A stretch of 64,000 nucleotides of DNA from Rhodococcus sp. CH91. Lineage in GTDB: Bacteria; Actinomycetota; Actinomycetes; Mycobacteriales; Mycobacteriaceae. Within the stretch, counting starts at the first letter, position 1. Every line of letters starts with the position of its first letter. The notes under the pieces were generated by a model. The model saw nothing but the letters and a program-made list of their open reading frames with translations, made no database searches and had not been told where the DNA came from. Positions 1 through 64,000 of the stretch are shown one piece after another. The stretch spans positions 1 through 64,000 of the forward strand of contig NZ_JAKFYR010000003.1 in NCBI RefSeq assembly GCF_022554085.1, in the 5' to 3' direction. A program made the position numbers and the translations under genes.

Positions 1-53
1 GGCCCGAACTGCTCCGCCGACGCCTTGTATCCCAACTTCAGACCCTGAGTCAC
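1..53 (-). CDS. fgd: F420-dependent glucose-6-phosphate dehydrogenase, N-terminal fragment
   Basis: Partial gene; only the first 17 codons are inside the window. Read from a GTG at 53 on the minus strand, the peptide contains LKLGYKASAEQFGP, which closely matches the start of mycobacterial Fgd1, the enzyme that uses cofactor F420 to oxidise glucose-6-phosphate and supplies F420H2. A GGAGG box five bases upstream supports the GTG start. Only the N-terminus can be judged, so another F420-dependent luciferase-like protein is possible, but this motif is quite specific. It implies that the strain makes F420. Confidence 0.72.
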   Translation of the reverse strand, partial: MTQGLKLGYKASAEQFG

Positions 54-181
54 CGATTCCTCCGCCCGTTCGCACATCCGATGTCCCCGAGTATGCCCAT
101 CACCCGCCCTTCATCGGTCGAGACCGAGGTTGTGTGCGTGATTCGCGTAGAACTCGCACCGCTACCGGTCTCGATGTGAGC

Positions 182-1318
182 TCACGCCGCGCGGATCCCG
201 GACGATCCCCACTCGCGGGCGAGAAGTTCGTAGGAGCGGAGGCGATCGCCGTGCCGGTGGGTGACGGAGGTGACCACCAACTCGTCCGCCTCCGTCACTC
301 GCCGGAGGGTGTCGAGCCGCTCGGCGACGGTACTCGGCGCCCCGACGAACTGGGTGACGAGGCGGTCGTCGACGAGGCTGCGTTGCTCGTCGGTCAGCGG
401 CGTCGTCGTCTCCGGATCCGGATACGGGATCGCTCCGTGGCCGGAACGGATGCTGTGCGTCCAGTGCCCGTAGGTCGATGCCAGCTCGCGGGCGGTGTCG
501 TCGTCATCGGCGACAACCGCATCCGCCGAGACCACGACGTACGGTTCCGGCAGGAAGGCCGAGGGGCGGAAGGCGGCGCGGTAGGCCTCGATCGCGTCGA
601 CGGTCGTTCCCGGACTGACGTGGTAGTTCGCACCGAACGGCAACCCGAGGCGGCCCGCGAGCTGAGCCGACGGCCCGGCACTCGAACCGAACACCCACAG
701 TTCGACGTCTGCGCCCTCACCCGGGCTGGCGTGCAGTTCCGTCCCGTCGGGCGCCGTGTAGGTGCCGCGCAGGAAGGCGAGGATCTCCTCGACCTGGGCA
801 TCGAAGTCGGGGGTCTGCGCGCCCGGCTGCTGAAGGGTCCCGAAGCTCGCCGAGAGCCGCGACGAGGACAGCAGTTTCGCAGCGGAGAAGGGAGGCGGGA
901 TGACGAGGCCGTCACGGATCTCCGTCGCTCGCGGGGCGGATTCGCGGGACCCGGCTGCCAGAGCTTCGGCGCGGCGCTGCCCCGAGCGGCCGAGCCCGAG
1001 ATCGATCCGTCCCGGATACAACGCATCGAGCGTGCCGAAGGACTCGACGACCCCGATCGCGGTGTTGTGCCCGAGTTGTACCGCAGCGGCGCCCACCCGG
1101 ATGGTGTTCGTAGCAGCGGCGATCGCTCCGATCAGCACGTCGGGAGCCGAGGACGCCACCGCGACGAAGTGGTGTTCGGCAACCCAGTACCGCTTGTACC
1201 CCCACTCCTCGACACGCCGGGCGAGGTCCACGCTGTTCCGCAGGGCCTGCCGCGCGGTGGATCCCTCGCTGATCGGCGAGAGATCCAGCACCGACAGTGG
1301 GACAGGATTCGCGCTCAC
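182..1318 (-). CDS. LLM-class flavin-dependent oxidoreductase (luciferase-like)
   Basis: 378-residue luciferase-like monooxygenase, probably FMN- or F420-dependent, expected as a cytosolic TIM barrel. The N-terminus (PVPLSVLDLSPISEG, residues 6-20) and the following EEWGYKRYWVAEHH segment are typical of the LLM subgroup that includes alkanal and alkanesulfonate monooxygenase relatives; FGANYHVSPG lies mid-protein. The GTG start overlaps the stop of the DUF1684 gene by four bases (GTGA), so translation is probably coupled. It is the last gene of the eight-gene minus-strand transporter operon. The substrate cannot be read from sequence; the context suggests oxidation of an imported organic compound. 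Confidence 0.85.
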   Translation of the reverse strand: MSANPVPLSVLDLSPISEGSTARQALRNSVDLARRVEEWGYKRYWVAEHHFVAVASSAPDVLIGAIAAATNTIRVGAAAVQLGHNTAIGVVESFGTLDALYPGRIDLGLGRSGQRRAEALAAGSRESAPRATEIRDGLVIPPPFSAAKLLSSSRLSASFGTLQQPGAQTPDFDAQVEEILAFLRGTYTAPDGTELHASPGEGADVELWVFGSSAGPSAQLAGRLGLPFGANYHVSPGTTVDAIEAYRAAFRPSAFLPEPYVVVSADAVVADDDDTARELASTYGHWTHSIRSGHGAIPYPDPETTTPLTDEQRSLVDDRLVTQFVGAPSTVAERLDTLRRVTEADELVVTSVTHRHGDRLRSYELLAREWGSSGIRAA

Positions 1319-2085
1319 GCCCCCTCCCCTGCACGTGGATCACGTTCGCCGGCCTCGACGGCGAACGGCAGTCGGTTCCCGGCGGGCGCGATCGGGCAGG
1401 TCGCCGCGTCGGTGAACGCGCACGGCAGGTTCGCGGCGCGCGTGAAGTCGAGTGTGACGATGCCGTCGGTGTCCGGCCTACCGGCCTGCAATATCCGCGC
1501 CGCCGGATAGGTGGTCACCCCGCTCGTCGCATCGGTGAACAACACGCGCAGCGCGCCCCCGGCTTCCCCGAAGGCGACGAGTTCGTGTTCGGCTCCGCCG
1601 TAGTCGAAGCGGATGACACCGGCCGCGGGATGGTGGTGCTCGAGTCCGTCGACGACCGCGCCCGTCGTCACGACCTCCTGTTCGTCGAACGCCTCGAACC
1701 GGCCGGTCAGCACCCAGGACGGGTCGGGTTCGTAGACCGGGACACCGGTGAACGACGCGAGCGCCGGTGCGGTCCGGTCGTGGATGCGGATCCCGAATCG
1801 TCCGGTGCGCTGGATGACCTCGACGAAACCGCGGTCGAACTCCGCTTCGAGGCCCGGCGCACCCTCGACCGGCTCGTAGGTGGTGGTCTCAGCGTCGAGT
1901 TCGTGGATCACCGACCCGCCGTCGACGTGCCACCGACCCGGCGCATCGTCGAAGGAGGTGGGGGTTTCGTCCAGCCAGTAGAGGGCGGTGAGACTCAGCC
2001 AGCCGAGCGGTTGCCGCAGGCCGTCGTTGCGGTCGGCATGCCACCGCCGCCAATCGTCGACGAACGTATCGAATGTTGCTGTCAT
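1315..2085 (-). CDS. DUF1684 domain protein
   Basis: 256-residue protein of the DUF1684 family, recognised from the N-terminal FVDDWRRWHADRN and QPLGWLSLTALYWLDE segments and the later ALRVLFTDATSG and LDFTRAANLPCAFTD blocks. The biochemical function of this family is not established. No signal peptide or membrane segment is visible, so it is probably cytosolic. It sits between two flavin monooxygenase genes and overlaps both by four bases (ATGA upstream, GTGA downstream), so it is likely co-translated with them and may process a product of those oxidations; that role is inference from position. Confidence 0.85.
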   Translation of the reverse strand: MTATFDTFVDDWRRWHADRNDGLRQPLGWLSLTALYWLDETPTSFDDAPGRWHVDGGSVIHELDAETTTYEPVEGAPGLEAEFDRGFVEVIQRTGRFGIRIHDRTAPALASFTGVPVYEPDPSWVLTGRFEAFDEQEVVTTGAVVDGLEHHHPAAGVIRFDYGGAEHELVAFGEAGGALRVLFTDATSGVTTYPAARILQAGRPDTDGIVTLDFTRAANLPCAFTDAATCPIAPAGNRLPFAVEAGERDPRAGEGA

Positions 2086-3452
2086 GACGCCCGGGCTCCT
2101 TCGGTGACAGTGTGGGGGTCGCGCAGGCCGAGGTGGCCTCGGAGGGTCGTGCTCCGGTATTCGGTGCGGAAGCTTCCGCGTTCCTGCAGCAATGGAACGA
2201 CCTTGTCGACGAACTCGTCGAGTCCGCCGGGTGTGAGGTGCGGGACGAGGATGAATCCGTCGCCGGCGTCGGTCTGCACGTAGAGATCGATCTCGTCCGC
2301 GACCTGCTGCGGCGTTCCGATGAACTGCTGGCGCGCGGTGACCTCGATGACCAGTTCCCGGATGCTCAGCTTCTCCGCCTCGGCCTTCTCCTTCCACTGC
2401 CGGGCGACGGCGAGCGGATCCTTCGCGTGCCGTACGCGGCCGCGCGTGATCGTGACGTTGTCCTCGGGATCGATGTCGGGTAGCGGACCATCGGGGTCGT
2501 AGGACGAAAGGTCCTTGCCCCAGATCTGTTCGAGGAAGGCGATGGCCGTCTGTGGCCCGACCTGCTGCAGGCGGATGTGCCGGGCGCGCTCGTGGGCGTC
2601 CTCGTGGGTATCTCCGAGGACGAAGGTCGCGGCAGGCAGGATCTTCAGCTCGTCCCAGCTGCGGCCGTACTTCGCCAGCCGATTCTTGACGTCGGTGTAG
2701 AAGGCACGGCCCTCGTCGAGAGTGCCGTGCCTGCTGAAGATGGCGTCGGCCTTGGCGGCACCGAATTCGCGGCCCTCGTCGGAATCGCCGGCCTGCAGTA
2801 GGACGGGATGCCCCTGGGGGCTGCGCGGCACTTCGAAGCGGCCCGAGATGTCGAACTGGGTGGTGCGGATGTCGAACGACGCGATGTCGCCGTCGGGAGC
2901 GAAGATTCCGGCCTCGCGGTCGATCACGGGACCGCGGGCGGACCAGCCGTCCCACAGTTCCCGCACCACGTCGACCACTTCGGCGGCTCGGACGTACCGC
3001 TGCGAGTGCTCGAGGAAACCGCCGCGACGGAAGTTCTCACCGGTGAACGCATCCGACGAGGTGACGAGGTTCCACGCGGCGCGACCGTCCGAGAGGTGGT
3101 CGAGGGTCGCGAACTGCTTGGCCAGTTCGTACGGCTCGTTGAAGGTGGTGTTGATGGTGCCGGCCAGGCCGAGATGGGTGGTGGCACCGGCCAGGGCCTC
3201 GAGCACGGTGAGGGTGTCGGGCCGGCCGACGACGTCGAGGTCGTGGATGCGGCCGCGGTGCTCGCGGAGGCGGAGTCCCTCGGCGAGGAAGAAGAAATCG
3301 AACTTGCCGCGCTCGGCGGTGCGAGCCAGGTGTAGGAACGACGAGAAGTCGATCTGGCTCTTCGACCCGGGGTCGGCCCACACCGTGGTGTTGTTGACGC
3401 CGGGGAAGTGCGCAGCGAGATGGATCTGCTTACGAACAGTGTTGCGGGACAC
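2082..3452 (-). CDS. NtaA/SnaA/DszA-family FMN-dependent monooxygenase
   Basis: About 456 residues, usual length for the NtaA/SnaA/SoxA family (nitrilotriacetate monooxygenase, dibenzothiophene-sulfone monooxygenase DszA and relatives). Family features are the start KQIHLAAHFPGVNNTTVWAD, the segment FFLAEGLRLREHRG, and AWNLVTSSD followed by NFRRGG. I chose the GTG at 3452 because an AAGGA box lies nine bases upstream and the family-like sequence begins there; an in-frame start at 3518 would add 22 unrelated residues. A partner flavin reductase is needed and none is encoded nearby. Neighbours suggest cleavage of a C-S, C-N or C-O bond in an imported compound. Confidence 0.85.
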   Translation of the reverse strand: MSRNTVRKQIHLAAHFPGVNNTTVWADPGSKSQIDFSSFLHLARTAERGKFDFFFLAEGLRLREHRGRIHDLDVVGRPDTLTVLEALAGATTHLGLAGTINTTFNEPYELAKQFATLDHLSDGRAAWNLVTSSDAFTGENFRRGGFLEHSQRYVRAAEVVDVVRELWDGWSARGPVIDREAGIFAPDGDIASFDIRTTQFDISGRFEVPRSPQGHPVLLQAGDSDEGREFGAAKADAIFSRHGTLDEGRAFYTDVKNRLAKYGRSWDELKILPAATFVLGDTHEDAHERARHIRLQQVGPQTAIAFLEQIWGKDLSSYDPDGPLPDIDPEDNVTITRGRVRHAKDPLAVARQWKEKAEAEKLSIRELVIEVTARQQFIGTPQQVADEIDLYVQTDAGDGFILVPHLTPGGLDEFVDKVVPLLQERGSFRTEYRSTTLRGHLGLRDPHTVTEGARAS

Positions 3453-3465
3453 GATGATCGTTCCT

Positions 3466-4563
3466 TCAGTGAGCAGCCGCGAAGCGGTTGGCGGGGCGGG
3501 GCAGACCGAGCCGGTCACGGAGCGTTCCGGTTGTGGGCGCGATGTCGGGACGGACGACGGGCAGGACGTTCTCGACGAGCTCGTGGAGGGTGGACGGCAG
3601 AGCGAGCGGCCGCAGGGTCACGCCGTCCACACCCGTTGCATCTCCGAGCAATTCGATCAGGCCCTCGGACGTCCCGACGTGGACGAGCGTGTCGGAGCGG
3701 TAGGGTTCACCGGCCCACGCCTCGAGCTGGGCGAGATCCGCGGCGACATCGTCACCGAGCAGCACATCGACATCGAGCAGCACGAAGATGCGCCGGTCTC
3801 CCGCCACGGCTCGGATGCGGGTGGCCAAGTCGCCCGCTGCGGAGACGTCGGTGGCACGGACCCGCACCAGATCCGCACGCTGCGCCGCGAATCCGAGGGA
3901 TTCGTCTCCGGTCACCGTCACCGCGACCAGCGGTTGCCCCTGCGGTGACCGCGGCACGATGGACGATCCCTTGACGGAGAAGTACTCGCCGACGAAGTCG
4001 ATGTAGTGGACCTTGTCGCGGTCGAGGAAACGGCCGGTGGCGACGTCGCGAATCTCGGCGTCGTCCTCCCAGCTGTCCCACAGCCGTGCCGCGACCTCGG
4101 CGGCCTCGTGCGCCTCCGCCCACAGCGACGCGGTGTCCTGCTCCTCCTTGCGCCCGAACAGCGCCACCGGTGCGGCTCCGGGCGTCACCGCGACCTCCCA
4201 ACCGGCGCGACCGAGGGTGGTGTGGTCGATCGTCTGGATGGCCTTGGCCACATGGAACGGTTCGGTGTGGGTGACGGTGGCCGTGGGAATCACGCCGATG
4301 CGTGTGGTCGCAGTGGTCAGTCGCGCCGCCAGACCGACGGCGTCGAGCCTGCCGCGCACCGTGGTCGCATCGGACACGACACCGAAGGTGTCGGAGAAGA
4401 ACGCGAAGTCCACTCCGGCGCGGTCTGCGGCACCGACGAGCTCGGTCCAGTAACGGGGACCGAACAATTCCTCGGCGTGCGAATCGTCGCGGCGCCACGA
4501 CGAGGGATGGATGCCGGTGCCGGCGAACTCGACGGCGAGCAGCAGTTCCGGACTATCGGACAT
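3466..4563 (-). CDS. LLM-class flavin-dependent oxidoreductase
   Basis: 365-residue luciferase-like protein beginning [20 protein letters not shown], with [27 protein letters not shown] and [12 protein letters not shown] segments that resemble the NtaA-like branch, though it is shorter than the neighbouring NtaA-family gene. I chose the ATG at 4563 because a GGGAAGG box precedes it; an ATG-proximal extension to 4587 looks non-coding. The gene overlaps the ATPase gene upstream by 11 bases and is followed after 13 bases by the NtaA-family gene. Paired monooxygenases in one operon suggest two oxidation steps or two substrates. Substrate unknown. Confidence 0.8.
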
Positions 4564-6148
4564 GGTGGACCTTCCCGGGGATGGCATCGAGCAACGTGTG
4601 CGTGTACTCGTGTTGGGGGTTGTCGAAGATGCGTGCAGTGGAGCCGTATTCGACGACGCGGCCGGCGCACATCACGGCGACGGTGTCGCTGATCTGCCGG
4701 ACGACGGCGAGGTCGTGCGAGATGAACAGATAGCTGAGCCCGAGTTCCGTCTGCAGCGAGGTGAGCAGGTCGAGGATCTGGGCTTGAACCGAGACGTCGA
4801 GTGCCGAGACCGGTTCGTCGAGAACGAGCAGATCGGGGTTCAGCGCGATCGCCCGCGCGATGGCGACGCGTTGCCGTTGCCCACCCGACAGTTCGGCAGG
4901 TGTGCGGTCGAGATGTGCTGCCGACAGCGTCACCTGATCGAGGAGCCGTGCGACGTGCGCGGCGCGTTCGGTTCTCGTACCGATACCGAACGCTTCGAGG
5001 GGCTCGGCGACGATGTCGCGGATCCTCAGTTTCGGATCGAGCGAGGCGTACGGATTCTGGTGCACGATCTGCACCCTGCGGCGCAGGGCGCGCAGGGCGC
5101 TTCCGCGCAGACCGGTGATGTCCTCCCCGTCGAACCGCACCCGGCCTGCGGTCGGGGTCTCGAGGCGGATCGCGATGCGCGAGACCGTGGACTTACCGGA
5201 GCCCGACTCCCCCACCAGCGCCAGGGTGCCGCCGCGGGGAACGTCGAACGACACCTCGCGCACCGCGCGCAGTGAGGACTTACGGTCGATGCGGAAGGTC
5301 TTCGACACCGCCGAGACCGACAGGATGGGGGCGGTCCCCCGCAGTGCGGGCCGCACGGCCGGTTCCGCGAGACCGGGCGCGGCCGCGATCAGCGAGCGCG
5401 TGTAGTCGTGTTGCGGGTCGGTGAGCACCTGCGCAGCCGGTCCGGTTTCGACGACCCGCCCACCCTGCATGACGACGATGCGGTCGGCGCGGTCCGCCGC
5501 GACACCCAGATCGTGGGTGATGAGCAACACCGCGGTGCCGGTCTCGGCGATCCGTGCGTCGAGGTGGTCGAGGATGCGGCGCTGCACGGTTACGTCGAGC
5601 GCGCTGGTCGGCTCGTCGGCAATGACGAGATCGGGGCGGCAGGCGAGAGCGATACCGATGAGCACGCGTTGCCGCTGCCCTCCGGACAGTTCCTGCGGGT
5701 ACTGCTTCGCGCGCAGCGCCGGATCGTCGAGCCCGGCCTCCTCGAGGATGCGCACCGCCTCGATCCTCGCAGTGCGCCGGTCGGCGAGACCGTGGATGCG
5801 CAGCACCTCGGCGACCTGGTCGCCGATCCGGATCACGGGATTGAGGGAGGTCGTCGGGTCCTGCGGGACGAAGCCGATCCGAGCACCCCGGATCCGTTCG
5901 AAGGCACGCTCCGACAAGTCGTTCAGCCGTGTGCCGTCGAAGGCCACCGACCCGCCGGTGACGCGACCGGTCCCGGCGAGCAGCCCGATGATCGCGTGAG
6001 CGGTCGTCGACTTGCCCGATCCCGATTCGCCGACCACCGCGACCACCTCGCCGCGTGCGACGGTGAGGTCGACGCCGTCCACCGCCACGACGGGTTCGCG
6101 GGGCGATCCGTAGGCGACCTGCAGGTCGCGGACCTCGAGCAGGGTCAT
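4553..6148 (-). CDS. Dipeptide/oligopeptide-type ABC transporter, fused dual ATPase
   Basis: 531 residues with two complete ABC cassettes in tandem, as in YejF or DppD-DppF fusions. Each half has a Walker A motif ([14 protein letters not shown] and [14 protein letters not shown]) and an LSGGQRQRV signature; Walker B motifs are [13 protein letters not shown] and [13 protein letters not shown]. It should energise the two permeases encoded directly upstream (7031-8044 and 6145-7038). The ATG at 6148 overlaps the permease stop in an ATGA. A longer in-frame reading to 6442 exists but runs through the permease gene and is not used. Peptide-type importers also carry nickel, opines and other small organics, so the cargo is open. 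Confidence 0.9.
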
Positions 6149-7038
6149 CGTGCGCTCCTGTCCTCGATGGCGTGGCCGATGCGGTGGGCCGAGAGCACGA
6201 CAGCGACGATGACCAGACCCGGAAGCGTCGTCATCCACCAGGCGGCGGCGAGATAATTGCGTCCCTCCGAGATCAGAGACCCCCACTCGGGCGTCGGTGG
6301 TACGGCACCGAAACCGAGGAAGCTCAGCGACGATACGGCCAGCACGGCCATGCCGAACTCGACGGCAGCGAGGGCCGCGACGGGTGCGTACGAGTTGCGC
6401 AGCACGTGCCGGCGCAGCACGGTGTGCCACCGGACACCGCACGCGAATGCCGCCTCGACGTAGAGCGCCTTGCGGACCCGCAGCACTTCCGACCGCATGA
6501 CCCGCGCGAAGTTCGCGACGAGACTCACGCCGACGGCGATCGCGACATTCATGGTGCCGAAGCCGAGGGCGGTGACCAGTGCGAGCGACAGCAGTAGCGC
6601 GGGGATGGACAGCAGGACGTCGACCAGGCGCATGAGCGCCGCGTCGAGAGCACCTCCGACCGCGCCGGACAGCAATCCGATCAGCGAGCCGACCACCAGG
6701 GCGATCCCGACCGCGACGAGCGTCGCGGTGAGCGACAGTCCGGCACCGTGCACGACGCGCGTGTACAGGTCGCGGCCGAGATTGTCGGTACCGAACCAGT
6801 GTGCGGCGCTCGGTCCCTGCAGTTTCTCGGCGGGCACGCCCTGCAGGGGGTCGCCCGACGCGAACACCGACGGGAACAGGGCGAAGCCCACCGCGAGGAG
6901 CAGCACGATCGACGACACGACCAGCACGGCGTTGCGGCGCACCATCGTCGCGGTGGACGAGATCCGGATTCTTCTGCGCGAGTGCGTTTCCGGCGATGTC
7001 GTCGCCGGTAGCGCTTCGCGGACGAGTGTGTCAGACAC
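6145..7038 (-). CDS. ABC transporter permease, DppC-like
   Basis: 297-residue inner-membrane permease of the DppC/OppC type. A long hydrophobic N-terminal segment ([20 protein letters not shown]) precedes the family motif [17 protein letters not shown] and at least four more membrane spans; the cytoplasmic EAA-type loop lies around [20 protein letters not shown] chose a GTG at 7038, giving [10 protein letters not shown], because it overlaps the stop of the upstream permease gene by eight bases; the longer frame to 7104 lies inside that gene. It forms the channel with the DppB-like subunit and the dual ATPase. Confidence 0.88.
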
Positions 7039-8044
7039 GCGCGTCGACCTCCAGGAGAGTGTCGTCGTGGGTCGGGTCGTCCTCCGTCGACGCGTCCACA
7101 CCACCGCGGTCGATGCGGTGGGTGATCCGCGGGTCGATGAAGGGGTAGAGCAGATCGACCGTGAGGTTGACGAGCACGAAGACGGTGGCGGAGAACGCGA
7201 CGATGCCCAGCACCACCGGAATGTCCTGCGCCATCACCGACATCTGGGTCAGGCGACCGATACCGGCCCGGGAGAAGACGGTTTCGACCACCACGGATCC
7301 GGCGAGAAGGTTGCCGACGATGACGCCGGCGATCGTGAAGGCGGGGATGCTCGACAGCTTCAGGGCGTGGCGCGTCTGGATACGCAGACGGGACGCACCT
7401 TTCGCGCGTGCCGCTTCGATGAACGGCTGCCGCCAGGTCGTCTGCAGGCTGGTCGCGAGGACCTGGGCGATCACCGCACCGGTGGGCAGGGCCAGGCTGA
7501 TCGCGGGCAGGATCACGTGTTCGATGCCCTGGTCACCGAAGGCCGGGAACAGACGCAGCCGGAACGAGAAGAGCTGCAACAGGATCAGGCCCACCCAGAA
7601 GGTCGGCACGGCCACCCCCAGCGGGGGCAGCGAGAACAGCAGGCTGCGAAGCCAGTGGATCCGCGTGTAGGTCGCGAGAACGGCCACCCCCGTGCCGAAC
7701 ACGAGGGCGAACACCAGTGCGGTGCCCGCCAGGACGAGGGTGCTCGGCAGGGCGGCGGCGATGGCGTCGGTCACCTGCTGCCCGGTGGAGATGGACATGC
7801 CGAAGTCACCCCGGACCGCGTTGCTCAGCGCGTTCCAGTACTGCACCGCAACCGGCTGATCGAGTCCGTACCGCGACCGGAGTTGTTCGATCGCGGCGGC
7901 GTCGACCGGTGTTCCGGCGTCGGCACCAGCGGCGATGGAGACCGGATCGGAGGGCAGCAGGAACAGGACCGCGAACGACACCGTGAACGCCGCCCACAAC
8001 ACTCCCACGGCCTGGAGCACACGGAAACCGAGATAGCGCAGCAT
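7031..8044 (-). CDS. ABC transporter permease, DppB-like
   Basis: 337-residue permease of the DppB/OppB type. It begins MLRYLGFRVLQAVGVLWAAF, a first membrane span characteristic of the family, followed by a periplasmic loop (residues about 35-95) and five further spans. The EAA-like coupling loop is FIEAARAKGASRLRIQTRHA, and PLGVAVPTFWVGLILL is also family-typical. The C-terminal 25 residues are Asp/Thr-rich and hydrophilic. The gene starts three bases after the stop of the solute-binding gene. It pairs with the DppC-like permease to import an as yet unknown peptide-like or organic substrate. Confidence 0.9.
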   Translation of the reverse strand: MLRYLGFRVLQAVGVLWAAFTVSFAVLFLLPSDPVSIAAGADAGTPVDAAAIEQLRSRYGLDQPVAVQYWNALSNAVRGDFGMSISTGQQVTDAIAAALPSTLVLAGTALVFALVFGTGVAVLATYTRIHWLRSLLFSLPPLGVAVPTFWVGLILLQLFSFRLRLFPAFGDQGIEHVILPAISLALPTGAVIAQVLATSLQTTWRQPFIEAARAKGASRLRIQTRHALKLSSIPAFTIAGVIVGNLLAGSVVVETVFSRAGIGRLTQMSVMAQDIPVVLGIVAFSATVFVLVNLTVDLLYPFIDPRITHRIDRGGVDASTEDDPTHDDTLLEVDARV

Positions 8045-8047
8045 GAT

Positions 8048-9676
8048 CTACTCGCTCAGCCAGGTGTCGAAGAACTGCAGTCGCGCCGAGGCCTCGAACT
8101 TCAGGTCGGCGACGTTCGGTCCGGCACCGATCGCCTGCGACAGCTCGACCGTGGGGATCCACAGCCCGTTGTCGAGGACGAGCTGCTGCGCCTGCCCGAT
8201 GAGCTCGGCTCGTGCGGCCGGATCGGTCGTGGACAGCTGACGGTTCAGCACCTCGTCCAGCTCGGGGACGGGACCGCGCTGGTTCAGATTGCGGCCTTCC
8301 AGCCCGAAGGCGGTGCGCAGGATGTCGCCGTCGGCGCGGGTGCTGTTGTAGTAGGACGCCTCGAAGTCGCCGGCGTTCTGGCGTGCGGTGTTCTCCGGAG
8401 TGGAGACGAGGTCGAGCTGCAGGTCGATGCCCACCGCACGCAGCTGCTGCTGCACCAGTTCCAGAATGGCCTGGTTGCCCGCGAAGACGGAGCTGAACAG
8501 CACCGGGAAGCTCAGACGTTGCCCGTCCTTGACACGGATGCCGTCGGGCCCGGGCACCCAACCTGCCTCGTCGAGGATCTGCTCGGCCTTCTGCGGGTCG
8601 TAGGCGACGTCGGTGAGTTCGACGTAGCCGGGGGTCGTGGACGCGAGAGTGCTGGTCGCCGGGCGGAAGTCCGGTCCGAGCACCGTATCGACCAGTTCCT
8701 GCCGGTCGATCGCCGGGACGATCGCGCCGCGCACGGCCGGGTCGGCGAGGACACCCCGACTCACGTTGGGCTGGAACCCGAACGGGATACCCGGATTCGG
8801 AGTGGTGAGGATGCGACCGCCGGCCCCTTCGATCTGCGGGGCGTCCTGCGGCAGTGCATCCGAGATGGCGTCGAGCTGGCCCGAGGCGAGCGATCCGGTG
8901 CGGACACCCGATTCGGGAACGATGGTGAACTCGATCCGGTCGAGATAGGCCTCACCGTCGTGTCCGAAGGTCTCCGATCCCCACCCATAACCCGTGCGTT
9001 TGACGAGGGTGGCCGACTTGTCCTGCTGGTAGTCCTCGTAGACGAACGGGCCGGTGCCCGACAGGTCGCCGGCGCACCGCTCCTCGGCGCTCTCGGCGGT
9101 GTCGGCGTCGGCGAGCAATCCGAGCTGCACGGTCGCCGTGGCCTGCAGGAAGGGAGCGTTGGGAGCCGAGAAGTTCACCTGGGCCGTGCGGTCGTCGACG
9201 ACCGTCGTGCCGGTGTATCCGGCGAGATAACCGACGGCCGACGGTGCCTTCACACCCCCGAGCGTGTTCACGATCGCGTCGAAGTTCTTCTTCACGGACT
9301 CCGCGGTGAGCGGGGTGCCGTCGCTGAAGGTCACGCCCTCCCGCAGCCGAAAGGTGAACTGTGTGCCGTCCTCGTTCGACTCCCAGCTCTCGGCGAGCCA
9401 CGGCACGAGCTCGCCTGTTGCGGGGTCCTGGTCGGTGAGTGAGTCGACGACCTGCCGGACGACGTAGATGGTCTGGTTGGTGCCGGCCTGGGCCGGATCG
9501 GCACAGGTCGGAGCCTGTGACAGGCCGTAACGCAGGGTGCCGCCGGGCTGCGGGTCGCCGGCGGGTTGCGAGCTCGCCGCGGCGCCGGTTCCGCACGCGG
9601 TCAGGGCAGCTCCCAGCACGGCGGACGCAGCTGCGGTGGCGGCGAATCGGAACGCAGGTGAGGACGAGATGGACAA
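8048..9676 (-). CDS. Extracellular solute-binding lipoprotein, family 5 (peptide/nickel type)
   Basis: About 542 residues, family-5 (DppA/OppA-like) binding protein. It has a lipoprotein signal with lipobox LTAC (GAALTACGTGAA), then PQPGGTLRYGLSQAPTCADP and the family motif FTFRLREGVTFSDGTPLTAE. I prefer the TTG at 9676, which has GGAG seven to eight bases upstream; an alternative TTG at 9700 has no visible ribosome site and adds eight residues before the signal. It is the first gene of the eight-gene operon and should deliver substrate to the DppB/DppC-like permease pair. A leader element (9755-9816) lies upstream. Confidence 0.87.
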   Translation of the reverse strand: MSISSSPAFRFAATAAASAVLGAALTACGTGAAASSQPAGDPQPGGTLRYGLSQAPTCADPAQAGTNQTIYVVRQVVDSLTDQDPATGELVPWLAESWESNEDGTQFTFRLREGVTFSDGTPLTAESVKKNFDAIVNTLGGVKAPSAVGYLAGYTGTTVVDDRTAQVNFSAPNAPFLQATATVQLGLLADADTAESAEERCAGDLSGTGPFVYEDYQQDKSATLVKRTGYGWGSETFGHDGEAYLDRIEFTIVPESGVRTGSLASGQLDAISDALPQDAPQIEGAGGRILTTPNPGIPFGFQPNVSRGVLADPAVRGAIVPAIDRQELVDTVLGPDFRPATSTLASTTPGYVELTDVAYDPQKAEQILDEAGWVPGPDGIRVKDGQRLSFPVLFSSVFAGNQAILELVQQQLRAVGIDLQLDLVSTPENTARQNAGDFEASYYNSTRADGDILRTAFGLEGRNLNQRGPVPELDEVLNRQLSTTDPAARAELIGQAQQLVLDNGLWIPTVELSQAIGAGPNVADLKFEASARLQFFDTWLSE

Positions 9677-9754
9677 CGACGGGCTCCGTGATCTGGACAA
9701 GGCATCGGCGGCGTCACCGTGCGGATGCCGCCGGGCGGGAGGAAGGATGATTCG

Positions 9755-9816
9755 GTGCCCGAGGTTACGAAGATCGCGGCGTCGGGCACACCCTTTTCTT
9801 CACCGCGATCGGAACC
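9755..9816 (-). promoter_or_regulatory. Leader element A upstream of the dipeptide-type transporter operon
   Basis: In transcript direction (minus) the element has a conserved block GTTCCGATCGCGGTGA, then AGAAAAGGG, then a hairpin with arms at 9789-9782 and 9762-9755 (8-bp perfect stem, 19-nt loop). The same order and nearly the same block occur at 15475-15405 before the second transporter operon. In both copies a GTG inside the block opens a 13-codon frame (here 9803-9765). This suggests a shared cis-regulatory RNA or operator controlling both operons. I do not recognise a known riboswitch class. Confidence 0.5.
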
Positions 9817-9834
9817 GTTGCCGGTGCAGAGAAC

Positions 9835-10881
9835 TCACACCTCGACGGCATCGCGGTGCGGTATCGCCGCACGCAGTGCCGGCGCGACATCGGCTTGGAA
9901 CAATTCCAGGCTCGCGTGCTGTTCGGCGACCGAGAGCCCGCCACGATCGGCGGTGACGTGCATGACCTCGTGGCCGAGCCGCTCGTGGTAGCGGAGAACC
10001 TTGTCGATCACCTGTTGCGGGCTTCCGACGAGCGCGGAGCTGCGCTCCACGAAGTCCTCGACGGTCTCGAACACGACCGGGAGGCCGGCCTCCCGGGCGA
10101 ACGCGCGCCGCTGGTCGAACAGCGGCCGGTACCGTTCGATCGCTTCCTGTGAGGTGGGCGCGATGTGGAGTCCCGCCGTTCCCGCACCCACTCGTGCGTC
10201 GGCCGGCTCGTAGCCGTAGGCCACCCACCGCTCCCGATAATGATCGACGAGTTCGGCGTACGGCTCGATCGGATAGGTGACATTGGCAGAGAAGATCGGA
10301 TCGCCGTGTCGGGCTGCGAGATCGACGGATTCGCGGCTGGTGGCGCTGCCGTGCCAGATGGTCAGACGCTGCTGCAGCGGCCTGGGCACGGTGACGGCGT
10401 GGGCAAGCGCCGGCCGGAACCGGCCCTCCCAGGTGACCGTCTCGTTCTCCCACAGGGCCCGGAACAGTTCGTACCCTTCGCGGTTGCGGTCCCACTGGTC
10501 GTCGGGCGTGACGCGGAACAGGTCGGCTTGGGCGGTGCCGTTGCCCTTGCCGATCATGAGGTGCAGACGCCCACCCGACAGGTTGTCGAGCGTGGAGTAG
10601 TCCTCGAACGCGCGGACGGGATCGAGCAAGCTCAGAGTCGTGACCCCGGTCCACAATTCGAGGGTGCTGGTCCGCGCCGCGATGTCGGCCAGGACGACCG
10701 GAGGCGACGACGCGAGGAACGGCTTCTCGTGCCGCTCCCCCACCGCGAAACCCTCGAATCCGAGTTGTTCTGCGAGCACGGCGGTATCGACGACCTCCCG
10801 AATCCGTTCGGACGGCGAGAGCCACTCCCCCGTCACGGGGTCGGGATGGTGGGTGATGAGACTGAGCAGCAGGAACTTCAC
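9835..10881 (-). CDS. LLM-class flavin-dependent oxidoreductase
   Basis: 348-residue luciferase-like monooxygenase beginning KFLLLSLITHHPDPVTGEW. Family-type segments are LAEQLGFEGFAVGERHEKPF, LDNLSGGRLHLMIGKGNG and LTIWHGSATS. The GTG at 10881 overlaps the acetyltransferase stop by four bases (GTGA); the longer frame to 11469 is a shadow of upstream genes. It is the last gene of the six-gene minus-strand operon with an amino-acid ABC transporter, an acetyltransferase and a sarcosine-oxidase-like protein. By analogy with operons that pair an FMN monooxygenase, a GNAT enzyme and an amino-acid importer, it may oxidise an N-acetylated modified amino acid. Substrate unproven. Confidence 0.85.
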   Translation of the reverse strand: MKFLLLSLITHHPDPVTGEWLSPSERIREVVDTAVLAEQLGFEGFAVGERHEKPFLASSPPVVLADIAARTSTLELWTGVTTLSLLDPVRAFEDYSTLDNLSGGRLHLMIGKGNGTAQADLFRVTPDDQWDRNREGYELFRALWENETVTWEGRFRPALAHAVTVPRPLQQRLTIWHGSATSRESVDLAARHGDPIFSANVTYPIEPYAELVDHYRERWVAYGYEPADARVGAGTAGLHIAPTSQEAIERYRPLFDQRRAFAREAGLPVVFETVEDFVERSSALVGSPQQVIDKVLRYHERLGHEVMHVTADRGGLSVAEQHASLELFQADVAPALRAAIPHRDAVEV

Positions 10882-11384
10882 GCGGAGGACGCCTTTCGGA
10901 CCAGGAATTTCTCGAAGGGATGTGGGCCGATCTCCTCGGCGGGCCGCCGAGGATCGAACAGGGCGGCGTATCCGGCCGCGAGATACAGCGCGACGGCCTC
11001 GGGCTGCCGCCAGCCCGTCGTCAGATAGACGCGGGTGTATCCGCGACGCAGGGCCTCGGCCTCGAGTTCGGCGACCACGATGCGGCCGAGACCACGACGC
11101 CGATGGTCTTTCGACGTCCAGATCCGTTTGAGTTCGGCGGTGTTCTCGTCGTAGCGCTGGAACGCACCACCGGCGACCGGCACTCCATCCTCGACGAGGA
11201 CGAGCAACGCACCGTCGGGGGGCGCGAACCGATCCTCCGGGTAGCCGACCAGGCTCTCGTACTGCTCCTCGAAGGAGTGCTCGTAGCGGGTGCTGTACTC
11301 GACTGCGAGTTCTTCGAGCAGCGGTGCGGCGAGGGGATCGTCCTGCCGCACCGCTCTGACCTCGAGCCCACGGGTCTCGCTCAC
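10878..11384 (-). CDS. GNAT-family N-acetyltransferase
   Basis: 168 residues of the GNAT fold. The acetyl-CoA-binding segment is RRRGLGRIVVAELEAEALRRG (motif A, starting about residue 95), followed by TRVYLTTGWRQPEAVALYLAAGY, typical of the family C-terminal half. The GTG start at 11384 overlaps the stop of the flavoprotein gene by four bases. It is expected to acetylate an amino group of a small molecule or peptide in the cytosol. Being between an amine/amino-acid oxidase gene and a monooxygenase gene, its substrate is probably the imported compound or an intermediate. No close functional match is recognised. Confidence 0.85.
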   Translation of the reverse strand: MSETRGLEVRAVRQDDPLAAPLLEELAVEYSTRYEHSFEEQYESLVGYPEDRFAPPDGALLVLVEDGVPVAGGAFQRYDENTAELKRIWTSKDHRRRGLGRIVVAELEAEALRRGYTRVYLTTGWRQPEAVALYLAAGYAALFDPRRPAEEIGPHPFEKFLVRKASSA

Positions 11385-12511
11385 GAGACCACCACCGGAT
11401 GCCGCGTCCCCGACCGGAACGGTTCCGGGCCGGTGGCGGTAGCCTCGACGAGGTCGGCGACGAGCTCACCGATCACCGGGGCGAACTTGAAACCGTGCCC
11501 GGAGAAGCCGGCCGCGACGGTGAGGGCGCCTGCGCGGTCGACGACGAAGTTCGAATCCGGTGTCGTCGTGTACAGGCAGGTGTCCACCCTCGCACTGTCG
11601 GCGTCGACCCCGGGAAGCCAGGCTCGTGCGTAGTCGACGAGGCGGCGCACACCGTCCGGGTCCGCTACGAAACTGCGTGTGTCGGGGTCGACCTGCGGAC
11701 CGGTGCCGTGTTCGCCGATCTTGATTCCGTCGACCGAGCCGAGACCGTAGATCCCTTCACCGACGAGTTCGGCCCCGCGGTGGTGGACGAAGCTCGGCCA
11801 CCGGGCATCCGAGAGCGGCACGAAGTGCGCCGGTTGCTCCTGCGTCGTCCGCAGCGCGGGGAGGCGGAGGGATGCGCCGGTCGTCGCATCCAGGACCGCG
11901 GGTGTCCAGGCACCGGCCGCGAGAACGACCTGCCCAGCGGCGATTGTGTCGGTGTCCGAAGCGACCTCGACTCCGCGAGGAGTTTCCCGGATCGCGCGCG
12001 CAGAGGTGTTGTGCCGGACATCCGCACCGGCCTGCACTGCGGCCTGCTGCAGCGCAGCCACCGAGCGGTCGGCATGCAACCGACCGGCATCGGGGTGGTA
12101 CAGCACCACGCTGTCGAATCTGATCCCGGGCCAGCGTCGTTCCGCTTCGGCGGGGTCGAGGACCGTGTGCGCGATGCCGAGGTCGCCCAGCACCCTCGCC
12201 TTCGCCAGGACCGTGGAGGACAACCCGTGGTCGACGGCGCCGGTCAGCTCGAGAAGGTGCTCGCCGGTGGTCTCTTCGAGCTGCCGCCAGAGTGGTAGCG
12301 CACGCGCGGCGAGTGCAGTGTAGAACCGTCCGGCGTACGCCTGCCGGTAGATACGGGAACTGCCGTGCGAGGCACCGCGGTGATGTCCCTGCTCGAACTG
12401 TTCGAGCAGGACCACCCGGCGACCGCGGGCGGCGAGTCGCCACGCCGCCGCGGAGCCGACGACTCCCCCACCGACGATCACGACGTCGGCGGAACTCTCG
12501 ACGCGAATCAT
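11381..12511 (-). CDS. Sarcosine/N-methyltryptophan oxidase-like FAD enzyme
   Basis: 376-residue FAD-dependent amine oxidase of the monomeric sarcosine oxidase/SolA type. The N-terminal dinucleotide site is DVVIVGGGVVGSAAAWRLAA (residues about 9-28), then GASHGSSRIYRQAY, a family hallmark. A cysteine in VDTCLYTTTPDSNF corresponds in position to the covalent-flavin cysteine of sarcosine oxidase, and GFSGHGFKFAPVIGELVADL near the end is conserved. It should oxidise a secondary amine or N-methyl amino acid, giving hydrogen peroxide. It overlaps the acetyltransferase gene (GTGA) and follows the binding-protein gene by 24 bases. Confidence 0.88.
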   Translation of the reverse strand: MIRVESSADVVIVGGGVVGSAAAWRLAARGRRVVLLEQFEQGHHRGASHGSSRIYRQAYAGRFYTALAARALPLWRQLEETTGEHLLELTGAVDHGLSSTVLAKARVLGDLGIAHTVLDPAEAERRWPGIRFDSVVLYHPDAGRLHADRSVAALQQAAVQAGADVRHNTSARAIRETPRGVEVASDTDTIAAGQVVLAAGAWTPAVLDATTGASLRLPALRTTQEQPAHFVPLSDARWPSFVHHRGAELVGEGIYGLGSVDGIKIGEHGTGPQVDPDTRSFVADPDGVRRLVDYARAWLPGVDADSARVDTCLYTTTPDSNFVVDRAGALTVAAGFSGHGFKFAPVIGELVADLVEATATGPEPFRSGTRHPVVVS

Positions 12512-12535
12512 TCCGTCTCCCTGTGTGCTTCCGGA

Positions 12536-13510
12536 TCACGAGTTGGCGGGCAGACCGGGTGGGTTGATCCTCGAGACCTCGATCGCCTCGTTGCTGATGC
12601 CCCACCGTTCGAGAACCTGCGCATACGTGCCGTTCGCGATGATGTGGTTCAGCGCCTCGTTGACCGCCCGAATCAGACCGTTGTCCTTCTTCGTCAGGAC
12701 CGCGATCTCCCCCTGCAGGTCGAGACCTCCCCCGGAGAAAGTGCCGGCGATCTCCGTCTCGCCTGCCTGCAGGACGTGGAAGGCCGAGGTCGGATTCGGG
12801 CCGACATATGCGTCGATACGGCCGGATCCGAGCGCCAGGTAGTAGTCGACGGCGTTCTGGTAGTACAGGATCTCCGCGGGTTCCGCGCCGTCCGCGACGT
12901 TCTGTTCGTTCCACTCGACGAGCAGCGCCTCCTGATTCGTCCCGGAACCGACACCGATGGTCAGTCCGGCGATGTCCGCTGGTCCGTCGAAGGTGATGCC
13001 GCTGTCCTTACCGACCTCGACGGCGAGACTGTCGAGTCGGTAGGTGGCGAAGTCGTACTTCTCCTTACGTTCCTCCGTGACGGTGACGTTCGAGATGAAC
13101 ACGTCGGCCTCACCCGAATCGATGCGCACGAAGTTCTGGGCCCAGTCTGCGGCGGTGAGTTCGATGTCGAGGTCGAGCACGTCGCCGATGAGATGAGCGA
13201 AGTCGGTCTCGGATCCGATGATGGTCGTGTCGTCGTCGGCATAGAAGCGCAGCGGTGGTGCCGTGCCCGCCGAGCCTGTGACGACGAGGGTGCCCCGGTC
13301 ACGGATGCTCCGGGGAACCCGGGCGGCGATCTCCTCGACGGCACCGGTGGTGATGCGGTTCTGCTCCGCGGTGAGGTTGTAGCCTGCCGCCGTCGCAGCG
13401 TCGGTGTCTGTACCGGCCCCTGCGCCGGAACTGCAGGCTGCGGCGCCCAGGAGGGCAGCCGTGGTCAGAGCCGCGGTCGACAAGCGGACCCGGTGGGAAG
13501 AAGCGGACAT
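12536..13510 (-). CDS. Polar amino-acid ABC transporter substrate-binding lipoprotein
   Basis: 324-residue binding protein (SBP_bac_3 type) with a lipoprotein signal ending LLGAAACSS. The mature part has the family pattern: FYADDDTTIIGSETDFAHLIGD, then LTAADWAQNFVRIDSGEADVF, SNVTVTEERKEKYDFATYR, and the C-terminal GLIRAVNEALNHIIANGTYA. It lies between the ATPase gene (31 bases upstream) and the flavoprotein gene. It should capture a polar amino acid or derivative outside the membrane and hand it to the permease at 14321-15289. The ligand cannot be told from sequence. Confidence 0.9.
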   Translation of the reverse strand: MSASSHRVRLSTAALTTAALLGAAACSSGAGAGTDTDAATAAGYNLTAEQNRITTGAVEEIAARVPRSIRDRGTLVVTGSAGTAPPLRFYADDDTTIIGSETDFAHLIGDVLDLDIELTAADWAQNFVRIDSGEADVFISNVTVTEERKEKYDFATYRLDSLAVEVGKDSGITFDGPADIAGLTIGVGSGTNQEALLVEWNEQNVADGAEPAEILYYQNAVDYYLALGSGRIDAYVGPNPTSAFHVLQAGETEIAGTFSGGGLDLQGEIAVLTKKDNGLIRAVNEALNHIIANGTYAQVLERWGISNEAIEVSRINPPGLPANS

Positions 13511-13541
13511 CGTTACCTTCTCGAGTGCTGTGGGACAGGAA

Positions 13542-14324
13542 TCAGAGAACGCGGGACAGGAACGACACGGTGCGTTCCTGCTGTGGATCGTCGAGGATCT
13601 CGTGGGGTGGCCCCTGTTCGACGATGAGGCCGTCGTCCATGAACACGACGGTGTCGGCGACCTCGCGGGCGAAACCGATCTCGTGCGTGACGATCACGAG
13701 AGTCACCCCGTCGGCGGCGAGATTGCGGATGACACCGAGGACCTCGCCGACGAGTTCGGGATCGAGCGCCGACGTCGGCTCGTCGAACAGGATCACGGCG
13801 GGCCGCAGGGCCAGGGCGCGTGCGATCGCGACGCGCTGTTGCTGGCCGCCGGACAGCTGCTTGGGATAGTCGTGGAGCTTGTCGCCCACGCCGACCCGGG
13901 CGAGCAGCGCGCGGGCGTCGGCGTCGGCCTCCGCGCGGTCTCGTCCCTGCGCCGAGATCGGTGCTTCGACGACGTTCTCGAGGGCGGTCAGGTGTGGGAA
14001 GAGCGAGAAGTTCTGGAAGACGAATCCGATTCGCGAGCGCTGATGAAGGACCTCGCGGCCTCGTAACTCGTGCAGAGTGTTTCCGCGGCGCCGGTAACCG
14101 ATCAGCTCGCCGTCGATCCGGACGGTGCCGCGGTCGACCTTCTCGAGGTGATTGAGCGTGCGCAGCAGCGTGGACTTGCCCGATCCGGAAGGCCCGAGGA
14201 TCACGGTGACCGAACCCTTCCGCAGCCGGAGGTCGATGCCTTTGAGGACGTGCAGCGGGCCGAACGACTTGTGGACGCCGCGTACGTCGACGACGACGTC
14301 CGCCTCGTCGTCGGGCCCGGTCAT
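13542..14324 (-). CDS. Polar amino-acid ABC transporter ATP-binding protein
   Basis: 260-residue ATPase of the GlnQ/HisP group. Walker A is GPSGSGKSTLLRTL, the Q-loop region is FVFQNFSLFPHLTALENVV, the signature is [16 protein letters not shown] and Walker B is [14 protein letters not shown]. The ATG at 14324 overlaps the permease stop (ATGA). An insertion between Walker A and the Q-loop (YRRRGNTLHELRGREVLHQR) is slightly longer than in GlnQ but seen in related actinobacterial proteins. It powers the importer made with the products of 14321-15289 and 12536-13510. Confidence 0.92.
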   Translation of the reverse strand: MTGPDDEADVVVDVRGVHKSFGPLHVLKGIDLRLRKGSVTVILGPSGSGKSTLLRTLNHLEKVDRGTVRIDGELIGYRRRGNTLHELRGREVLHQRSRIGFVFQNFSLFPHLTALENVVEAPISAQGRDRAEADADARALLARVGVGDKLHDYPKQLSGGQQQRVAIARALALRPAVILFDEPTSALDPELVGEVLGVIRNLAADGVTLVIVTHEIGFAREVADTVVFMDDGLIVEQGPPHEILDDPQQERTVSFLSRVL

Positions 14325-15289
14325 CCGGTCTCTCCGCGGCGAACGCTGAATCCGCCTCGGCGGATCTCCCGGCACTTCGCGACCGCACGCTGCCGCGGCG
14401 TGGGCGGCAGTTCGCGCGCCGAACCACGCGCGTAGTGGCGTTCGAGGTAGTACTGCCCGATCGACAGGATCGTGGTGAGGACGATGTACCACACGGTCGC
14501 GACCATGAGCATCGGCACGACACGTCCGGTGCGGCCGAAAATCACCTGCACCTGGTAGAAGAGTTCGGCGATGGCCATCGTGGACACGATCGACGTTCCC
14601 TTGAACAGACCGATCACCTCGTTGGCGGCATTCGGAAGAATCGCGCGCATGGCCTGAGGAAGAACGATTCTCGTGAACTGCCGATAGCGCGGAATGCCGA
14701 GGGCGTTCGCGGCTTCGATCTGTCCGTGGTCGACCGAGACGATGCCGGCCCGGATGATCTCGGCGGAATATGCGGCCTGATGCAGTGCGAGCCCGATGAC
14801 GGCGGCGGTGAATCCGGAGATCACCCCGGCGACACCGAATTCGAAGAAGGCGGGCCTGAACGGAATCCCGATCGAGAGCGTCTTGTAGAGGTACGCGATG
14901 TTGAACCAGAACAGCAGCTGGACGATCAGCGGGATCGACCGGAACGCCCAAATATAGGTCCACGCGACCACCTGGAGAACAGGATTGTCGGACAGGCGGC
15001 CGGCGGCGAGGACGACACCGAGCGCGAAACCCAGGACCGTCCCCCACACAGTGAGCTCGATCGTCGTCCACAGCGCCGCCAGCACGGAGGAGGCGGTGAA
15101 ATACTGCGTGAAGGTGGGCCAATCCCAACCCGGGTTGGTGGCGAGCCCGTGCACGAACTGTGCGACCACGACCAGAACTGCGGCAGTGCTCACCCACCGC
15201 CACGGGTGCCGAGTGCGAGCGACGACCAGATCTTCGTCGTCGACACGGTCGATCGTCGCGTCGGCGCGATAGGCGGTCGGCGCGCTCAC
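14321..15289 (-). CDS. Amino-acid ABC transporter permease
   Basis: 322-residue permease of the His/Glu/Gln/Arg family. A cytoplasmic N-terminus (about 40 residues) is followed by a first membrane span, WTTIELTVWGTVLGFALGVV, IWAFRSIPLIVQLLFWF, and the EAA loop AANALGIPRYRQFTRIVLPQ. I chose the GTG at 15289 because an AGGATG box lies just upstream; the frame could extend to 15382 through the leader region. It is the first gene of the six-gene operon. Its 170-base leader carries regulatory element B (15405-15475). Confidence 0.88.
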   Translation of the reverse strand: MSAPTAYRADATIDRVDDEDLVVARTRHPWRWVSTAAVLVVVAQFVHGLATNPGWDWPTFTQYFTASSVLAALWTTIELTVWGTVLGFALGVVLAAGRLSDNPVLQVVAWTYIWAFRSIPLIVQLLFWFNIAYLYKTLSIGIPFRPAFFEFGVAGVISGFTAAVIGLALHQAAYSAEIIRAGIVSVDHGQIEAANALGIPRYRQFTRIVLPQAMRAILPNAANEVIGLFKGTSIVSTMAIAELFYQVQVIFGRTGRVVPMLMVATVWYIVLTTILSIGQYYLERHYARGSARELPPTPRQRAVAKCREIRRGGFSVRRGETG

Positions 15290-15404
15290 GGTGACATCCT
15301 GCGGACAGCAGACATCGGAGACCTTTCGGGATGCGGAGAGTTCCGTGTCCGATCCGTCCCCCTGCAGACGGACCGGACACACGGGGCTGCAGCCGAGTGC
15401 TCGG

Positions 15405-15475
15405 CGGCTGGTCGCGGCTCAAGCTACGGAGTACCGACCAGCCGGGACAGCCTTTCTCTCACCGTGATCGGAACA
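15405..15475 (-). promoter_or_regulatory. Leader element B upstream of the amino-acid transporter operon
   Basis: In transcript direction the conserved block GTTCCGATCACGGTGA is followed by GAGAAAGG and then a hairpin with 10-bp perfect arms (15444-15435 and 15414-15405, 20-nt loop). It matches element A (9816-9755) in sequence and layout, including a GTG within the block that opens a 13-codon frame (15462-15424). No Shine-Dalgarno sequence precedes that GTG. It could be a cis-regulatory RNA, an attenuator or a protein operator. The divergent permease gene at 15559 may share the site. Confidence 0.5.
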
Positions 15476-15545
15476 GCCCCGGAACGCATGGCAGAACCGG
15501 CGACGTCGCGCGAACGGCGACCACGAGGCCGCGACCGACGAGACG

Positions 15546-15551
15546 TAGACT
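15546..15551 (+). promoter_or_regulatory. -10 element, leaderless-type promoter for the TSUP permease gene
   Basis: TAGACT (a TANNNT -10 hexamer) ends exactly seven bases before the GTG at 15559, the spacing expected when transcription begins at the start codon, as in actinobacterial leaderless mRNAs. No ribosome-binding site lies before the GTG, which fits. No clear -35 element is seen. Confidence 0.45.
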
Positions 15552-15558
15552 CCGGTCG

Positions 15559-16332
15559 GTGACCCCGCTCGAACTGTTCCTCGTCGCCCTCGCCGGCCTG
15601 GGCGCCGGAGCCATCAATTCCCTCGTCGGGTCCGGCACCCTCATCACGTTCCCGACGCTCGTCGCGTTCGGGGTGCCGCCCGTGACGGCGACGATGTCCA
15701 ACGCGATCGGTCTCGTCGCCGGTGGCGTATCCGGAACCTGGGGATACCGACGCGAATTGCGTGGGCAATGGACTCGCCTGCGATGGCAGATCCCGGCGTC
15801 GTTCGGTGGTGCTCTCCTCGGAGCCTGGCTCCTGCTGCACCTACCGGAGACGGTCTTCGAGACCGTCGTACCGGTCCTGCTCGTGCTGGCGCTGGTTCTC
15901 GTCGTGCTGCAGCCGAGGATCCAGGCCTGGGTGTCGCGCAGATCGGGTGGCGATGCCGACGGACGACTCGGACCGGTGCGGACGACCTTGCTCATCGGTG
16001 GTACCTTCGCCGTCGGCGCCTACGGCGGGTATTTCACCGCCGCCCAGGGGATTCTCCTGATGGGTCTGTTCGGCGCCTTGCTGAACGACGACATCCAGCG
16101 CCAGAATGCCGCGAAGAATCTGCTGTCGCTGGTCGTGAACGTCGTCGCCGCCGGCGCGTACATCCTCGTCGCCTTCGACCGGATCGATTGGACGGTCGCG
16201 GCATTGATCGCTGCGGGGTCGCTGGTCGGCGGTCATCTCGGTGCGCTCTACGGGCGCCGCCTGTCGCCGACCGCGTTGCGGATCGTGATCGTCGTGGTCG
16301 GACTGGTCGGCTTGTACCGCCTGCTCTTCTGA
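15559..16332 (+). CDS. Sulfite exporter TauE/SafE (TSUP) family membrane protein
   Basis: 257-residue membrane protein with about eight predicted spans. The first half carries the family motif AGAINSLVGSGTLITFPTLV and the second half has the equivalent repeat GAYGGYFTAAQGILLMGLFG, with NAAKNLLSLVVNVVAA. TSUP proteins move sulfite, sulfoacetate or other organic and sulfur anions across the inner membrane. The GTG start is preceded by a suitably spaced -10 hexamer rather than a ribosome site. A 24-codon frame at 15488-15562 overlaps the start but has weak support. Divergent placement next to the transporter operon fits a sulfur-related role, by inference. Confidence 0.87.
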   Translation: MTPLELFLVALAGLGAGAINSLVGSGTLITFPTLVAFGVPPVTATMSNAIGLVAGGVSGTWGYRRELRGQWTRLRWQIPASFGGALLGAWLLLHLPETVFETVVPVLLVLALVLVVLQPRIQAWVSRRSGGDADGRLGPVRTTLLIGGTFAVGAYGGYFTAAQGILLMGLFGALLNDDIQRQNAAKNLLSLVVNVVAAGAYILVAFDRIDWTVAALIAAGSLVGGHLGALYGRRLSPTALRIVIVVVGLVGLYRLLF

Positions 16333-16381
16333 GCCGTGGGAGTTCGTCGTTTCTTCCTGAAGATAACGAAACCATTTCCTA

Positions 16382-16418
16382 CCGTCCCTATTGATTGCAA
16401 ATGCCTCACAAGGGACGG
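16382..16418 (+). terminator. Hairpin between the TSUP gene and the SipW locus
   Basis: Eight-base perfect inverted repeat CCGTCCCT / AGGGACGG (16382-16389 and 16411-16418) with a 21-nt loop, in a locally AT-richer 159-base gap. It could end the TSUP transcript or act in the 5' region of the export locus; no U-tract follows. The rest of the gap holds the promoter region of the following operon, but I could not assign -35/-10 boxes confidently. Confidence 0.35.
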
Positions 16419-16491
16419 GCTTTAGGTATGGAATAGATCACATTGGGTATCCAACGGAAACCGGAAAGCGTGATCTTCGAGGGGAGACCGT

Positions 16492-17052
16492 ATGAAAAAA
16501 CAGACCAAAGGCGCGATAGCCGCAGGTGCCGGAGCGATCCTGCTCCTGGGCGGGCTGGGCAGCCTGGCGTTCTGGAACGACCAGACCGACGGTGACGCCG
16601 GAACGATCACGTCCGGTCAGCTGACGCTCGGGGAGTGCGTCGGCGGCGGGACGTGGACCGATGTCGGCACCGGGGCGCCGATCGGCGACATCTCCTCGTT
16701 CCGGATCGTCCCGGGCGACACCGTGCGCTACACCTGCAACACCACACTCACCGCCCAGGGCGACAACCTGCAGGCCACCCTCACCGCCAACCTCGACGGT
16801 GTCACAGGCGACGCAGAACTGCGACAGGCGTTGATCACGACCGTCGATGCCAGTTATGCCGGGCAAACGTTCTCGGGCGGGACGGACGGAGTGCAGGTCA
16901 CCGCCAACGACGGCACGGCACAGCCCATTTCGGCGACCGTCACCGTCACCTTCGATTCCGCCACGTCGGGGACGACCGGCCAGAATCAAACCGTCGACCT
17001 CGGCAATCTGGGTCTGAATCTGGTGCAGAACACGAACCCCGACCCCGCATAA
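16492..17052 (+). CDS. SipW-type alternate-signal exported protein (RER_14450-like family)
   Basis: 186 residues. The N-terminus is a basic stretch (MKKQTKGAIAAGAGA), a hydrophobic core and the alternate signal pattern SLAFWNDQTDGDAG, with TITSGQLTL after it. This matches actinobacterial proteins exported through a dedicated SipW-type signal peptidase and related in concept to Bacillus TasA/CalY. The mature part (about 150 residues) is rich in Thr, Asp and Gly, has two cysteines that could form a disulfide, and looks like a beta-sandwich. A GAGGGGAG ribosome site precedes the ATG. It is the first gene of a five-gene locus and probably a fibre or matrix subunit; that role is inference. Confidence 0.82.
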   Translation: MKKQTKGAIAAGAGAILLLGGLGSLAFWNDQTDGDAGTITSGQLTLGECVGGGTWTDVGTGAPIGDISSFRIVPGDTVRYTCNTTLTAQGDNLQATLTANLDGVTGDAELRQALITTVDASYAGQTFSGGTDGVQVTANDGTAQPISATVTVTFDSATSGTTGQNQTVDLGNLGLNLVQNTNPDPA

Positions 17053-17056
17053 GGGC

Positions 17057-17602
17057 ATGAGGCGGGGATCGATCTGGATCGCCGCAGTCGCATCGGTTCT
17101 GCTGGTGGCGCTCTGGTCCACTCAGCAGACCGGCGCGCTGTGGCGCGACAGAGCACAGATCAGCGGCGGGACGATCACCTCGGGAAGCCTCACGATCCTG
17201 GCGCAGGGCTCCCAGGACTACACGTGGTCGAACTTCGGCGGCACCAATCTGTCGCGGGGATCCGTTGTGCAGCAGCCATTGACGGTCACCGTCGAAGGTG
17301 ACGTCGAAGCACGTTACCGGCTGCAGGCAGTACAGCCTGGTTCGCCGCAGCTGCCGATCGCAGTGACAGCGTGGATCGTCCGGTCCGCCGACGCATGCCC
17401 GACCTCGTCCGGTGGAGCAGTGGCTGCGCCGGTCTCGACGGTCGACGGGCCTTGGACTGCGTTTCCGGCTCCAGGGGAAGGACGGTCGGCCGCACCGGGC
17501 ACCACAGAGGTGTGGTGCCTGCGGGCGACCGTCGGAGCCGACGCAGCACAAGGCGCGTCGACCGCACTCGCGCTCGAATTCCGAGTGGAGCAGAAGACAT
17601 GA
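17057..17602 (+). CDS. Second SipW-type exported protein
   Basis: 181-residue secreted protein. A hydrophobic N-terminal segment (WIAAVASVLLVALWSTQQ) leads into TGALWRDRAQISGG and TITSGSLTIL, the same alternate-signal layout as the preceding gene. The mature region contains a short Cys pair (ADACP and VWCL) and ends LALEFRVEQKT, resembling a small beta-rich surface domain. It begins five bases after the first gene's stop and overlaps the signal peptidase gene by four bases (ATGA), so substrate and peptidase are made together. No enzymatic motif seen. It may be a minor or anchoring subunit; I have no direct family name for it. Confidence 0.78.
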   Translation: MRRGSIWIAAVASVLLVALWSTQQTGALWRDRAQISGGTITSGSLTILAQGSQDYTWSNFGGTNLSRGSVVQQPLTVTVEGDVEARYRLQAVQPGSPQLPIAVTAWIVRSADACPTSSGGAVAAPVSTVDGPWTAFPAPGEGRSAAPGTTEVWCLRATVGADAAQGASTALALEFRVEQKT

Positions 17603-18189
17603 ACGATTCGCGAGACGGGGACGAGCACACGGGGCCGTTCTGGTGGGTCGGCTCCGTACTGACCTGGGCCCTGCTGTTCGCCATGCTCACACTGCTGGCG
17701 GTCACCATCCTGATTCCGGCGGTGGCAGGTGGCGAACGATTCACCGTACTGACCGGGTCGATGGATCCCACCTATCCGCCCGGCACCCTCATCGTGGTCG
17801 TGCCGGTCGAGCCCGACGAGCTCGCGGTCGGAATGCCCGTGACGTACCAGTTGCGTTCGGGCGAGCCCACTGTGGTGACACACCGGATCGTCGCCTCCAC
17901 CCAGTCCACGAAGGGGAAACGCACCTACATCACCCGGGGCGACGCCAACGACGTCCCGGACGAGGATCCGATCGTCCACGAGCAGATCCGAGGGCGGGTC
18001 TGGTATTCGATCCCCTATCTCGGCTACGTGAACAATTGGCTCACCGGGCAACAGCGCTCGTGGACGATCGGGATCATCGCCACTGTCCTGTTCGCTTATG
18101 CGGCAACTCTGTTCGCCGGCGGGATCCGGGACGGTGGACGTGAGCGCGCGGAGCGGGCGTCGAGAGGAGACCATGCGCACCGGAGATGA
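17599..18189 (+). CDS. sipW: SipW-type signal peptidase I
   Basis: 196-residue membrane serine peptidase of the S26B (archaeal/ER-like) type. After a first span (residues about 18-42) it has the catalytic serine box FTVLTGSMDPTYPPGTLIVV, box D with TVVTHRIVAS (His in place of the bacterial Lys) and box E RGDANDVPDEDP; a second span near residues 155-175 anchors the C-terminus. SipW enzymes cleave alternate signals of TasA/camelysin-type proteins, as encoded on either side here. It overlaps the upstream substrate gene by four bases and the downstream one by 17 bases. The gene symbol reflects family membership, not shown function. Confidence 0.87.
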   Translation: MNDSRDGDEHTGPFWWVGSVLTWALLFAMLTLLAVTILIPAVAGGERFTVLTGSMDPTYPPGTLIVVVPVEPDELAVGMPVTYQLRSGEPTVVTHRIVASTQSTKGKRTYITRGDANDVPDEDPIVHEQIRGRVWYSIPYLGYVNNWLTGQQRSWTIGIIATVLFAYAATLFAGGIRDGGRERAERASRGDHAHRR

Positions 18190-18808
18190 CGTCCTCGATC
18201 GACTGCGCACGTACGCGCGGGGCGCCCGTTGGGCGTTCACCGTCCGGGTACGCGCCCTGCTCTCACTCGGCACGATCCTTGCACTCGGCGCCGCGGGAAC
18301 CTTCGCTGCGTGGGCGAATTCAGCTGTTGCCACGGGAACATTCAGCACCGGCACGGTCGACCTCCGCGCGAACGACGTGAAGTCCTTCACGTTCTCCGAT
18401 CTGACCGTGTCGGGCATGATGCCGGGAGAGAGCCGGGCGGGGAGTCTGCGGGTCCAGAACACACGGTCGACGATGGACGTCCTCTATACGGTGGGTGTCG
18501 CCACGCCTGTGGGAAGCCCCGCACTGGCGAACAGCCTCCAGCTCAGAGTCTTCAGCGGGGGAACTCCGTCGAACACCACCGCGGGCGGCATGCGCACGGG
18601 ATCGTGCACGGGCACGCAGATCGGGCAGGCGAACCCGGCTGCGGGAAGTACAGCACCCCTCGTCACGACGGCGCGTCCCCTCGCCGCGACGACCGGTATC
18701 GAGACACTCTGCATGGTCGTGTCGCTTCCCGCCTCGGCGCCGCTCACCACACAGAACCAGAGCGTGACCGCCCTCGTGTTCACCTTCGCCGCGCAGACCA
18801 CCGTGTGA
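18173..18808 (+). CDS. SipW-dependent exported protein, TasA/CalY-like
   Basis: 211 residues starting at the ATG with GAGAGGAGA just upstream. A charged N-terminal arm (about 25 residues) is followed by a membrane-spanning signal (LLSLGTILALGAAGTFAAWAN) and the cleavage context ATGTFSTGTVDL. The mature part has the camelysin-like layout FTFSDLTVSGMMPGESRAGSL, VQNTRSTMDVLYTVGV and a C-terminal ALVFTFAAQ. TasA and CalY form extracellular fibres in Bacillus, so this is the best candidate for a fibre subunit here; that function is inferred. The gene overlaps the signal peptidase gene by 17 bases. Confidence 0.83.
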   Translation: MRTGDDVLDRLRTYARGARWAFTVRVRALLSLGTILALGAAGTFAAWANSAVATGTFSTGTVDLRANDVKSFTFSDLTVSGMMPGESRAGSLRVQNTRSTMDVLYTVGVATPVGSPALANSLQLRVFSGGTPSNTTAGGMRTGSCTGTQIGQANPAAGSTAPLVTTARPLAATTGIETLCMVVSLPASAPLTTQNQSVTALVFTFAAQTTV

Positions 18809-18815
18809 GGCCGCA

Positions 18816-20777
18816 GTGAACGGACACGGGATCGAGACGCGACCCGCACGCAGATGGCGGGACACCGCGCTGACCGTCGGCGCCGTCGTCGGCAGTCTGT
18901 GCATCCTGGCCACCGTCGTGTCGATTCTGTTCGGCGTGACACCCCTGGTCTTCCGTTCGGGTTCCATGGCGCCCGCGATCCCGTCGGGCGCGCTCGCGAT
19001 CGCACGGGACGTCCCTGCGGCCGAACTTCGGGCGGGTGATGTGGTGAGTGTGATCAACGATCAAGGAAGCCGTGTCACCCACCGGATCGTGGAAGTGCAG
19101 TCGATCGCCGGAAACACGGCACTCCTGCGGCTGCAGGGTGATGCGAATCCGGAACCGGACGCCCGAAGCTACGGGGTGAGCTCGGCGGAACGCGTCCTCT
19201 TCCACGTCGACGGTCTCGGCTATCTCGTGGCGTGGCTCCGGACCGTCCCCGGTCTTCTCGTGCTGGCGATACTGTCCGCTGTCCTCGTCCGGATCGCGAT
19301 GCGCCCGAACGGTCCTGTGCGCACGAACACCTCCGTTCCCGCGACCCCGCTCGCCGTACTCGTGATCGTGTCCGCGGTCGGCATCGCACACACGCCGGGA
19401 ACCGGGGCGACCTTCACGGACAGCGCGACCGCCAGGAGTGGGGCGTTCACGTCGAAAGCCGAGTACGTACCGAGAATCTCGGGGACCGTCGGCTGCACCA
19501 GCAAGTCCGTCGCCGACCTGCCCGATCCGGTCACGCTCAGATGGACCCATCTGGGAGCGCCCTATCAGTACCGGATCATCCTGCGGGACCTGGACGGCCG
19601 GGTGTGGCGCACCGCCGACGTCACGAACATCACGGTGGCAGCGGGCAGCACGATCACGTACGACCTCTACGGCACCGGCCTTCCCCGCCGCAGCGTCATC
19701 TGGCAGTACAACGCGGAAGTACACACCATGCTGCCGGGAGGCGCCGTGTCGGCAGCGTGGCGGGGCCGCCTCGTCTCCCAGCCTCTGTCGGCAGGCAACC
19801 ACAACCAGGATCTCAACTGCAGCCCGAGCGGTGAACGTGACGGGACTCCGACCTATGTGGCGCCGCCGGCTTCCGTCACCTGCTCCACCACCGGTACAGG
19901 CAGCGGCACCACGGCTGTGTTGACGTGGCCGCACGTCGGCACGGGCGTCACCTATCACGTCACCGCGCGTAATCCGTCGAACGGCAATATCGTCTATGCC
20001 ACCACCGTCACCGCCACCCCGGCGACCGCAGGGCAGCCGGTGACCGGCAGGATCTCCCGGACCAATCTCGACACCGCTCTCATCACCGCCGACACTGTCG
20101 TCGCCGAGGTCAGATCCGTTCAAGGAGGCTCGTACTCCACGGGATTCGTCGCATATCGCGTGAGCACGACCGCCACGACCGGTGTCACATGCTCCGCCCC
20201 CGCGGCAGGAGCACGCTCGTTGCCACAGGTGCCTGCGGCCCCGACGACGTCCGTCCCCCCGGAGAGCGCTGCGGCCTCGAGCGTTCCGGGCGCTGTGACC
20301 ACCGAGAGCAGTCCCGCACCGCCCGGATCACCGTCCGCGCCCGAGGAGACGGCGCTGACCGCCGCGGTCCGCTCACCGTCCGGCCTGTACTCGGCGCGTC
20401 TCGTCGGATCGGAGGACGGGATCCACGCCGTGATCACCTCCGCGCCCGGTGACGAGGAGTATCGCACCGACGCATCTGTGAACGACACGCTCAGGTGGGC
20501 GACGGAGACGGACCGGTTGCACATCACCGGAAGCTCGGGGAGCTGGGTGATCACCGAAGTAGGGGGCTCGTGGGTCAAGACCGCAGTGGTCGAGCCGGCC
20601 CCCGCTCCCCCTCCTGCCCCCGCCCCGTTGCCGGACCCTGTCCCATCGCCGGTCGACGAGCCCGCACCGGTTCCCGTCCCGGAAGAAGCTCCGGCACCAC
20701 CTCCGCCGACCTCGCCGTCCGCCGATCTTCCCGAGCCCGCCGTGGAGCCGCCTCCCGACGATGGATCGGAGGGATGA
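18816..20777 (+). CDS. S26B signal peptidase fused to a SipW-type exported surface domain
   Basis: 653 residues. Residues about 1-160 form a second SipW-like peptidase: membrane span, serine box FRSGSMAPAIPSGALAIA, His box SRVTHRIVEV, Asp box LQGDANPEPDARS and another span. Then comes a further hydrophobic segment (TPLAVLVIVSAVGIAHTPG) followed by TGATFTDSATARSGAFTS, which itself looks like a SipW-type cleavage site. The remainder holds two Cys-containing, probably fibronectin/Ig-like beta domains (residues about 215-470), a Ser/Pro linker, a small beta domain and a Pro-rich acidic tail (about 595-653). So enzyme and substrate-like export domain are one polypeptide. GTG start, eight bases after the preceding gene's stop. 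No sortase motif is seen. Confidence 0.8.
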   Translation: MNGHGIETRPARRWRDTALTVGAVVGSLCILATVVSILFGVTPLVFRSGSMAPAIPSGALAIARDVPAAELRAGDVVSVINDQGSRVTHRIVEVQSIAGNTALLRLQGDANPEPDARSYGVSSAERVLFHVDGLGYLVAWLRTVPGLLVLAILSAVLVRIAMRPNGPVRTNTSVPATPLAVLVIVSAVGIAHTPGTGATFTDSATARSGAFTSKAEYVPRISGTVGCTSKSVADLPDPVTLRWTHLGAPYQYRIILRDLDGRVWRTADVTNITVAAGSTITYDLYGTGLPRRSVIWQYNAEVHTMLPGGAVSAAWRGRLVSQPLSAGNHNQDLNCSPSGERDGTPTYVAPPASVTCSTTGTGSGTTAVLTWPHVGTGVTYHVTARNPSNGNIVYATTVTATPATAGQPVTGRISRTNLDTALITADTVVAEVRSVQGGSYSTGFVAYRVSTTATTGVTCSAPAAGARSLPQVPAAPTTSVPPESAAASSVPGAVTTESSPAPPGSPSAPEETALTAAVRSPSGLYSARLVGSEDGIHAVITSAPGDEEYRTDASVNDTLRWATETDRLHITGSSGSWVITEVGGSWVKTAVVEPAPAPPPAPAPLPDPVPSPVDEPAPVPVPEEAPAPPPPTSPSADLPEPAVEPPPDDGSEG

Positions 20778-20780
20778 TCC

Positions 20781-20865
20781 GAAGCTTGCAGGGCCACAGT
20801 AGAGCTCGCAGCCCTGGAGGTCGTCCTCCAGGGCTGCGAAGTTCACTTTTGCCCTGCGAACTTTC
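20781..20865. repeat. 85-bp nested palindromic element, copy 1
   Basis: Four copies of a ten-base box related to AAGCTCGCAG, two direct (from 20781 and about 20802) and two inverted (ending about 20845 and 20865), surround a perfect 13-bp stem with a 4-nt loop centred near 20820 (GCAGCCCTGGAGG and its complement). It begins three bases after the stop of the fusion gene. A second 85-bp copy with the same layout lies at 41188-41272. It probably forms a strong bidirectional RNA hairpin (terminator) or a mobile REP/MITE-like element. Confidence 0.75.
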
Positions 20866-21038
20866 TCCTGCAGCGACACGCCGGTTCCGCTGTTCGTGAC
20901 GTCGAAGGTCACCCAGCCCGAGTAGGTGGTTACGGGGTCGAACACGGTCGGTAAGGGCGTACCCACATCACGTTCCCCGGTCGCTGAGCCGACGGCCGCG
21001 GTTCCTCCGTCGGCGAGGACCTCCTCGACATCCGACAC
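20866..21038 (-). pseudogene. Possible remnant of a small protein gene
   Basis: A GTG at 21038 with GAGGG upstream opens a frame with natural-looking composition (VFDPVTTYSGWVTFDVTNSG, then TGVSLQEKV). It runs without a stop through the 85-bp palindrome and into the oppositely oriented fusion gene down to 20373, so the original 3' end seems to be missing. I read the piece above the palindrome as a possible truncated gene. It could equally be chance coding-like sequence in GC-rich DNA. The 21039-21119 stretch shows nothing further. Confidence 0.25.
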
Positions 21039-21119
21039 ACGGAGACCCTCGAGATGATGTGCACCGAGAGGTGCTCACGGTCAACCGCACGGCGACGCAA
21101 CCGGACGAGGGCGTTCTTT

Positions 21120-22460
21120 CTATTTCAGAATCAACGGAATTCCGGCGACCACGAGCACTGCCGATTCGCTCACTTCCGCGACCGTCGCGTTGAGCCGGCC
21201 CAGCAGGTCGCGGAACAACCGTCCCGAGGATGTCGCCGGAACCACCCCGCTGCCCACCTCGTTGCTCACGGCGACGACCGGTACCGCGCACTCCCGCCAC
21301 GCGGCGAGCAAGTCCTCCATGTCGGAACGGACGGGCCCGAGGTCGCCACCCTCCCAGACGCCGTGGCGATCCAACCTCCCCGTCAGCCAGGTCCCGAGGC
21401 AATCGATCAGGAGCGGATCCGTGGCCGTGCGCAGCACATCGGCCACATCGACCGTCTCGATCGTCGACCACGAATCCGGTCGCCTTTCCCGGTGCAGCGC
21501 AACACGTTCGGCCCATTCGGAGTCACCCTCGCGCGTCCCGCCGGTGGCGACGTAGGTGACGGTGCGGTGGGCAGCCAGCATGTCCTCGGCGTAGCGCGAC
21601 TTGCCCGAGCGCACACCCCCGAGCACGAGCGTCCGATGTGCCGCTGCGGCAGATCCTCCACCCACGTGCACCGCCTCACCATCGCTTCCCGCACGAGCAC
21701 CGAACTGCTGCAACCGGTTCCGGAGTGATCCGATGTCCGGATTGTGATGTCCCAGGTGCACCGCGACGACATCGGTCTCCGCCGTGACGGCACCCACGCC
21801 GCGCAACCCGTCCACCATCGCACCGAACTCGGCGAGTCCGAGATGACCGTCGGACAACTCGGAGCGGTCGCCGAATGTCTCCTCGAGGAACACCGCATCG
21901 AACTGCGCGTCGCGCACCGCGCGGAACCATTCCTGCGGCCACGGCCCGGTGTCGCACGCCCACAGCAACCGGGACCCGCCGGGGCCCGTGACGTCGTACA
22001 GCACGGCGTCGCCGTCCCGGAAGACCTTGTGCCGAGCGGGAAGGACGCGCACGTCGTACTCCCCCACCGCGATCCGCGCACCGGGCTCGACCGGCACGAA
22101 CCGCACGGGGTCGCCGGGGCCCACCCACGGCCGGCAGGTATCGAGGGCATCGGCAGGGCCGATCACCTCGAGCTCGCCGCACCCCTCGATCCACGACCGG
22201 AACAGCAGCGCCTGCGGTCCCAGATGGTCGGCATGGGCGTGCGTCAGGAGAATGTGCCGCACGTTCGCGAGCGTCCTGCCGTAGCGCACGGCGGCGCGCG
22301 GAGCCTCCGGCCCGCAGTCCAGCAGCAACACGTCGTCGACGAGTGCCGCCGTCTGCCCGCGGATCTCCCCGCGGCGCGCGGCGTCCGAGCAGGATACACA
22401 CGAGCAGAACGGATTCGGCCACCCGTCGGCCGCGCCGGTGCCCAGGAGTAGGACCTCCAT
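21120..22460 (-). CDS. cobU: MBL-fold hydrolase fused to CobU (adenosylcobinamide kinase/guanylyltransferase)
   Basis: 446 residues in two domains. Residues 1-260: metallo-beta-lactamase fold close to PhnP-type hydrolases, with metal ligands THAHADHLG, CDTGPWP and HLGHHNPD plus a Cys-rich N-terminal loop CSCVSC. Residues 270-446: CobU, with the P-loop GGVRSGKSRYAEDML, YVATGGTREGDSEWAERVALH and the late VSNEVGSGVVPATSSGR motif. CobU converts adenosylcobinamide to its GDP derivative in nucleotide-loop assembly. The MBL half may act on a phosphorylated lower-ligand or corrinoid intermediate; that is inference. The ATG overlaps the btuD stop by one base, as last gene of a riboswitch-controlled operon. 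Confidence 0.85.
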   Translation of the reverse strand: MEVLLLGTGAADGWPNPFCSCVSCSDAARRGEIRGQTAALVDDVLLLDCGPEAPRAAVRYGRTLANVRHILLTHAHADHLGPQALLFRSWIEGCGELEVIGPADALDTCRPWVGPGDPVRFVPVEPGARIAVGEYDVRVLPARHKVFRDGDAVLYDVTGPGGSRLLWACDTGPWPQEWFRAVRDAQFDAVFLEETFGDRSELSDGHLGLAEFGAMVDGLRGVGAVTAETDVVAVHLGHHNPDIGSLRNRLQQFGARAGSDGEAVHVGGGSAAAAHRTLVLGGVRSGKSRYAEDMLAAHRTVTYVATGGTREGDSEWAERVALHRERRPDSWSTIETVDVADVLRTATDPLLIDCLGTWLTGRLDRHGVWEGGDLGPVRSDMEDLLAAWRECAVPVVAVSNEVGSGVVPATSSGRLFRDLLGRLNATVAEVSESAVLVVAGIPLILK

Positions 22461-23272
22461 CAGCGTCCCTCCCGATCGTCGCGTAACGGAAGGACGGCGC
22501 GACCGGCCGGCCGGTCGAGGATCTCCACCCGGGCGCCGTAGACGTGGGCGACACGCTCGGCGGTGAGCACGTCGGCGGGCGCGCCGTCGGCCACGACCCG
22601 GCCGTGCTCGAGCAGCACGAGCCGTTCTCCGTACTGCGCGGCGGAGGTCAGGTCGTGCATCGCGGCGATGACCGTCAGTTCGCCCTCCGTACGCATCGAA
22701 TCGACGAGTTCGAGCACCTGTTGCTGATGCCCGATGTCGAGAGCACTGGTGGGCTCGTCGAGGAGGAGAACCCGCGGCTGCTGGGCGAGAGCGCGAGCGA
22801 GCACGACACGTTGCAGTTCGCCGCCCGACAACTCGGTGGCGAGCCGCGGCGCGAACTCCTCGAGCTCGAGACGCTCGACGACCCGGTCGACGATCTCCCG
22901 ATCGTGCGCCGTCTCCGAACCGAAGCGCGGGATGTGCGGGGTGCGCCCGAGATGGATCAGTTCCCGGACCGTGACGCCTTCGGGAACCACCGGACGCTGC
23001 GGCATCAAGGCCACCGCGCGCGCCATGTCCCGCCGCCCGGCACGCCCGGGTACGACTCCGGCGACCTCGAGGCGTCCGGAGGCCGGTACCAATCCGGCCA
23101 GTGCATGCAGCAGCGTGGTCTTCCCCGATCCGTTGGGTCCGACCAGTGACACCCAGGAACCCGCGACGACGTTCAGATCGACCTCGTGCAGCACCTCGAC
23201 ACCGCCGCGCGAGGCGCTCAACCGGCGGCACGACACCGACACGCCCCCCGCGGCGAGGACATCACCTCTCAT
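22460..23272 (-). CDS. btuD: Cobalamin-type ABC transporter ATP-binding protein
   Basis: 270-residue ATPase of the FecE/BtuD type. Walker A GPNGSGKTTLLHALAGL, the LIHLGRTPHIPRFG segment typical of FecCD systems, signature LSGGELQRVVLARALA and Walker [16 protein letters not shown]. The ATG at 23272 overlaps the permease stop (ATGA). It partners BtuC (23269-24339) and BtuF (24336-25235). Cobalamin or cobinamide is the inferred cargo because the operon starts with a cobalamin riboswitch and ends with cobU; the ATPase alone does not distinguish corrinoids from siderophores. Confidence 0.87.
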   Translation of the reverse strand: MRGDVLAAGGVSVSCRRLSASRGGVEVLHEVDLNVVAGSWVSLVGPNGSGKTTLLHALAGLVPASGRLEVAGVVPGRAGRRDMARAVALMPQRPVVPEGVTVRELIHLGRTPHIPRFGSETAHDREIVDRVVERLELEEFAPRLATELSGGELQRVVLARALAQQPRVLLLDEPTSALDIGHQQQVLELVDSMRTEGELTVIAAMHDLTSAAQYGERLVLLEHGRVVADGAPADVLTAERVAHVYGARVEILDRPAGRAVLPLRDDREGR

Positions 23273-24339
23273 CGGACACCTCGACTTCGTCGGAGCACGA
23301 TCAGGAAGAAGGGTGCGCCGATCGCGGCGGTCACCACGCCGATCGGCAACTCCGCGGGCGACATGACGGTGCGCGCCAGGACGTCCGCGAGGACGAGGAA
23401 CGACGCGCCCACCAGCAGTGACAGCGGTAGCAGGAGCCGGTGGCCGGGGCCGACGAGAAGCCGGACCGCGTGGGGCACGACGATTCCGACGAAACCGATG
23501 AGACCGCTCGCGGAGACGACCGCGGCGGTACCGAGCGTTGCCACGCCCACCAGCAGGAAGCGCACGCGTGCCGGGTCGATACCGAGGCTCGCGGCTTCGA
23601 CGTCACCGACCGCCATGACATCGAGCGTGCGCCGGTGCAGCGCGATGATCGCCACCGTGACCACCACGTAGGGCAGGATCATCGTGACATCGGACCAGCC
23701 GTCGGTGGACAGGCGTCCGAGCATCCACGAGTACACCTGCCGCAGGGTGTCGTCGTGGAGTTGCATGAAGAAGGTCTGGATCGCATTGGCGAATGCCGCG
23801 ACCGCGACACCGGCGAGGATGATCACGACCTCCGATCGGCTGCCGCCGACGGTGCGGCCGAGCGAATAGGTCGCGCCGACGGCGAGCAGTCCTCCCGCGA
23901 ACGCCGCGAGAGGAACACCGGCGAACCCGGCCGCCCCACCCACGACGATGGCGAGGGTGGCGCCGAGACCGGCACCGCTGGACACCCCGAGCAGATAGGG
24001 GTCGGCGAGCGGGTTGCGGAAGACTCCCTGGTAGGCCGCCCCCGCGATGGCCAGCATCGCCCCGACCAGCACCCCGAGCACGACGCGCGGCATCCGGATG
24101 TTCCACAGGATGGCCTGCTGGCGCGTGCTCAGTCCGGAGTCGACGTCGACGAACGGCATCCGATCGGCGATGTCGAGAAGCACGCCGCCGGGAGTGAGAC
24201 CGGCGGGGCCGACGAGGATGCCGAGCAGCATCGTGGCGAGCAGGACGAGCACCGCCCCCGCCAGTACGAGCGTATGACGCGCTGAGATCCGCCCTCCACC
24301 GTGCGGCAGTGAGCGGATGCTGCGCGACAGCGGGATCAA
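23269..24339 (-). CDS. btuC: Cobalamin-type ABC transporter permease
   Basis: 356-residue FecCD-family permease with about ten spans. Family motifs are ILWNIRMPRVVLGVLVGAML, AYQGVFRNPLADPYLLGVSS and IGFVGIVVPHAVRLLVG. The likely start is a TTG at 24339 that overlaps the btuF stop (TTGA); the longer frame to 24525 lies inside btuF. Upstream codons give no better start. It should form the homodimeric channel of the importer. Confidence 0.87.
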   Translation of the reverse strand: MIPLSRSIRSLPHGGGRISARHTLVLAGAVLVLLATMLLGILVGPAGLTPGGVLLDIADRMPFVDVDSGLSTRQQAILWNIRMPRVVLGVLVGAMLAIAGAAYQGVFRNPLADPYLLGVSSGAGLGATLAIVVGGAAGFAGVPLAAFAGGLLAVGATYSLGRTVGGSRSEVVIILAGVAVAAFANAIQTFFMQLHDDTLRQVYSWMLGRLSTDGWSDVTMILPYVVVTVAIIALHRRTLDVMAVGDVEAASLGIDPARVRFLLVGVATLGTAAVVSASGLIGFVGIVVPHAVRLLVGPGHRLLLPLSLLVGASFLVLADVLARTVMSPAELPIGVVTAAIGAPFFLIVLRRSRGVR

Positions 24340-25235
24340 GACGTGGGCTGAGCCGCGGGGATGCCACCGACGACCCGGGCGACCTCGCGCACCAGGTCCA
24401 CCACGCGCGGACCCCAGCGGCTCGCGATGTCCTCGTCGAGGACGTAGACGTGCCCGTCGCGCACGGCGGTCAGCTCGTTCCAGCCCGCGCGCTCGGCGAC
24501 CGTCTCGGGTGTCACTCCGCAGCACTGCCCGTCCGCAAGGAAGATCACGTCGGGATCCTGTTCGAGGATGTACTCGGCGGACAGCTGCGGGTAGCCGTTG
24601 CCGCCCGTCGCGATGGACGTCAGTCCCAGCATCGAGTAGATCTCGCCGATGTAGGTGTCGTCGGTGACGGAGTAGAAGGTGTTGTCCAGCTCGTGGTAGT
24701 AGCGCAGCGGAGTCTCCCGGGCGGGAAGCCCGGCGAGGATCTCGTCGATCTCGGTCCTCATCTGCGCGACGAGCCCGGCGGCGTCCGCGACGTGGCCGGT
24801 GGCAACTCCGAGCTGTTCGAGCTGGGTGTAGGTGTCGTCCAGGTTCTCCGCGGCCGGAAGGATCAGCGTCTCGACGCCGGCCTGTTCGAGTCCGGCGACG
24901 AGGTCGGCGGTGTCGGCGGTGGCCACGACCAGGTCGGGTTCGTAGCCGAGGACCGCTTCGACGTTGGGGGTGTAACCGGACAGCTCGGTGACGGGCACAT
25001 CGGCCGGGTAGTCGGACTGGTCGTCGACTGCGATCACCTGGTCGCCGGCACCGATGGCGTAGAGCATCTCGGTGGTGGTCGGGCTCAGCGAGACGATGGC
25101 CTGCGGGGCATCGGCGGCCGTTCCGGATGCGGCATCGCCGCCGGCAGCCGGATCGTCACTGCCGCACGCTGCGGTGAACAGCGCGACTGTCGCGATTCCG
25201 GCGGCGAGCAGCCGTCGGGTGTTGTCGAGGGGCAC
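24336..25235 (-). CDS. btuF: Cobalamin-type ABC transporter substrate-binding lipoprotein
   Basis: 299 residues (301 if the upstream ATG at 25241 is used). Lipoprotein signal with lipobox FTAACGS, then the BtuF/periplasmic-binding fold: AIVSLSPTTTEMLYAIGAGD, GYTPNVEAVLGYEPDLVVA, LADGQCCGVTPETVAERAGW. I favour the GTG at 25235 because GGAGG lies six bases upstream of it, whereas it directly touches the ATG at 25241. That GGAGG is in a small hairpin (25242-25258) that a riboswitch could use to hide the start. First gene of the operon btuF-btuC-btuD-MBL/cobU. Confidence 0.85.
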   Translation of the reverse strand: MPLDNTRRLLAAGIATVALFTAACGSDDPAAGGDAASGTAADAPQAIVSLSPTTTEMLYAIGAGDQVIAVDDQSDYPADVPVTELSGYTPNVEAVLGYEPDLVVATADTADLVAGLEQAGVETLILPAAENLDDTYTQLEQLGVATGHVADAAGLVAQMRTEIDEILAGLPARETPLRYYHELDNTFYSVTDDTYIGEIYSMLGLTSIATGGNGYPQLSAEYILEQDPDVIFLADGQCCGVTPETVAERAGWNELTAVRDGHVYVLDEDIASRWGPRVVDLVREVARVVGGIPAAQPTS

Positions 25236-25241
25236 AGCCAT

Positions 25242-25422
25242 CCTCCGTTACTCGGAGGACGAAAACAGTCCGGCTGCAACGATGCGTTGCGGCACGTCCC
25301 GTCCTTCGTCCGAGGACCAGTACGTACGGACCCTCCACGCCGGCTGACCTGGCTCGCCCGGAGAAACCGGGACTCACAGTTGCGGGACAGCGCCGGATTC
25401 GCACCGGCTTCACCGAAAACGC
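25242..25422 (-). promoter_or_regulatory. Cobalamin riboswitch upstream of btuFCD-cobU
   Basis: In transcript direction the B12-box core reads GGTGCGAATCCGGCGCTGT followed by CCCGCAACTGT, with GAGCCAGGTCAGCC further on, all standard for the AdoCbl aptamer. The expression platform seems translational: CCTCCG / CGGAGG (25242-25258) forms a hairpin that holds the GGAGG ribosome site of btuF. The exact ends are approximate. Confidence 0.9.
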
Positions 25423-25423
25423 A

Positions 25424-25456
25424 GCGGGTGTCCTACCGGAACGGCAGGACACCCGC
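25424..25456 (-). terminator. Terminator hairpin after metZ
   Basis: Perfect 11-bp inverted repeat GCGGGTGTCCT / AGGACACCCGC with further pairing in the inner part, 24 bases past the metZ stop and just before the riboswitch. It should separate the metZ transcript from the B12-salvage operon. No long U-tract, as is common in actinobacteria. Confidence 0.7.
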
Positions 25457-25479
25457 AGCGTAACTCACGGCGTACCAGG

Positions 25480-26703
25480 TCAGGACAGCGCCTGCTGGAG
25501 GTCTTCGAGCAGATCCTCGGGATCCTCGAGACCGACCGACAGCCGCACCACCCCGTCGGACAGGCCGATCGCGGCCCTGCCCTCCGGCCCCATCGCACGG
25601 TGAGTGGTGGTCGCCGGATGCGTGATGAGCGACTTGGCGTCGCCGAGATTGTTCGAGATGTCGACGATGCGCAGCTTGTTCAACAGCTCGAATGCGCGCT
25701 TCTTGCCGTCTCCCTCGGGGGCGTCGAGTTCGAAGGTGATGATCGTGCCGCCGCCGCTCATCTGCGACCTCGCCAGCTCGTACTGGGGATGCGATTCGAG
25801 GAACGGATATTTGACCCAGCGGACCGCATCCTGCGATTCGAGGAACTGCGCGATACGCAGTGCGGAGTCGACCGACGCGCGGACCCGCACGGGCATGGTT
25901 TCGAGACCCTTGAGCAAGGTCCACGCGTTGAACGGGCTCAGCGCCGGCCCGGTGTGACGGATCAGCTGCTGCACCGGGCCGTCGATGTAGTCCTTGGGCC
26001 CGAGGATCGCACCGCCGAGCACACGCCCCTGGCCGTCGATGTGCTTGGTGCCCGAGTAGACGACGACGTCGGCCCCGAGATCGAGGCTGCGCTGCAGCAG
26101 CGGGGTGGCGAAGACGTTGTCCAGCACCACCTTCGCGCCTGCGGCATGCGCCATCTCGGAGACCCGGCGGACGTCGACGAGGGTCTGCATCGGGTTCGAC
26201 GGGGTCTCGAAGAAGACCGCGGTCGTGGGCACCGACAGCGCCTTCTCCCACTGGTCGAGGTCCTCGCCGTCGACGAAGACCGTCTCGACGCCCCAGCGGG
26301 GCAGGATCTCGTTGCAGACGACGAAGCACGAGCCGAAGAGACTGCGCGCGGCGACGAGGCGATCTCCCTTGCCGAGCAGCGCCGCGAGCGCGGTGAACAC
26401 CGCCGACATTCCCGAGGCGGTGGCATAGGCCCCCTCGGCGCCGTCGAGCAGGCGCAGACGTTCCTCGAACATCTTCACCGTGGGATTGCCGTAACGCGAG
26501 TAGACGAAGTGGTCGACCTCACCGGTGAAGGCGGCCTCGGCGGCCTCGGCCGACTCGTAGACGAAACCGGAGTTGAGGTAGAGCGCCTCGGAGGTCTCCT
26601 CGAAGCCCGAACGGAGGGTGCCGCCGCGCACACCGAGCGTGGCGGGACGAACGGTATCGGGAAGCGCCCGCTGGAAGGCACCGCCCTGGGGGATGGAACT
26701 CAC
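25480..26703 (-). CDS. metZ: O-succinylhomoserine sulfhydrylase
   Basis: 407-residue PLP enzyme of the Cys/Met metabolism family. It makes homocysteine directly from O-succinylhomoserine and sulfide. Motifs: NSGFVYESAEAAEAAFTGE, VYSRYGNPTVKMFEERL, ATASGMSAVFTAL and the PLP lysine in YSGTKHIDGQGRVLGG. I chose the GTG at 26703 (protein start VSSIPQGGAF) since GGAGG lies five bases upstream and it overlaps the rhodanese gene stop (GTGA); a GTG at 26715 is possible. The rhodanese-metZ order matches Mycobacterium (Rv0390-Rv0391). Confidence 0.92.
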   Translation of the reverse strand: MSSIPQGGAFQRALPDTVRPATLGVRGGTLRSGFEETSEALYLNSGFVYESAEAAEAAFTGEVDHFVYSRYGNPTVKMFEERLRLLDGAEGAYATASGMSAVFTALAALLGKGDRLVAARSLFGSCFVVCNEILPRWGVETVFVDGEDLDQWEKALSVPTTAVFFETPSNPMQTLVDVRRVSEMAHAAGAKVVLDNVFATPLLQRSLDLGADVVVYSGTKHIDGQGRVLGGAILGPKDYIDGPVQQLIRHTGPALSPFNAWTLLKGLETMPVRVRASVDSALRIAQFLESQDAVRWVKYPFLESHPQYELARSQMSGGGTIITFELDAPEGDGKKRAFELLNKLRIVDISNNLGDAKSLITHPATTTHRAMGPEGRAAIGLSDGVVRLSVGLEDPEDLLEDLQQALS

Positions 26704-27110
26704 GACTGCCTCCACGGCAGGCCCGCGGCCCGCCAGCCCTCGGCGCCGCGATGACCCTCACCGTCGAGCGCGCCTTCGAATCCTTGGAGAATGTTGTAGG
26801 CGGGGGCCAGGCCGGCGGCGGTGGCCGCTTCGGCGGCCCCGATCGAGCGCTGGCCCGAGCGACACAGGAAGATCACCGGTCCGCTGTCGATACCCGCTGC
26901 CCGCAGATCCTCGACGAACGTCGGGTTCGGGGCACCGTCGGGGTAGCGGACCCACTCGACGAACACCGTCCGGCGGCCGAGCGTCGAGGTCTCGGGGACC
27001 CCGACATATTTCCACTCGGCCTCGGTACGTACATCGACGAGCACGGCATCCGGATGGTCCCGCAGCAGGTCCCATGCCTGCTGCGGCGTTATATCACCTG
27101 CGTAGCTCAC
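26700..27110 (-). CDS. Rhodanese-like domain protein
   Basis: 136 residues, a single rhodanese domain: ITPQQAWDLLRDHPDAVLVD, VRTEAEWKYVGVPE and the active loop FLCRSGQRSIGAA with the catalytic cysteine. Such proteins carry sulfur as a persulfide; here the gene overlaps metZ by four bases, so it may supply or handle reduced sulfur for homocysteine synthesis (inference from conserved linkage with mycobacterial Rv0390). GTG start at 27110. Confidence 0.9.
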   Translation of the reverse strand: MSYAGDITPQQAWDLLRDHPDAVLVDVRTEAEWKYVGVPETSTLGRRTVFVEWVRYPDGAPNPTFVEDLRAAGIDSGPVIFLCRSGQRSIGAAEAATAAGLAPAYNILQGFEGALDGEGHRGAEGWRAAGLPWRQS

Positions 27111-27158
27111 CCGACCATGTTTTCACAGCTCACGCCTTCACGTGCACGCGGCACCGCC

Positions 27159-27599
27159 TCAGAAGCGGCAGACCCGCCACACATCGTCGATACGGACGAC
27201 CTGCCATGTCTCGGTCTGCGGCTCGCCGTCGATCCCGGCACGGACGTCCACCGTCGCCCGGTCCCCGTCCACGGAGATGTTCTGCGTGGCCTGCAGCTCG
27301 ACGCGTCCGTCGACGTCCGCCAGCGGGGCTTCCTCGGCGGGCAGGTCGGCGCAGCGCAGCCGGTCGAGGATCGGCTCGTCGTTCTCGTTGTGGGCGTTGA
27401 CGTAGTCGGTGACCGCGCGACGCACCATGTCGTCGTCGGTCAGTTCGTCGCCGGGCGGGGAGAAAATCTGCGCGCCGAAGACGATCAGTACGAGCACCAC
27501 GAGCACAGCGAGGGCTCCGAGGAAGGGGCCCATACTGTTGTTGGTCGGGCCGTCCGGATCCGGACCGGGATCGGGTTCGGGTGCTCCGCGCTTCGCCAT
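27159..27599 (-). CDS. Membrane-anchored Rv0361-like protein
   Basis: 146 residues: a Pro/Asp-rich cytoplasmic N-terminus (APEPDPGPDPDGP), one membrane span (FLGALAVLVVLVLIVFGAQIF, residues about 27-47) and an extracytoplasmic domain with two cysteines that resembles the small DUF4878/Rv0361 lumazine-binding-like fold (VTDYVNAHNENDEPILDRLR, WQVVRIDDVWRVCRF). Function not known. A -10 hexamer seven bases before the ATG suggests a leaderless mRNA. It lies 48 bases before the rhodanese gene and could be co-transcribed with it. Confidence 0.78.
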   Translation of the reverse strand: MAKRGAPEPDPGPDPDGPTNNSMGPFLGALAVLVVLVLIVFGAQIFSPPGDELTDDDMVRRAVTDYVNAHNENDEPILDRLRCADLPAEEAPLADVDGRVELQATQNISVDGDRATVDVRAGIDGEPQTETWQVVRIDDVWRVCRF

Positions 27600-27606
27600 A
27601 CTGCCG

Positions 27607-27612
27607 ATCCTA
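27607..27612 (-). promoter_or_regulatory. -10 element, leaderless-type promoter of the Rv0361-like gene
   Basis: TAGGAT on the minus strand ends seven bases before the ATG at 27599. No ribosome-binding site is present in that gap, consistent with transcription starting at the ATG. The facing leader-peptide frame starts 70 bases away on the other strand. Confidence 0.5.
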
Positions 27613-27681
27613 GTGGGAGCGGAATCGGCGCCTGTCACGGCCGCGTTTGCCCCAAAAACCCTCGTGAGGTAGGAATTGTGC

Positions 27682-27756
27682 ATGGCCACCACGCAGCTCG
27701 TCCGACGCCTCGCCGTCGACCTGTGCCGCATGGGTGCCCACATGTGTTGTCGCTGA
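27682..27756 (+). CDS. Cys-rich leader peptide upstream of fprA (putative cysteine attenuator)
   Basis: A 24-codon frame, MATTQLVRRLAVDLCRMGAH followed by MCCR and TGA. An AGGA box lies seven bases before the ATG. It has the look of actinobacterial sulfur-gene leader peptides, with an RR/VDLCR-type middle and clustered Cys codons just before the stop. Stalling at Cys codons when cysteinyl-tRNA is scarce would link downstream expression to cysteine supply. The next gene, 134 bases on, is fprA. Between them (27757-27890) are short inverted repeats (AGCGA/TCGCT and GACGGC/GCCGTC) and an AT-rich TTAATTTAA block that may be a second promoter. Confidence 0.6.
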   Translation: MATTQLVRRLAVDLCRMGAHMCCR

Positions 27757-27890
27757 AGCGATTCGCTCGACGGCTCGATGTCTCTTCCTTCGCCGTCATC
27801 CCTGCGCGACCTGCGCCGAGCCCGCTGAGGGCAGCCTTAATTTAAGCTGGATATGTCCGTCCGCACACCGAAGAGGTAGTTGATCCCCTG

Positions 27891-29288
27891 ATGACCGATC
27901 AGACTCGTCCCCTTCGCGTCGCGATCGTCGGTGCCGGTCCCGCCGGTATCTACGCCGCCGATGCGCTCATGAAGTCCGACACTGCGCAGGATCCCGGGGT
28001 CAGCATCGACCTGTTCGAGCGCATGCCGGCACCGTTCGGTCTGATCCGTTACGGTGTCGCTCCCGATCATCCGCGCATCAAGGGCATCATCACCGCCCTG
28101 CACAAGGTGCTCGACAAGCCGCAGATCCGCTTGCTCGGCAACCTCGACTACGGCACCGACTTCACCCTCGACGACCTGCAGCGTTTCTACGATGCGGTGA
28201 TCTTCTCCACCGGCGCGAACGCGGACCGCGCCCTGAACATCCCCGGTATCGACCTCGACGGCAGCTACGGCGCCGCCGACTTCGTGTCCTGGTACGACGG
28301 ACACCCGGACGTGCCGCGCACCTGGCCGCTCGATGCCGAGAAGGTCGCCGTCCTCGGCGTCGGCAACGTCGCGCTCGATGTCGCGCGTGTGCTCGCCAAG
28401 ACCGGCGACGAACTGCTGCCGACGGAGATCCCGCCGAACGTCTACGAGGGTCTGAAGAACAACAAGGCCGTCGAGGTGCACGTCTTCGGTCGCCGCGGCC
28501 CTGCGCAGGCCAAGTTCACGCCCCTCGAGCTACGCGAACTCGACCACTCCCCCACCATCGAGGTCATCGTCGACCCGGAGGACATCGACTACGACGAGGC
28601 CTCCGAACAGGCCCGCCGCAACTCCAAGCAGGTCGACATGGTCGCCAACACCCTGCAGGACTGGGCGATCCGCGACGTGGGAGACCGCCCGCACAAGCTG
28701 TTCCTGCACTTCTTCGAGTCCCCGCACGAGATCCTCGGTGAGGACGGCAAGGTCGTCGGGCTCCGTACCGAGCGCACCGAACTCGACGGCACCGGCAACG
28801 TCCGCGGCACCGGAAAGTTCCGCGATTGGGACGTCCAGGCCGTCTACCGCGCGGTCGGCTACCTGTCGCAGAACATCGCCAAGCTGCCCTTCGACGAGCA
28901 GGCCGGCACCGTGCCCAACGAGGCCGGACGCGTGCTCGCCGACGAGGCGGCCGAGGGCCCGGACCGGTTCCTGCCGTACACCTACGTCACCGGCTGGATC
29001 AAGCGCGGCCCTGTGGGCCTGATCGGCCACACCAAGGGCGACGCGAACGAGACCGTCGCGAACCTGCTCGAGGATCGTGCCGCCGGACGGCTGAACGACC
29101 CGGAGGATCCGTCCGAGGACGCGATCGTGAAGTTCCTCGAGGACAAGCAGCTGCCGTACACGACCTGGCAGGGTTGGTACCGCCTCGACGCGCACGAGCG
29201 CAGCCTCGGTGAGGCCGAGGGCCGCGAGCGGGTCAAGGTCGTCGAGCGCGAGGACATGTTCCGTGCGTCCGAGCCCGACAAGGCCTGA
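27891..29288 (+). CDS. fprA: NADPH-ferredoxin reductase FprA
   Basis: 465-residue adrenodoxin-reductase-like flavoprotein. The FAD site is VAIVGAGPAGIYAADALMK (about residues 9-27), FERMPAPFGLIRYGVAPDH is family-specific, and the NADPH site is VAVLGVGNVALDVARVLAK. It passes electrons from NADPH to ferredoxins, which feed sulfite reductase, cytochromes P450 and other enzymes. It is a single-gene unit between a Cys-rich leader peptide and a strong hairpin terminator. The leader suggests a link to sulfite reduction; this is inference. Confidence 0.93.
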   Translation: MTDQTRPLRVAIVGAGPAGIYAADALMKSDTAQDPGVSIDLFERMPAPFGLIRYGVAPDHPRIKGIITALHKVLDKPQIRLLGNLDYGTDFTLDDLQRFYDAVIFSTGANADRALNIPGIDLDGSYGAADFVSWYDGHPDVPRTWPLDAEKVAVLGVGNVALDVARVLAKTGDELLPTEIPPNVYEGLKNNKAVEVHVFGRRGPAQAKFTPLELRELDHSPTIEVIVDPEDIDYDEASEQARRNSKQVDMVANTLQDWAIRDVGDRPHKLFLHFFESPHEILGEDGKVVGLRTERTELDGTGNVRGTGKFRDWDVQAVYRAVGYLSQNIAKLPFDEQAGTVPNEAGRVLADEAAEGPDRFLPYTYVTGWIKRGPVGLIGHTKGDANETVANLLEDRAAGRLNDPEDPSEDAIVKFLEDKQLPYTTWQGWYRLDAHERSLGEAEGRERVKVVEREDMFRASEPDKA

Positions 29289-29327
29289 TGGTGCCGTGAC
29301 CGGCAGGGCCTGACCCACACACTGCAC

Positions 29328-29363
29328 AACGAGGGACCCGTCCACCCGGACGGGTCCCTCGTT
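29328..29363. terminator. Bidirectional terminator between fprA and the DUF456 gene
   Basis: Near-perfect palindrome AACGAGGGACCCGTCC / GGACGGGTCCCTCGTT with a 4-nt loop, 40 bases after the fprA stop and 19 bases from the convergent DUF456 stop. It should end both transcripts. Confidence 0.85.
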
Positions 29364-29381
29364 GCGTTCGCGGCGCCCGGT

Positions 29382-29864
29382 TCAGGTGAACAGGACCGCT
29401 CCGAGCCACGCCGAGGCGGCCACGAGACCCCCGAGCAGTTCGACGAGGATCGACAGCGCGACCGCCTTCGTGGCCGCCACCGTGGCCACCCACGCCGCGC
29501 GGTGCGTGCGGTGCCGCTGCACCTCCGACAGATACATGCCCAGCAGGAAACCGAGGAACAGACCGACGACGGGAACGACGAAGAATCCGACGATCCCGAG
29601 CAGTCCCGCGACGATCAGCGAGCGGTTCGGTACTCCGGCCTGCTGCAGCCGCTTACCGGGCCAGGTGTACTTCACGATCCCGGTGACCAGCAGGGCCACG
29701 GCCGCCACCGCCAGCACCGACCATGCCGCGGTTCCGCCCGTGACGAACGCCCACACCGCGATCGCGGCGAAGATCAGAAGGACGCCGGGGAGGATCGGCA
29801 GGACGATCCCGAGCAGACCGACGAGGATCGCTGCTCCGACGAGTAGTTCGCCCCCGACGCTCAC
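29382..29864 (-). CDS. DUF456 membrane protein
   Basis: 160 residues, almost wholly hydrophobic with four to five predicted spans and the family features [31 protein letters not shown] and [16 protein letters not shown]. The function of DUF456 proteins is not established. The GTG start overlaps the purT stop by four bases (GTGA), so it is co-translated with purT; any functional link is unknown. Confidence 0.88.
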
Positions 29865-31066
29865 GGCACGACCGGCTGTACCAGTGATGCCGCTTCGGCC
29901 GCCCGGGCCCGCGCGGTCTCGATGTCGGGGCCGGTGGAGACGGCCACGCCCATCCGGCGACGCCGGAACGACTCGGGCTTGCCGAACAGCCTGAGGTCGG
30001 TCTCGGGCACCCGAAGTGCCTCCGCCACCCCGTCGAAGGCGATCCCCACGGCGTCGACTCCGCCGTAGATCACCGCCGACGCCCCGGGAGTGATCGGAGT
30101 CGTGTCGACGGGCAGACCCAGGATCGCGCGTGCGTGCAATTCGAACTCGGAGTAACGCTGGGTGCGCAGGGTGACCAGGCCGGTGTCGTGCGGACGCGGG
30201 CTGACCTCGGAAAAGTAGACCTCATCGCCCTTGACGAACAGTTCGACGCCGAACACGCCACGTCCACCGAGTGCACCGGTGACCGCCGCCGCGACCTCAC
30301 GCGCGCGTGCGAGGGCGGTCTCGCTCATCGGTTGCGGCTGCCAGGACTCGACGTAGTCCCCGTCTCGCTGCAGGTGCCCGATGGGTTCACAGAAGTACGT
30401 CTCGACCTCGCCCGACGCCCCGACCGCACGAACGGTGAGCTGGGTGATCTCGTAGTCGAAGTCCACGAACCCCTCGACGATGACGGTGCCGCGGTCGATG
30501 CGGCCGCCGGTGAGCGCGTAGTCCCAGGCACCGGCAAGATCGTCGGCGGACCGGACGGTCGACTGACCTTTGCCGGAGGACGACATCACGGGCTTGATCA
30601 CGCACGGGAAGCCGACCTGTTCGGCCGCCTCCCGAACCTCTTCGAGGCTGGTCGCGAAGCGGTACGGGGAGGTCGGCAGGCCGAGTTCCTCGGCGGCGAG
30701 GCGGCGGATGCCCTCGCGGTTCATGGTCAGCTGCGTGGCCCGGGCGGTCGGAACGACCTCGGCGAGTCCTCGCTCCTCGACGATGGCCAGCACATCGGTG
30801 GCGATCGCCTCGATCTCCGGCACCACCAGGTCGGGCCGTTCGGACTCGATGAGCGCGAGCAGTGCCTCGGGGTCTCCCATGTCGATGGTGTGGGCACGAT
30901 GCGCGACCTGGTGTCCGGGCGCGTTCGCGTAGCGGTCCACGGCCACGACCTCGACGCCGAGCCGTTGCAGCGCGATGACCACTTCCTTGCCGAGCTCGCC
31001 CGAGCCGAGCAGGAGGACCTTCGTGGCGTTCGAAGACAGCGGAGTACCGAGACGCGGTGAGACCAT
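29861..31066 (-). CDS. purT: Formate-dependent phosphoribosylglycinamide formyltransferase
   Basis: 401-residue ATP-grasp enzyme that formylates GAR with formate and ATP in purine synthesis. Motifs: [20 protein letters not shown] at the N-terminus, [27 protein letters not shown] in the ATP-grasp domain and [16 protein letters not shown]. The ATG at 31066 has a TATAGT hexamer six bases upstream and no ribosome site. It is divergent from nrdJ across only 46 bases. purT near rhodanese-metZ matches mycobacterial gene order. Confidence 0.93.
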
Positions 31067-31072
31067 GGTGGG

Positions 31073-31078
31073 ACTATA
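31073..31078 (-). promoter_or_regulatory. -10 element, leaderless-type promoter of purT
   Basis: TATAGT on the minus strand ends six bases before the purT ATG, so transcription probably begins at or next to the start codon. The 46-base divergent gap leaves little room, so the nrdJ promoter probably lies at least partly within purT coding sequence. Confidence 0.5.
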
Positions 31079-31112
31079 TGTGCCACCGGACCACGGCCCC
31101 GGGAGGGACTCG

Positions 31113-33881
31113 ATGAGCAGTGCCCAGCCTCACAGCAGTCGCAGGAGCGCACCCGACGCCGGAAACGGCGAGATCCGGGGCGACGTGCGCTACTTCACCA
31201 CCCCGGGTTCCGATCCGGCCGCCACGGTCGACTGGCAGCGGCGCGATGCGCGGATCGTCCACCACGGCACCGGCCGCGTGGTCTTCGAGCAGACCGACGT
31301 GGAGTTCCCCGCCTCCTGGTCGCAGAACGCCACCGACATCGTCACCCAGAAGTACTTCCGCGGCAGGCTCGGCAGTCCCGATCGCGAACACTCCCTGCGC
31401 GATGTGATCGCTCGCATCGTCGACACGATCACCGCGTGGGGACATACCGACGGTCACCTGGACGATCCCGAGTCCTTCGCCGCCGAGCTGACCTGGTTGC
31501 TGGTGCACCAGCGAGCTTCGTTCAACAGTCCCGTCTGGTTCAACATCGGTGTGCCGAACACTCCGCAACAGGCCAGCGCGTGTTTCATTCTCTCGGTCGA
31601 CGACAGCATCGATTCGATCCTCGAGTGGTACCGGCAGGAAGCGGTGATCTTCAAGGGCGGCTCCGGAGCGGGAGTGAATCTCTCGCGCATCCGTTCGTCG
31701 GCCGAACCGCTGGCCGGAGGCGGGAACGCTTCGGGACCGGTCAGTTTCATGCGAGGAGCCGATGCCTCGGCCGGAACGATCAAGTCCGGCGGCAAGACCC
31801 GGCGGGCCGCGAAGATGGTGATCCTCGACGTGGACCATCCCGACATCGAGGAGTTCGTCGACTGCAAGGCGATCGAGGAACGCAAGGCACGAGCGCTCGC
31901 CGAAGCGGGTTTCGACATGGGCCTCGACGGCACCGACATCCATTCGGTGCAGTATCAGAACGCGAACAACTCGGTGCGGGTGACGGACGAGTTCATGAAT
32001 GCCGCAGTGGCCGACGACGAATGGCCGTTGCGTGCCGTGATCACCGGCGAGACCGTGAGGACGGTACGCGCCCGGGAGCTGTTGCAGCGCATCGCGGCCG
32101 CCACGTGGGAATGCGCCGACCCGGGCGTCCAGTACGACACGACGATCAACAGCTGGCACACCGCGCCTGCGACCGGCCGGATCAACGCGTCCAATCCCTG
32201 TTCGGAATACATGCATCTCGACGATTCGGCCTGCAACCTCGCGAGCCTGAATCTGCTCACCTTCCTCCGGGAGGACGGCATCTTCGACGTCGCCGGCTTC
32301 CGGCATGCGGTGGCGGTGATGCTCACGGCCCAGGAGATTCTCGTCGGCCGTGCCGACTACCCCACCGACCGGATCGGTGAGACGTCGCGGCGCTTCCGGC
32401 AACTCGGGCTCGGATACGCCAATCTCGGTGCGTTGCTCATGGCGTCGGGTCTGCCCTACGACAGCGAGGCCGGTCGCGCCACGGCCGCGGCGATCACGGC
32501 GCTGATGACCGGCCACGCCTACGCCGTGTCGGCCGATCTGGCGCGGCGTCTCGGCCCGTTCGACGGGTTCGTCGAGAACCGGACGCCGATGCTCGACGTG
32601 CTGGGCAAACATCGTGGAGCCCTCGACGACATCGATGCGGGTCTCGCCCCCGCGGAGATACTCGCGGCGGCACGGCAGGCGTGGGACCGCGCGGTGGACG
32701 ACGGCGCCGAACACGGTGTGCGCAACAGTCAGGTCAGCGTACTGGCTCCGACCGGAACGATCGGACTCGCCATGGACTGCGACACCACCGGTATCGAACC
32801 GGATCTCGGCCTCGTGAAGACGAAGAAGCTCGTCGGTGGTGGCACCCTCACCATCGTCAATCGCAGTGTGCCACGCGCACTGTCTCGTCTGGGTTACAGC
32901 CCGTCGGAGGTGGCCGACGTCGTCGCGCATCTCGATCTGCACCACGATCTCGTGGGTGCACCCCATCTGCGCGACGAGCACGCCCCGGTGTTCGCGACCT
33001 CCATGGGCGAGAACGTCATCTCACCGCGTGGTCACGTCGCGATGATGGCCGCGGTGCAACCGTTCCTGTCGGGTGCGATCTCGAAGACCGTGAATCTGCC
33101 CGAATCCGCGACGACCGACGACATCGCCGACCTGTACGTCGACGCATGGCGCCTCGGCGTGAAAGCCCTTGCGATCTATCGCGACAACTGCAAGATCGGA
33201 CAACCGCTGTCGGCCTCCTCCCGCCCGGCCGCCGCCGAGTCGGCGACGCCCTCCGCGCGTCCTCGCCGTGAACGTCTCCCCCGCACGCGGAACTCGCGGA
33301 CCTTCGAGTTCCGCGTCGCCGACTGCAAGGGATTCGTCACGATCGGCGAGTACGACGACGGTCGTCCCGGCGAGATGTTCCTGCGGGTGTCCAAGCAGGG
33401 ATCGACCCTCGCCGGAATCATGGACGCCTTCTCGATGTCGGTCAGTTACGGTCTGCAGTACGGGGTTCCGCTGCGGACGTTCGTCCGCGCGTTCACGAGC
33501 ACGCGTTTCGAGCCGGCGGGTATCACCGACGACCCGGACCTGCGGATCGCCACGTCGATCCTGGACTACATCTTCCGACGGCTCGCGGTCGACTATCTCG
33601 AGACCGACGAGCGGGCCGAACTCGGTATTCTCACCGGCGCAGAGCGTTCCGCGCCGGACGGCCCGATGCTCACCCCGTACACCGGCACGTTTCCGGCACC
33701 GGAACCCGACGCGCCACCGGCTGCTCCTCGCACCACGAGTACGGACTCGCCGGTCGGGCTCGCTGCCCCGTCACCGTCGAACCCGGACGCGCCGTACTGC
33801 ATGCAGTGCGGCGTGCGGATGCAACGCGCCGGCTCCTGCCACGCATGTCCGTCCTGTGGGAACACGAGCGGCTGCAGCTGA
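31113..33881 (+). CDS. nrdJ: Vitamin B12-dependent (class II) ribonucleotide reductase
   Basis: 922 residues, normal for NrdJ. It reduces ribonucleotides using adenosylcobalamin to start the radical. Motifs: [27 protein letters not shown] (substrate-site Cys), [17 protein letters not shown], the radical site [20 protein letters not shown], and [19 protein letters not shown]. The C-terminus ends with a zinc-ribbon-like cluster ([13 protein letters not shown]) usual for this subgroup. I start at 31113 because of GGGAGGG upstream; the open frame to 30975 runs antisense to purT. No riboswitch is seen before it. Confidence 0.95.
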
Positions 33882-33904
33882 GACGGAGCGTCCATACTGG
33901 CGCG

Positions 33905-34333
33905 ATGGCCCTGGGAGTCGACACCGAACTGACATTGACGGCCGCGGGGCTGATCTTCCTCCTCGCGCTCGGTCTCGGCGTGTGGAAATACCGGCAGATG
34001 GCGACGTCGGACGACCATCTCGCGCATCCCTACGTCGACATCGCACACCGCTCGGCCCTGATGTACTCCTTCGCGACGTTGCTCGTCGCCGTCTTCGTCG
34101 AGCTCAGCGCGTGGCCCACGCCGGTGAACCTCACGGCCGCCGCTGTGATCGTGGTGTTCTTCGTCGGAGCCGTCGCGAGTTACGTCGTGCACGGCGCGCT
34201 GCGCGACACCACCAACCAGTTCGCGCATCCGGTGCGCGGGACGGGCGCGGCGATGACCGCGCTCGTCGTCGGTGAGATGGGTGGTTTCGCGGTGCTGTTC
34301 ACGGGCTTCGCGTGGGGCGCTTTCGTGAGTTGA
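33905..34333 (+). CDS. Small integral membrane protein, unknown function
   Basis: 142 residues with four predicted spans (about 10-28, 50-70, 77-97, 115-137). Basic residues in KYRQ after the first span suggest a cytoplasmic loop; DDHLAHPYVDIAHR is a distinctive loop sequence. I do not recognise the family. The ATG lies 23 bases after the nrdJ stop, preceded by a possible CATACT -10 at leaderless spacing. Convergent with the VOC gene six bases away. Confidence 0.7.
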   Translation: MALGVDTELTLTAAGLIFLLALGLGVWKYRQMATSDDHLAHPYVDIAHRSALMYSFATLLVAVFVELSAWPTPVNLTAAAVIVVFFVGAVASYVVHGALRDTTNQFAHPVRGTGAAMTALVVGEMGGFAVLFTGFAWGAFVS

Positions 34334-34339
34334 CGTCCC

Positions 34340-34720
34340 TCAGGCGCGCTCTTCCATCAGCGAGAGGACGTTTCCGTGCGGGTCGCGGAACCACACGACG
34401 CGCATACCGTCCGGGGCGGTCCACGCGTCGTGGTCGTCCTGGTCCATGCCCCTGTACCGCACGAATTCCACACCGCGTTCGCGCAGCCCTTCGACGGCGC
34501 CGTCGAGGTCCTGAACCCGCCAGCCCAGCGTCGTGTATCCGGTTTCCTCGCGTGACTGCACGAGCGTGACCCGCACGGGTGCGCCGTCACCGCCGTCGAG
34601 AACGAGCGCGAACGGATCGCGGGAGATCTTCGGGAAACCGAGGGTGTCGATGTAGAACATCTCCGAGACGTCGAGGTCGGTGCTCGGAACGAAGCTCACG
34701 AGTTGGCCGGTGATCGTCAT
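34340..34720 (-). CDS. VOC/glyoxalase-superfamily protein
   Basis: 126 residues with one vicinal-oxygen-chelate module: LVSFVPSTDLDVSEMFYIDT at the start, GWRVQDLDGAVEGLRERGVE in the middle and WFRDPHGNVLSLMEE at the end, where His and Glu would ligate a metal. Members include glyoxalases, resistance proteins and dioxygenases; the specific reaction is unknown. Start at ATG 34720; a GTG at 34729 would add three residues. Confidence 0.85.
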   Translation of the reverse strand: MTITGQLVSFVPSTDLDVSEMFYIDTLGFPKISRDPFALVLDGGDGAPVRVTLVQSREETGYTTLGWRVQDLDGAVEGLRERGVEFVRYRGMDQDDHDAWTAPDGMRVVWFRDPHGNVLSLMEERA

Positions 34721-34800
34721 ACCGTCCACTGTGCGCCGCAGCCTCCCACAGCGGCAGCGGATTCACCGGATTCACACCGCTGCCCCCGCGTCCGGGCGAC

Positions 34801-34806
34801 TAGGCT
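34801..34806 (+). promoter_or_regulatory. -10 element, leaderless-type promoter
   Basis: TAGGCT ends exactly seven bases before the ATG at 34814, and no ribosome site lies between, so the downstream SnoaL-like gene probably gives a leaderless mRNA. Confidence 0.5.
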
Positions 34807-34813
34807 CTCGATC

Positions 34814-35191
34814 ATGAGCACCTCCGAGATCGCAACGGTTCTGGCCTGGCACGACGCAGTGAACAGCAACGACATCGACACCCTCCTGCAGTTGTCGAGC
34901 GACGACATCGTGCTCCCCACCCCCGACGACGATCCCGACCAGGGTCTCGACGAGCTGCGCGAGTGGGCCACGACCTCGGGTGTCACCCTCGAACCGGGTC
35001 GCATGTTCGTCCACGAGGGTGTCGTCGTCGTCGAGGAGAGGGCGGTCTGGGCGTCGGAACCGGAGCCGCGCACCGAGGCGATCGCCTTCCGGGTCGTCGA
35101 CGACCGGGTGGTCACGGTGGTCCGTCACGCCGACCTCGACGAGGCCTTCGAAGCGACCGGGCTGAGCAAGGCGGATCTGTACGAGGCGTAG
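34814..35191 (+). CDS. SnoaL/NTF2-like domain protein
   Basis: 125 residues. It looks like a nuclear-transport-factor-2/SnoaL-type fold: TVLAWHDAVNSNDIDTLLQL, then SSDDIVLPTPDDD and GLDELREWA, with a beta-rich second half ending LDEAFEATGLSKADLYEA. The fold covers isomerases, cyclases and small-molecule-binding proteins, so no reaction can be assigned. Monocistronic, divergent from the VOC gene. Confidence 0.75.
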   Translation: MSTSEIATVLAWHDAVNSNDIDTLLQLSSDDIVLPTPDDDPDQGLDELREWATTSGVTLEPGRMFVHEGVVVVEERAVWASEPEPRTEAIAFRVVDDRVVTVVRHADLDEAFEATGLSKADLYEA

Positions 35192-35282
35192 TCCACCGGC
35201 AGTGACGGGCCTCATATTCTGAACGTTCGCTAAGGTACTCTCCCTGGCGACAGTCCCTACGTATCGGAGTGAGGTTCGTCGA

Positions 35283-36380
35283 GTGTCCGCTGAAGCTGTT
35301 GAGAAGAAGGGTCCGCTCGCGGGTGTCCGCGTCGTCGAGTTCAAGGGCCTCGGGCCCGGTCCGCATGCCGCGACCCTGCTCGCCGACCTCGGCGCCGACG
35401 TCGTCATCGTGCAGCGCCCCGGAGAAATCCCGCCCGCAGGGCAGCGCGATCCCATTCAGCGCAACCGCCGTATCGTCGAGGCCAACCTCAAGGATCCTGC
35501 CGACATCGAGAAGGTCCTGAGCCTGCTCGAACGTGCCGACGTCCTCATCGAGGGCTTCCGTCCCGGCGTCACCGAGCGGCTGGGTCTCGGCCCGGACGTG
35601 GCCCTCGAGCGCAACCCGCGTCTCGTCTACGGGCGCATGACCGGATGGGGCCAGGAAGGCCCGCTGGCGAACGCCGCCGGACACGACATCAACTACATCT
35701 CGCTCACCGGTGTCCTGCACGCGATCGGCCGCAAGGGCGAGCGTCCGGTGCCACCCCTGAACATGGTCGGCGACTTCGGTGGCGGCTCGATGTTCCTCGT
35801 GTTCGGCATCCTGTCCGCGCTGATCGAGCGGCAGACCTCCGGCAAGGGCCAGGTGGTCGATGCGGCGATGGTCGACGGCGCCCTCGCCCTCTCGCACATG
35901 ATGTGGGCGTTCCGCGGGCGTGGTGCATGGTCGGACGAGCGCGGTGTCAACATGCTCGACACCGGCGCACCGTTCTACGAGGTCTACGAAACGAAGGACG
36001 GCAGGTACATGGCCGTCGGTGCGATCGAGCCGCAGTTCTACGCGCTGCTCCTGCAGGGGCTCGAACTCGACGCGGCCGACCTTCCGCACCAGCTCGACAC
36101 CTCCCGCTGGCCTGATCTGAAGAAGATCTTCACCGAGAAGTTCCTGTCGAAGACCCGCGACGAGTGGACCGAGATCTTCCTCGGCACCGACGCCTGTGTC
36201 TCCCCGGTACTGACCTTCGCCGAAGCGGAGAAGAACGAGCACCTCGTCGCCCGCGGTTCCCTCATCGAGGTCGACGGGATCGTGCAACACGCTCCGGCCC
36301 CGCGCTTCTCGCGCACGCCTGCCGGCGAGCCGGGCGCACCGGCGGCCGAGGCCGTCGACATCGACAGCCTCTGGGCCTGA
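35283..36380 (+). CDS. mcr: Alpha-methylacyl-CoA racemase (CaiB/BaiF family)
   Basis: 365 residues, the length of mycobacterial MCR. It interconverts 2-methyl-branched acyl-CoA stereoisomers, needed to degrade sterol side chains and branched fatty acids. [20 protein letters not shown] is the N-terminal CoA-transferase-III motif; catalytic His and Asp correspond to [14 protein letters not shown] and [11 protein letters not shown]. The GTG at 35283 has GAGTGAGG upstream. The 91-base gap before it contains GAACGTTC (a perfect 8-bp palindrome) and TACTCT/TAAGGT -10 candidates. A hairpin follows the stop. Confidence 0.87.
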
Positions 36381-36392
36381 TGTCGCGAGGGT

Positions 36393-36418
36393 CCGGTGCC
36401 GTGCGCGTGCGGCACCGG
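36393..36418 (+). terminator. Hairpin after the racemase gene
   Basis: Perfect 9-bp stem CCGGTGCCG / CGGCACCGG with an 8-nt loop, 12 bases after the stop; no U-tract. Probable terminator. Confidence 0.6.
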
Positions 36419-36480
36419 GCCCATCCCATCGTGAGCGAAGTTCCGGATATCGACGGGGCCGTTGTGGTACCAGTGGCCAC

Positions 36481-37425
36481 ATGAGCGATGGGGTGGGAGC
36501 CGCGATCCACAGATCGACGGCGGCACGAGCACGAGCACGTACCGCGATCCCGGGGCGGACACCCGAGGTACTCGACGTCCGCAGCAAGGACGGCACCCGC
36601 ATCCACACCGAGGCCTACGGACCGGCCGATGCCCCGACCATCGTCCTCTCGCACGGAATCCTGTGCGAGCTCGGCTTCTGGCGCAACCAGATTCGCGATC
36701 TCGCCGACGACTACCGGGTGGTGGCCTTCGATCACCGCGGTCACGGACGCAGCCAGGCGGCGCCGGCCCGGGCGTACACGATGGACCATCTCGCGGACGA
36801 TCTCCACGCCGTGCTGTGCGCAGCCGTGCCCGACGGCCGCCCCGCCGTCGTCGCCGGGCATTCGATGGGCGGCATCGCGGTGATGGCGTGGGCCGAGCGC
36901 TATCCCCACGACATTGCAGCGCGCGTCTCGGCCGTGGGGCTCGTCAACACGACGCCGGGCGAGATCCTCGACAATGTGCAGTTCCTGCGCGGGCCGAGGA
37001 GCCTGATCCCGGTGCGACGTCGCGTGGCGCAGAGCGTGGTCCCCCTGGCACGGATGCCGCTTCCCCAGCGGATGCCCTTGCGCAAGCAACTGCTCGCGCG
37101 GGTCGCCGTCGGAGCCGGCGCCGCCGCGACGATCACCTCCGAGGTCGACCGCATGCTCGGCGGCACGTCCGCACGCGGACGCGGCGGATACGGCGCTCTG
37201 CTCGTCAACATGGTCACCACCGTCGATCCCGCCGCGATCACCGCGCCTGCCCTGGTGATCGCCGGTCGCCACGACAGGATCTCACCCCCGGGCCGGTCCG
37301 AATGGATCGCCGACCGATTGCCGAATCTCGTCGAACTGCGCACCTTGGACAGCGGCCACTGCGGGCCGCTCGAACGCCCTCACGAGGTGTCCGCAGCCCT
37401 GCGTGAACTCGTCGAGATGTCCTGA
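36481..37425 (+). CDS. Alpha/beta-hydrolase
   Basis: 314 residues, soluble. The fold is recognised from TIVLSHGILCELGFWRNQIR (oxyanion region), VVAFDHRGHGRSQAAPA, the nucleophile elbow VVAGHSMGGIAVMAW, a late Asp in VIAGRHDRISPP and the catalytic His in LDSGHCGPLERP. A helical lid lies around residues 150-220. Substrate unknown; esterase, lipase or haloperoxidase-like activities are possible. Its TGA directly abuts the stop codon of the convergent regulator gene (TGATCA). Confidence 0.85.
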   Translation: MSDGVGAAIHRSTAARARARTAIPGRTPEVLDVRSKDGTRIHTEAYGPADAPTIVLSHGILCELGFWRNQIRDLADDYRVVAFDHRGHGRSQAAPARAYTMDHLADDLHAVLCAAVPDGRPAVVAGHSMGGIAVMAWAERYPHDIAARVSAVGLVNTTPGEILDNVQFLRGPRSLIPVRRRVAQSVVPLARMPLPQRMPLRKQLLARVAVGAGAAATITSEVDRMLGGTSARGRGGYGALLVNMVTTVDPAAITAPALVIAGRHDRISPPGRSEWIADRLPNLVELRTLDSGHCGPLERPHEVSAALRELVEMS

Positions 37426-38955
37426 TCAGACGACGAGTCTCGTCTCGTCCGCATTCCGTCCCGATGCCACCTGGGCGTAGGCGGCAGCCATGGCCTCGAC
37501 CGCATCGTCCAGGACCGCGGCGTCCTGCGTGTACGGCAACCGCACGAAATGCTCGAACGCGCCCTGCACGCCGAAACGCGGTCCGGCGGCGAGCAGCACA
37601 CCGTGCGACGGCGCGGCCGCAGCCAGCGCCGTCGACACCGGCTCGGGCATCCGCGCCCACAACGACATTCCGCCCTGGCCGGGGGTGTACTCCCAGTCGG
37701 GCAGATGCCGTTCGAGAGCGGCACCCAGCGCCCGGCGTCGGTCCCGCAACTGCTCGCGTCGCCGTTCGAGCAGTTCGTCGACGTCCGACAACAGGTGCGC
37801 GGCAGCGAGCTGTTCCATGACCGGCGTCCCGAGGTCCACCGCGGTCCGCGCGCCTGCCAGCCGGACGATCGTGTCGCGGTCGGCGCGGATCCACCCCACC
37901 CGCAGCCCGCCCCACAGGGACTTGGCCGTCGACCCGATCGTCACCACCGGAGCACCCGCTGCCGCCGATGCGACGGGTGGTGGCGGCGGCGTGTCCAGCC
38001 AGAGATCGACCATGGATTCGTCGACGACGAGTGTCGTGCGCGTATCGCGCATGATGCGCGCGAGTTCGCCGCGTCCCGCTTCGTCGAGGCACAGGCCCGT
38101 GGGGTTGTGGAAGTCCGGCACGAGGAAGGCAGTACGCGCGGCGGTCTGCCGGACGGCACTGTCGATGCCGTCGAGATCCCACCCTCCGGCCGGGCCGCCT
38201 TCGGTGCGCACGGGCACCGGCACCGGGCGAGCGCCGTACCGGCGGATCGCTTCGAGTGCATTGGGATAGGTGGGATGGTCGACGACGACCCGGTCGCCCG
38301 GATCGGCGAGGACCCCGAGCAGCAGCCGCATCGCGTGCTGCGCTCCGGAGGTGACCATGATCTGGTCGGGTGAGGTGGGCAGCCCGCGTTCCCGGTACCG
38401 ACGGGCGATGACCTCGCGAAGGACGGCCACGCCGACAGGCTCCATCCCGTGCGAGTCGAGATAGGTCGACATCGACCGCAGAGCGGCCGCATACGCCGCT
38501 TCGATCTCCGGTGCCGGTGCGGGCAGCGAGGCGTTGCTCAGGTCGAGCGCGGGACCGGCCGGCGTCCGGGACCGGGAGGCGCCGGGCCCCCCGCGCGCGG
38601 GTACCGCGACGACGCTCCGGGCCCCTCGGCGACTGCGCAGCCAGCCCTCGTCACGCAGCGCCGCGTAGGCCGATGCGACGGTGGTGCGGCTCACCGACAG
38701 CGCTGCGGCGAGTTCCCGCTCGCTCGGCAGTGCGACGCCGAGCGGAACGCGCCCGTCGTGCACGAGCAGACGGATGCTGTCGGCGAGTGCCCGATAGGCC
38801 GGTCGCGACTCGGGGCGAGCGGAGCGACGGGATGACGACTCGGGGCGAGCGGAGCGACGGGAGGGCAACCGCTCCGCATCCTGCCAATTCCCCAGGTCGC
38901 GGACGAGCGCAGCCGCTCCTATCGCACGCGTGATCACCGGTCCAGTATCACGCAC
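37426..38955 (-). CDS. MocR-type GntR-family regulator with aminotransferase domain
   Basis: About 509 residues. Residues about 50-125: winged helix of GntR type (PAYRALADSIRLLVHDGRVP, LPSERELAAALSVSRTTVAS). Residues about 150-500: fold-type-I aminotransferase, with VTSGAQHAMRLLLGVLADPG, VPDFHNPTGLCLDE and the PLP lysine in IGSTAKSLWGGLRVGWIRAD. Such proteins are PLP-sensing transcription factors; the target is unknown. Starts are uncertain (GTG 38955 or 38937). The N-terminal arm has an in-frame duplication (RRSARPESSS then RRSARPES), encoded by a 30-bp repeat. Confidence 0.87.
   Translation of the reverse strand: MRDTGPVITRAIGAAALVRDLGNWQDAERLPSRRSARPESSSRRSARPESRPAYRALADSIRLLVHDGRVPLGVALPSERELAAALSVSRTTVASAYAALRDEGWLRSRRGARSVVAVPARGGPGASRSRTPAGPALDLSNASLPAPAPEIEAAYAAALRSMSTYLDSHGMEPVGVAVLREVIARRYRERGLPTSPDQIMVTSGAQHAMRLLLGVLADPGDRVVVDHPTYPNALEAIRRYGARPVPVPVRTEGGPAGGWDLDGIDSAVRQTAARTAFLVPDFHNPTGLCLDEAGRGELARIMRDTRTTLVVDESMVDLWLDTPPPPPVASAAAGAPVVTIGSTAKSLWGGLRVGWIRADRDTIVRLAGARTAVDLGTPVMEQLAAAHLLSDVDELLERRREQLRDRRRALGAALERHLPDWEYTPGQGGMSLWARMPEPVSTALAAAAPSHGVLLAAGPRFGVQGAFEHFVRLPYTQDAAVLDDAVEAMAAAYAQVASGRNADETRLVV
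38806..38861. repeat. 30-bp period tandem repeat inside the regulator gene
   Basis: Two copies of a 26-bp unit (CGACTCGGGGCGAGCGGAGC plus GACGGG) separated by four bases. The period is ten codons, so the frame is kept. It lies in the linker before the DNA-binding domain. The unit resembles the GCGAGCGGAGCGA motifs scattered in high-GC genomes. Confidence 0.85.
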
Positions 38956-38960
38956 ACCGA

Positions 38961-38984
38961 CCCGGCCGCGGGAAGGCGGCCGGG
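38961..38984 (-). terminator. Terminator hairpin after purA
   Basis: Perfect 9-bp stem CCCGGCCGC / GCGGCCGGG with a 6-nt loop, four bases past the purA stop on the minus strand. It lies just before the regulator start, which could also make it an upstream hairpin for that gene. Confidence 0.6.
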
Positions 38985-38988
38985 GCCG

Positions 38989-40290
<1,302 letters not shown>

Positions 40291-40361
40291 TCAGGCAGGT
40301 GTCTACGTGCGGGCGGTCTCGCCTGCAGGGTCCTGCCCGAACGGGCAGCAGCCGGGACCAC

Positions 40362-40473
40362 AGTGTAGTGCACCGCCCGGCGAGTGCGGGTGACGGTCCG
40401 GCAGACCGAGCGGGAGCTGCGCCACGCGGCGGCGGGTCGCCGGCGCCCTCCCCGATCCTCTTCGCACTACAGT
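40362..40473. promoter_or_regulatory. Divergent promoter region, purA and the Rv0358-like gene
   Basis: TACACT on the minus strand (40367-40362, about 84 bases before purA) and TACAGT on the plus strand (40468-40473, 45 bases before the TTG start at 40518) are good TANNNT -10 candidates. Both sit in similar GCACTACA contexts. A hairpin (CTGCCCG / CGGGCAG, about 40333-40349) lies in the purA leader. Confidence 0.4.
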
Positions 40474-40517
40474 GGACGCACCGAGAGCCCGACGACCCGA
40501 CCCCTCGAGGAGATCCG

Positions 40518-41189
40518 TTGACCCCGGTAGTGCTCAGATGCGGTGACGTGCCATTGCCGTTGGCGCTGACCCCGGTGACCGCACTTTCTGCGCCTGCCCT
40601 CCCCGAGAAGGAGGACTTCGAGGACGTCTTCGCCCATCTCGAGTCGGTGGAGGATCCACGTCTGGTGGTGGTCGGAGACGACGCCGCTTTCGCCGCGACC
40701 GTCACGCGGCTCATGCGGACCGAACGTCTCGATCTCGAGATCGCGTACGTTCCGGAGAAGCGCACCCCCGCCACCGAGGCGTACGGATTGCGGACCGGTT
40801 CGAAGGCCGCCACGGTCGCGCTCCAGGGCGTGGCGAAGCCGCTCCCGCTCATCCGCGACGACGCGGGCATCGCGCTCGTCGGCCGGGCGCTGCTGTGCGG
40901 TGAGAACGACGACGACCACGCACTCGTCGGGGAGGCCTACGTCGACGACACCCGGTTGTTCTCCGGCACCGTCCCCGGCGTGCGGGTCGAGCCCACCCCG
41001 GCGATGCCCGGGTTGCGCGCCGCGATCGACCGGCCGCGCTGGTTCGGTGGCTACAAGTGGCTGACCGGCCGGGCGATGCAATTGGGTTCCCCGGCCGCGA
41101 TCGTCACCCGCGACGGCGTGACCGGCCCGCGTGCCCTCAAGCGCTCGACCTTCTACCGGCACGAGAAGAAGTGGAAACTCGTCCGCTGA
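40518..41189 (+). CDS. Conserved hypothetical protein, Rv0358-like
   Basis: 223 residues starting at a TTG with GAGGAG seven bases upstream. No membrane segment or signal. The middle contains LVVVGDDAAFAATVTRLMRT and LDLEIAYVPEKRTPATEAYG, which recall a lipid-kinase/diacylglycerol-kinase-like first domain, while the rest (GGYKWLTGRAMQLGSPAAIV) is basic. The position beside purA fits mycobacterial Rv0358, whose function is unknown. Its TGA overlaps the first bases of the second 85-bp palindromic element. Confidence 0.72.
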   Translation: MTPVVLRCGDVPLPLALTPVTALSAPALPEKEDFEDVFAHLESVEDPRLVVVGDDAAFAATVTRLMRTERLDLEIAYVPEKRTPATEAYGLRTGSKAATVALQGVAKPLPLIRDDAGIALVGRALLCGENDDDHALVGEAYVDDTRLFSGTVPGVRVEPTPAMPGLRAAIDRPRWFGGYKWLTGRAMQLGSPAAIVTRDGVTGPRALKRSTFYRHEKKWKLVR

Positions 41190-41272
41190 AGCTCGCAGAC
41201 CGTAGGTAAAGCTCGCAGCCCGGGTGACCGGTCACCGGGGCTGCGAGCTTTACGCCGACCTTGCGAACTTCG
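41188..41272. repeat. 85-bp nested palindromic element, copy 2
   Basis: Same length and box order as 20781-20865: two direct AAGCTCGCAG-type boxes (from 41188 and about 41208), an inner hairpin CAGCCCGGGTGACC / GGTCACCGGGGCTG (one mismatch) and two inverted boxes (ending about 41251 and 41271). It starts inside the stop codon of the Rv0358-like gene and ends two bases before the terD stop, so it is the whole spacer between two convergent genes. It probably ends both transcripts. Confidence 0.78.
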
Positions 41273-41274
41273 AC

Positions 41275-41853
41275 TCAGCCGATGTTCACCCCGTAATCGC
41301 GAGCGATCCCGGCCAGACCCGAGGCGTAGCCCTGGCCGATGGCGCGGAACTTCCACTCACCGTTGTGCCGGTACAGCTCACCGAAGACCATCGCGGTCTC
41401 GGTGGACGCATCCTCGGTGAGGTCGTAGCGTGCGAGCTCGCGACCGTCGGCGCGATCGACGACGCGGATGAACGCGTTGCGCACCTGACCGAACGACTGG
41501 CCGCGCGCGTCGGCGTCGTGGATCGACACCGGGAAGACGATCGACTTCACCTCCGGCGGCACCGCCACCAGGTCGACGTTCACGGTCTCGTCGTCACCCT
41601 CACCTTCACCGGTGAGATTGTCGCCGGTGTGCTCGACGGACCCGTCCGGAGAACGCAGGTTGTTGTAGAAGACGAAGTGCTGGTCGGACAGAACCTTGCC
41701 GTTCTCGGCCGTCAACAGAGCACTGGCATCGAGGTCGAAATCCGCACCCGTGGTGGCTCGCACGTCCCAGCCGAGCCCCACGGTCACGGCTGTCAGGTTC
41801 GGCGCCTCCTTCGACAGCGAAACGTTGCCGCCCTTGGCCAAGCTGACACCCAT
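41275..41853 (-). CDS. terD: TerD-family protein
   Basis: 192 residues, a single TerD domain: [20 protein letters not shown] at the start, [20 protein letters not shown] with the acidic calcium-binding signature, [17 protein letters not shown], and [19 protein letters not shown]. Proteins of this family bind calcium and take part in tellurite and general stress responses. No other ter genes are nearby, so it seems to be a lone paralogue. It is divergent from the glycosyltransferase operon. Confidence 0.92.
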
Positions 41854-41969
41854 ACCGAATCCCTTCGTTCGATGGTCGTTACCTGCAGCCACCCTAGTGA
41901 AGATCAGGGGTGGCGGGCATCCACGTGTGAACAGCCTGTACCCCGGGTATGCGGATGCAGTCCGATGCC

Positions 41970-41991
41970 GGCCGGGGAGCACACCCCGGCC
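41970..41991 (+). promoter_or_regulatory. Hairpin in the leader of the glycosyltransferase operon
   Basis: Perfect 8-bp stem GGCCGGGG / CCCCGGCC with a 6-nt loop, 46 bases before the first glycosyltransferase start. It could be an attenuator or a promoter-proximal structure. A TACCCCGGGTA palindrome lies about 30 bases upstream. The rest of the 183-base gap shows a CACCCTAG box (41891-41898) whose complement, CTAGGG, may belong to the terD promoter. Confidence 0.35.
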
Positions 41992-42036
41992 TTCCGGTGC
42001 GTATGCCGAGTGTCTCGAGTGAGAAGAGAGTCCGCT

Positions 42037-43110
42037 GTGGTGATTCGAGTCGCGTCGGTACCCGCGTCGCACGTCTACGTCCGGCACCTCGCGTGCCCGG
42101 CAGGCGACGACGTGATCCGGTTGACCGACCCGGTCCCCGCCGACGGTCGCACGGTGCCCGGGGGCTGGTGGCCGCCGTTGATGCTCGAGAGCGGCTGGGT
42201 GAGCCACCACCACAAGGAATTCGACGTCTTCCACATCCATTTCGGCTTCGACGCGATCGGTGCGGAACAACTGCAGGATGTCGTCGCCGAACTCGGCGAG
42301 CACGACAAGCCGCTCGTGTACACGGTGCACGATCTGCGTAATCCGCACCACCGCACGCCCGGCGAGCATCACAAGCAACTCGACGTGGTGGTTCCCGCGG
42401 CGGACGAACTGATCACGCTCACACGGGGCGCCGCCGAGCAGATCCGCCGGCGCTGGGGACGGGAGACGACGGTCCTGCCGCACCCGCACGTCGTCGAGCG
42501 GCACTGGCTCGAACGACCGCGGCGCGACGAGGGACCGTTCGTCGTCGGGGTCCATGCGAAGAGCCTGCGGGCGAATATGGATCTGTTCCCCGTGCTGGAC
42601 ACGCTCGCCGAGACGGTGCAGTCCCTCCCCGACGCGATCCTGCAGATCGACGTGCACGACGAGATCTTCGATCCCGACGATGCGTACTGGTACAACCCGG
42701 ATGCGGGATCCCGCATCCTGCAGTACGGCGAGCAGCCGCAGGTGGACGTGCGCGTCCATCCCTATTTCTCGGACAACGAACTGTGGCAGTACCTCTCGGA
42801 TCTGTCGGTGTCGGTGCTGCCCTATCGGTTCGGCACCCATTCGGGCTGGCTCGAGGCGTGCTTCGACCTCGGCACCGCAGTCGTCGCGCCGAGTTGCGGC
42901 TTCTACGGTGAACAGCGCCCGTGCGGGGTGTACACCTTCGACGAGAACACCTTCGACGCCGGCTCTCTCGCACGCCGCATACGGGAGTTGCACGAGAGCA
43001 GGAACTTTCCACGAGCCGGCTGGTCGCAGCGCATGGACGAGCGTCGCGCGCTCGCCCGCGCCCACCGCGACATCTATCTACGCGCAATGGGGGGCCGGAA
43101 CGGATCATGA
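42037..43110 (+). CDS. Glycosyltransferase, GT4-like (gene 1 of 4)
   Basis: About 357 residues. A Rossmann-type N-terminal half ([40 protein letters not shown]) and a C-terminal half ([59 protein letters not shown]) suit a retaining GT-B enzyme related to family GT4, though the canonical EPFGL-type motif is altered. Two adjacent GTG codons (42037 and 42040) are possible starts after AGAGAG. No signal peptide; probably acts at the inner membrane face. It overlaps gene 2 by four bases. Confidence 0.75.
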
Positions 43111-44192
43111 AACCGAAAGCTCTGCGAGTAGCACTCATCGCCTCCAATCGGTATCCGATCCGCCAGCCCTTCGCCGGCGGGCTCGAAGCACACGTGTGGC
43201 ATCTCGCGCACGCACTCGGCAAGGACGGGCACGAGGTGACACTCTTCGCCGCCCCGGGCTCCGACCCTGCACTTCCGGCCGAATTCCTCGAAGTTCCCTC
43301 CTTCGAGGTCAGCGAACTCGCCCGGAACGACGTGTCGATGCCGCCGGCAGACGGTTTCGTCGGCGACCACCACGCCTACCTGTCGCTGATGCTCGACCTC
43401 GCGGGACGGTCCGCAGACGCCTTCGACGTGGTGCACAACCACAGCCTGCACTATCTGCCGATCGCGATGGCCCGCACGCTGCGTACCCCGCTGTTGTGCA
43501 CGCTGCACACCCCACCGACACCCTGGCTCGAGTCGGCGATGGCCGCGCCGGGCGGGTGCCCCGGAACGTTCGTCGCGGTCAGCCGGCACACCGCTGCGGC
43601 GTGGGAGCATGCGACACCAGGCCCGGTGGCGGTGGTGCCCAACGGTGTCGACCTCGGCGCATGGCCGGTCGGGCCGGGGGGAGACGACCTGATCTGGTTC
43701 GGCCGGATCGTGCCGGAGAAGGGCGCACACTTCGCGATCGAGGCGGCCCGGCGGGCCGGCTACCGGTTGCGCATCGCGGGTCCGATCAGCAATCCCGAGT
43801 ACTTCTCCTCGCAGGTCGAACCGTTCCTCGGTCCCGACGTCACCTATCTCGGCCATCTTTCCCAGCCCGATCTTGCTGCTGCGGTGGGCACTTCGGCAGC
43901 AGCACTGATCACCCCCCAGTGGGACGAGCCGTACGGGCTCGTCGTGGCCGAGTCCCTCGCGTGCGGCACACCCGTGGTCACCTTCGCCCGCGGCGGGATT
44001 CCGGAGGTGGTCGACGAGACGAGCGGATGCCTCGTCCCTCCCGACGACATCGACGGTCTCGCGGCAGCCGTGTCGCGTGCCGCAGAGTTGTCACGGGCGG
44101 CCGCTCGCGCCCGCGCCGAGGAGCGCTGCTCGGAGCGCACGATGGTCGACGCATACGTCTCCCTGTACCGAGAGCTCGCCGGGGCGGCATGA
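43107..44192 (+). CDS. Glycosyltransferase family 4 (gene 2 of 4)
   Basis: 361 residues of GT4 type. RVALIASNRYPIRQPFAGGL, EAHVWHLAHALGKDGHEVTL and DVVHNHSLHYLPIA form the acceptor half; the donor half has VVPNGVDLGAWP, WFGRIVPEKGAHFAIEAARR and TPQWDEPYGLVVAESLACGT with the conserved EX7E pair, ending PVVTFARGGIPEVVDE. The nucleotide-sugar donor is not known. Its ATG overlaps gene 1 (ATGA) and its stop overlaps gene 3. Confidence 0.9.
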   Translation: MKPKALRVALIASNRYPIRQPFAGGLEAHVWHLAHALGKDGHEVTLFAAPGSDPALPAEFLEVPSFEVSELARNDVSMPPADGFVGDHHAYLSLMLDLAGRSADAFDVVHNHSLHYLPIAMARTLRTPLLCTLHTPPTPWLESAMAAPGGCPGTFVAVSRHTAAAWEHATPGPVAVVPNGVDLGAWPVGPGGDDLIWFGRIVPEKGAHFAIEAARRAGYRLRIAGPISNPEYFSSQVEPFLGPDVTYLGHLSQPDLAAAVGTSAAALITPQWDEPYGLVVAESLACGTPVVTFARGGIPEVVDETSGCLVPPDDIDGLAAAVSRAAELSRAAARARAEERCSERTMVDAYVSLYRELAGAA

Positions 44193-45187
44193 TCGGCTAC
44201 TACATCCATCACCGCGGGCACGGGCACCGCACCCGGGCGAGCAGCATCTGCGCACATCTGCGAACCCCGGTGACGGCACTGTCGTCGGCAGCGCTCGGTG
44301 ATGCGGCCGACGACTTCGACGACGTCGTGCGGCTCCCGCGCGACGATCTGGCCGTCGACACCGCGCACGATCCGACCGCCCACGAGGTGCTGCACTGGGC
44401 GCCCACACACGACGACGGCCTCCGCGAGCGCATGCACGCCCTCGGCTCATGGATCGCCGAGGCCCGGCCGAGCCTGCTGGTGGTGGACGTCTCGGTCGAG
44501 GTGACCCTGCTCGCTCGGCTGTACGGGATCCCGGTGGTGGTGTCGGCGATGCCGGGCGAACGCACCGACACCGCGCACACGCTCGCCTACAGCGTCGCCG
44601 ACCATCTGATCGCGTCGTGGTCGCAGGAGGTCTACGACCCGCACTGGATGCGCGCCTATGCCGGCAAGACCTCGTACGTGGGCGGAATCAGCCGTTTCGA
44701 CGGCCGACCGGCGCCCGGCCCGGCGTCCTCGGGGAAACCGAGGGTACTCGTGATGAGCGGCAGCGGTGGGTCGTCGATCACCGTCGACGACCTGCGACGG
44801 CTCTCGGCTCGCTTCCCCGAGTACATATGGGACGGTGTGGGCGTCGCCGGTGGTTCGTGGCTCGACGATCCGTGGCCCGCCCTCACCGCAGCCGACGTCG
44901 TGATCGGGCATGCGGGACAGAACACCGTCGCAGACATCGCGGCCGCCGCACGACCCGCTGTGGTGATCGCCGAAGCCCGCCCGTTCGACGAGCAACATGC
45001 CACCGCACATGCTCTCGACCGATCCGGCCTGGCAGTCGGTCTCGATGGGTGGCCCGACCCGGACCGCTGGCCGGAACTGATCGAGCGGGCGCGCGGTCTC
45101 GACCCGATCGAATGGAAACGATGGCGGGTCGACGGTGCTGCGGCCCGCGCCGCTGCCGTTCTGGACGACCTCGCGAGGTCGCGGTGA
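44189..45187 (+). CDS. Glycosyltransferase, MurG/GT28-like (gene 3 of 4)
   Basis: 332 residues. It starts MIGYYIHHRGHGHRTRASSI, the GHGHxxR-type loop of MurG-like GT-B enzymes, and later has VLVMSGSGGSSI and VIGHAGQNTVADIAAAARPA, which match the C-terminal UDP-sugar-binding signature of family 28. EARPFDEQHATAHAL follows, also typical. The acceptor is unknown. Four-base overlaps on both sides show tight coupling within the operon. Confidence 0.83.
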   Translation: MIGYYIHHRGHGHRTRASSICAHLRTPVTALSSAALGDAADDFDDVVRLPRDDLAVDTAHDPTAHEVLHWAPTHDDGLRERMHALGSWIAEARPSLLVVDVSVEVTLLARLYGIPVVVSAMPGERTDTAHTLAYSVADHLIASWSQEVYDPHWMRAYAGKTSYVGGISRFDGRPAPGPASSGKPRVLVMSGSGGSSITVDDLRRLSARFPEYIWDGVGVAGGSWLDDPWPALTAADVVIGHAGQNTVADIAAAARPAVVIAEARPFDEQHATAHALDRSGLAVGLDGWPDPDRWPELIERARGLDPIEWKRWRVDGAAARAAAVLDDLARSR

Positions 45188-46011
45188 CGGTCGCGGTGAT
45201 CACCGTCGCTGCCGGGCGGAGCACCCATCTCCGGCGGCAACTCGACGGGCTCGCTCACAGCACCCGCACCCCCGACGAACACATCGTCGTCGCGATGGGT
45301 GATCCGGAGGTCGCCGATGTGGTCGCTGCTGCGAAGTCGCCGGCGCGGGTGGTGCCGATGGATGTCGACTCCGGGCGCCTGCCGGTCGCGGCGGCGCGGA
45401 ATCTCGGAGCCCGTGCGGCGTCGTCCGACCTTCTGGTCTTCCTCGACGTCGACTGCATCCCGTCCTCCGACCTGCTCGAGCGGTACATCGACGCGGCCGT
45501 GCGCCATCCCGCCGCGCTTCACTGCGGTCCCGTCACCTACCTGCCCGAGCCAGGACCCGGCGGCTACGACCTCGCCCGGCTCGGCGACTCCGTCGATCCG
45601 CACCCGGCCCGCCCGTTCCCACCCGACGACGAGATCGTGCTGAACGACGCACACGAACTGTTCTGGTCGCTCTCGTTCGCAGCCCGGTCACTCGTATGGG
45701 ACCGCATCGGCGGCTTCTGCACCGCGTATCGGGGGTACGGCGGGGAAGACACCGATTTCGGGCAGAAGGCCGCGCGCGCCGGAGTCCCCATGGCATGGGT
45801 CGGGGGCGCCCACGCCTTCCACCAGCACCACCCGGTGTCGAAGCCGCCCGTCGAGCATCTCGACGACATTCTCGTCAATGCCACACTGTTCCAGCAGCGT
45901 TGGGGCTGGTGGCCGATGCGGGGATGGCTCGACGAATTCGAGCGGATGGGACTCGTCTCCTTCGACCCCGACACGCAGCGGTGGACGAAGGTGAGGACGA
46001 CCGGCCCGTGA
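45184..46011 (+). CDS. Glycosyltransferase family 2, galactosyltransferase-like C-terminus (gene 4 of 4)
   Basis: 275 residues with a GT-A fold. The N-terminal VAVITVAAGRSTHLRRQLDG, LPVAAARNLGARAASSD and VFLDVDCIPSSDLLER (metal-binding DVD) are classic GT2. The C-terminal half has FCTAYRGYGGEDTDFGQKAA, like the Glyco_transf_7C galactosyltransferase signature. GTG start overlaps gene 3 (GTGA). The gene ends 25 bases before a cobalamin riboswitch, so the operon probably stops here, although no clear terminator is seen. Confidence 0.88.
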   Translation: MTVAVITVAAGRSTHLRRQLDGLAHSTRTPDEHIVVAMGDPEVADVVAAAKSPARVVPMDVDSGRLPVAAARNLGARAASSDLLVFLDVDCIPSSDLLERYIDAAVRHPAALHCGPVTYLPEPGPGGYDLARLGDSVDPHPARPFPPDDEIVLNDAHELFWSLSFAARSLVWDRIGGFCTAYRGYGGEDTDFGQKAARAGVPMAWVGGAHAFHQHHPVSKPPVEHLDDILVNATLFQQRWGWWPMRGWLDEFERMGLVSFDPDTQRWTKVRTTGP

Positions 46012-46035
46012 AGACTTCTCGTGCCGTGTGCTAAT

Positions 46036-46165
46036 TTCAGCCCGTCATTGCGACGACGCACGAGGAAGCCGGTGTGATTCCGGCGCGGTCCCGCCACTGT
46101 GACCGGTAGAGCGATCTCCGGGAGCCAGATACTCACGTCGCCGTACCTCCTTGCCCGGGGCGGAC
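46036..46165 (+). promoter_or_regulatory. Cobalamin riboswitch upstream of the first corrinoid/metal ABC operon
   Basis: The aptamer core reads GAGGAAGCCGGTGTGATTCC, then GGCGCGGTCCCGCCACTGTG and GGGAGCCAGATACTC, a textbook B12 box. Just before the ATG at 46191 a short GGCG-TAAT-CGCC hairpin overlaps the probable ribosome site (GAGAGAGGG), suggesting translational control. Ends are approximate. Confidence 0.92.
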
Positions 46166-46190
46166 TTCCCCGAGAGAGGGCGTAATCGCC

Positions 46191-47387
46191 ATGCGTGTAC
46201 GCGCAGCCTTTCCGAAGCTTCTTGTCGCGCTGACCTCCGCAAGTCTTCTGCTCGCCGGATGTTCGACGGCACCATCCGACACCGAGAACGCTGCCTCGGA
46301 CGGGTGTATCACCGACTTCGACCCCTCGGTCGACTATTTTCCCGACAAGTCCGAGATCGTCGACGCCGAGAACTTCTCGATCACCTACGAGAAGAGCTAT
46401 CAGGTGCTCACCGTGACCGAACCGTTCACGGGCGCACAGCCGGAGTCGTACGTACTCGTCAAGTGCGGTGCACCTGCCCCGGAACTGTCGGGCGAGCTGA
46501 CCACGGCCCAGCAGATCCCCGTGCCGATCACGAACCTGTACTCCGGCTCGACCACCCATCTGCCATTGGTGACCGCGCTCGACGAACTCGATGTGCTCAC
46601 CGGCGTCTCGAACGGTTCGTATGTCTCCGACACCACCGTGATCGAACGCATCGAGTCCGGTGACATCGCCGAATACGCAGCAGGCGGCACGATCGACACC
46701 GAGACGGTCGTGCTGGCCGCGCCCGATGTGGTGATGACCGGCGGCACCGACGACCCCGCCTACACGCAGCTGCGCGAGGCCGGGATCGGCGTGGTCGCCA
46801 ACGCCGAATGGCTCGAGACATCGCCGTTGGGCCGAGCCGAGTGGATCAAGGTCGTGGCTGCGCTCACGGGCAAGGAGGCCCGGGCCGCCGAGGTCTACGA
46901 CGGTATCCGCGACCGGTATCTCGACGTCGCGGCGAAGGCCGCGGGCGTGGAGACCGTGCCCGTGTTGCTCGGCGGGATGTCGCAGGGCACCTGGTATATG
47001 TCCTCCGGCGGCAGTTACATGGGCCGGTTGTTCAGCGATGCCGGTGCCCGCTGGCCATGGCAGGACGTGACGACCACCGGCTCGCTTCCCCTCGACTTCG
47101 AAGCCGTGGTCACGCAGGCCGCCGACGCTCCGACCTGGCTGGTGGTCAACAGTTGGGCCTCCATCGATGATGCTCTCGCGGATGACGAACGCTACGGATC
47201 GCTCGCCGCAGTCGACACCGGCCGGGTCTGGAACGCGAACAAGGCACTCGGACCGAACGGCGGCAACGACTACTACGAGCGCGGCGTACTGCGTCCCGAT
47301 CTGATCCTGGCGGATCTCGTCGCGATCCTGCATCCCGATCTTCTACCCGACCACGAGTTCACGTTCTATCGGCAACTGCCGGCATGA
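46191..47387 (+). CDS. ABC transporter substrate-binding lipoprotein, B12/siderophore type
   Basis: 398 residues, long for BtuF. Lipobox LLLAGCST. The fold is of helical-backbone type III: TNLYSGSTTHLPLVTALDEL, TETVVLAAPDVVMTGGTDDP, AAEVYDGIRDRYLDVAAKAA, and VWNANKALGPNGGNDYYERG near the end. The extra N-terminal 60 residues (DFDPSVDYFPDKSEIVDAEN) set it apart from classical BtuF and are seen in some metal-chelate binding proteins. The riboswitch ties it to corrinoid or cobalt supply. First gene of a five-gene operon. Confidence 0.85.
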   Translation: MRVRAAFPKLLVALTSASLLLAGCSTAPSDTENAASDGCITDFDPSVDYFPDKSEIVDAENFSITYEKSYQVLTVTEPFTGAQPESYVLVKCGAPAPELSGELTTAQQIPVPITNLYSGSTTHLPLVTALDELDVLTGVSNGSYVSDTTVIERIESGDIAEYAAGGTIDTETVVLAAPDVVMTGGTDDPAYTQLREAGIGVVANAEWLETSPLGRAEWIKVVAALTGKEARAAEVYDGIRDRYLDVAAKAAGVETVPVLLGGMSQGTWYMSSGGSYMGRLFSDAGARWPWQDVTTTGSLPLDFEAVVTQAADAPTWLVVNSWASIDDALADDERYGSLAAVDTGRVWNANKALGPNGGNDYYERGVLRPDLILADLVAILHPDLLPDHEFTFYRQLPA

Positions 47388-48487
47388 CCGCAATGCTGAG
47401 GGCACCCGAGCCCACGGGCGATCGACGGCTGGAAGTACCCCCTCGGGTGGGTCGTGTCACCGTCGTGTTCGCGACTCTCGCGGTCGCAGTCGCCGTCGCG
47501 ACGGTGCTGTCGGTGGCCCTGGGGTCGGTGACAGTCCCGCTCGACGAGACCGTGCGGGTGTTGTTCGGCGGTTCCGCGAGGGATACCCGCTGGGACATGG
47601 TGGTTCGCGACCTGCGTCTGCCGCGCACCGTCACCGCGCTCGCGGTCGGCGCCGCTCTCGGTATCGCGGGTCTGCAGATGCAGACGTTGTTCCGCAACGC
47701 TCTTGCCGACCCGTTCATTCTCGGTGCGAGTTCCGGCGCCAGTCTCGGTGTCGCCGTCGTGGTGGTGGCCGGGGGCGGCGGCGCCGGCGGGTTCACCGCC
47801 GGGCTGGCCGGCCTCGGCCGTGCCGGTGTGGTGGTCGCCGCGGCGCTCGGGGCTGCCGCTGTGCTCCTGCTGATCGTGGTGCTGGCGCGGTGGGTGAAAT
47901 CCGCGGTGACGCTGCTGTTGATCGGTGTGATGCTGGGGTCGGCGACCACCGCGGTGGTATCCGTTCTCCTGGTCTACGCGGATCCACAACGGAGCCAGCA
48001 GTTCCTGGTGTGGGGGCTGGGCAGTTTCACGGCGACGACCTGGTCGGACCTGAGGCTCCTCGTCCCCGTGGTACTCGGCGGGATCGCCGTCGCCCTGCTG
48101 ACGGTGCGTGCCTTGAATGCTCTGCTTCTCGGCGAGGGCTATGCCCGTTCGATGGGCATCGACATCCGCACCGTCCGGTTGACGACGGTGATCTCCGCTG
48201 CTCTGCTGGCCGGGGCCACCACGGCCTTCTGTGGCCCCATCGGGTTTCTCGGCCTCATCGTTCCCCACTTGACGCGCATGGCGTTCGGCACATCGGACCA
48301 CCGCGTACTCCTACCGGGCGTGGCGCTTCTCGGCGGCGTCCTGGCACTGATCTGCGGGATCGCGAGCCAGATGCCGGGAGCCTACACCGTCGTCCCCCTC
48401 AACGCCGTCACGGCGATCGTGGGGGCACCCGTGGTCATCGCCGTCCTGCTCCGCTCGCGCCGCGGAGCACTGGGAGCGGCGCTGTGA
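47384..48487 (+). CDS. FecCD-family ABC transporter permease
   Basis: 367 residues, about ten spans. VVRDLRLPRTVTALAVGAAL, LQMQTLFRNALADPFILGAS and IGFLGLIVPHLTRMAFGTSD are family motifs. A cytoplasmic N-terminal tail (about 25 residues) precedes the first span. The ATG overlaps the binding-protein stop (ATGA). It forms the channel for the substrate of the preceding gene. Confidence 0.88.
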   Translation: MTAMLRAPEPTGDRRLEVPPRVGRVTVVFATLAVAVAVATVLSVALGSVTVPLDETVRVLFGGSARDTRWDMVVRDLRLPRTVTALAVGAALGIAGLQMQTLFRNALADPFILGASSGASLGVAVVVVAGGGGAGGFTAGLAGLGRAGVVVAAALGAAAVLLLIVVLARWVKSAVTLLLIGVMLGSATTAVVSVLLVYADPQRSQQFLVWGLGSFTATTWSDLRLLVPVVLGGIAVALLTVRALNALLLGEGYARSMGIDIRTVRLTTVISAALLAGATTAFCGPIGFLGLIVPHLTRMAFGTSDHRVLLPGVALLGGVLALICGIASQMPGAYTVVPLNAVTAIVGAPVVIAVLLRSRRGALGAAL

Positions 48488-49299
48488 CCCCCGCCGGCGT
48501 GGAACTGCGCGATCTGACCATCGGCTACGCCCGTCGTCGTGCCTTCCGTGGGAGGACGGTCACGGAGATCGCGGCGAAGGTGAACGCCGTCGCTCGACGG
48601 GGTGAACTGACCGCGCTGGTCGGGCCGAACGGCGCGGGTAAATCGACTCTGTTGCGCACGCTGTGCGGGCTGCAACCGCCGTTGAGCGGTCAGGTACTCG
48701 TCGACGGTGAGGACCTCGCAACGGTACGCCCCGCCGATCTCGCGACCCGCATCTCCGTGGTCCTCACCGACCGCATCGACCCGGGGTTGCTGACCGTGCG
48801 CGAACTCGTCGCCCTGGGCCGGACTCCCCACCTGCCGGCCGGCGCCCGGTTGTCCTCCGAGGACAAGGCTGTGGTGGACTGGGCCCTCGACGCTGTGGGA
48901 GCTGCGTCGCTGGCGTCCCGGCAGTTCGGCGAATTATCCGACGGCCAGCGCCAGCGGAGTCTCACCGCCCGGGCGCTCGCCCAGGATCCGTCGTTGCTGG
49001 TGCTCGACGAGCCCACCTCGTTCCTCGACGTTCCGTCCCGGGTCGAACTCGTCGACGTGCTGGGACGCCTGGCGCGCGAGCAGAAACTGGCAGTCGTGAT
49101 GTCCACCCACGAACTCGAACTCGCGCTACGGGTGTCCGACCGGATGTGGCTGCTCGACGCAGATCGGACACTGACATGCGGCACCCCCGCTGCCCTCGCC
49201 GAATCCGGCCGTATCGGAGCGGCGTTCGATCGCGGACGCATGCGGTTCGATCCTCGTAGGATGGTGTTCGACCTGGAAGCGGAGGGCAACCGTGTCTGA
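48484..49299 (+). CDS. FecE/BtuD-type ABC transporter ATP-binding protein
   Basis: 271 residues. Walker A GPNGAGKSTLLRTLCGL, VRELVALGRTPHLPAG, signature LSDGQRQRSLTARAL (Gly to Asp change at the third position) and Walker B LLVLDEPTSFLDVP. The insertion RRRAFRGRTVTEI near the N-terminus is a little longer than usual. GTG start overlaps the permease stop (GTGA). Its end overlaps the FhuF-like gene by eight bases. Confidence 0.9.
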   Translation: MTPAGVELRDLTIGYARRRAFRGRTVTEIAAKVNAVARRGELTALVGPNGAGKSTLLRTLCGLQPPLSGQVLVDGEDLATVRPADLATRISVVLTDRIDPGLLTVRELVALGRTPHLPAGARLSSEDKAVVDWALDAVGAASLASRQFGELSDGQRQRSLTARALAQDPSLLVLDEPTSFLDVPSRVELVDVLGRLAREQKLAVVMSTHELELALRVSDRMWLLDADRTLTCGTPAALAESGRIGAAFDRGRMRFDPRRMVFDLEAEGNRV

Positions 49300-49939
49300 T
49301 GCGATCGGGATTCTCGAGCGAATCGCCGTGTGGAGCCCGTACTTCCGCGTGAGTACCGGCCCTGCCGACGGCAGATGGCGTCCCACCGCAGATCTGGCCG
49401 ACCCCGCGACCCGCGACGCTCTGGTGGCCGATACTGCCGCGCGGATGGGCACCGACGAACCGCGCGTGGCGGCATCGACCCTCTTCTTCGGATACGTCGC
49501 ACGCGTGTGGTCGGTGGCGATCGGTTCCGTCGTCGACTCCGGACGATGCATTCGGCTCGATCCCGGACAACTCCTGTGGCACAACGACGCCGGACTGCAC
49601 CTGCACATCACCGAACCCGGATTCGGCGACGACATCGTGGCGGAAGTCCTCGACCGCCAGATCGAACCCCTCGTCCGTGCGTGGCGCGACGTGGTGGCAG
49701 GCGGCCTGCTGTGGGGCAACGCGGCATCCGCCCTGATCGGCGCCGGCCGGGTGATCGGTTCGGATGCACAGCCTCTCGTCGACGCTGCGCTGTCCGATCC
49801 GCGGCTCGCCGAGAGCACGGACCCCGCGACAGGCCGACGCCGTAGTTGCTGCCTCTTCTACCGCACCTCCACCGGCGGAGTGTGCGGTGACTGCGTATTC
49901 CCCAGCCCGCCGAAAATTCGTTCCGAGGAGATGCCGTGA
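49292..49939 (+). CDS. FhuF-like (2Fe-2S) protein, putative metal-chelate or corrinoid reductase
   Basis: 215 residues. The C-terminal RRRSCCLFYRTSTGGVCGDC fits the Cys-Cys-x10-Cys-x2-Cys cluster motif of FhuF/siderophore-iron reductases, and GNAASALIGAGRV is also family-like. FhuF proteins reduce iron in imported siderophores to release it. Here the gene follows an importer under a cobalamin riboswitch, so the target may be cobalt in a corrinoid or cobalt chelate; that is inference. GTG start overlaps the ATPase gene by eight bases. Confidence 0.82.
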   Translation: MSDAIGILERIAVWSPYFRVSTGPADGRWRPTADLADPATRDALVADTAARMGTDEPRVAASTLFFGYVARVWSVAIGSVVDSGRCIRLDPGQLLWHNDAGLHLHITEPGFGDDIVAEVLDRQIEPLVRAWRDVVAGGLLWGNAASALIGAGRVIGSDAQPLVDAALSDPRLAESTDPATGRRRSCCLFYRTSTGGVCGDCVFPSPPKIRSEEMP

Positions 49940-50496
49940 CAGTCGTATTCGATCCCGAGATCCTCGATACCGAGGACGGCGGCCGCGAACAACGCTGGCC
50001 CCTGCCGACCGACGAGGACAGCCTGCTGCGACTGGTCCGGCTGCTGTTCGAGGACTACTGGAACGACATGTGGTTCGGCTTGCTCATCGAAGGCTCGGCG
50101 CTGGAGGTTGCAGCTCCGAACGCGCCGAAGAAGATCGGGATGTACGACGGGTACGTCACCGTCGATTTCGGCCGGTGGCATTTCCATCTGTGCATCGGCG
50201 AACACACCGCGAGTGGGCCGGAACTCGGCCGGATCCGCCGCTGCAGTCGTGCCGAGCTGTACCGCAGGATCGGCAGGGACGACACCGTCACCTCGTGGGG
50301 TCTGCGCATGTTCAACGGCCGGGGCGAGCAGATGCTCACGGTCATGCTGCCCACCCCGTTCCTCACCGACACCCAACAGCTGACGGCCGAACCGATCTGG
50401 GAACACCTCGAGGCGTGGGACCGCATCCGCGCCGAGTTCCTGGAACTGCAATCCGATCCACGGGACCGTACCGGCAAGGGATTCCGGCATTCGTGA
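49936..50496 (+). CDS. Unrecognised protein with a WHFHLC motif
   Basis: 186 residues, cytosolic by appearance. Two blocks look conserved: TVDFGRWHFHLCIGEHT (His, Cys and Trp rich) and SWGLRMFNGRGEQMLTVMLP, followed by TPFL and a C-terminal GKGFRHS. The first block could bind a metal or tetrapyrrole. I do not recognise a named function. The GTG overlaps the FhuF-like stop by four bases, so it belongs to the same riboswitch-controlled operon and may assist release or storage of the imported cofactor or metal. Confidence 0.7.
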   Translation: MTVVFDPEILDTEDGGREQRWPLPTDEDSLLRLVRLLFEDYWNDMWFGLLIEGSALEVAAPNAPKKIGMYDGYVTVDFGRWHFHLCIGEHTASGPELGRIRRCSRAELYRRIGRDDTVTSWGLRMFNGRGEQMLTVMLPTPFLTDTQQLTAEPIWEHLEAWDRIRAEFLELQSDPRDRTGKGFRHS

Positions 50497-50507
50497 CCAA
50501 CGGCTGT

Positions 50508-50559
50508 GCGCGACATGGTCATCGGTGGGCGATCGTGCGCTCCGACGACCATGTCGCGC
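50508..50559. terminator. Long-looped hairpin between two convergent B12-riboswitch operons
   Basis: Perfect 13-bp arms GCGCGACATGGTC (50508-50520) and GACCATGTCGCGC (50547-50559) enclose a 26-nt loop with a smaller internal pairing (ATCG / CGAT). It fills most of the 73-base spacer and can end transcripts from both sides. Confidence 0.7.
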
Positions 50560-50569
50560 GGCGCTGCCG

Positions 50570-51343
50570 TCACGCGTAGGACGACTCGTGACAGCGGTGG
50601 TAACGGACGACCGGTGTCCCGTCCTCGTCGGTCACGGTGGCGCGCACGTTGTACACCTGTTCGATCATCTCCGCGGTCAACGAGTCGGCCGGGCTACCGT
50701 GAGCGACGACCCGCCCCTTCTCGAGAACGACCACGCGGTCGCAGAACATCGCCGCGAGATTGAGATCGTGCAGCGCGAGATAGGTCGTCACCGGAAGCGC
50801 CGCGACCCGTTCGAGGATGTCGAGCTGGTGCTGGATGTCGAGATGGTTGGTCGGCTCGTCCAGCAGCAGTTCTTCGGGCTCCTGCGCGAGGGCCCGAGCG
50901 ATGTGTGCGCGCTGACGTTCACCTCCCGACATCGATCGCCACATCCGGTCGGCGTGTTCCGTCATCCCGGTCACCTCGAGCGCATGTGCGATCGCTGCAT
51001 TCCCGCCGTCGTCGCGCCCGAGAACGTCGGCGTGCGGAATCCTTCCCAGCCGCACGACATCCCGTACCCGGATGTCGACCTCGGTGTGTGCGTGCTGCCC
51101 GACCATTGCGACCCGGCGCGCCAGGACGCGACGTCCGAGGCTGTGAATATCGGTGCCGTCCAGGGTCACCGCACCCGACTCGGGCCGGTCGACTCCGGAC
51201 AGCAGGCGGAGCAACGACGACTTGCCCGATCCGTTCGGTCCGAGTAGCCCGATCGTCTCCCCGGGCGCGGGATCGATCGTCACGTCGTCGACGACGAGAT
51301 GTCCGCCGCGGCTCCACCGCAGCGACTTTGCGGACAGTGTCAC
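50570..51343 (-). CDS. FecE-type ABC transporter ATP-binding protein
   Basis: 257 residues. Walker A GPNGSGKSSLLRLLSGV, VRDVVRLGRIPHADV, signature MSGGERQRAHIARALA and Walker B LLLDEPTNHLDIQHQ. The GTG at 51343 overlaps the permease stop (GTGA); a longer frame to 51718 lies within the permease gene. It is the last gene of the third importer operon, mirrored with the one at 46191-49299. Confidence 0.9.
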   Translation of the reverse strand: MTLSAKSLRWSRGGHLVVDDVTIDPAPGETIGLLGPNGSGKSSLLRLLSGVDRPESGAVTLDGTDIHSLGRRVLARRVAMVGQHAHTEVDIRVRDVVRLGRIPHADVLGRDDGGNAAIAHALEVTGMTEHADRMWRSMSGGERQRAHIARALAQEPEELLLDEPTNHLDIQHQLDILERVAALPVTTYLALHDLNLAAMFCDRVVVLEKGRVVAHGSPADSLTAEMIEQVYNVRATVTDEDGTPVVRYHRCHESSYA

Positions 51344-52392
51344 GGAGTACTCCTCGTACGGAAGAGGATCAGCGCGAAGGCGGGCACGCCGATCAGTGCG
51401 GTCACCACACCCACGGGAACCTCTTGCGGCGCGAAGACGGTGCGGGCGACCGCATCGACCCACACCATGAAGACCGCCCCGACGACCGCAGTGACCGGCA
51501 CCAGACGGCTGTGCCGCGGACCCACCAGGAACCGCGCCGCGTGGGGCAGTACCAGCCCCACGAAGCCGATCGCCCCTGCTGCACTGACCAGGACGGCGGT
51601 GATCAACGCCGTCACCAGGAGGAACATCAGACGGGTCCGACCGACCGCGATCCCGAGGGTCGCGGCGGTCGACGACCCGAATGTGAAGGCGTCCAGCGAC
51701 GACGCCTTCACCAGGCACACCACGATTCCGGCGGCGCAGACCGCTCCGCAGAGCACGACGTCGGTCCAGGTGGCTCCGCTCAGGGAACCGAGTAACCAGA
51801 ACAGCACCCCCCGAGTACGTTCCGCGTCGGCGGACGAGATGACGATGAACGATGTCAGCGCCGAGAACAGTTGTGTTCCTGCCACTCCGGCCAGCACTAC
51901 ACGGGAGGTCCCGCCCCCTGTCCCGGTCGCCAACAGCAACACGAGTGCGAAGGAGACGAGTGCCCCGAGGAACGCTCCGCCCGACAACGACACGGCGCCC
52001 CCGCCGATACCCAGCACCGCAATCATCACCGCGCCGGTCGAGGCACCCGAGGAGATACCGAGCACGAACGGATCCGCCAGCGGGTTACGTAACAACGACT
52101 GCATGATCACGCCGCACACCGCGAGACCGGCACCGCACACCGCCGCGAGCAAGGTGCGAGGGAGACGCAGTTCCCACACGATTCCCTCCCGAATCGCGGT
52201 GACGGAACTGTCGGCCAGGCCGAGACGATCGAAGATCACCGCGTACACGTCGGTGACGGACAGATCGGCAGGACCGATGGTGACGGTTACCGCGATCGAT
52301 ACCGCGAGCGCGAGCAGACCTGCGGCGATGATGACACCGGCCACCGGTGCCCGGCGACGCTCGAGAGGCCGCCGGGCAGTGGATGTCGCCAT
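51340..52392 (-). CDS. FecCD-family ABC transporter permease
   Basis: 350 residues, about ten spans. LRLPRTLLAAVCGAGLAVCG, MQSLLRNPLADPFVLGISSG and IGFVGLVLPHAARFLVG match the family. A basic N-terminal tail (TARRPLERRRAP) precedes the first span. The ATG shares one base with the binding-protein stop (TGATG). The longer frame to 52731 is antisense noise within the binding-protein gene. Confidence 0.88.
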   Translation of the reverse strand: MATSTARRPLERRRAPVAGVIIAAGLLALAVSIAVTVTIGPADLSVTDVYAVIFDRLGLADSSVTAIREGIVWELRLPRTLLAAVCGAGLAVCGVIMQSLLRNPLADPFVLGISSGASTGAVMIAVLGIGGGAVSLSGGAFLGALVSFALVLLLATGTGGGTSRVVLAGVAGTQLFSALTSFIVISSADAERTRGVLFWLLGSLSGATWTDVVLCGAVCAAGIVVCLVKASSLDAFTFGSSTAATLGIAVGRTRLMFLLVTALITAVLVSAAGAIGFVGLVLPHAARFLVGPRHSRLVPVTAVVGAVFMVWVDAVARTVFAPQEVPVGVVTALIGVPAFALILFRTRSTP

Positions 52393-53465
52393 CAGCTGTG
52401 GAGGTTCCACTCGCGCAGCCCGGCAGCGACCTTCTCGATTCCATCGATCGTGCGGATGGACGGATTCATGTCTGCGCCGTTGACCACGATGTATCGCCGG
52501 TTCTGCACCGCGGTCAGGCGCTTCGTGACCGGATTCGATTCCAGGAACTGGATCTTGCTGTCGAGCGCGTCGCCGGTGATGCTGCGCCGGCTCAGATCGG
52601 CCAGCACGAGTGCGGTCGGATCTCGATCGAGAATCGATTCCCAGCTCACCTGGGGCCACTCGTTGGTGGTGTCGTCGAAGACGTTCTTCGCCCCGACGGC
52701 ATCGGTGATGATGCCCGACGACCCGCAGCAACCCGCGACGTACGGCGTGTCGATGTCGGCGAACCAGTAGGCGAGCGACACGCCGTTCGCGTTCACCTGT
52801 CCCGACGCGTCCTCGTAGCGCCGTTCGAGTTCGGCGACGAACTCCTCCCCTCGTTCACGGACATCGAAGATCGTTGCGAGCTCGCGGATCTCCTTGTACA
52901 CCGACTCCATCGTCAGGGGTTCGGTGCGATTGCCGTCGGCATTGACGCTGTTGTCCTCCTTGCCGTCACAGTCGGTCGGCGACAGATAGGCGGGTACGCC
53001 GAGTTGTTCGAACTGCACGGGCTCGGCGACTCCACCGGGGCCGAGCGTGCCACCGAAAGACGCGGAGACGAAGTCGGGCTCGGTATCGAGCACGACCTCG
53101 AAGGAGGGCTTGTTGTCGGCCAGACGCGGAACCTTCGCGTTCTCGTCGGCGAGATTCTCCCGCACCGGATCGGTCCATGTCGCGGTGCCCACCATGCGAT
53201 CGGCGAGACCGAGCGACAGCAGGATCTCGGTGGATCCCTGGTTGAGTGAGACGGCTCGCTGCGGTGGTGCGTCGATCGTGATCGTCCTGCCGCAATTCTC
53301 GATGGTGAGCGGATAGGCCGATGCGGCGGTGTTCTTTTCGGCCGTCCCGGAGGGGTCGTCGCTCGACGAGCAGCCGGAGAGAGCCAGCGCTGCCGCGATC
53401 AGTGCTACGCCTGCGCGCAACACAGAATGCCGCCCCGTACGGGCGGTGAGTATCGAATTGTTCAT
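52392..53465 (-). CDS. ABC transporter substrate-binding lipoprotein, B12/siderophore type
   Basis: 357 residues. Lipobox LALSGCSS. Type-III binding fold: TIDAPPQRAVSLNQGSTEIL, LGLADRMVGTATWTDPVREN, ASFGGTLGPGGVAEPVQFEQ, TPYVAGCCGSSGIITDAVGA. The CCGSSG pair of cysteines and PVQFEQLGVPAYLSP resemble actinobacterial iron/B12 binding proteins. I chose the ATG at 53465 because GAGG lies six bases upstream; 53471 is an alternative. A cobalamin riboswitch precedes it. Confidence 0.85.
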   Translation of the reverse strand: MNNSILTARTGRHSVLRAGVALIAAALALSGCSSSDDPSGTAEKNTAASAYPLTIENCGRTITIDAPPQRAVSLNQGSTEILLSLGLADRMVGTATWTDPVRENLADENAKVPRLADNKPSFEVVLDTEPDFVSASFGGTLGPGGVAEPVQFEQLGVPAYLSPTDCDGKEDNSVNADGNRTEPLTMESVYKEIRELATIFDVRERGEEFVAELERRYEDASGQVNANGVSLAYWFADIDTPYVAGCCGSSGIITDAVGAKNVFDDTTNEWPQVSWESILDRDPTALVLADLSRRSITGDALDSKIQFLESNPVTKRLTAVQNRRYIVVNGADMNPSIRTIDGIEKVAAGLREWNLHS

Positions 53466-53484
53466 GTCCATCCTCGTGGTCCTG

Positions 53485-53650
53485 CTTCGGTCGACGCAGG
53501 TGTCCTGGCTCCCGGATCGACGCTCACCCCCGGCCTTCCAACCCGTGTGGGCCGTGACCATGAATCGGGGGATCACTCCTCGGTGACAGTTGCGGGACAG
53601 CCACGGATTCGCACCGTTGTTCCCTACGTCGCCTACGAACAGTACAAGAC
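53485..53650 (-). promoter_or_regulatory. Cobalamin riboswitch upstream of the third importer operon
   Basis: In transcript direction AACGGTGCGAATCCGTGGCT is followed by GTCCCGCAACTGTCACC and later GGGAGCCAGGACACC, the B12-box and closing region of the AdoCbl aptamer. It ends about 20 bases before the binding-protein ATG, where GAGG could be masked. Ends are approximate. Confidence 0.9.
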
Positions 53651-53674
53651 CGGAACGGAATCCGGCCGATCACA

Positions 53675-54574
53675 TCAGGTGAACGGAACGCCGCCCGTGA
53701 CGGCGATGGTCTCTCCGGTGATGTAGCTCGACTCCTGTGACGCGAGGAAGACGTAGGCGGGCGCGAGCTCGGCGGGTTGCCCGGGGCGCCCGAGCGGAAC
53801 GTCCTTGCCGAACTGTGCGTACGCGTCCTTCGGCATGGTCGCGGGGATGAGCGGAGTCCAGATCGGCCCGGGTGCCACCGCGTTGACCCGGATACCGCGA
53901 TCGGCCACGTCCGATGCGAGCCCCTTGGTGAAATCGACGATGCCGGCCTTCGTCGTGGCGTAGTCGAGCAGACCGGGCGATGGGTTCGCAGCCTGGATCG
54001 AGGTGGTGTTCACGATCGTCGAGCCGGGCCTCATCTCGGCCACGGCGAATTTCGACAACCAGAACAGTGCGTACAGGTTCGTCTTCATGACGCGGTCGAA
54101 CTGTTCGGTGCTGATGTCGGCGATACCGCCGGGTTCGAGATGCTGATAGGCGGCGTTGTTGACCAGGATGTCGATGCCTCCGAGTTCGGAGACCGTCGTG
54201 TCCACGAGCTGTCGGCAGAAGGCCTCCTCCCGGACGTCGCCCGGAACGCACACCGCTCGCCGTCCCGCCTCCTCGACGAGTTCGGCGGTCTGCCGCGCGT
54301 CCTCGTCCTCGTCGAGATAGGCGAGGACGACGTCTGCGCCTTCCCTCGCGAAGGCGATGGCGATCGCCCGTCCGATGCCGGAATCACCGCCCGTGACGAG
54401 CGCGCGGCGATCCTGGAGCCGACCACTCCCCCGGTACGTCCGCTCCCCGTGGTCGGGGGCGGAGACGAGTTCGGCGGTCGTGCCCGGGTGGGCGATTTCC
54501 TGTTGTTCCTCGAGCGGCGGAACGGGATATTGCTCGCCGGGATGCTGCATGCGGTACTGGTCCTGGGCCGACAC
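53675..54574 (-). CDS. Short-chain dehydrogenase, general-stress type
   Basis: 299 residues. The N-terminal arm (QDQYRMQHPGEQYPVPPLEE) is typical of the GSP39/YdaD-like stress subgroup. The NAD(P) site is ALVTGGDSGIGRAIAIAFAR, then DILVNNAAYQHLE and the active-site YATTKAG; the C-terminus is SSYITGETIAVTGGVPF. I chose the GTG at 54574 with GAGGGAAC upstream. The substrate is not known; such enzymes often accompany osmotic and oxidative stress genes. Confidence 0.88.
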   Translation of the reverse strand: MSAQDQYRMQHPGEQYPVPPLEEQQEIAHPGTTAELVSAPDHGERTYRGSGRLQDRRALVTGGDSGIGRAIAIAFAREGADVVLAYLDEDEDARQTAELVEEAGRRAVCVPGDVREEAFCRQLVDTTVSELGGIDILVNNAAYQHLEPGGIADISTEQFDRVMKTNLYALFWLSKFAVAEMRPGSTIVNTTSIQAANPSPGLLDYATTKAGIVDFTKGLASDVADRGIRVNAVAPGPIWTPLIPATMPKDAYAQFGKDVPLGRPGQPAELAPAYVFLASQESSYITGETIAVTGGVPFT

Positions 54575-54673
54575 GGTTCCCTCCCTCGATCGGGTCGGTA
54601 GGTGCGATACCCGGCGACCGCGGCCCTCACACCGCAGAGGTCGTGACGAGGTGCCCTCCGGGGGGGTGCGACG

Positions 54674-54732
54674 GAGCATAATGGCAGGTGACCGACATGA
54701 GCAGGGTCACATCCGCCCCGAGCGCATAATGG
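54674..54732 (+). promoter_or_regulatory. Direct repeats in a divergent intergenic region
   Basis: CATAATGGC occurs twice (about 54677-54685 and 54725-54733), 48 bases apart, in the 190-base gap between the stress dehydrogenase (minus) and the membrane-protein gene (plus). Each CATAAT is a plausible -10 box, so there may be two promoters. A ten-codon frame (from 54697) sits between them. No clear -35 boxes. Confidence 0.35.
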
Positions 54733-54764
54733 CCACTCATGTGTCGGAACGGAAGGGCTGAGGC

Positions 54765-55277
54765 ATGAGCGCGGATCTGTCGGCCTATCGGAACGACTTC
54801 GCACGAATCGAGAAGAAGATCGCCGGGGAATTCGATCCGGGTCGACGTGGACGGGCGCTCGCTGTCTGCGTCGTCGTGCTGACGGTGTGCCTGCTGTTGC
54901 CGCAGTCGTCGGCGGCGTGGTCGTGGACGGTTCTCGGAAGCTGGTTCGGTACCGCTGCCCCGGTGGCCGTGCCGTTGCGGATCTTCGTGGGGCTGGCGTT
55001 GGTGTTCGGTGTGGTCGTCTCCACGCTGGCGTTGTGGTTGCGGCGGTGGAAACTGGCATCACTCGCGATGCTCGGTTCGGGTCTGTCGTCCTTCTTCGGG
55101 TTGCTGGCCTACTGGTCGCAGTCGGGGATGGTCACCGACGCCCCGCACCGGCCGACAGCGGCGATGATCGTCGAGTGGCTGGTGATGATCGTGATGACCT
55201 CGCAGTGGCTCCCCATCGTGCTGAGCCGCTCTCCCACGGACCTGTCGCCCCGGCCGCACCCGATGCGCGCGCTCTGA
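54765..55277 (+). CDS. Small membrane protein, Rv2732c-like
   Basis: 170 residues: a charged N-terminus (SAYRNDFARIEKKIAGEFDP), four predicted spans (about 32-50, 68-92, 98-118, 133-152) and a short Pro-rich tail. It resembles mycobacterial Rv2732c-type membrane proteins, whose role is unknown; the resemblance is from memory of the pattern and is uncertain. ATG with a GGAAGGG box upstream. Convergent with the next dehydrogenase gene. Confidence 0.7.
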   Translation: MSADLSAYRNDFARIEKKIAGEFDPGRRGRALAVCVVVLTVCLLLPQSSAAWSWTVLGSWFGTAAPVAVPLRIFVGLALVFGVVVSTLALWLRRWKLASLAMLGSGLSSFFGLLAYWSQSGMVTDAPHRPTAAMIVEWLVMIVMTSQWLPIVLSRSPTDLSPRPHPMRAL

Positions 55278-55295
55278 CGGATCGGGGGTGTCCGC

Positions 55296-56096
55296 TCAGC
55301 GGTCGACGAGCGAACCCATCTTCTTCGCCAGGAAATCGATGCTGCGGCGCGGCATGAGCCGTGCCAGCAGGTCGAGCATGGTGGCGTCCCTGCCGATGCA
55401 CACGCGGAAGGTGCCTTTCTCGATCGCGTCGGCGATGCGGCCCGCCGCCTGGGCGGACGAGGTGATCCTGGCGGTCCCGTCGGTGTCGCGTCCCGGAATC
55501 GCGGCCCCGGAGTTCTCGGCGATGCCCGTGCGGATCGCTCCCGGGAACACGAGCGTCACGGCGACCTTCGTGGTGCGGAGTTCGGCGTAGAGACCTTCGG
55601 TGAGCAGTTTGACCGCGGCCTTGCTCGCACCGTAGACCGATTGACCGGGTACCGGCACGAACGCACCCATACTGGAGACGTTGAGCAGGCTCGCCTCCGG
55701 ACGCGACAGCAGAGCGGGTAGGAACGCCTTGCACAGGTGCACGGTGCCCCAGTAGTTGACGTCGAGAACCTTCGTCATCTCCTCGTAGGAGAGCTCGGCG
55801 AACGGGACGAACTTCTGGATGATGCCGGCGACGTTGGCGATGCCGTCGACATGCCCGTGCGCGGCGGTCACCTCGCCGACCAGTGCTTCGACAGCGCTGC
55901 GGTCGGACACGTCGACGGTGTGCGTGGTCAGTCGATCGGTATAGGCGACCGCGAGCGCCCGGGTGCCGTCGAGCGCTTCGGAGCGCAGGTCGACGGCAGC
56001 GACCCGCGCTCCGCGGACGAGCAGTTCGAGGACGACGTCACGTCCGATCCCGTTGCCCCCACCGGTGACGACGAATACCTTGCCGCGTATCTCCAT
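55296..56096 (-). CDS. Short-chain dehydrogenase/reductase
   Basis: 266 residues. Nucleotide site VFVVTGGGNGIGRDVVLELL, DGIANVAGIIQ (variant of NNAG), active-site SVYGASKAAVKLL, and VTLVFPGAIRTGIAENSGAA. The C-terminal segment FRVCIGRDATMLDLLARLMP resembles the group of membrane-associated acyl or retinol-type dehydrogenases found in mycobacteria. Substrate unknown. ATG at 56096; frames extending to 56357 are not coding-like. Confidence 0.87.
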   Translation of the reverse strand: MEIRGKVFVVTGGGNGIGRDVVLELLVRGARVAAVDLRSEALDGTRALAVAYTDRLTTHTVDVSDRSAVEALVGEVTAAHGHVDGIANVAGIIQKFVPFAELSYEEMTKVLDVNYWGTVHLCKAFLPALLSRPEASLLNVSSMGAFVPVPGQSVYGASKAAVKLLTEGLYAELRTTKVAVTLVFPGAIRTGIAENSGAAIPGRDTDGTARITSSAQAAGRIADAIEKGTFRVCIGRDATMLDLLARLMPRRSIDFLAKKMGSLVDR

Positions 56097-56271
56097 GTGC
56101 CCTTCCCTCCCTGTAGGCCCGTACGGACAGTCAACGCTCTCCTGCGCCGCTCCGCCACGGGGAAGCGTCGACGATCCCGCGACCGTCCGCCTGAATTGCC
56201 CCCTGACGTGTGCGGAAGCGGCTACCGGGGTACATACCCGGTCACAGGGCATCTCATCTACGGAGGCACCA

Positions 56272-56403
56272 ATGGGAACATCGAAGAACGAGGACGACGA
56301 GGTCCGCAGGGATCCGCCGGGCCCGGTCGACCACGGTCGCGACGGTGGTATGGCCACCCGCGAGAACGCTCCGGACGTGGTGGAACGCTCCGACGACGAC
56401 TAG
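56272..56403 (+). CDS. Small acidic hydrophilic protein, 43 residues
   Basis: A short frame with a strong GGAGG ribosome site five bases upstream of the ATG. It is rich in Asp, Glu and Arg (KNEDDEVRRDPPGP, ending VVERSDDD), lacks hydrophobic core and is likely disordered. No family is recognised. The neighbours are a stress-type dehydrogenase and a glutamine amidotransferase. The 175-base divergent gap upstream contains GGGTACAT (56228-56235), like a stress-sigma -10, but no clear -35 was found. Confidence 0.55.
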   Translation: MGTSKNEDDEVRRDPPGPVDHGRDGGMATRENAPDVVERSDDD

Positions 56404-56441
56404 GCCGGCACGCCCGGCCTCGAAACGGGCAGGTGACGGCC

Positions 56442-57329
56442 ATGTGCCGACTCTTCGGGATGTCCGCGGCACCTCACCGCGTACACGCCACCTTCTGGCT
56501 CCTCGACGCCGAGGACAGCCTCGCGCAGCAGAGCCACCGCATGCCCGACGGCACGGGTCTGGGGAGTTTCACCGCCGACGGCCGTCCGCTCGTCGAGAAA
56601 CAACCGATCGCGGCCTACAAGGACAGGGCGTTCGCGCTCGAGGCCCGGGAACACGAGTCCCGGACGTTCATCGCACACATCCGCTACGCCACCACGGGCG
56701 ATCTCGTGCCGGCCAACACTCATCCGTTCGAGCAGAACGGCCGGTTGTTCGCCCACAACGGCGTGATCGAGGACCTGCCCGCATTGGAGGCGGAACTCGG
56801 CGACCGGCGGGAACTCGTGCACGGCGACACCGATTCGGAGCGGTTCTTCGCATTGATCACCGAACGGGTCGACGAGCACGGCGGTGACGTCACTGCCGGA
56901 ATCAGGTCGGCTGTCGAATGGGTCGCGGACAACCTGCGCATGCTGTCGTTGAATTTCGTGCTCGTCACCGCCGACGAGATGTGGGCCTTCCGCTATCCCG
57001 CCGTCCACGATCTGATGTTCCTGTCTCGTCGGCCGGGTGGTGCGAGCGGGAGCCGGCATCTCGAGCACGCCGGTGCCTCCGGGACCGTGCGTACCCGGTC
57101 GGGTGCGCTGGCCACGAAGTCCTCCGTGGTCGTGGCCACCGAACAGATGGACGAGGACCCGGGGTGGACGTCGCTGGAAGCGGGCGAACTCCTCCACGTC
57201 GGACCGCAGCAGCAGCTGAGCCGGACGATGCTCCTCGAGCGTCCACCACGCCACGCACTGGCCCTCTCGGACCTGAGCGGCCGCGCCGCCGCCGCTCAGG
57301 CACCCAGCGCCCCACCCGGCAGACCGTAG
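56442..57329 (+). CDS. Class II glutamine amidotransferase
   Basis: 295 residues with the N-terminal nucleophile pattern MCRLFGMSA (Cys2), QQSHRMPDGTGLGSF, FIAHIRYATTGDL and HPFEQNGRLFAHNGVIEDLP, as in YafJ/EgtC-type Ntn hydrolases. It would hydrolyse glutamine or a gamma-glutamyl bond. There is no synthase partner nearby and the ergothioneine genes are not in view, so the substrate is open. ATG is 38 bases after the small protein gene. Confidence 0.87.
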   Translation: MCRLFGMSAAPHRVHATFWLLDAEDSLAQQSHRMPDGTGLGSFTADGRPLVEKQPIAAYKDRAFALEAREHESRTFIAHIRYATTGDLVPANTHPFEQNGRLFAHNGVIEDLPALEAELGDRRELVHGDTDSERFFALITERVDEHGGDVTAGIRSAVEWVADNLRMLSLNFVLVTADEMWAFRYPAVHDLMFLSRRPGGASGSRHLEHAGASGTVRTRSGALATKSSVVVATEQMDEDPGWTSLEAGELLHVGPQQQLSRTMLLERPPRHALALSDLSGRAAAAQAPSAPPGRP

Positions 57330-57353
57330 TCGCCGGCGCCCGGCCGGGGCGGG

Positions 57354-58100
57354 TCAGCAGCGTCGCAGCAGGTAGGTGTCCATCACCCAGCCGCGTGCGT
57401 TTTTCGCGCGGATGCGGGCCGCACGGATCGAGGGAAGCACGTCCGTCAGAGGACCGGCGACGAGTTCCTCGTCATCGGTCCCGAGATTCGCACCCCACCA
57501 GATGTTCCACTGCCCGCGCAGCTCCGAGCACGCGAGACCGCCGTCGAGCACGACGACGATGTTGTCGGCTCCGGCCTCGATCCCGGTGCCGAGCCGCCGG
57601 CCGGTGGTCACCAGAATGGAGCTTCCGACAGTGTTGAGCACCAATCGATGTCGCGCAGCGAGCATCTGCACACTGCTGACACCCGGAAGGACGTCGTAGT
57701 CGAGTCGCACTCTGCCTCGCTCGAGGATGCGGTCGACGATGCGAATCGTGCTGTCGTACAGGCCCGGATCACCCCAGACCAGGAAGCCGACCGTCTCGTC
57801 GTCCCGAACCTGTTCGAGCAGAACGGATTCGTAGGCCGCGGCGCGGGCGGCATGCCAGTCGCGCACCTCGTCGCCGTAGCGCTCCGGATTCCGGTCCCGA
57901 GGTGGGTCGGGCACCACGATCACCCGATGCGCACCGAAGGTGTGGCGGCGAAGAATGTCCTCGCGCACGTCGACGAGATCGTCCACGCCCCGGTTCTTGT
58001 CGGCCACGAGGAAGACATCGACGCTCTCGAGGGCACGCACCGCCGCCACTGTGAGATCGTCGGGTCCTCCGGGGCCGATACCGATGAGCCGAACTCTCAC
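57354..58100 (-). CDS. cobF: Precorrin-6A synthase (deacetylating)
   Basis: 248 residues. It is the C1-methyltransferase that also removes acetate in the aerobic cobalamin pathway. RLIGIGPGGPDDLTVAAVRA at the start is the SAM-methyltransferase glycine motif; VPDPPRDRNPERYGDEVRDW and FLVWGDPGLYDSTIRIVDRI are CobF-like. The GTG start overlaps the cobN stop by four bases (GTGA), so both are made from the cobN riboswitch transcript. Confidence 0.9.
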   Translation of the reverse strand: MRVRLIGIGPGGPDDLTVAAVRALESVDVFLVADKNRGVDDLVDVREDILRRHTFGAHRVIVVPDPPRDRNPERYGDEVRDWHAARAAAYESVLLEQVRDDETVGFLVWGDPGLYDSTIRIVDRILERGRVRLDYDVLPGVSSVQMLAARHRLVLNTVGSSILVTTGRRLGTGIEAGADNIVVVLDGGLACSELRGQWNIWWGANLGTDDEELVAGPLTDVLPSIRAARIRAKNARGWVMDTYLLRRC

Positions 58101-61100
58101 GCGCGGTCCTCGAGATCGCCCTCGACCTCCAGATAGACCTGCTGCAACCGGCTCACCGTCTCGGGATCCGGCTCGGCCCACAGGCCACGATCTGTCGCCT
58201 CGGTGAGACGTTCGATGATCCCGCGCAGCGCCCACGGATTCGCCTCGCGGAGGAAGTCCTGGTTCTCCCGGTCGAGCGCGTAGTTCTGCGCGAGCGACTC
58301 GTACATCCAGTCCTCGACCACTCCGGCGGTGGCGTCGTAGCCGAACAGATAGTCCACGGTCGCAGCGAGTTCGAAGGCTCCCTTGTACCCGTGCCGGCGC
58401 ATCGCGCCGATCCAGCGCGGGTTGACGACACGCGCGCGGAACACCCGCGCGGTCTCCTCCGCCAGCGAGCGGGTGCGGACCGCGTCGGGCGTGGTGGAAT
58501 CGCCGATGTACGCCTTCGGGTCGGTACCCGTGAGCGCACGCACCGTCGCGACCATGCCGCCGTGGTACTGGAAATAGTCGTCCGAGTCCGCGATGTCGTG
58601 CTCACGGGTGTCGGTATTCTTCGCGGCCACCGCGATCCGGCGGTAGTTCGAACGCATGTCCTCGTCGGCCGGGACCCCGTGGACGCCGCGGCCGTAGGCG
58701 AATCCACCCCAGGCGGTGTAGACCTCGGCAAGATCGGCGTCGGTGCGCCAGTTGCCGGAGTCGATGAGCTGCAGGATGCCCGCACCGTACGAACCGGGCT
58801 TCGACCCGAAGATCCGGCGCACCGCGCGATCGGCGTCGCCGTGCGCGGCTTCGTCACGCTTGGCGTGAGCCTTCACGTAGTTCCGGTCGTCGGGCTCGTC
58901 GAGTGCGGCGACCATGCGGATCGCATCGTCGAGCATGCCGATGACATGGGGGAAGGCATCACGGAAGAAACCGGAGATCCGGACTGTGACATCGATGCGC
59001 GGCCGGCCGAGTTCGTCGAGCGGAATCACGGTCAGTTCGCGGACCCGGCGCGACTCGGCGTCCCATACGGGTCGCACGCCGACGAGTGCGAGCACCTCGG
59101 CGATGTCGTCACCGGCGGTGCGCATCGCGGACGTCCCCCACACCGACAGACCCACCGACCGCGGGTACTCCCCCGTGTCGGTGACGTACCGTTCGATCAG
59201 GTTGTTCGCGAGGGCGACACCGGTGTCGTAGGCGAGGCGGCTCGGCACGGCCTTGGGGTCGACGGTGTAGAAGTTCCGGCCTGTCGGCAGCACGTTGACC
59301 AGGCCGCGCAGTGGTGATCCGGACGGACCGGCGGGGACGTAACCGCCGTCGAGTGCGTGAAGCACGGCGTCGAGCTCGGCCGTCGTGCCCGCGAGGCGGG
59401 GAGCCACCTCGTCGGCAGCGAAGGTGAGTACCCGCGCGACTTCGGAATCGGGATGACCGAGAACGGATTCGACAACGCGCTCGGACGACCTCGCGTTCCA
59501 GTCGTCGTCCTCCATGGCCTGTACGAGCGACCGCGCGAGGGCTTCCACCCTGTCGACCTCGGCCACCGGGGCGTCGGGCTTCAACCCGAGCGCGGTACGC
59601 AGACCGGGCACGGCGTTGCTCTTGCCTCCCCACACCTGCGCGGCACGCAGGATCGACAGCACCAGATTCACCCGCGCCCCACCGGTCGGTGCGGCACCGA
59701 GGACGTGCAGACCGTCCCGGATCTGGGCGTCCTTGACCTCGCACAGCCAGCCGTCGACGTGGAGCAGGAAGTCGTCGAATTCGGCGTCGTGCGGGCGGTC
59801 GTCGAGCCCGAGATCGTGGTCGAGTTTCGCGGCCTGGATCAGCGTCCAGATCTGCGCGCGGATCGCGGGTAGCTTGGCCGGATCCATCGCGGCGATGTTC
59901 GAATACTCGTCGAGCAACTGCTCGAGACGTGCGATGTCACCGTACGATTCGGCACGTGCCATGGGCGGGATGAGGTGATCGACGATCGTCGCGTGGGCGC
60001 GGCGCTTGGCCTGCGCTCCCTCACCCGGGTCGTTGACGAGGAACGGGTAGATCAGCGGCAGGTTTCCGATCGCGGCGTCGGTTGCACACGCCGCGGACAG
60101 GCCCGCGTTCTTTCCGGGCAGCCACTCCATCGACCCGTGCTTGCCCAGGTGCACCACGGCGTCGGCACCGAAGCCGTGCTCGACCCACTTGTAGGCGGCG
60201 AGATAGTGATGCGACGGTGCCATGTCGGGATCGTGGTAGATCGCGACCGGGTTCTCACCGAATCCGCGGGGCGGCTGGATCATCAGCACCACGTTGCCGG
60301 CCTGCAGGGTTGCCAGCACGATCGCCTTGTCGTCACCACTGCCGTCGACGAACAGCGACCCGGGCGCCGGTCCCCACGCCTCGCCGATGGCATCGGTGAG
60401 TTCGACGGGTAGATCACCGGTCCATGCGAGATAGTCCGACGTGGTCACTCGCACCGGGTTTCCGGCCAGCTGGTCGGCGGTGAGCCATTCCTCGTCCTGC
60501 CCACCGGCATCGATCAGGGCGTGGATGAGGGTGTTGCCGGCCTCGGTGTCGTCCTCGACGTCCATGCCGGGAAATCCGTCGCCGAGGTCGTATCCGGCAT
60601 CGCGTAGAGCGCGCAGCATGCGGATCGCCGACACCGGGGTATCGAGACCGACGGCGTTACCGACCCGGGAATGTTTGGTCGGGTAGGCGGACAGCATGAT
60701 CGCTATCCGGCGCTGCGGCGGCGGCACGTGTCGCAATCGTGCGTGCGCCACCGCGATACCGGCGACGCGTCGGCACCGTTCCGGATCGGTGACGTAGCGG
60801 GGCAGTCCGTCGGCGTCGAGTTCCTTGAACGAGAACGGCACCGTGATGATGCGGCCGTCGAACTCGGGGACCGCGATCTGCGTGGCCGAATCCAGCGGCG
60901 ACACACCGTCGTCCGACTCCGCCCAGTCGTCACGACTCCAGGTCAGACACAGCGCTTGCAGGATCGGGATGTCCAGTGCCGCGAGATCCCCGACGTCCCA
61001 TGCCTCGTCCTCACCGCCGGCGCTCACGGTGGCAGGTCTGGTTCCGCCGGCCGCCAGCACCGTCACGACGAGCGCGTCGAGGGTTCCGAGCGCAGCGAGC

Positions 61101-61708
61101 AGATCGTCCGGCGCACCGCGCAGCGAGGCGCAGTGGATCACGACTCCGCGGGCCCTGCCCGTGGCGTCGATCGCGTCGGCGAGGTCGTGTGCGAATTGCA
61201 CGTTTCCGCTGGTGTGGTGGGCTCGGTAGAACAGCACGCCCACACGGGGCAGGTCGTCGCCGGCCGGCGCCGCGGGTCGGTCGAGTATGCCCCACGCGGG
61301 CAGTTCGGCGGGTGGTTCGAAGCCTTCACCGCCGAGCAGCACGGTGTCGCACAGGAATGCGTGCAGCTGTGCGAGATTCACCGGACCACCGTGGGCGAGA
61401 TAACGATGCGCTTCGGCGGCGGTGCCGATGGGTACGGTCGAATGCCCCATGAGCTCGGCGTCGGGAGTCTGCTCACCGCCCAGGACGACCACCGGAACCC
61501 CGGCCGCGAGCACGGTCTCGAGCCCGTTCTGCCAGCTACGCGCGGAGCCGAGTATCCGTACGACCACCAGGTCGGATCCGTCGAGCAGAGCATGCAGTTC
61601 GGTGGACACGTCGAGGCGCGAGGGGTTACCGAGCGTCCACTCGGAGCCGCTCGACCGCGCCGACAACAGGTCGGTGTCGGACGTCGACAACAACGTCAGG
61701 CGCGTCAC
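58097..61708 (-). CDS. cobN: Cobaltochelatase subunit CobN
   Basis: About 1203 residues, normal length. With CobS and CobT (not in the window) it inserts cobalt into hydrogenobyrinate a,c-diamide. Motifs include RLTLLSTSDTDLL at the start, GVLFYRAHHTSGNVQFAHDL, PPQRRIAIMLSAYPTKHSRV, HLGKHGSMEWLPGKNAGLSA and the late AYTAWGGFAYGRGVHGV-like segment. I chose the GTG at 61708 since family proteins begin there; an ATG at 61753 with GAGGG only two bases away is an alternative. Preceded by a cobalamin riboswitch. Confidence 0.92.
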   Translation of the reverse strand: MTRLTLLSTSDTDLLSARSSGSEWTLGNPSRLDVSTELHALLDGSDLVVVRILGSARSWQNGLETVLAAGVPVVVLGGEQTPDAELMGHSTVPIGTAAEAHRYLAHGGPVNLAQLHAFLCDTVLLGGEGFEPPAELPAWGILDRPAAPAGDDLPRVGVLFYRAHHTSGNVQFAHDLADAIDATGRARGVVIHCASLRGAPDDLLAALGTLDALVVTVLAAGGTRPATVSAGGEDEAWDVGDLAALDIPILQALCLTWSRDDWAESDDGVSPLDSATQIAVPEFDGRIITVPFSFKELDADGLPRYVTDPERCRRVAGIAVAHARLRHVPPPQRRIAIMLSAYPTKHSRVGNAVGLDTPVSAIRMLRALRDAGYDLGDGFPGMDVEDDTEAGNTLIHALIDAGGQDEEWLTADQLAGNPVRVTTSDYLAWTGDLPVELTDAIGEAWGPAPGSLFVDGSGDDKAIVLATLQAGNVVLMIQPPRGFGENPVAIYHDPDMAPSHHYLAAYKWVEHGFGADAVVHLGKHGSMEWLPGKNAGLSAACATDAAIGNLPLIYPFLVNDPGEGAQAKRRAHATIVDHLIPPMARAESYGDIARLEQLLDEYSNIAAMDPAKLPAIRAQIWTLIQAAKLDHDLGLDDRPHDAEFDDFLLHVDGWLCEVKDAQIRDGLHVLGAAPTGGARVNLVLSILRAAQVWGGKSNAVPGLRTALGLKPDAPVAEVDRVEALARSLVQAMEDDDWNARSSERVVESVLGHPDSEVARVLTFAADEVAPRLAGTTAELDAVLHALDGGYVPAGPSGSPLRGLVNVLPTGRNFYTVDPKAVPSRLAYDTGVALANNLIERYVTDTGEYPRSVGLSVWGTSAMRTAGDDIAEVLALVGVRPVWDAESRRVRELTVIPLDELGRPRIDVTVRISGFFRDAFPHVIGMLDDAIRMVAALDEPDDRNYVKAHAKRDEAAHGDADRAVRRIFGSKPGSYGAGILQLIDSGNWRTDADLAEVYTAWGGFAYGRGVHGVPADEDMRSNYRRIAVAAKNTDTREHDIADSDDYFQYHGGMVATVRALTGTDPKAYIGDSTTPDAVRTRSLAEETARVFRARVVNPRWIGAMRRHGYKGAFELAATVDYLFGYDATAGVVEDWMYESLAQNYALDRENQDFLREANPWALRGIIERLTEATDRGLWAEPDPETVSRLQQVYLEVEGDLEDRA

Positions 61709-61759
61709 GACGCGGCCCGAAAATACAGGCGTACAGCCATGTTCAGTCTCCATAACCCT

Positions 61760-61945
61760 CGTGGACCTCACGTGCCGTGGCCGGTCTCCTGGCTGACGGG
61801 TCATCGCTGCTGCGCCGACCTTCCCGGATGACTCCAGTGGCCTCCGAACCGGCGGACCGGTACGGACGAGGGCGAGCAACTATCCGCTCACAGTGGCGAG
61901 GGCCGCGCCGGTTTCCCACCGGCTTCCCGAGCACCACGGCGATGC
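61760..61945 (-). promoter_or_regulatory. Cobalamin riboswitch upstream of cobN
   Basis: In transcript direction GGGAAGCCGGTGGGAAACCG is followed by GCGCGGCCCTCGCCACTGTG and GCCAGGAGACCGGCCACGG, the AdoCbl aptamer with its B12 box. It lies on the minus strand in the 264-base gap between cobN and cobG; the cobG promoter must overlap or flank it. Ends are approximate. Confidence 0.92.
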
Positions 61946-61972
61946 GAGCGTAGCGCACGCCGGCCGGAAGGT

Positions 61973-63061
61973 GTGCAAGCATGTGCGTCCGTGGACGCTC
62001 AGCCACCCCTTCTTCCCCCCGACCGGTGTCCCGGAATCCTCCGGCCGCACATCGCTGCCGACGGTGCGCTGGTGCGCGTGCGGGTACCCGGCGGGCAACT
62101 CCCCGACGGCACTCTGCACGCGCTCTCCGCGGCGTCCACCGCGTTCGCCGACGGCGACGTGCATCTGACGTCGCGCGGGAACCTGCAGCTCAGGGGCATC
62201 GAACTCGACGAGTGCGGGTCGGTGCCGACTGCCCTGGCGGCAGCGGTGATCGCGGCGGGACTGTTGCCCTCCGGGAGTCACGAACGGGTACGGAACATCG
62301 TCGCCTCGCCACTGTCGGGACTGCAGGGCGGTCTCGCCGACGTCCGTCCGCTCGTCCGCGAGCTCGACGCCGCGCTGTGCGCCGATTCCACGCTCACGGA
62401 TCTGCCGGGACGGTTCCTGTTCGGCATCGACGACGGTCGCGGTGATATCGCCGCTTTGCGATGCGACCTGGCCGCGATCGTCCGCGACGCCGGGACGGCG
62501 ACGATCTCGATCGGCGCGCTCGAGGGCCCGTCGGTCCCCTTTTCGCAGGTGCCGGCGACCCTGATCCGGCTCGCCCGCCGCTTCGTCGAGATACGGGAAT
62601 CGGTGTGGCACGTGCGCCTGCTCCCGCGCGCGGGTGCCGAGCTCGGGGGCGGGGATCCCGTACCACGCCCGGCCGGCTTCACCATGCCGTACGGAATGCT
62701 CGGTGACGCGGTGTCGGTTCTGGTTCCGCTCGGGATTCTCACCCCGGGAATGGTGGCCGCCCTGCCCGATCGGGGTGTCGTGGTCACGCCCTGGCGTGGT
62801 CTGGTGATCGCGGGCGGAACGAATCCCGTTGTCCTGCGGGAAGTCGGCTTCGAGACCACTGCCGAGTCGGCCTGGCAGCGGGTGAGCGCGTGCACGGGCG
62901 CGCCCGGGTGTAGCCTCGCCCAGGGTGACACCCGGGCCGAGGCCCGCCGGATCGTCGCCGGAGATACCACCGATTCCCGAATTCATGTCGCCGGGTGCGA
63001 ACGCGCCTGCGGCGCACCGCACTCCCCGCACACTCTTGTCCTCGCCAGGAGCTCACCGTGA
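61973..63061 (+). CDS. cobG: Precorrin-3B synthase
   Basis: About 362 residues. It is the oxygen-dependent monooxygenase of the aerobic pathway, in the nitrite/sulfite reductase-like fold: DVHLTSRGNLQLRGIELDE, the half-repeat with VVTPWRGLVIAG, and the 4Fe-4S/siroheme-type cysteines in CTGAPGCSLAQGDTRAEARR and HVAGCERACGAPHSPH. The GTG at 61973 is used; a GTG at 61991 is possible. Divergent from cobN and followed by cobH with a four-base overlap. Confidence 0.88.
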   Translation: MQACASVDAQPPLLPPDRCPGILRPHIAADGALVRVRVPGGQLPDGTLHALSAASTAFADGDVHLTSRGNLQLRGIELDECGSVPTALAAAVIAAGLLPSGSHERVRNIVASPLSGLQGGLADVRPLVRELDAALCADSTLTDLPGRFLFGIDDGRGDIAALRCDLAAIVRDAGTATISIGALEGPSVPFSQVPATLIRLARRFVEIRESVWHVRLLPRAGAELGGGDPVPRPAGFTMPYGMLGDAVSVLVPLGILTPGMVAALPDRGVVVTPWRGLVIAGGTNPVVLREVGFETTAESAWQRVSACTGAPGCSLAQGDTRAEARRIVAGDTTDSRIHVAGCERACGAPHSPHTLVLARSSP

Positions 63062-63732
63062 CCGTCCAGCCCCCGCTCCCCCCGCGCGTGTCCGCGCCGC
63101 CCCGCCGGTACGACTACGTCACCGACGGCGCCGAGATCTACGTCCGGTCGTTCGCGACGATCCGCGCCGAGTCGGATCTGACCGCGGTCCCCACGAATGC
63201 CGAGAAGGTCGCCGTGCGGATGATCCACGCGAGCGGACAGACCGATCTCGCACGCGATCTCGTGATCCATCCCGATCTCGTTCCGGCAGCGCGCGCTGCG
63301 CTCAACGCCGGCGCGCCGATACTCACCGACGCGAACATGGTCGCCTCCGGCGTCACGCGCACGCGGCTTCCCGCCGGCAACGACGTGGTGTGCCTGCTCG
63401 CCGATCCGCGCGTTCCCGAACTCGCCGAGCGCTGGGCCACCACGCGGGCGGCCGCGGCGGTGTCGTTGTGGACGGACCGGCTCGATGGGGCGGTCGTCGC
63501 GATCGGCAATGCACCGACCGCGCTGTTCCATCTGCTCGAGATGCTCGACGCGGGCGCCCCGCGTCCCGCGGCGATCGTGGGCGTGCCCGTGGGGTTCATC
63601 GGTGCCGCCGAATCCAAGGAAGCACTGCTCGGCCATCCGTTGCGGATACCGCATCTGGTGGTCCGGGGGCGGCGCGGCGGTTCGGCGATGGCGTCGTCCG
63701 CGATCAATGCACTTGCCCAGGAGGCGGAATGA
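63058..63732 (+). CDS. cobH: Precorrin-8X methylmutase
   Basis: 224 residues. It moves the C11 methyl to C12, forming hydrogenobyrinic acid. Motifs: YVTDGAEIYVRSFATIRAES, VAVRMIHASGQTDLARDLVI with the catalytic His, APILTDANMVASGVTRTRLP, AIGNAPTALFHLLEML and GVPVGFIGAAESKEALL. A Pro-rich N-terminal arm (about 15 residues) precedes the domain. GTG start overlaps cobG (GTGA). Confidence 0.94.
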   Translation: MTVQPPLPPRVSAPPRRYDYVTDGAEIYVRSFATIRAESDLTAVPTNAEKVAVRMIHASGQTDLARDLVIHPDLVPAARAALNAGAPILTDANMVASGVTRTRLPAGNDVVCLLADPRVPELAERWATTRAAAAVSLWTDRLDGAVVAIGNAPTALFHLLEMLDAGAPRPAAIVGVPVGFIGAAESKEALLGHPLRIPHLVVRGRRGGSAMASSAINALAQEAE

Positions 63733-64000
63733 GCGAGACGACGATGCCCGGCAGACTCTACGGGGTGGGCCTCGGGCCCGGCGACCCGGAGCTGATCACG
63801 CTCAAGGCGGCCCGGCTGATCGGTGAGGCCGACGTGCTCGCCTACTATTCCGGCACGCACGGCCGTTCCATCGCCCGATCGATCGCGGCCGGGTTGATCC
63901 CGCACGGGGTGATCGAGGAACTGCTGGTGTATCCGGTGACCACGGGCGCCACCGAACACCCCGGTGGCTACGACGGCGCGATCGCCGACTTCTACGACGA
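63729..64000 (+). CDS. cobI: Precorrin-2 C20-methyltransferase, N-terminal part (CobI or CobIJ)
   Basis: 90 codons, cut by the window end. LYGVGLGPGDPELITLKAAR is the SAM-methyltransferase start typical of CobI/CbiL, and GRSIARSIAAGLIPHGVIEE fits CobI. In mycobacteria and rhodococci CobI is often fused to CobJ, so the full gene may be cobIJ; this cannot be seen here. The ATG overlaps the cobH stop (ATGA). Confidence 0.85.
   Translation, partial: MSETTMPGRLYGVGLGPGDPELITLKAARLIGEADVLAYYSGTHGRSIARSIAAGLIPHGVIEELLVYPVTTGATEHPGGYDGAIADFYD

Follow-up and report, generated by a model that had tools for sequence, protein, structure and literature searches.

The stretch of Rhodococcus sp. CH91 DNA analysed here (64,000 nucleotides; hereafter the window) carries a five-gene export operon of the SipW type, whose last gene, SP2, is a natural fusion of a signal peptidase with a substrate. 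We put at about 0.6 the probability that this operon encodes a TasA-like fibre system in which the fibre initiator is fused to a peptidase and which exports and assembles a surface filament. In outline it belongs to a known family, and what is new lies in its parts, namely the fused peptidase and putative initiator.

A five-gene export operon

The five genes lie on the plus strand at 16492-20777 in the order A, B, SP1, C and SP2, with gaps or overlaps of 4 to 17 bases between adjacent genes and with the SP1 ATG overlapping the stop codon of B. Gene A (16492..17052, 186 aa) encodes a TIGR04089 exported protein, gene B (17057..17602, 181 aa) an alternate-signal exported protein homologous to C, and gene C (18173..18808, 211 aa) a TIGR04088 exported protein with weak similarity to camelysin/BsaA/TasA. 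SP1 (17599..18189, 196 aa) encodes an S26B (SipW/SEC11-type) signal peptidase, and SP2 (18816..20777, 653 aa, GTG start) a peptidase and a substrate fused. A terminator-like hairpin of 15 pairs follows downstream on the same strand (20806..20839), and a scan of 16300-21100 for sigma-70-type promoters gave no match. With the operon, the signals and the peptidase boxes all found, the SipW-type export locus put forward in the original prediction is confirmed, and the operon and its homology are established computationally. A plasmid origin was rejected, as megablast against 72,556 plasmid records gave no match, and so was a phage origin, since none of three weak SP1 matches in unannotated gut-phage records had 80% coverage.

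The three small proteins share an alternate signal, as had been predicted. The pattern GTx[ST][ST]Gx[LV] has three matches in the six frames of the window, one each in A, B and C (mean 0.26 and maximum 2 in 100 residue shuffles), and the predicted cuts fall after A26 in A (SLA/FWND, the slash marking the cut), A27 in B (TGA/LWRD) and A45 in C (TFA/AWAN), the site being A-x-W-x-D in A and B and A-x-W-x-N in C. When the signals of relatives were aligned at the predicted cut, with the window's own rows counted, P1 was alanine throughout (24/24 rows for A, 21/21 for B, 22/22 for C and 21/21 for SP2), and P2' was aromatic in all 24, 21 and 22 rows of A, B and C but in just 6 of the 21 rows of SP2. 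An aromatic P2' is poorly handled by signal peptidase I of E. coli and is present in SipW-cut TasA (PMC10269814, in excerpt). The first residue of mature TasA is 28 (PMC10151520, in excerpt), so that its P2' is F29, one of several residues in contact through the donor strand (PMC9674648, in excerpt).

Ser-Met, THR and GDAN boxes are found in both peptidases, whose catalytic residues are invariant among relatives (own rows counted), with S54, H95 and D115 in 24/24 rows of SP1 and S50, H89 and D109 in 21/21 rows of SP2; the Ser-His-Asp boxes that had been proposed are present in both genes. On the S26B model TIGR02228 (cut-off 51.85 bits), SP1 scored above the cut-off with 92.1 bits and SP2 fell just short of it with 50.5 bits; 21/21 SP2 rows match the model at E up to 1, and SEC11A is matched (E 1.2e-6) by a profile built from SP2 and its relatives. 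On the Bacillus SipW equivalog NF046067 (cut-off 190 bits) both fall below (SP1 74.7, SP2 44.9).

Relatives were collected by a search of genome contigs with SP1, which gave 22 loci, and from 40 further stretches picked for a match to A or SP2, and hence biased towards having A or SP2; these 62 loci became 55 once seven with an identical SP2 peptidase were removed, and loci L025-L066, from genome searches, were left out of the counts. We dropped the frameshifted L008 row and two L024 rows for B, two rows from the second L007 cluster for C and, for SP2, the L014 row with its stretch of N, the second L007 peptidase, and hits in L021, L023 and L024 that are unrelated; no rows were dropped for A and SP1. 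All five genes are present in 50 of the 55 loci. The other five are L008, in which a frameshift runs B into SP1, L103, which lies close to the end of a contig, and L024, L105 and L106. The fused B-SP1 frame of L008 was set aside as a likely frameshift in B. The commonest gene order is A-B-SP1-C-SP2; five loci have the order A, C-SP2, A-B-SP1, the orientation of SP2 is reversed in L073 and L087, and in L106 C-SP2 stands alone, with A, B and SP1 all absent. The varying orders and the lone C-SP2 of L106 indicate that A-B-SP1 and C-SP2 are separable modules, and the arrangement suggests that SP1 serves A and B, and that SP2 serves C and its own ectodomain. TIGR04089 gave above-cut-off matches in 35 of 101 genomes sampled from the family and in one of 81 sampled from the order, that one being the window's own genome. 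The host of the operon is a soil-type actinomycete.

The substrate half of SP2

Three segments of SP2, which begin at residues 23, 144 and 173, are strongly hydrophobic. The S26B peptidase domain (residues 1-165, 18816..19310) has two membrane segments; the third hydrophobic segment (residues 173-191, 19332..19388), which we read as the core of a former signal peptide, is found in 41 of the 42 fused SP2 rows examined, with L105 as the exception. Beyond it lies TGA/TFTDSATARSGAFTS, and a predicted internal SipW-type site, A/TFTDSATARSGAF, occupies residues 198-211 (19407..19448); A198 and A204 are invariant in 21 rows, and P3 is small (T, S or A) in 21/21. Then come two predicted FN3-like domains (residues about 226-462, 19491..20201), each with a Cys near both ends (C227/C335 and C356/C459), a linker rich in Pro/Ser/Thr (49%; residues 466-526, 20211..20393), and a C-terminal stretch with a proline-rich tail (20394..20774; 41% Pro in residues 590-653), all on the plus strand. 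Residues 202-211 have a pLDDT under 50 in the model. Given the conserved third segment, site and ectodomain, SP2 was rejected as a plain second peptidase. The count of three substrates and two peptidases in the original prediction therefore stood for the peptidases and had to be revised for the substrates, of which there are four candidates, SP2 having an internal signal and a secreted half of its own.

Profile comparison places the internal-site region of SP2 close to the signal of C (P 3e-8) and to those of A and B (about 7e-6). The four SP1/SP2 membrane segments used as controls all scored lower (at best P 6e-4, for SP1 segment 2 against the A signal), and none of 100 shuffles, in which the hydrophobic and polar halves were kept apart, reached the scores of the SP2 region. 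The combined A, B and C signal profile matched single SP2s weakly, 5/21 being in register above the 99% shuffle level and 1/21 above the best of 2,100 shuffles, and some relatives drawn from the family have canonical-looking sites, such as TSAAFTDSATAKSGT in L075.

The ectodomain was rejected as a TasA-like subunit, as its model gives FN3 folds; TasA and TapA chains are absent among the 50 matches listed for this model (Foldseek, VIA), and the ectodomain gave no TapA family match. Without sequence membership, the substrate half nevertheless has, by prediction, the layout of TapA, which consists of a disordered SipW-cut N-terminus, a complete Ig-like domain with a Cys pair and a dispensable tail; the domains are FN3-like in SP2, as opposed to V-set Ig in TapA. 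A tandem FN3 fold and a proline-rich stalk are common among adhesins, and the SP2 ectodomain, having both, might extend from the wall as a surface receptor or tip adhesin, with no role in starting a fibre. We consider this unlikely, because the post-cleavage segment matches C, A and B by profile, a feature unneeded in a plain adhesin.

Fused and split forms among relatives

The 55 unique SP2 rows comprise 42 fused forms, 12 split forms, in which the peptidase is followed by a tail of 15-42 residues, and L014, in which the peptidase is followed by a stretch of N. For eight of the 12 split rows (L074, L087, L089, L096, L098, L100, L101 and L102), the gene after the peptidase matches the SP2 ectodomain profile, with scores of 16 to 126 bits that were obtained with no bias filter and that low complexity may inflate. 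By eye, all eight of these next genes have a hydrophobic start and an Ala-ended site, with the motif pattern in register in five of them. Just a signal is visible downstream of the split peptidase in L085 and L106, and an ectodomain partner was not found in L073 or in the second L007 cluster, which lies 646 bases from the end of its stretch. A stricter profile of one FN3 unit found 42/61 SP2 rows and three non-SP2 frames out of 2,879, all of them next genes (L087, L100 and L074), missing the other five. In a tree of the peptidase domain, with L014 scored as fused, at least seven changes between fused and split forms are needed, five of them forced by well-supported branches.

SP2 is thus a natural peptidase-substrate fusion, because in most split rows the peptidase is followed by a gene that matches the ectodomain and carries a signal of its own; together, the split forms, the ectodomain next genes and the repeated switching indicate that the fusion unites neighbours that work together. 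At the level of sequence comparison, the internal signal of SP2 and its fused and split forms are established computationally, and the likeliest origin of the third segment is a signal peptide.

Since P2' is mostly non-aromatic (6/21 rows aromatic) and matches to the signal profile are often weak, the SP2 site may have decayed after the fusion. It would then remain uncut, the third segment serving as a membrane anchor and the FN3 ectodomain staying tethered to the peptidase, to act at the fibre base as an adhesin or docking platform. The P1 Ala and small P3 kept in all 21 rows argue against this, as do the eight split rows whose next gene is an ectodomain relative with its own signal, and repeated switching would be easiest if cleavage equalised both forms; we thus hold an uncut site to be improbable.

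A candidate surface fibre and its chromosomal slot

The general kind of system is already known, because A belongs to the catalogued family TIGR04089 (exp_by_SipW_III), with 170.5 bits over positions 1-179 against a cut-off of 60 bits; B (24.0 bits, in the first part of the model) and C (21.2 bits) fall under this cut-off. On TIGR04088 (cognate_SipW signal, cut-off 19 bits) A and C are above, with 25.4 and 25.9 bits, and B and the window SP2 are not among the matches listed. These two models cover the signal and one substrate family, the five-gene operon and the fusion lying outside them. C scored 17.2 bits on the TasA equivalog NF046066, below the cut-off of 450 bits, and 20.5 bits on the camelysin family PF12389, below the cut-off of 22.5 bits; A had no match to PF12389.

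Fold predictions were run on A and the SP2 ectodomain. The top two Foldseek matches for A among solved structures, a modest match, were the TasA fibre and the bundling pilus of the archaeon Pyrobaculum calidifontis (7ueg), both donor-strand filaments of the TasA superfamily; the pilus is absent from the sequence matches to the A profile. Residues 27-38 of the A model, just after the predicted cut, have low pLDDT and sit where TasA has its donor strand. The expected likeness of the mature domains to TasA is suggested for A by a best but modest match, and the Bacillus SipW-TasA logic with a surface fibre is supported in part, the equivalog cut-offs for TasA and SipW being missed. The modest fold match, and a best E of 0.97 for the C profile against TasA, would also suit A, B and C as secreted monomeric surface proteins or camelysin-like enzymes rather than filament subunits, which we find quite unlikely in view of the two donor-strand filaments heading the matches for A and of the C rows that match, at E up to 0.1, Pfam M73 (camelysin; 13/22, with 8/24 for A rows) and the SipW-dependent biofilm matrix model TIGR04090 (11/22). 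The existence of split forms hardly makes the long SP2 an annotation or read-through artefact of two genes, a highly implausible reading, as fused SP2 is a single open frame in 42 of the 54 scorable unique rows (L014 left out) from several genera, including R. gordoniae (74% identity over residues 4-653).

For the TasA-like fibre system, we infer cleavage, polymerisation (fibre formation), initiation and which peptidase cuts what. A, B and C would be exported through Sec on alternate signal peptides that ordinary signal peptidase would cut poorly because of the aromatic P2', and the S26B peptidases would cut them, most likely SP1 acting on A and B and SP2 on C, since those sets are separable modules in relatives. 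The freed N-terminal segment would be a donor strand that inserts into the next subunit. In SP2 the peptidase would be joined in one chain to a fourth substrate, the third membrane segment being derived from a signal peptide. Cleavage after A198 would then release an ectodomain whose N-terminus is donor-like and whose FN3-like domains are complete, with a proline-rich tail behind them. Able to give a strand and unable to accept one, this ectodomain would be a donor, not an acceptor, and might therefore start or cap the filament like TapA. More tentatively, and with less than even confidence, we propose that SP2 is a self-processing signal peptidase-initiator polyprotein, whose own cut after A198 would free a TapA-like donor strand at the membrane, with nucleation one-to-one with the export peptidase.

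The operon is like B. subtilis tapA-sipW-tasA in that an S26B peptidase adjoins small alternate-signal substrates, but it has a second peptidase, three small substrates and, fused to one of the peptidases, a TapA-like layout. The link between TapA and SipW in B. subtilis is hinted at merely by overlapping genes (PMC10151520, in excerpt). In B. cereus sipW-tasA/calY/capP, several SipW substrates co-assemble, together with a chaperone-like modulator (PMC13082335, in excerpt); CapP is, in that excerpt, a separate gene, whereas in the present operon the second peptidase and the candidate modulator form a single protein. Titles and abstract openings of the open-licence literature gave no study of the operon or of a peptidase-substrate fusion, and no described TasA-type fibre for Rhodococcus and kin.

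The operon is flanked by what we take, from reading the translations, to be a TauE/SafE-like gene and a cobalamin gene block. Of 18 same-genus genomes, 17 have the two flanks on a single contig. The slot between them holds the five-gene operon in the window and G003 (2/17), a second SipW-type cassette, unlike the first and oriented oppositely to TauE, in G008, G009, G014 and G015, under 100 bases in G002, G005, G006 and G013, and 1.5-3 kb matched by neither cassette in G001, G004, G007, G010, G011, G012 and G017. SP2 matches occur in 8/18 same-genus genomes, mostly to the peptidase part of this second cassette. At 20877-21104, on the minus strand, the window still has the decayed tail end of the second cassette, and G014 still has an SP2 tail, so that an ancestor probably carried both cassettes tail to tail, with reciprocal loss thereafter. 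This pattern speaks for accessory, exchanged surface structures.

If the proposed system is correct, TasA-type, SipW-dependent fibres would extend to Rhodococcus and its kin. The operon also offers a natural peptidase-substrate fusion whose two parts have changed repeatedly between one gene and two. A link like that of TapA with SipW would here be covalent, and the cooperation of peptidase and initiator would become directly testable.

Variable content of the TauE-to-cobalamin junction

The operon sits at a junction between a TauE/SafE-like gene and a cobalamin block, as named from their translations (window 16332-21136). Within the genus (L107-L121), this junction is an exchange slot: it may hold either of two types of cassette, be nearly empty, or contain unrelated sequence.

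Downstream of the operon, on the minus strand of the window (20877-21104), lies what is left of the tail of another SipW-type substrate, now decayed; it shows 66.7% amino acid identity over 66 residues (L106 8742-8988) with a substrate that is 567 aa long in locus L106. The same-genus genome G014 contains the reciprocal remnant, the tail of the second signal peptidase, SP2. Because the window keeps the tail of the other cassette and G014 that of SP2, these remnants probably derive from two convergent cassettes that underwent reciprocal loss.

Variants of the signal peptidases

A fused SP2 relative of 723 aa (L105 6143-8314), within the clade of the second cassette, shows no clear third hydrophobic segment, and may be regarded as a deviating form of the SP2 fusion. 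The C-terminal stretch of SP2 (window 20394-20585) is a candidate for one blade-like unit, since it coincides with a portion of the SP2 profile whose similarity to WD-repeat proteins is weak (E about 0.003). In Nocardia higoensis (L008 5413-6618), B and SP1 form a single 401-aa frame, probably resulting from a frameshift close to the end of B.

An extra gene pair and a possible distant host

Williamsia muralis (L006 5386-10461) contains an additional A-SP1 pair ahead of the five-gene operon. The entire operon is also present in a record titled Kitasatospora arboriphila (L004), whose SP2 is sister to a Williamsia SP2 in the tree of peptidase domains. Either the operon was transferred between actinomycetes that are only distantly related, or the genome carries the wrong label.
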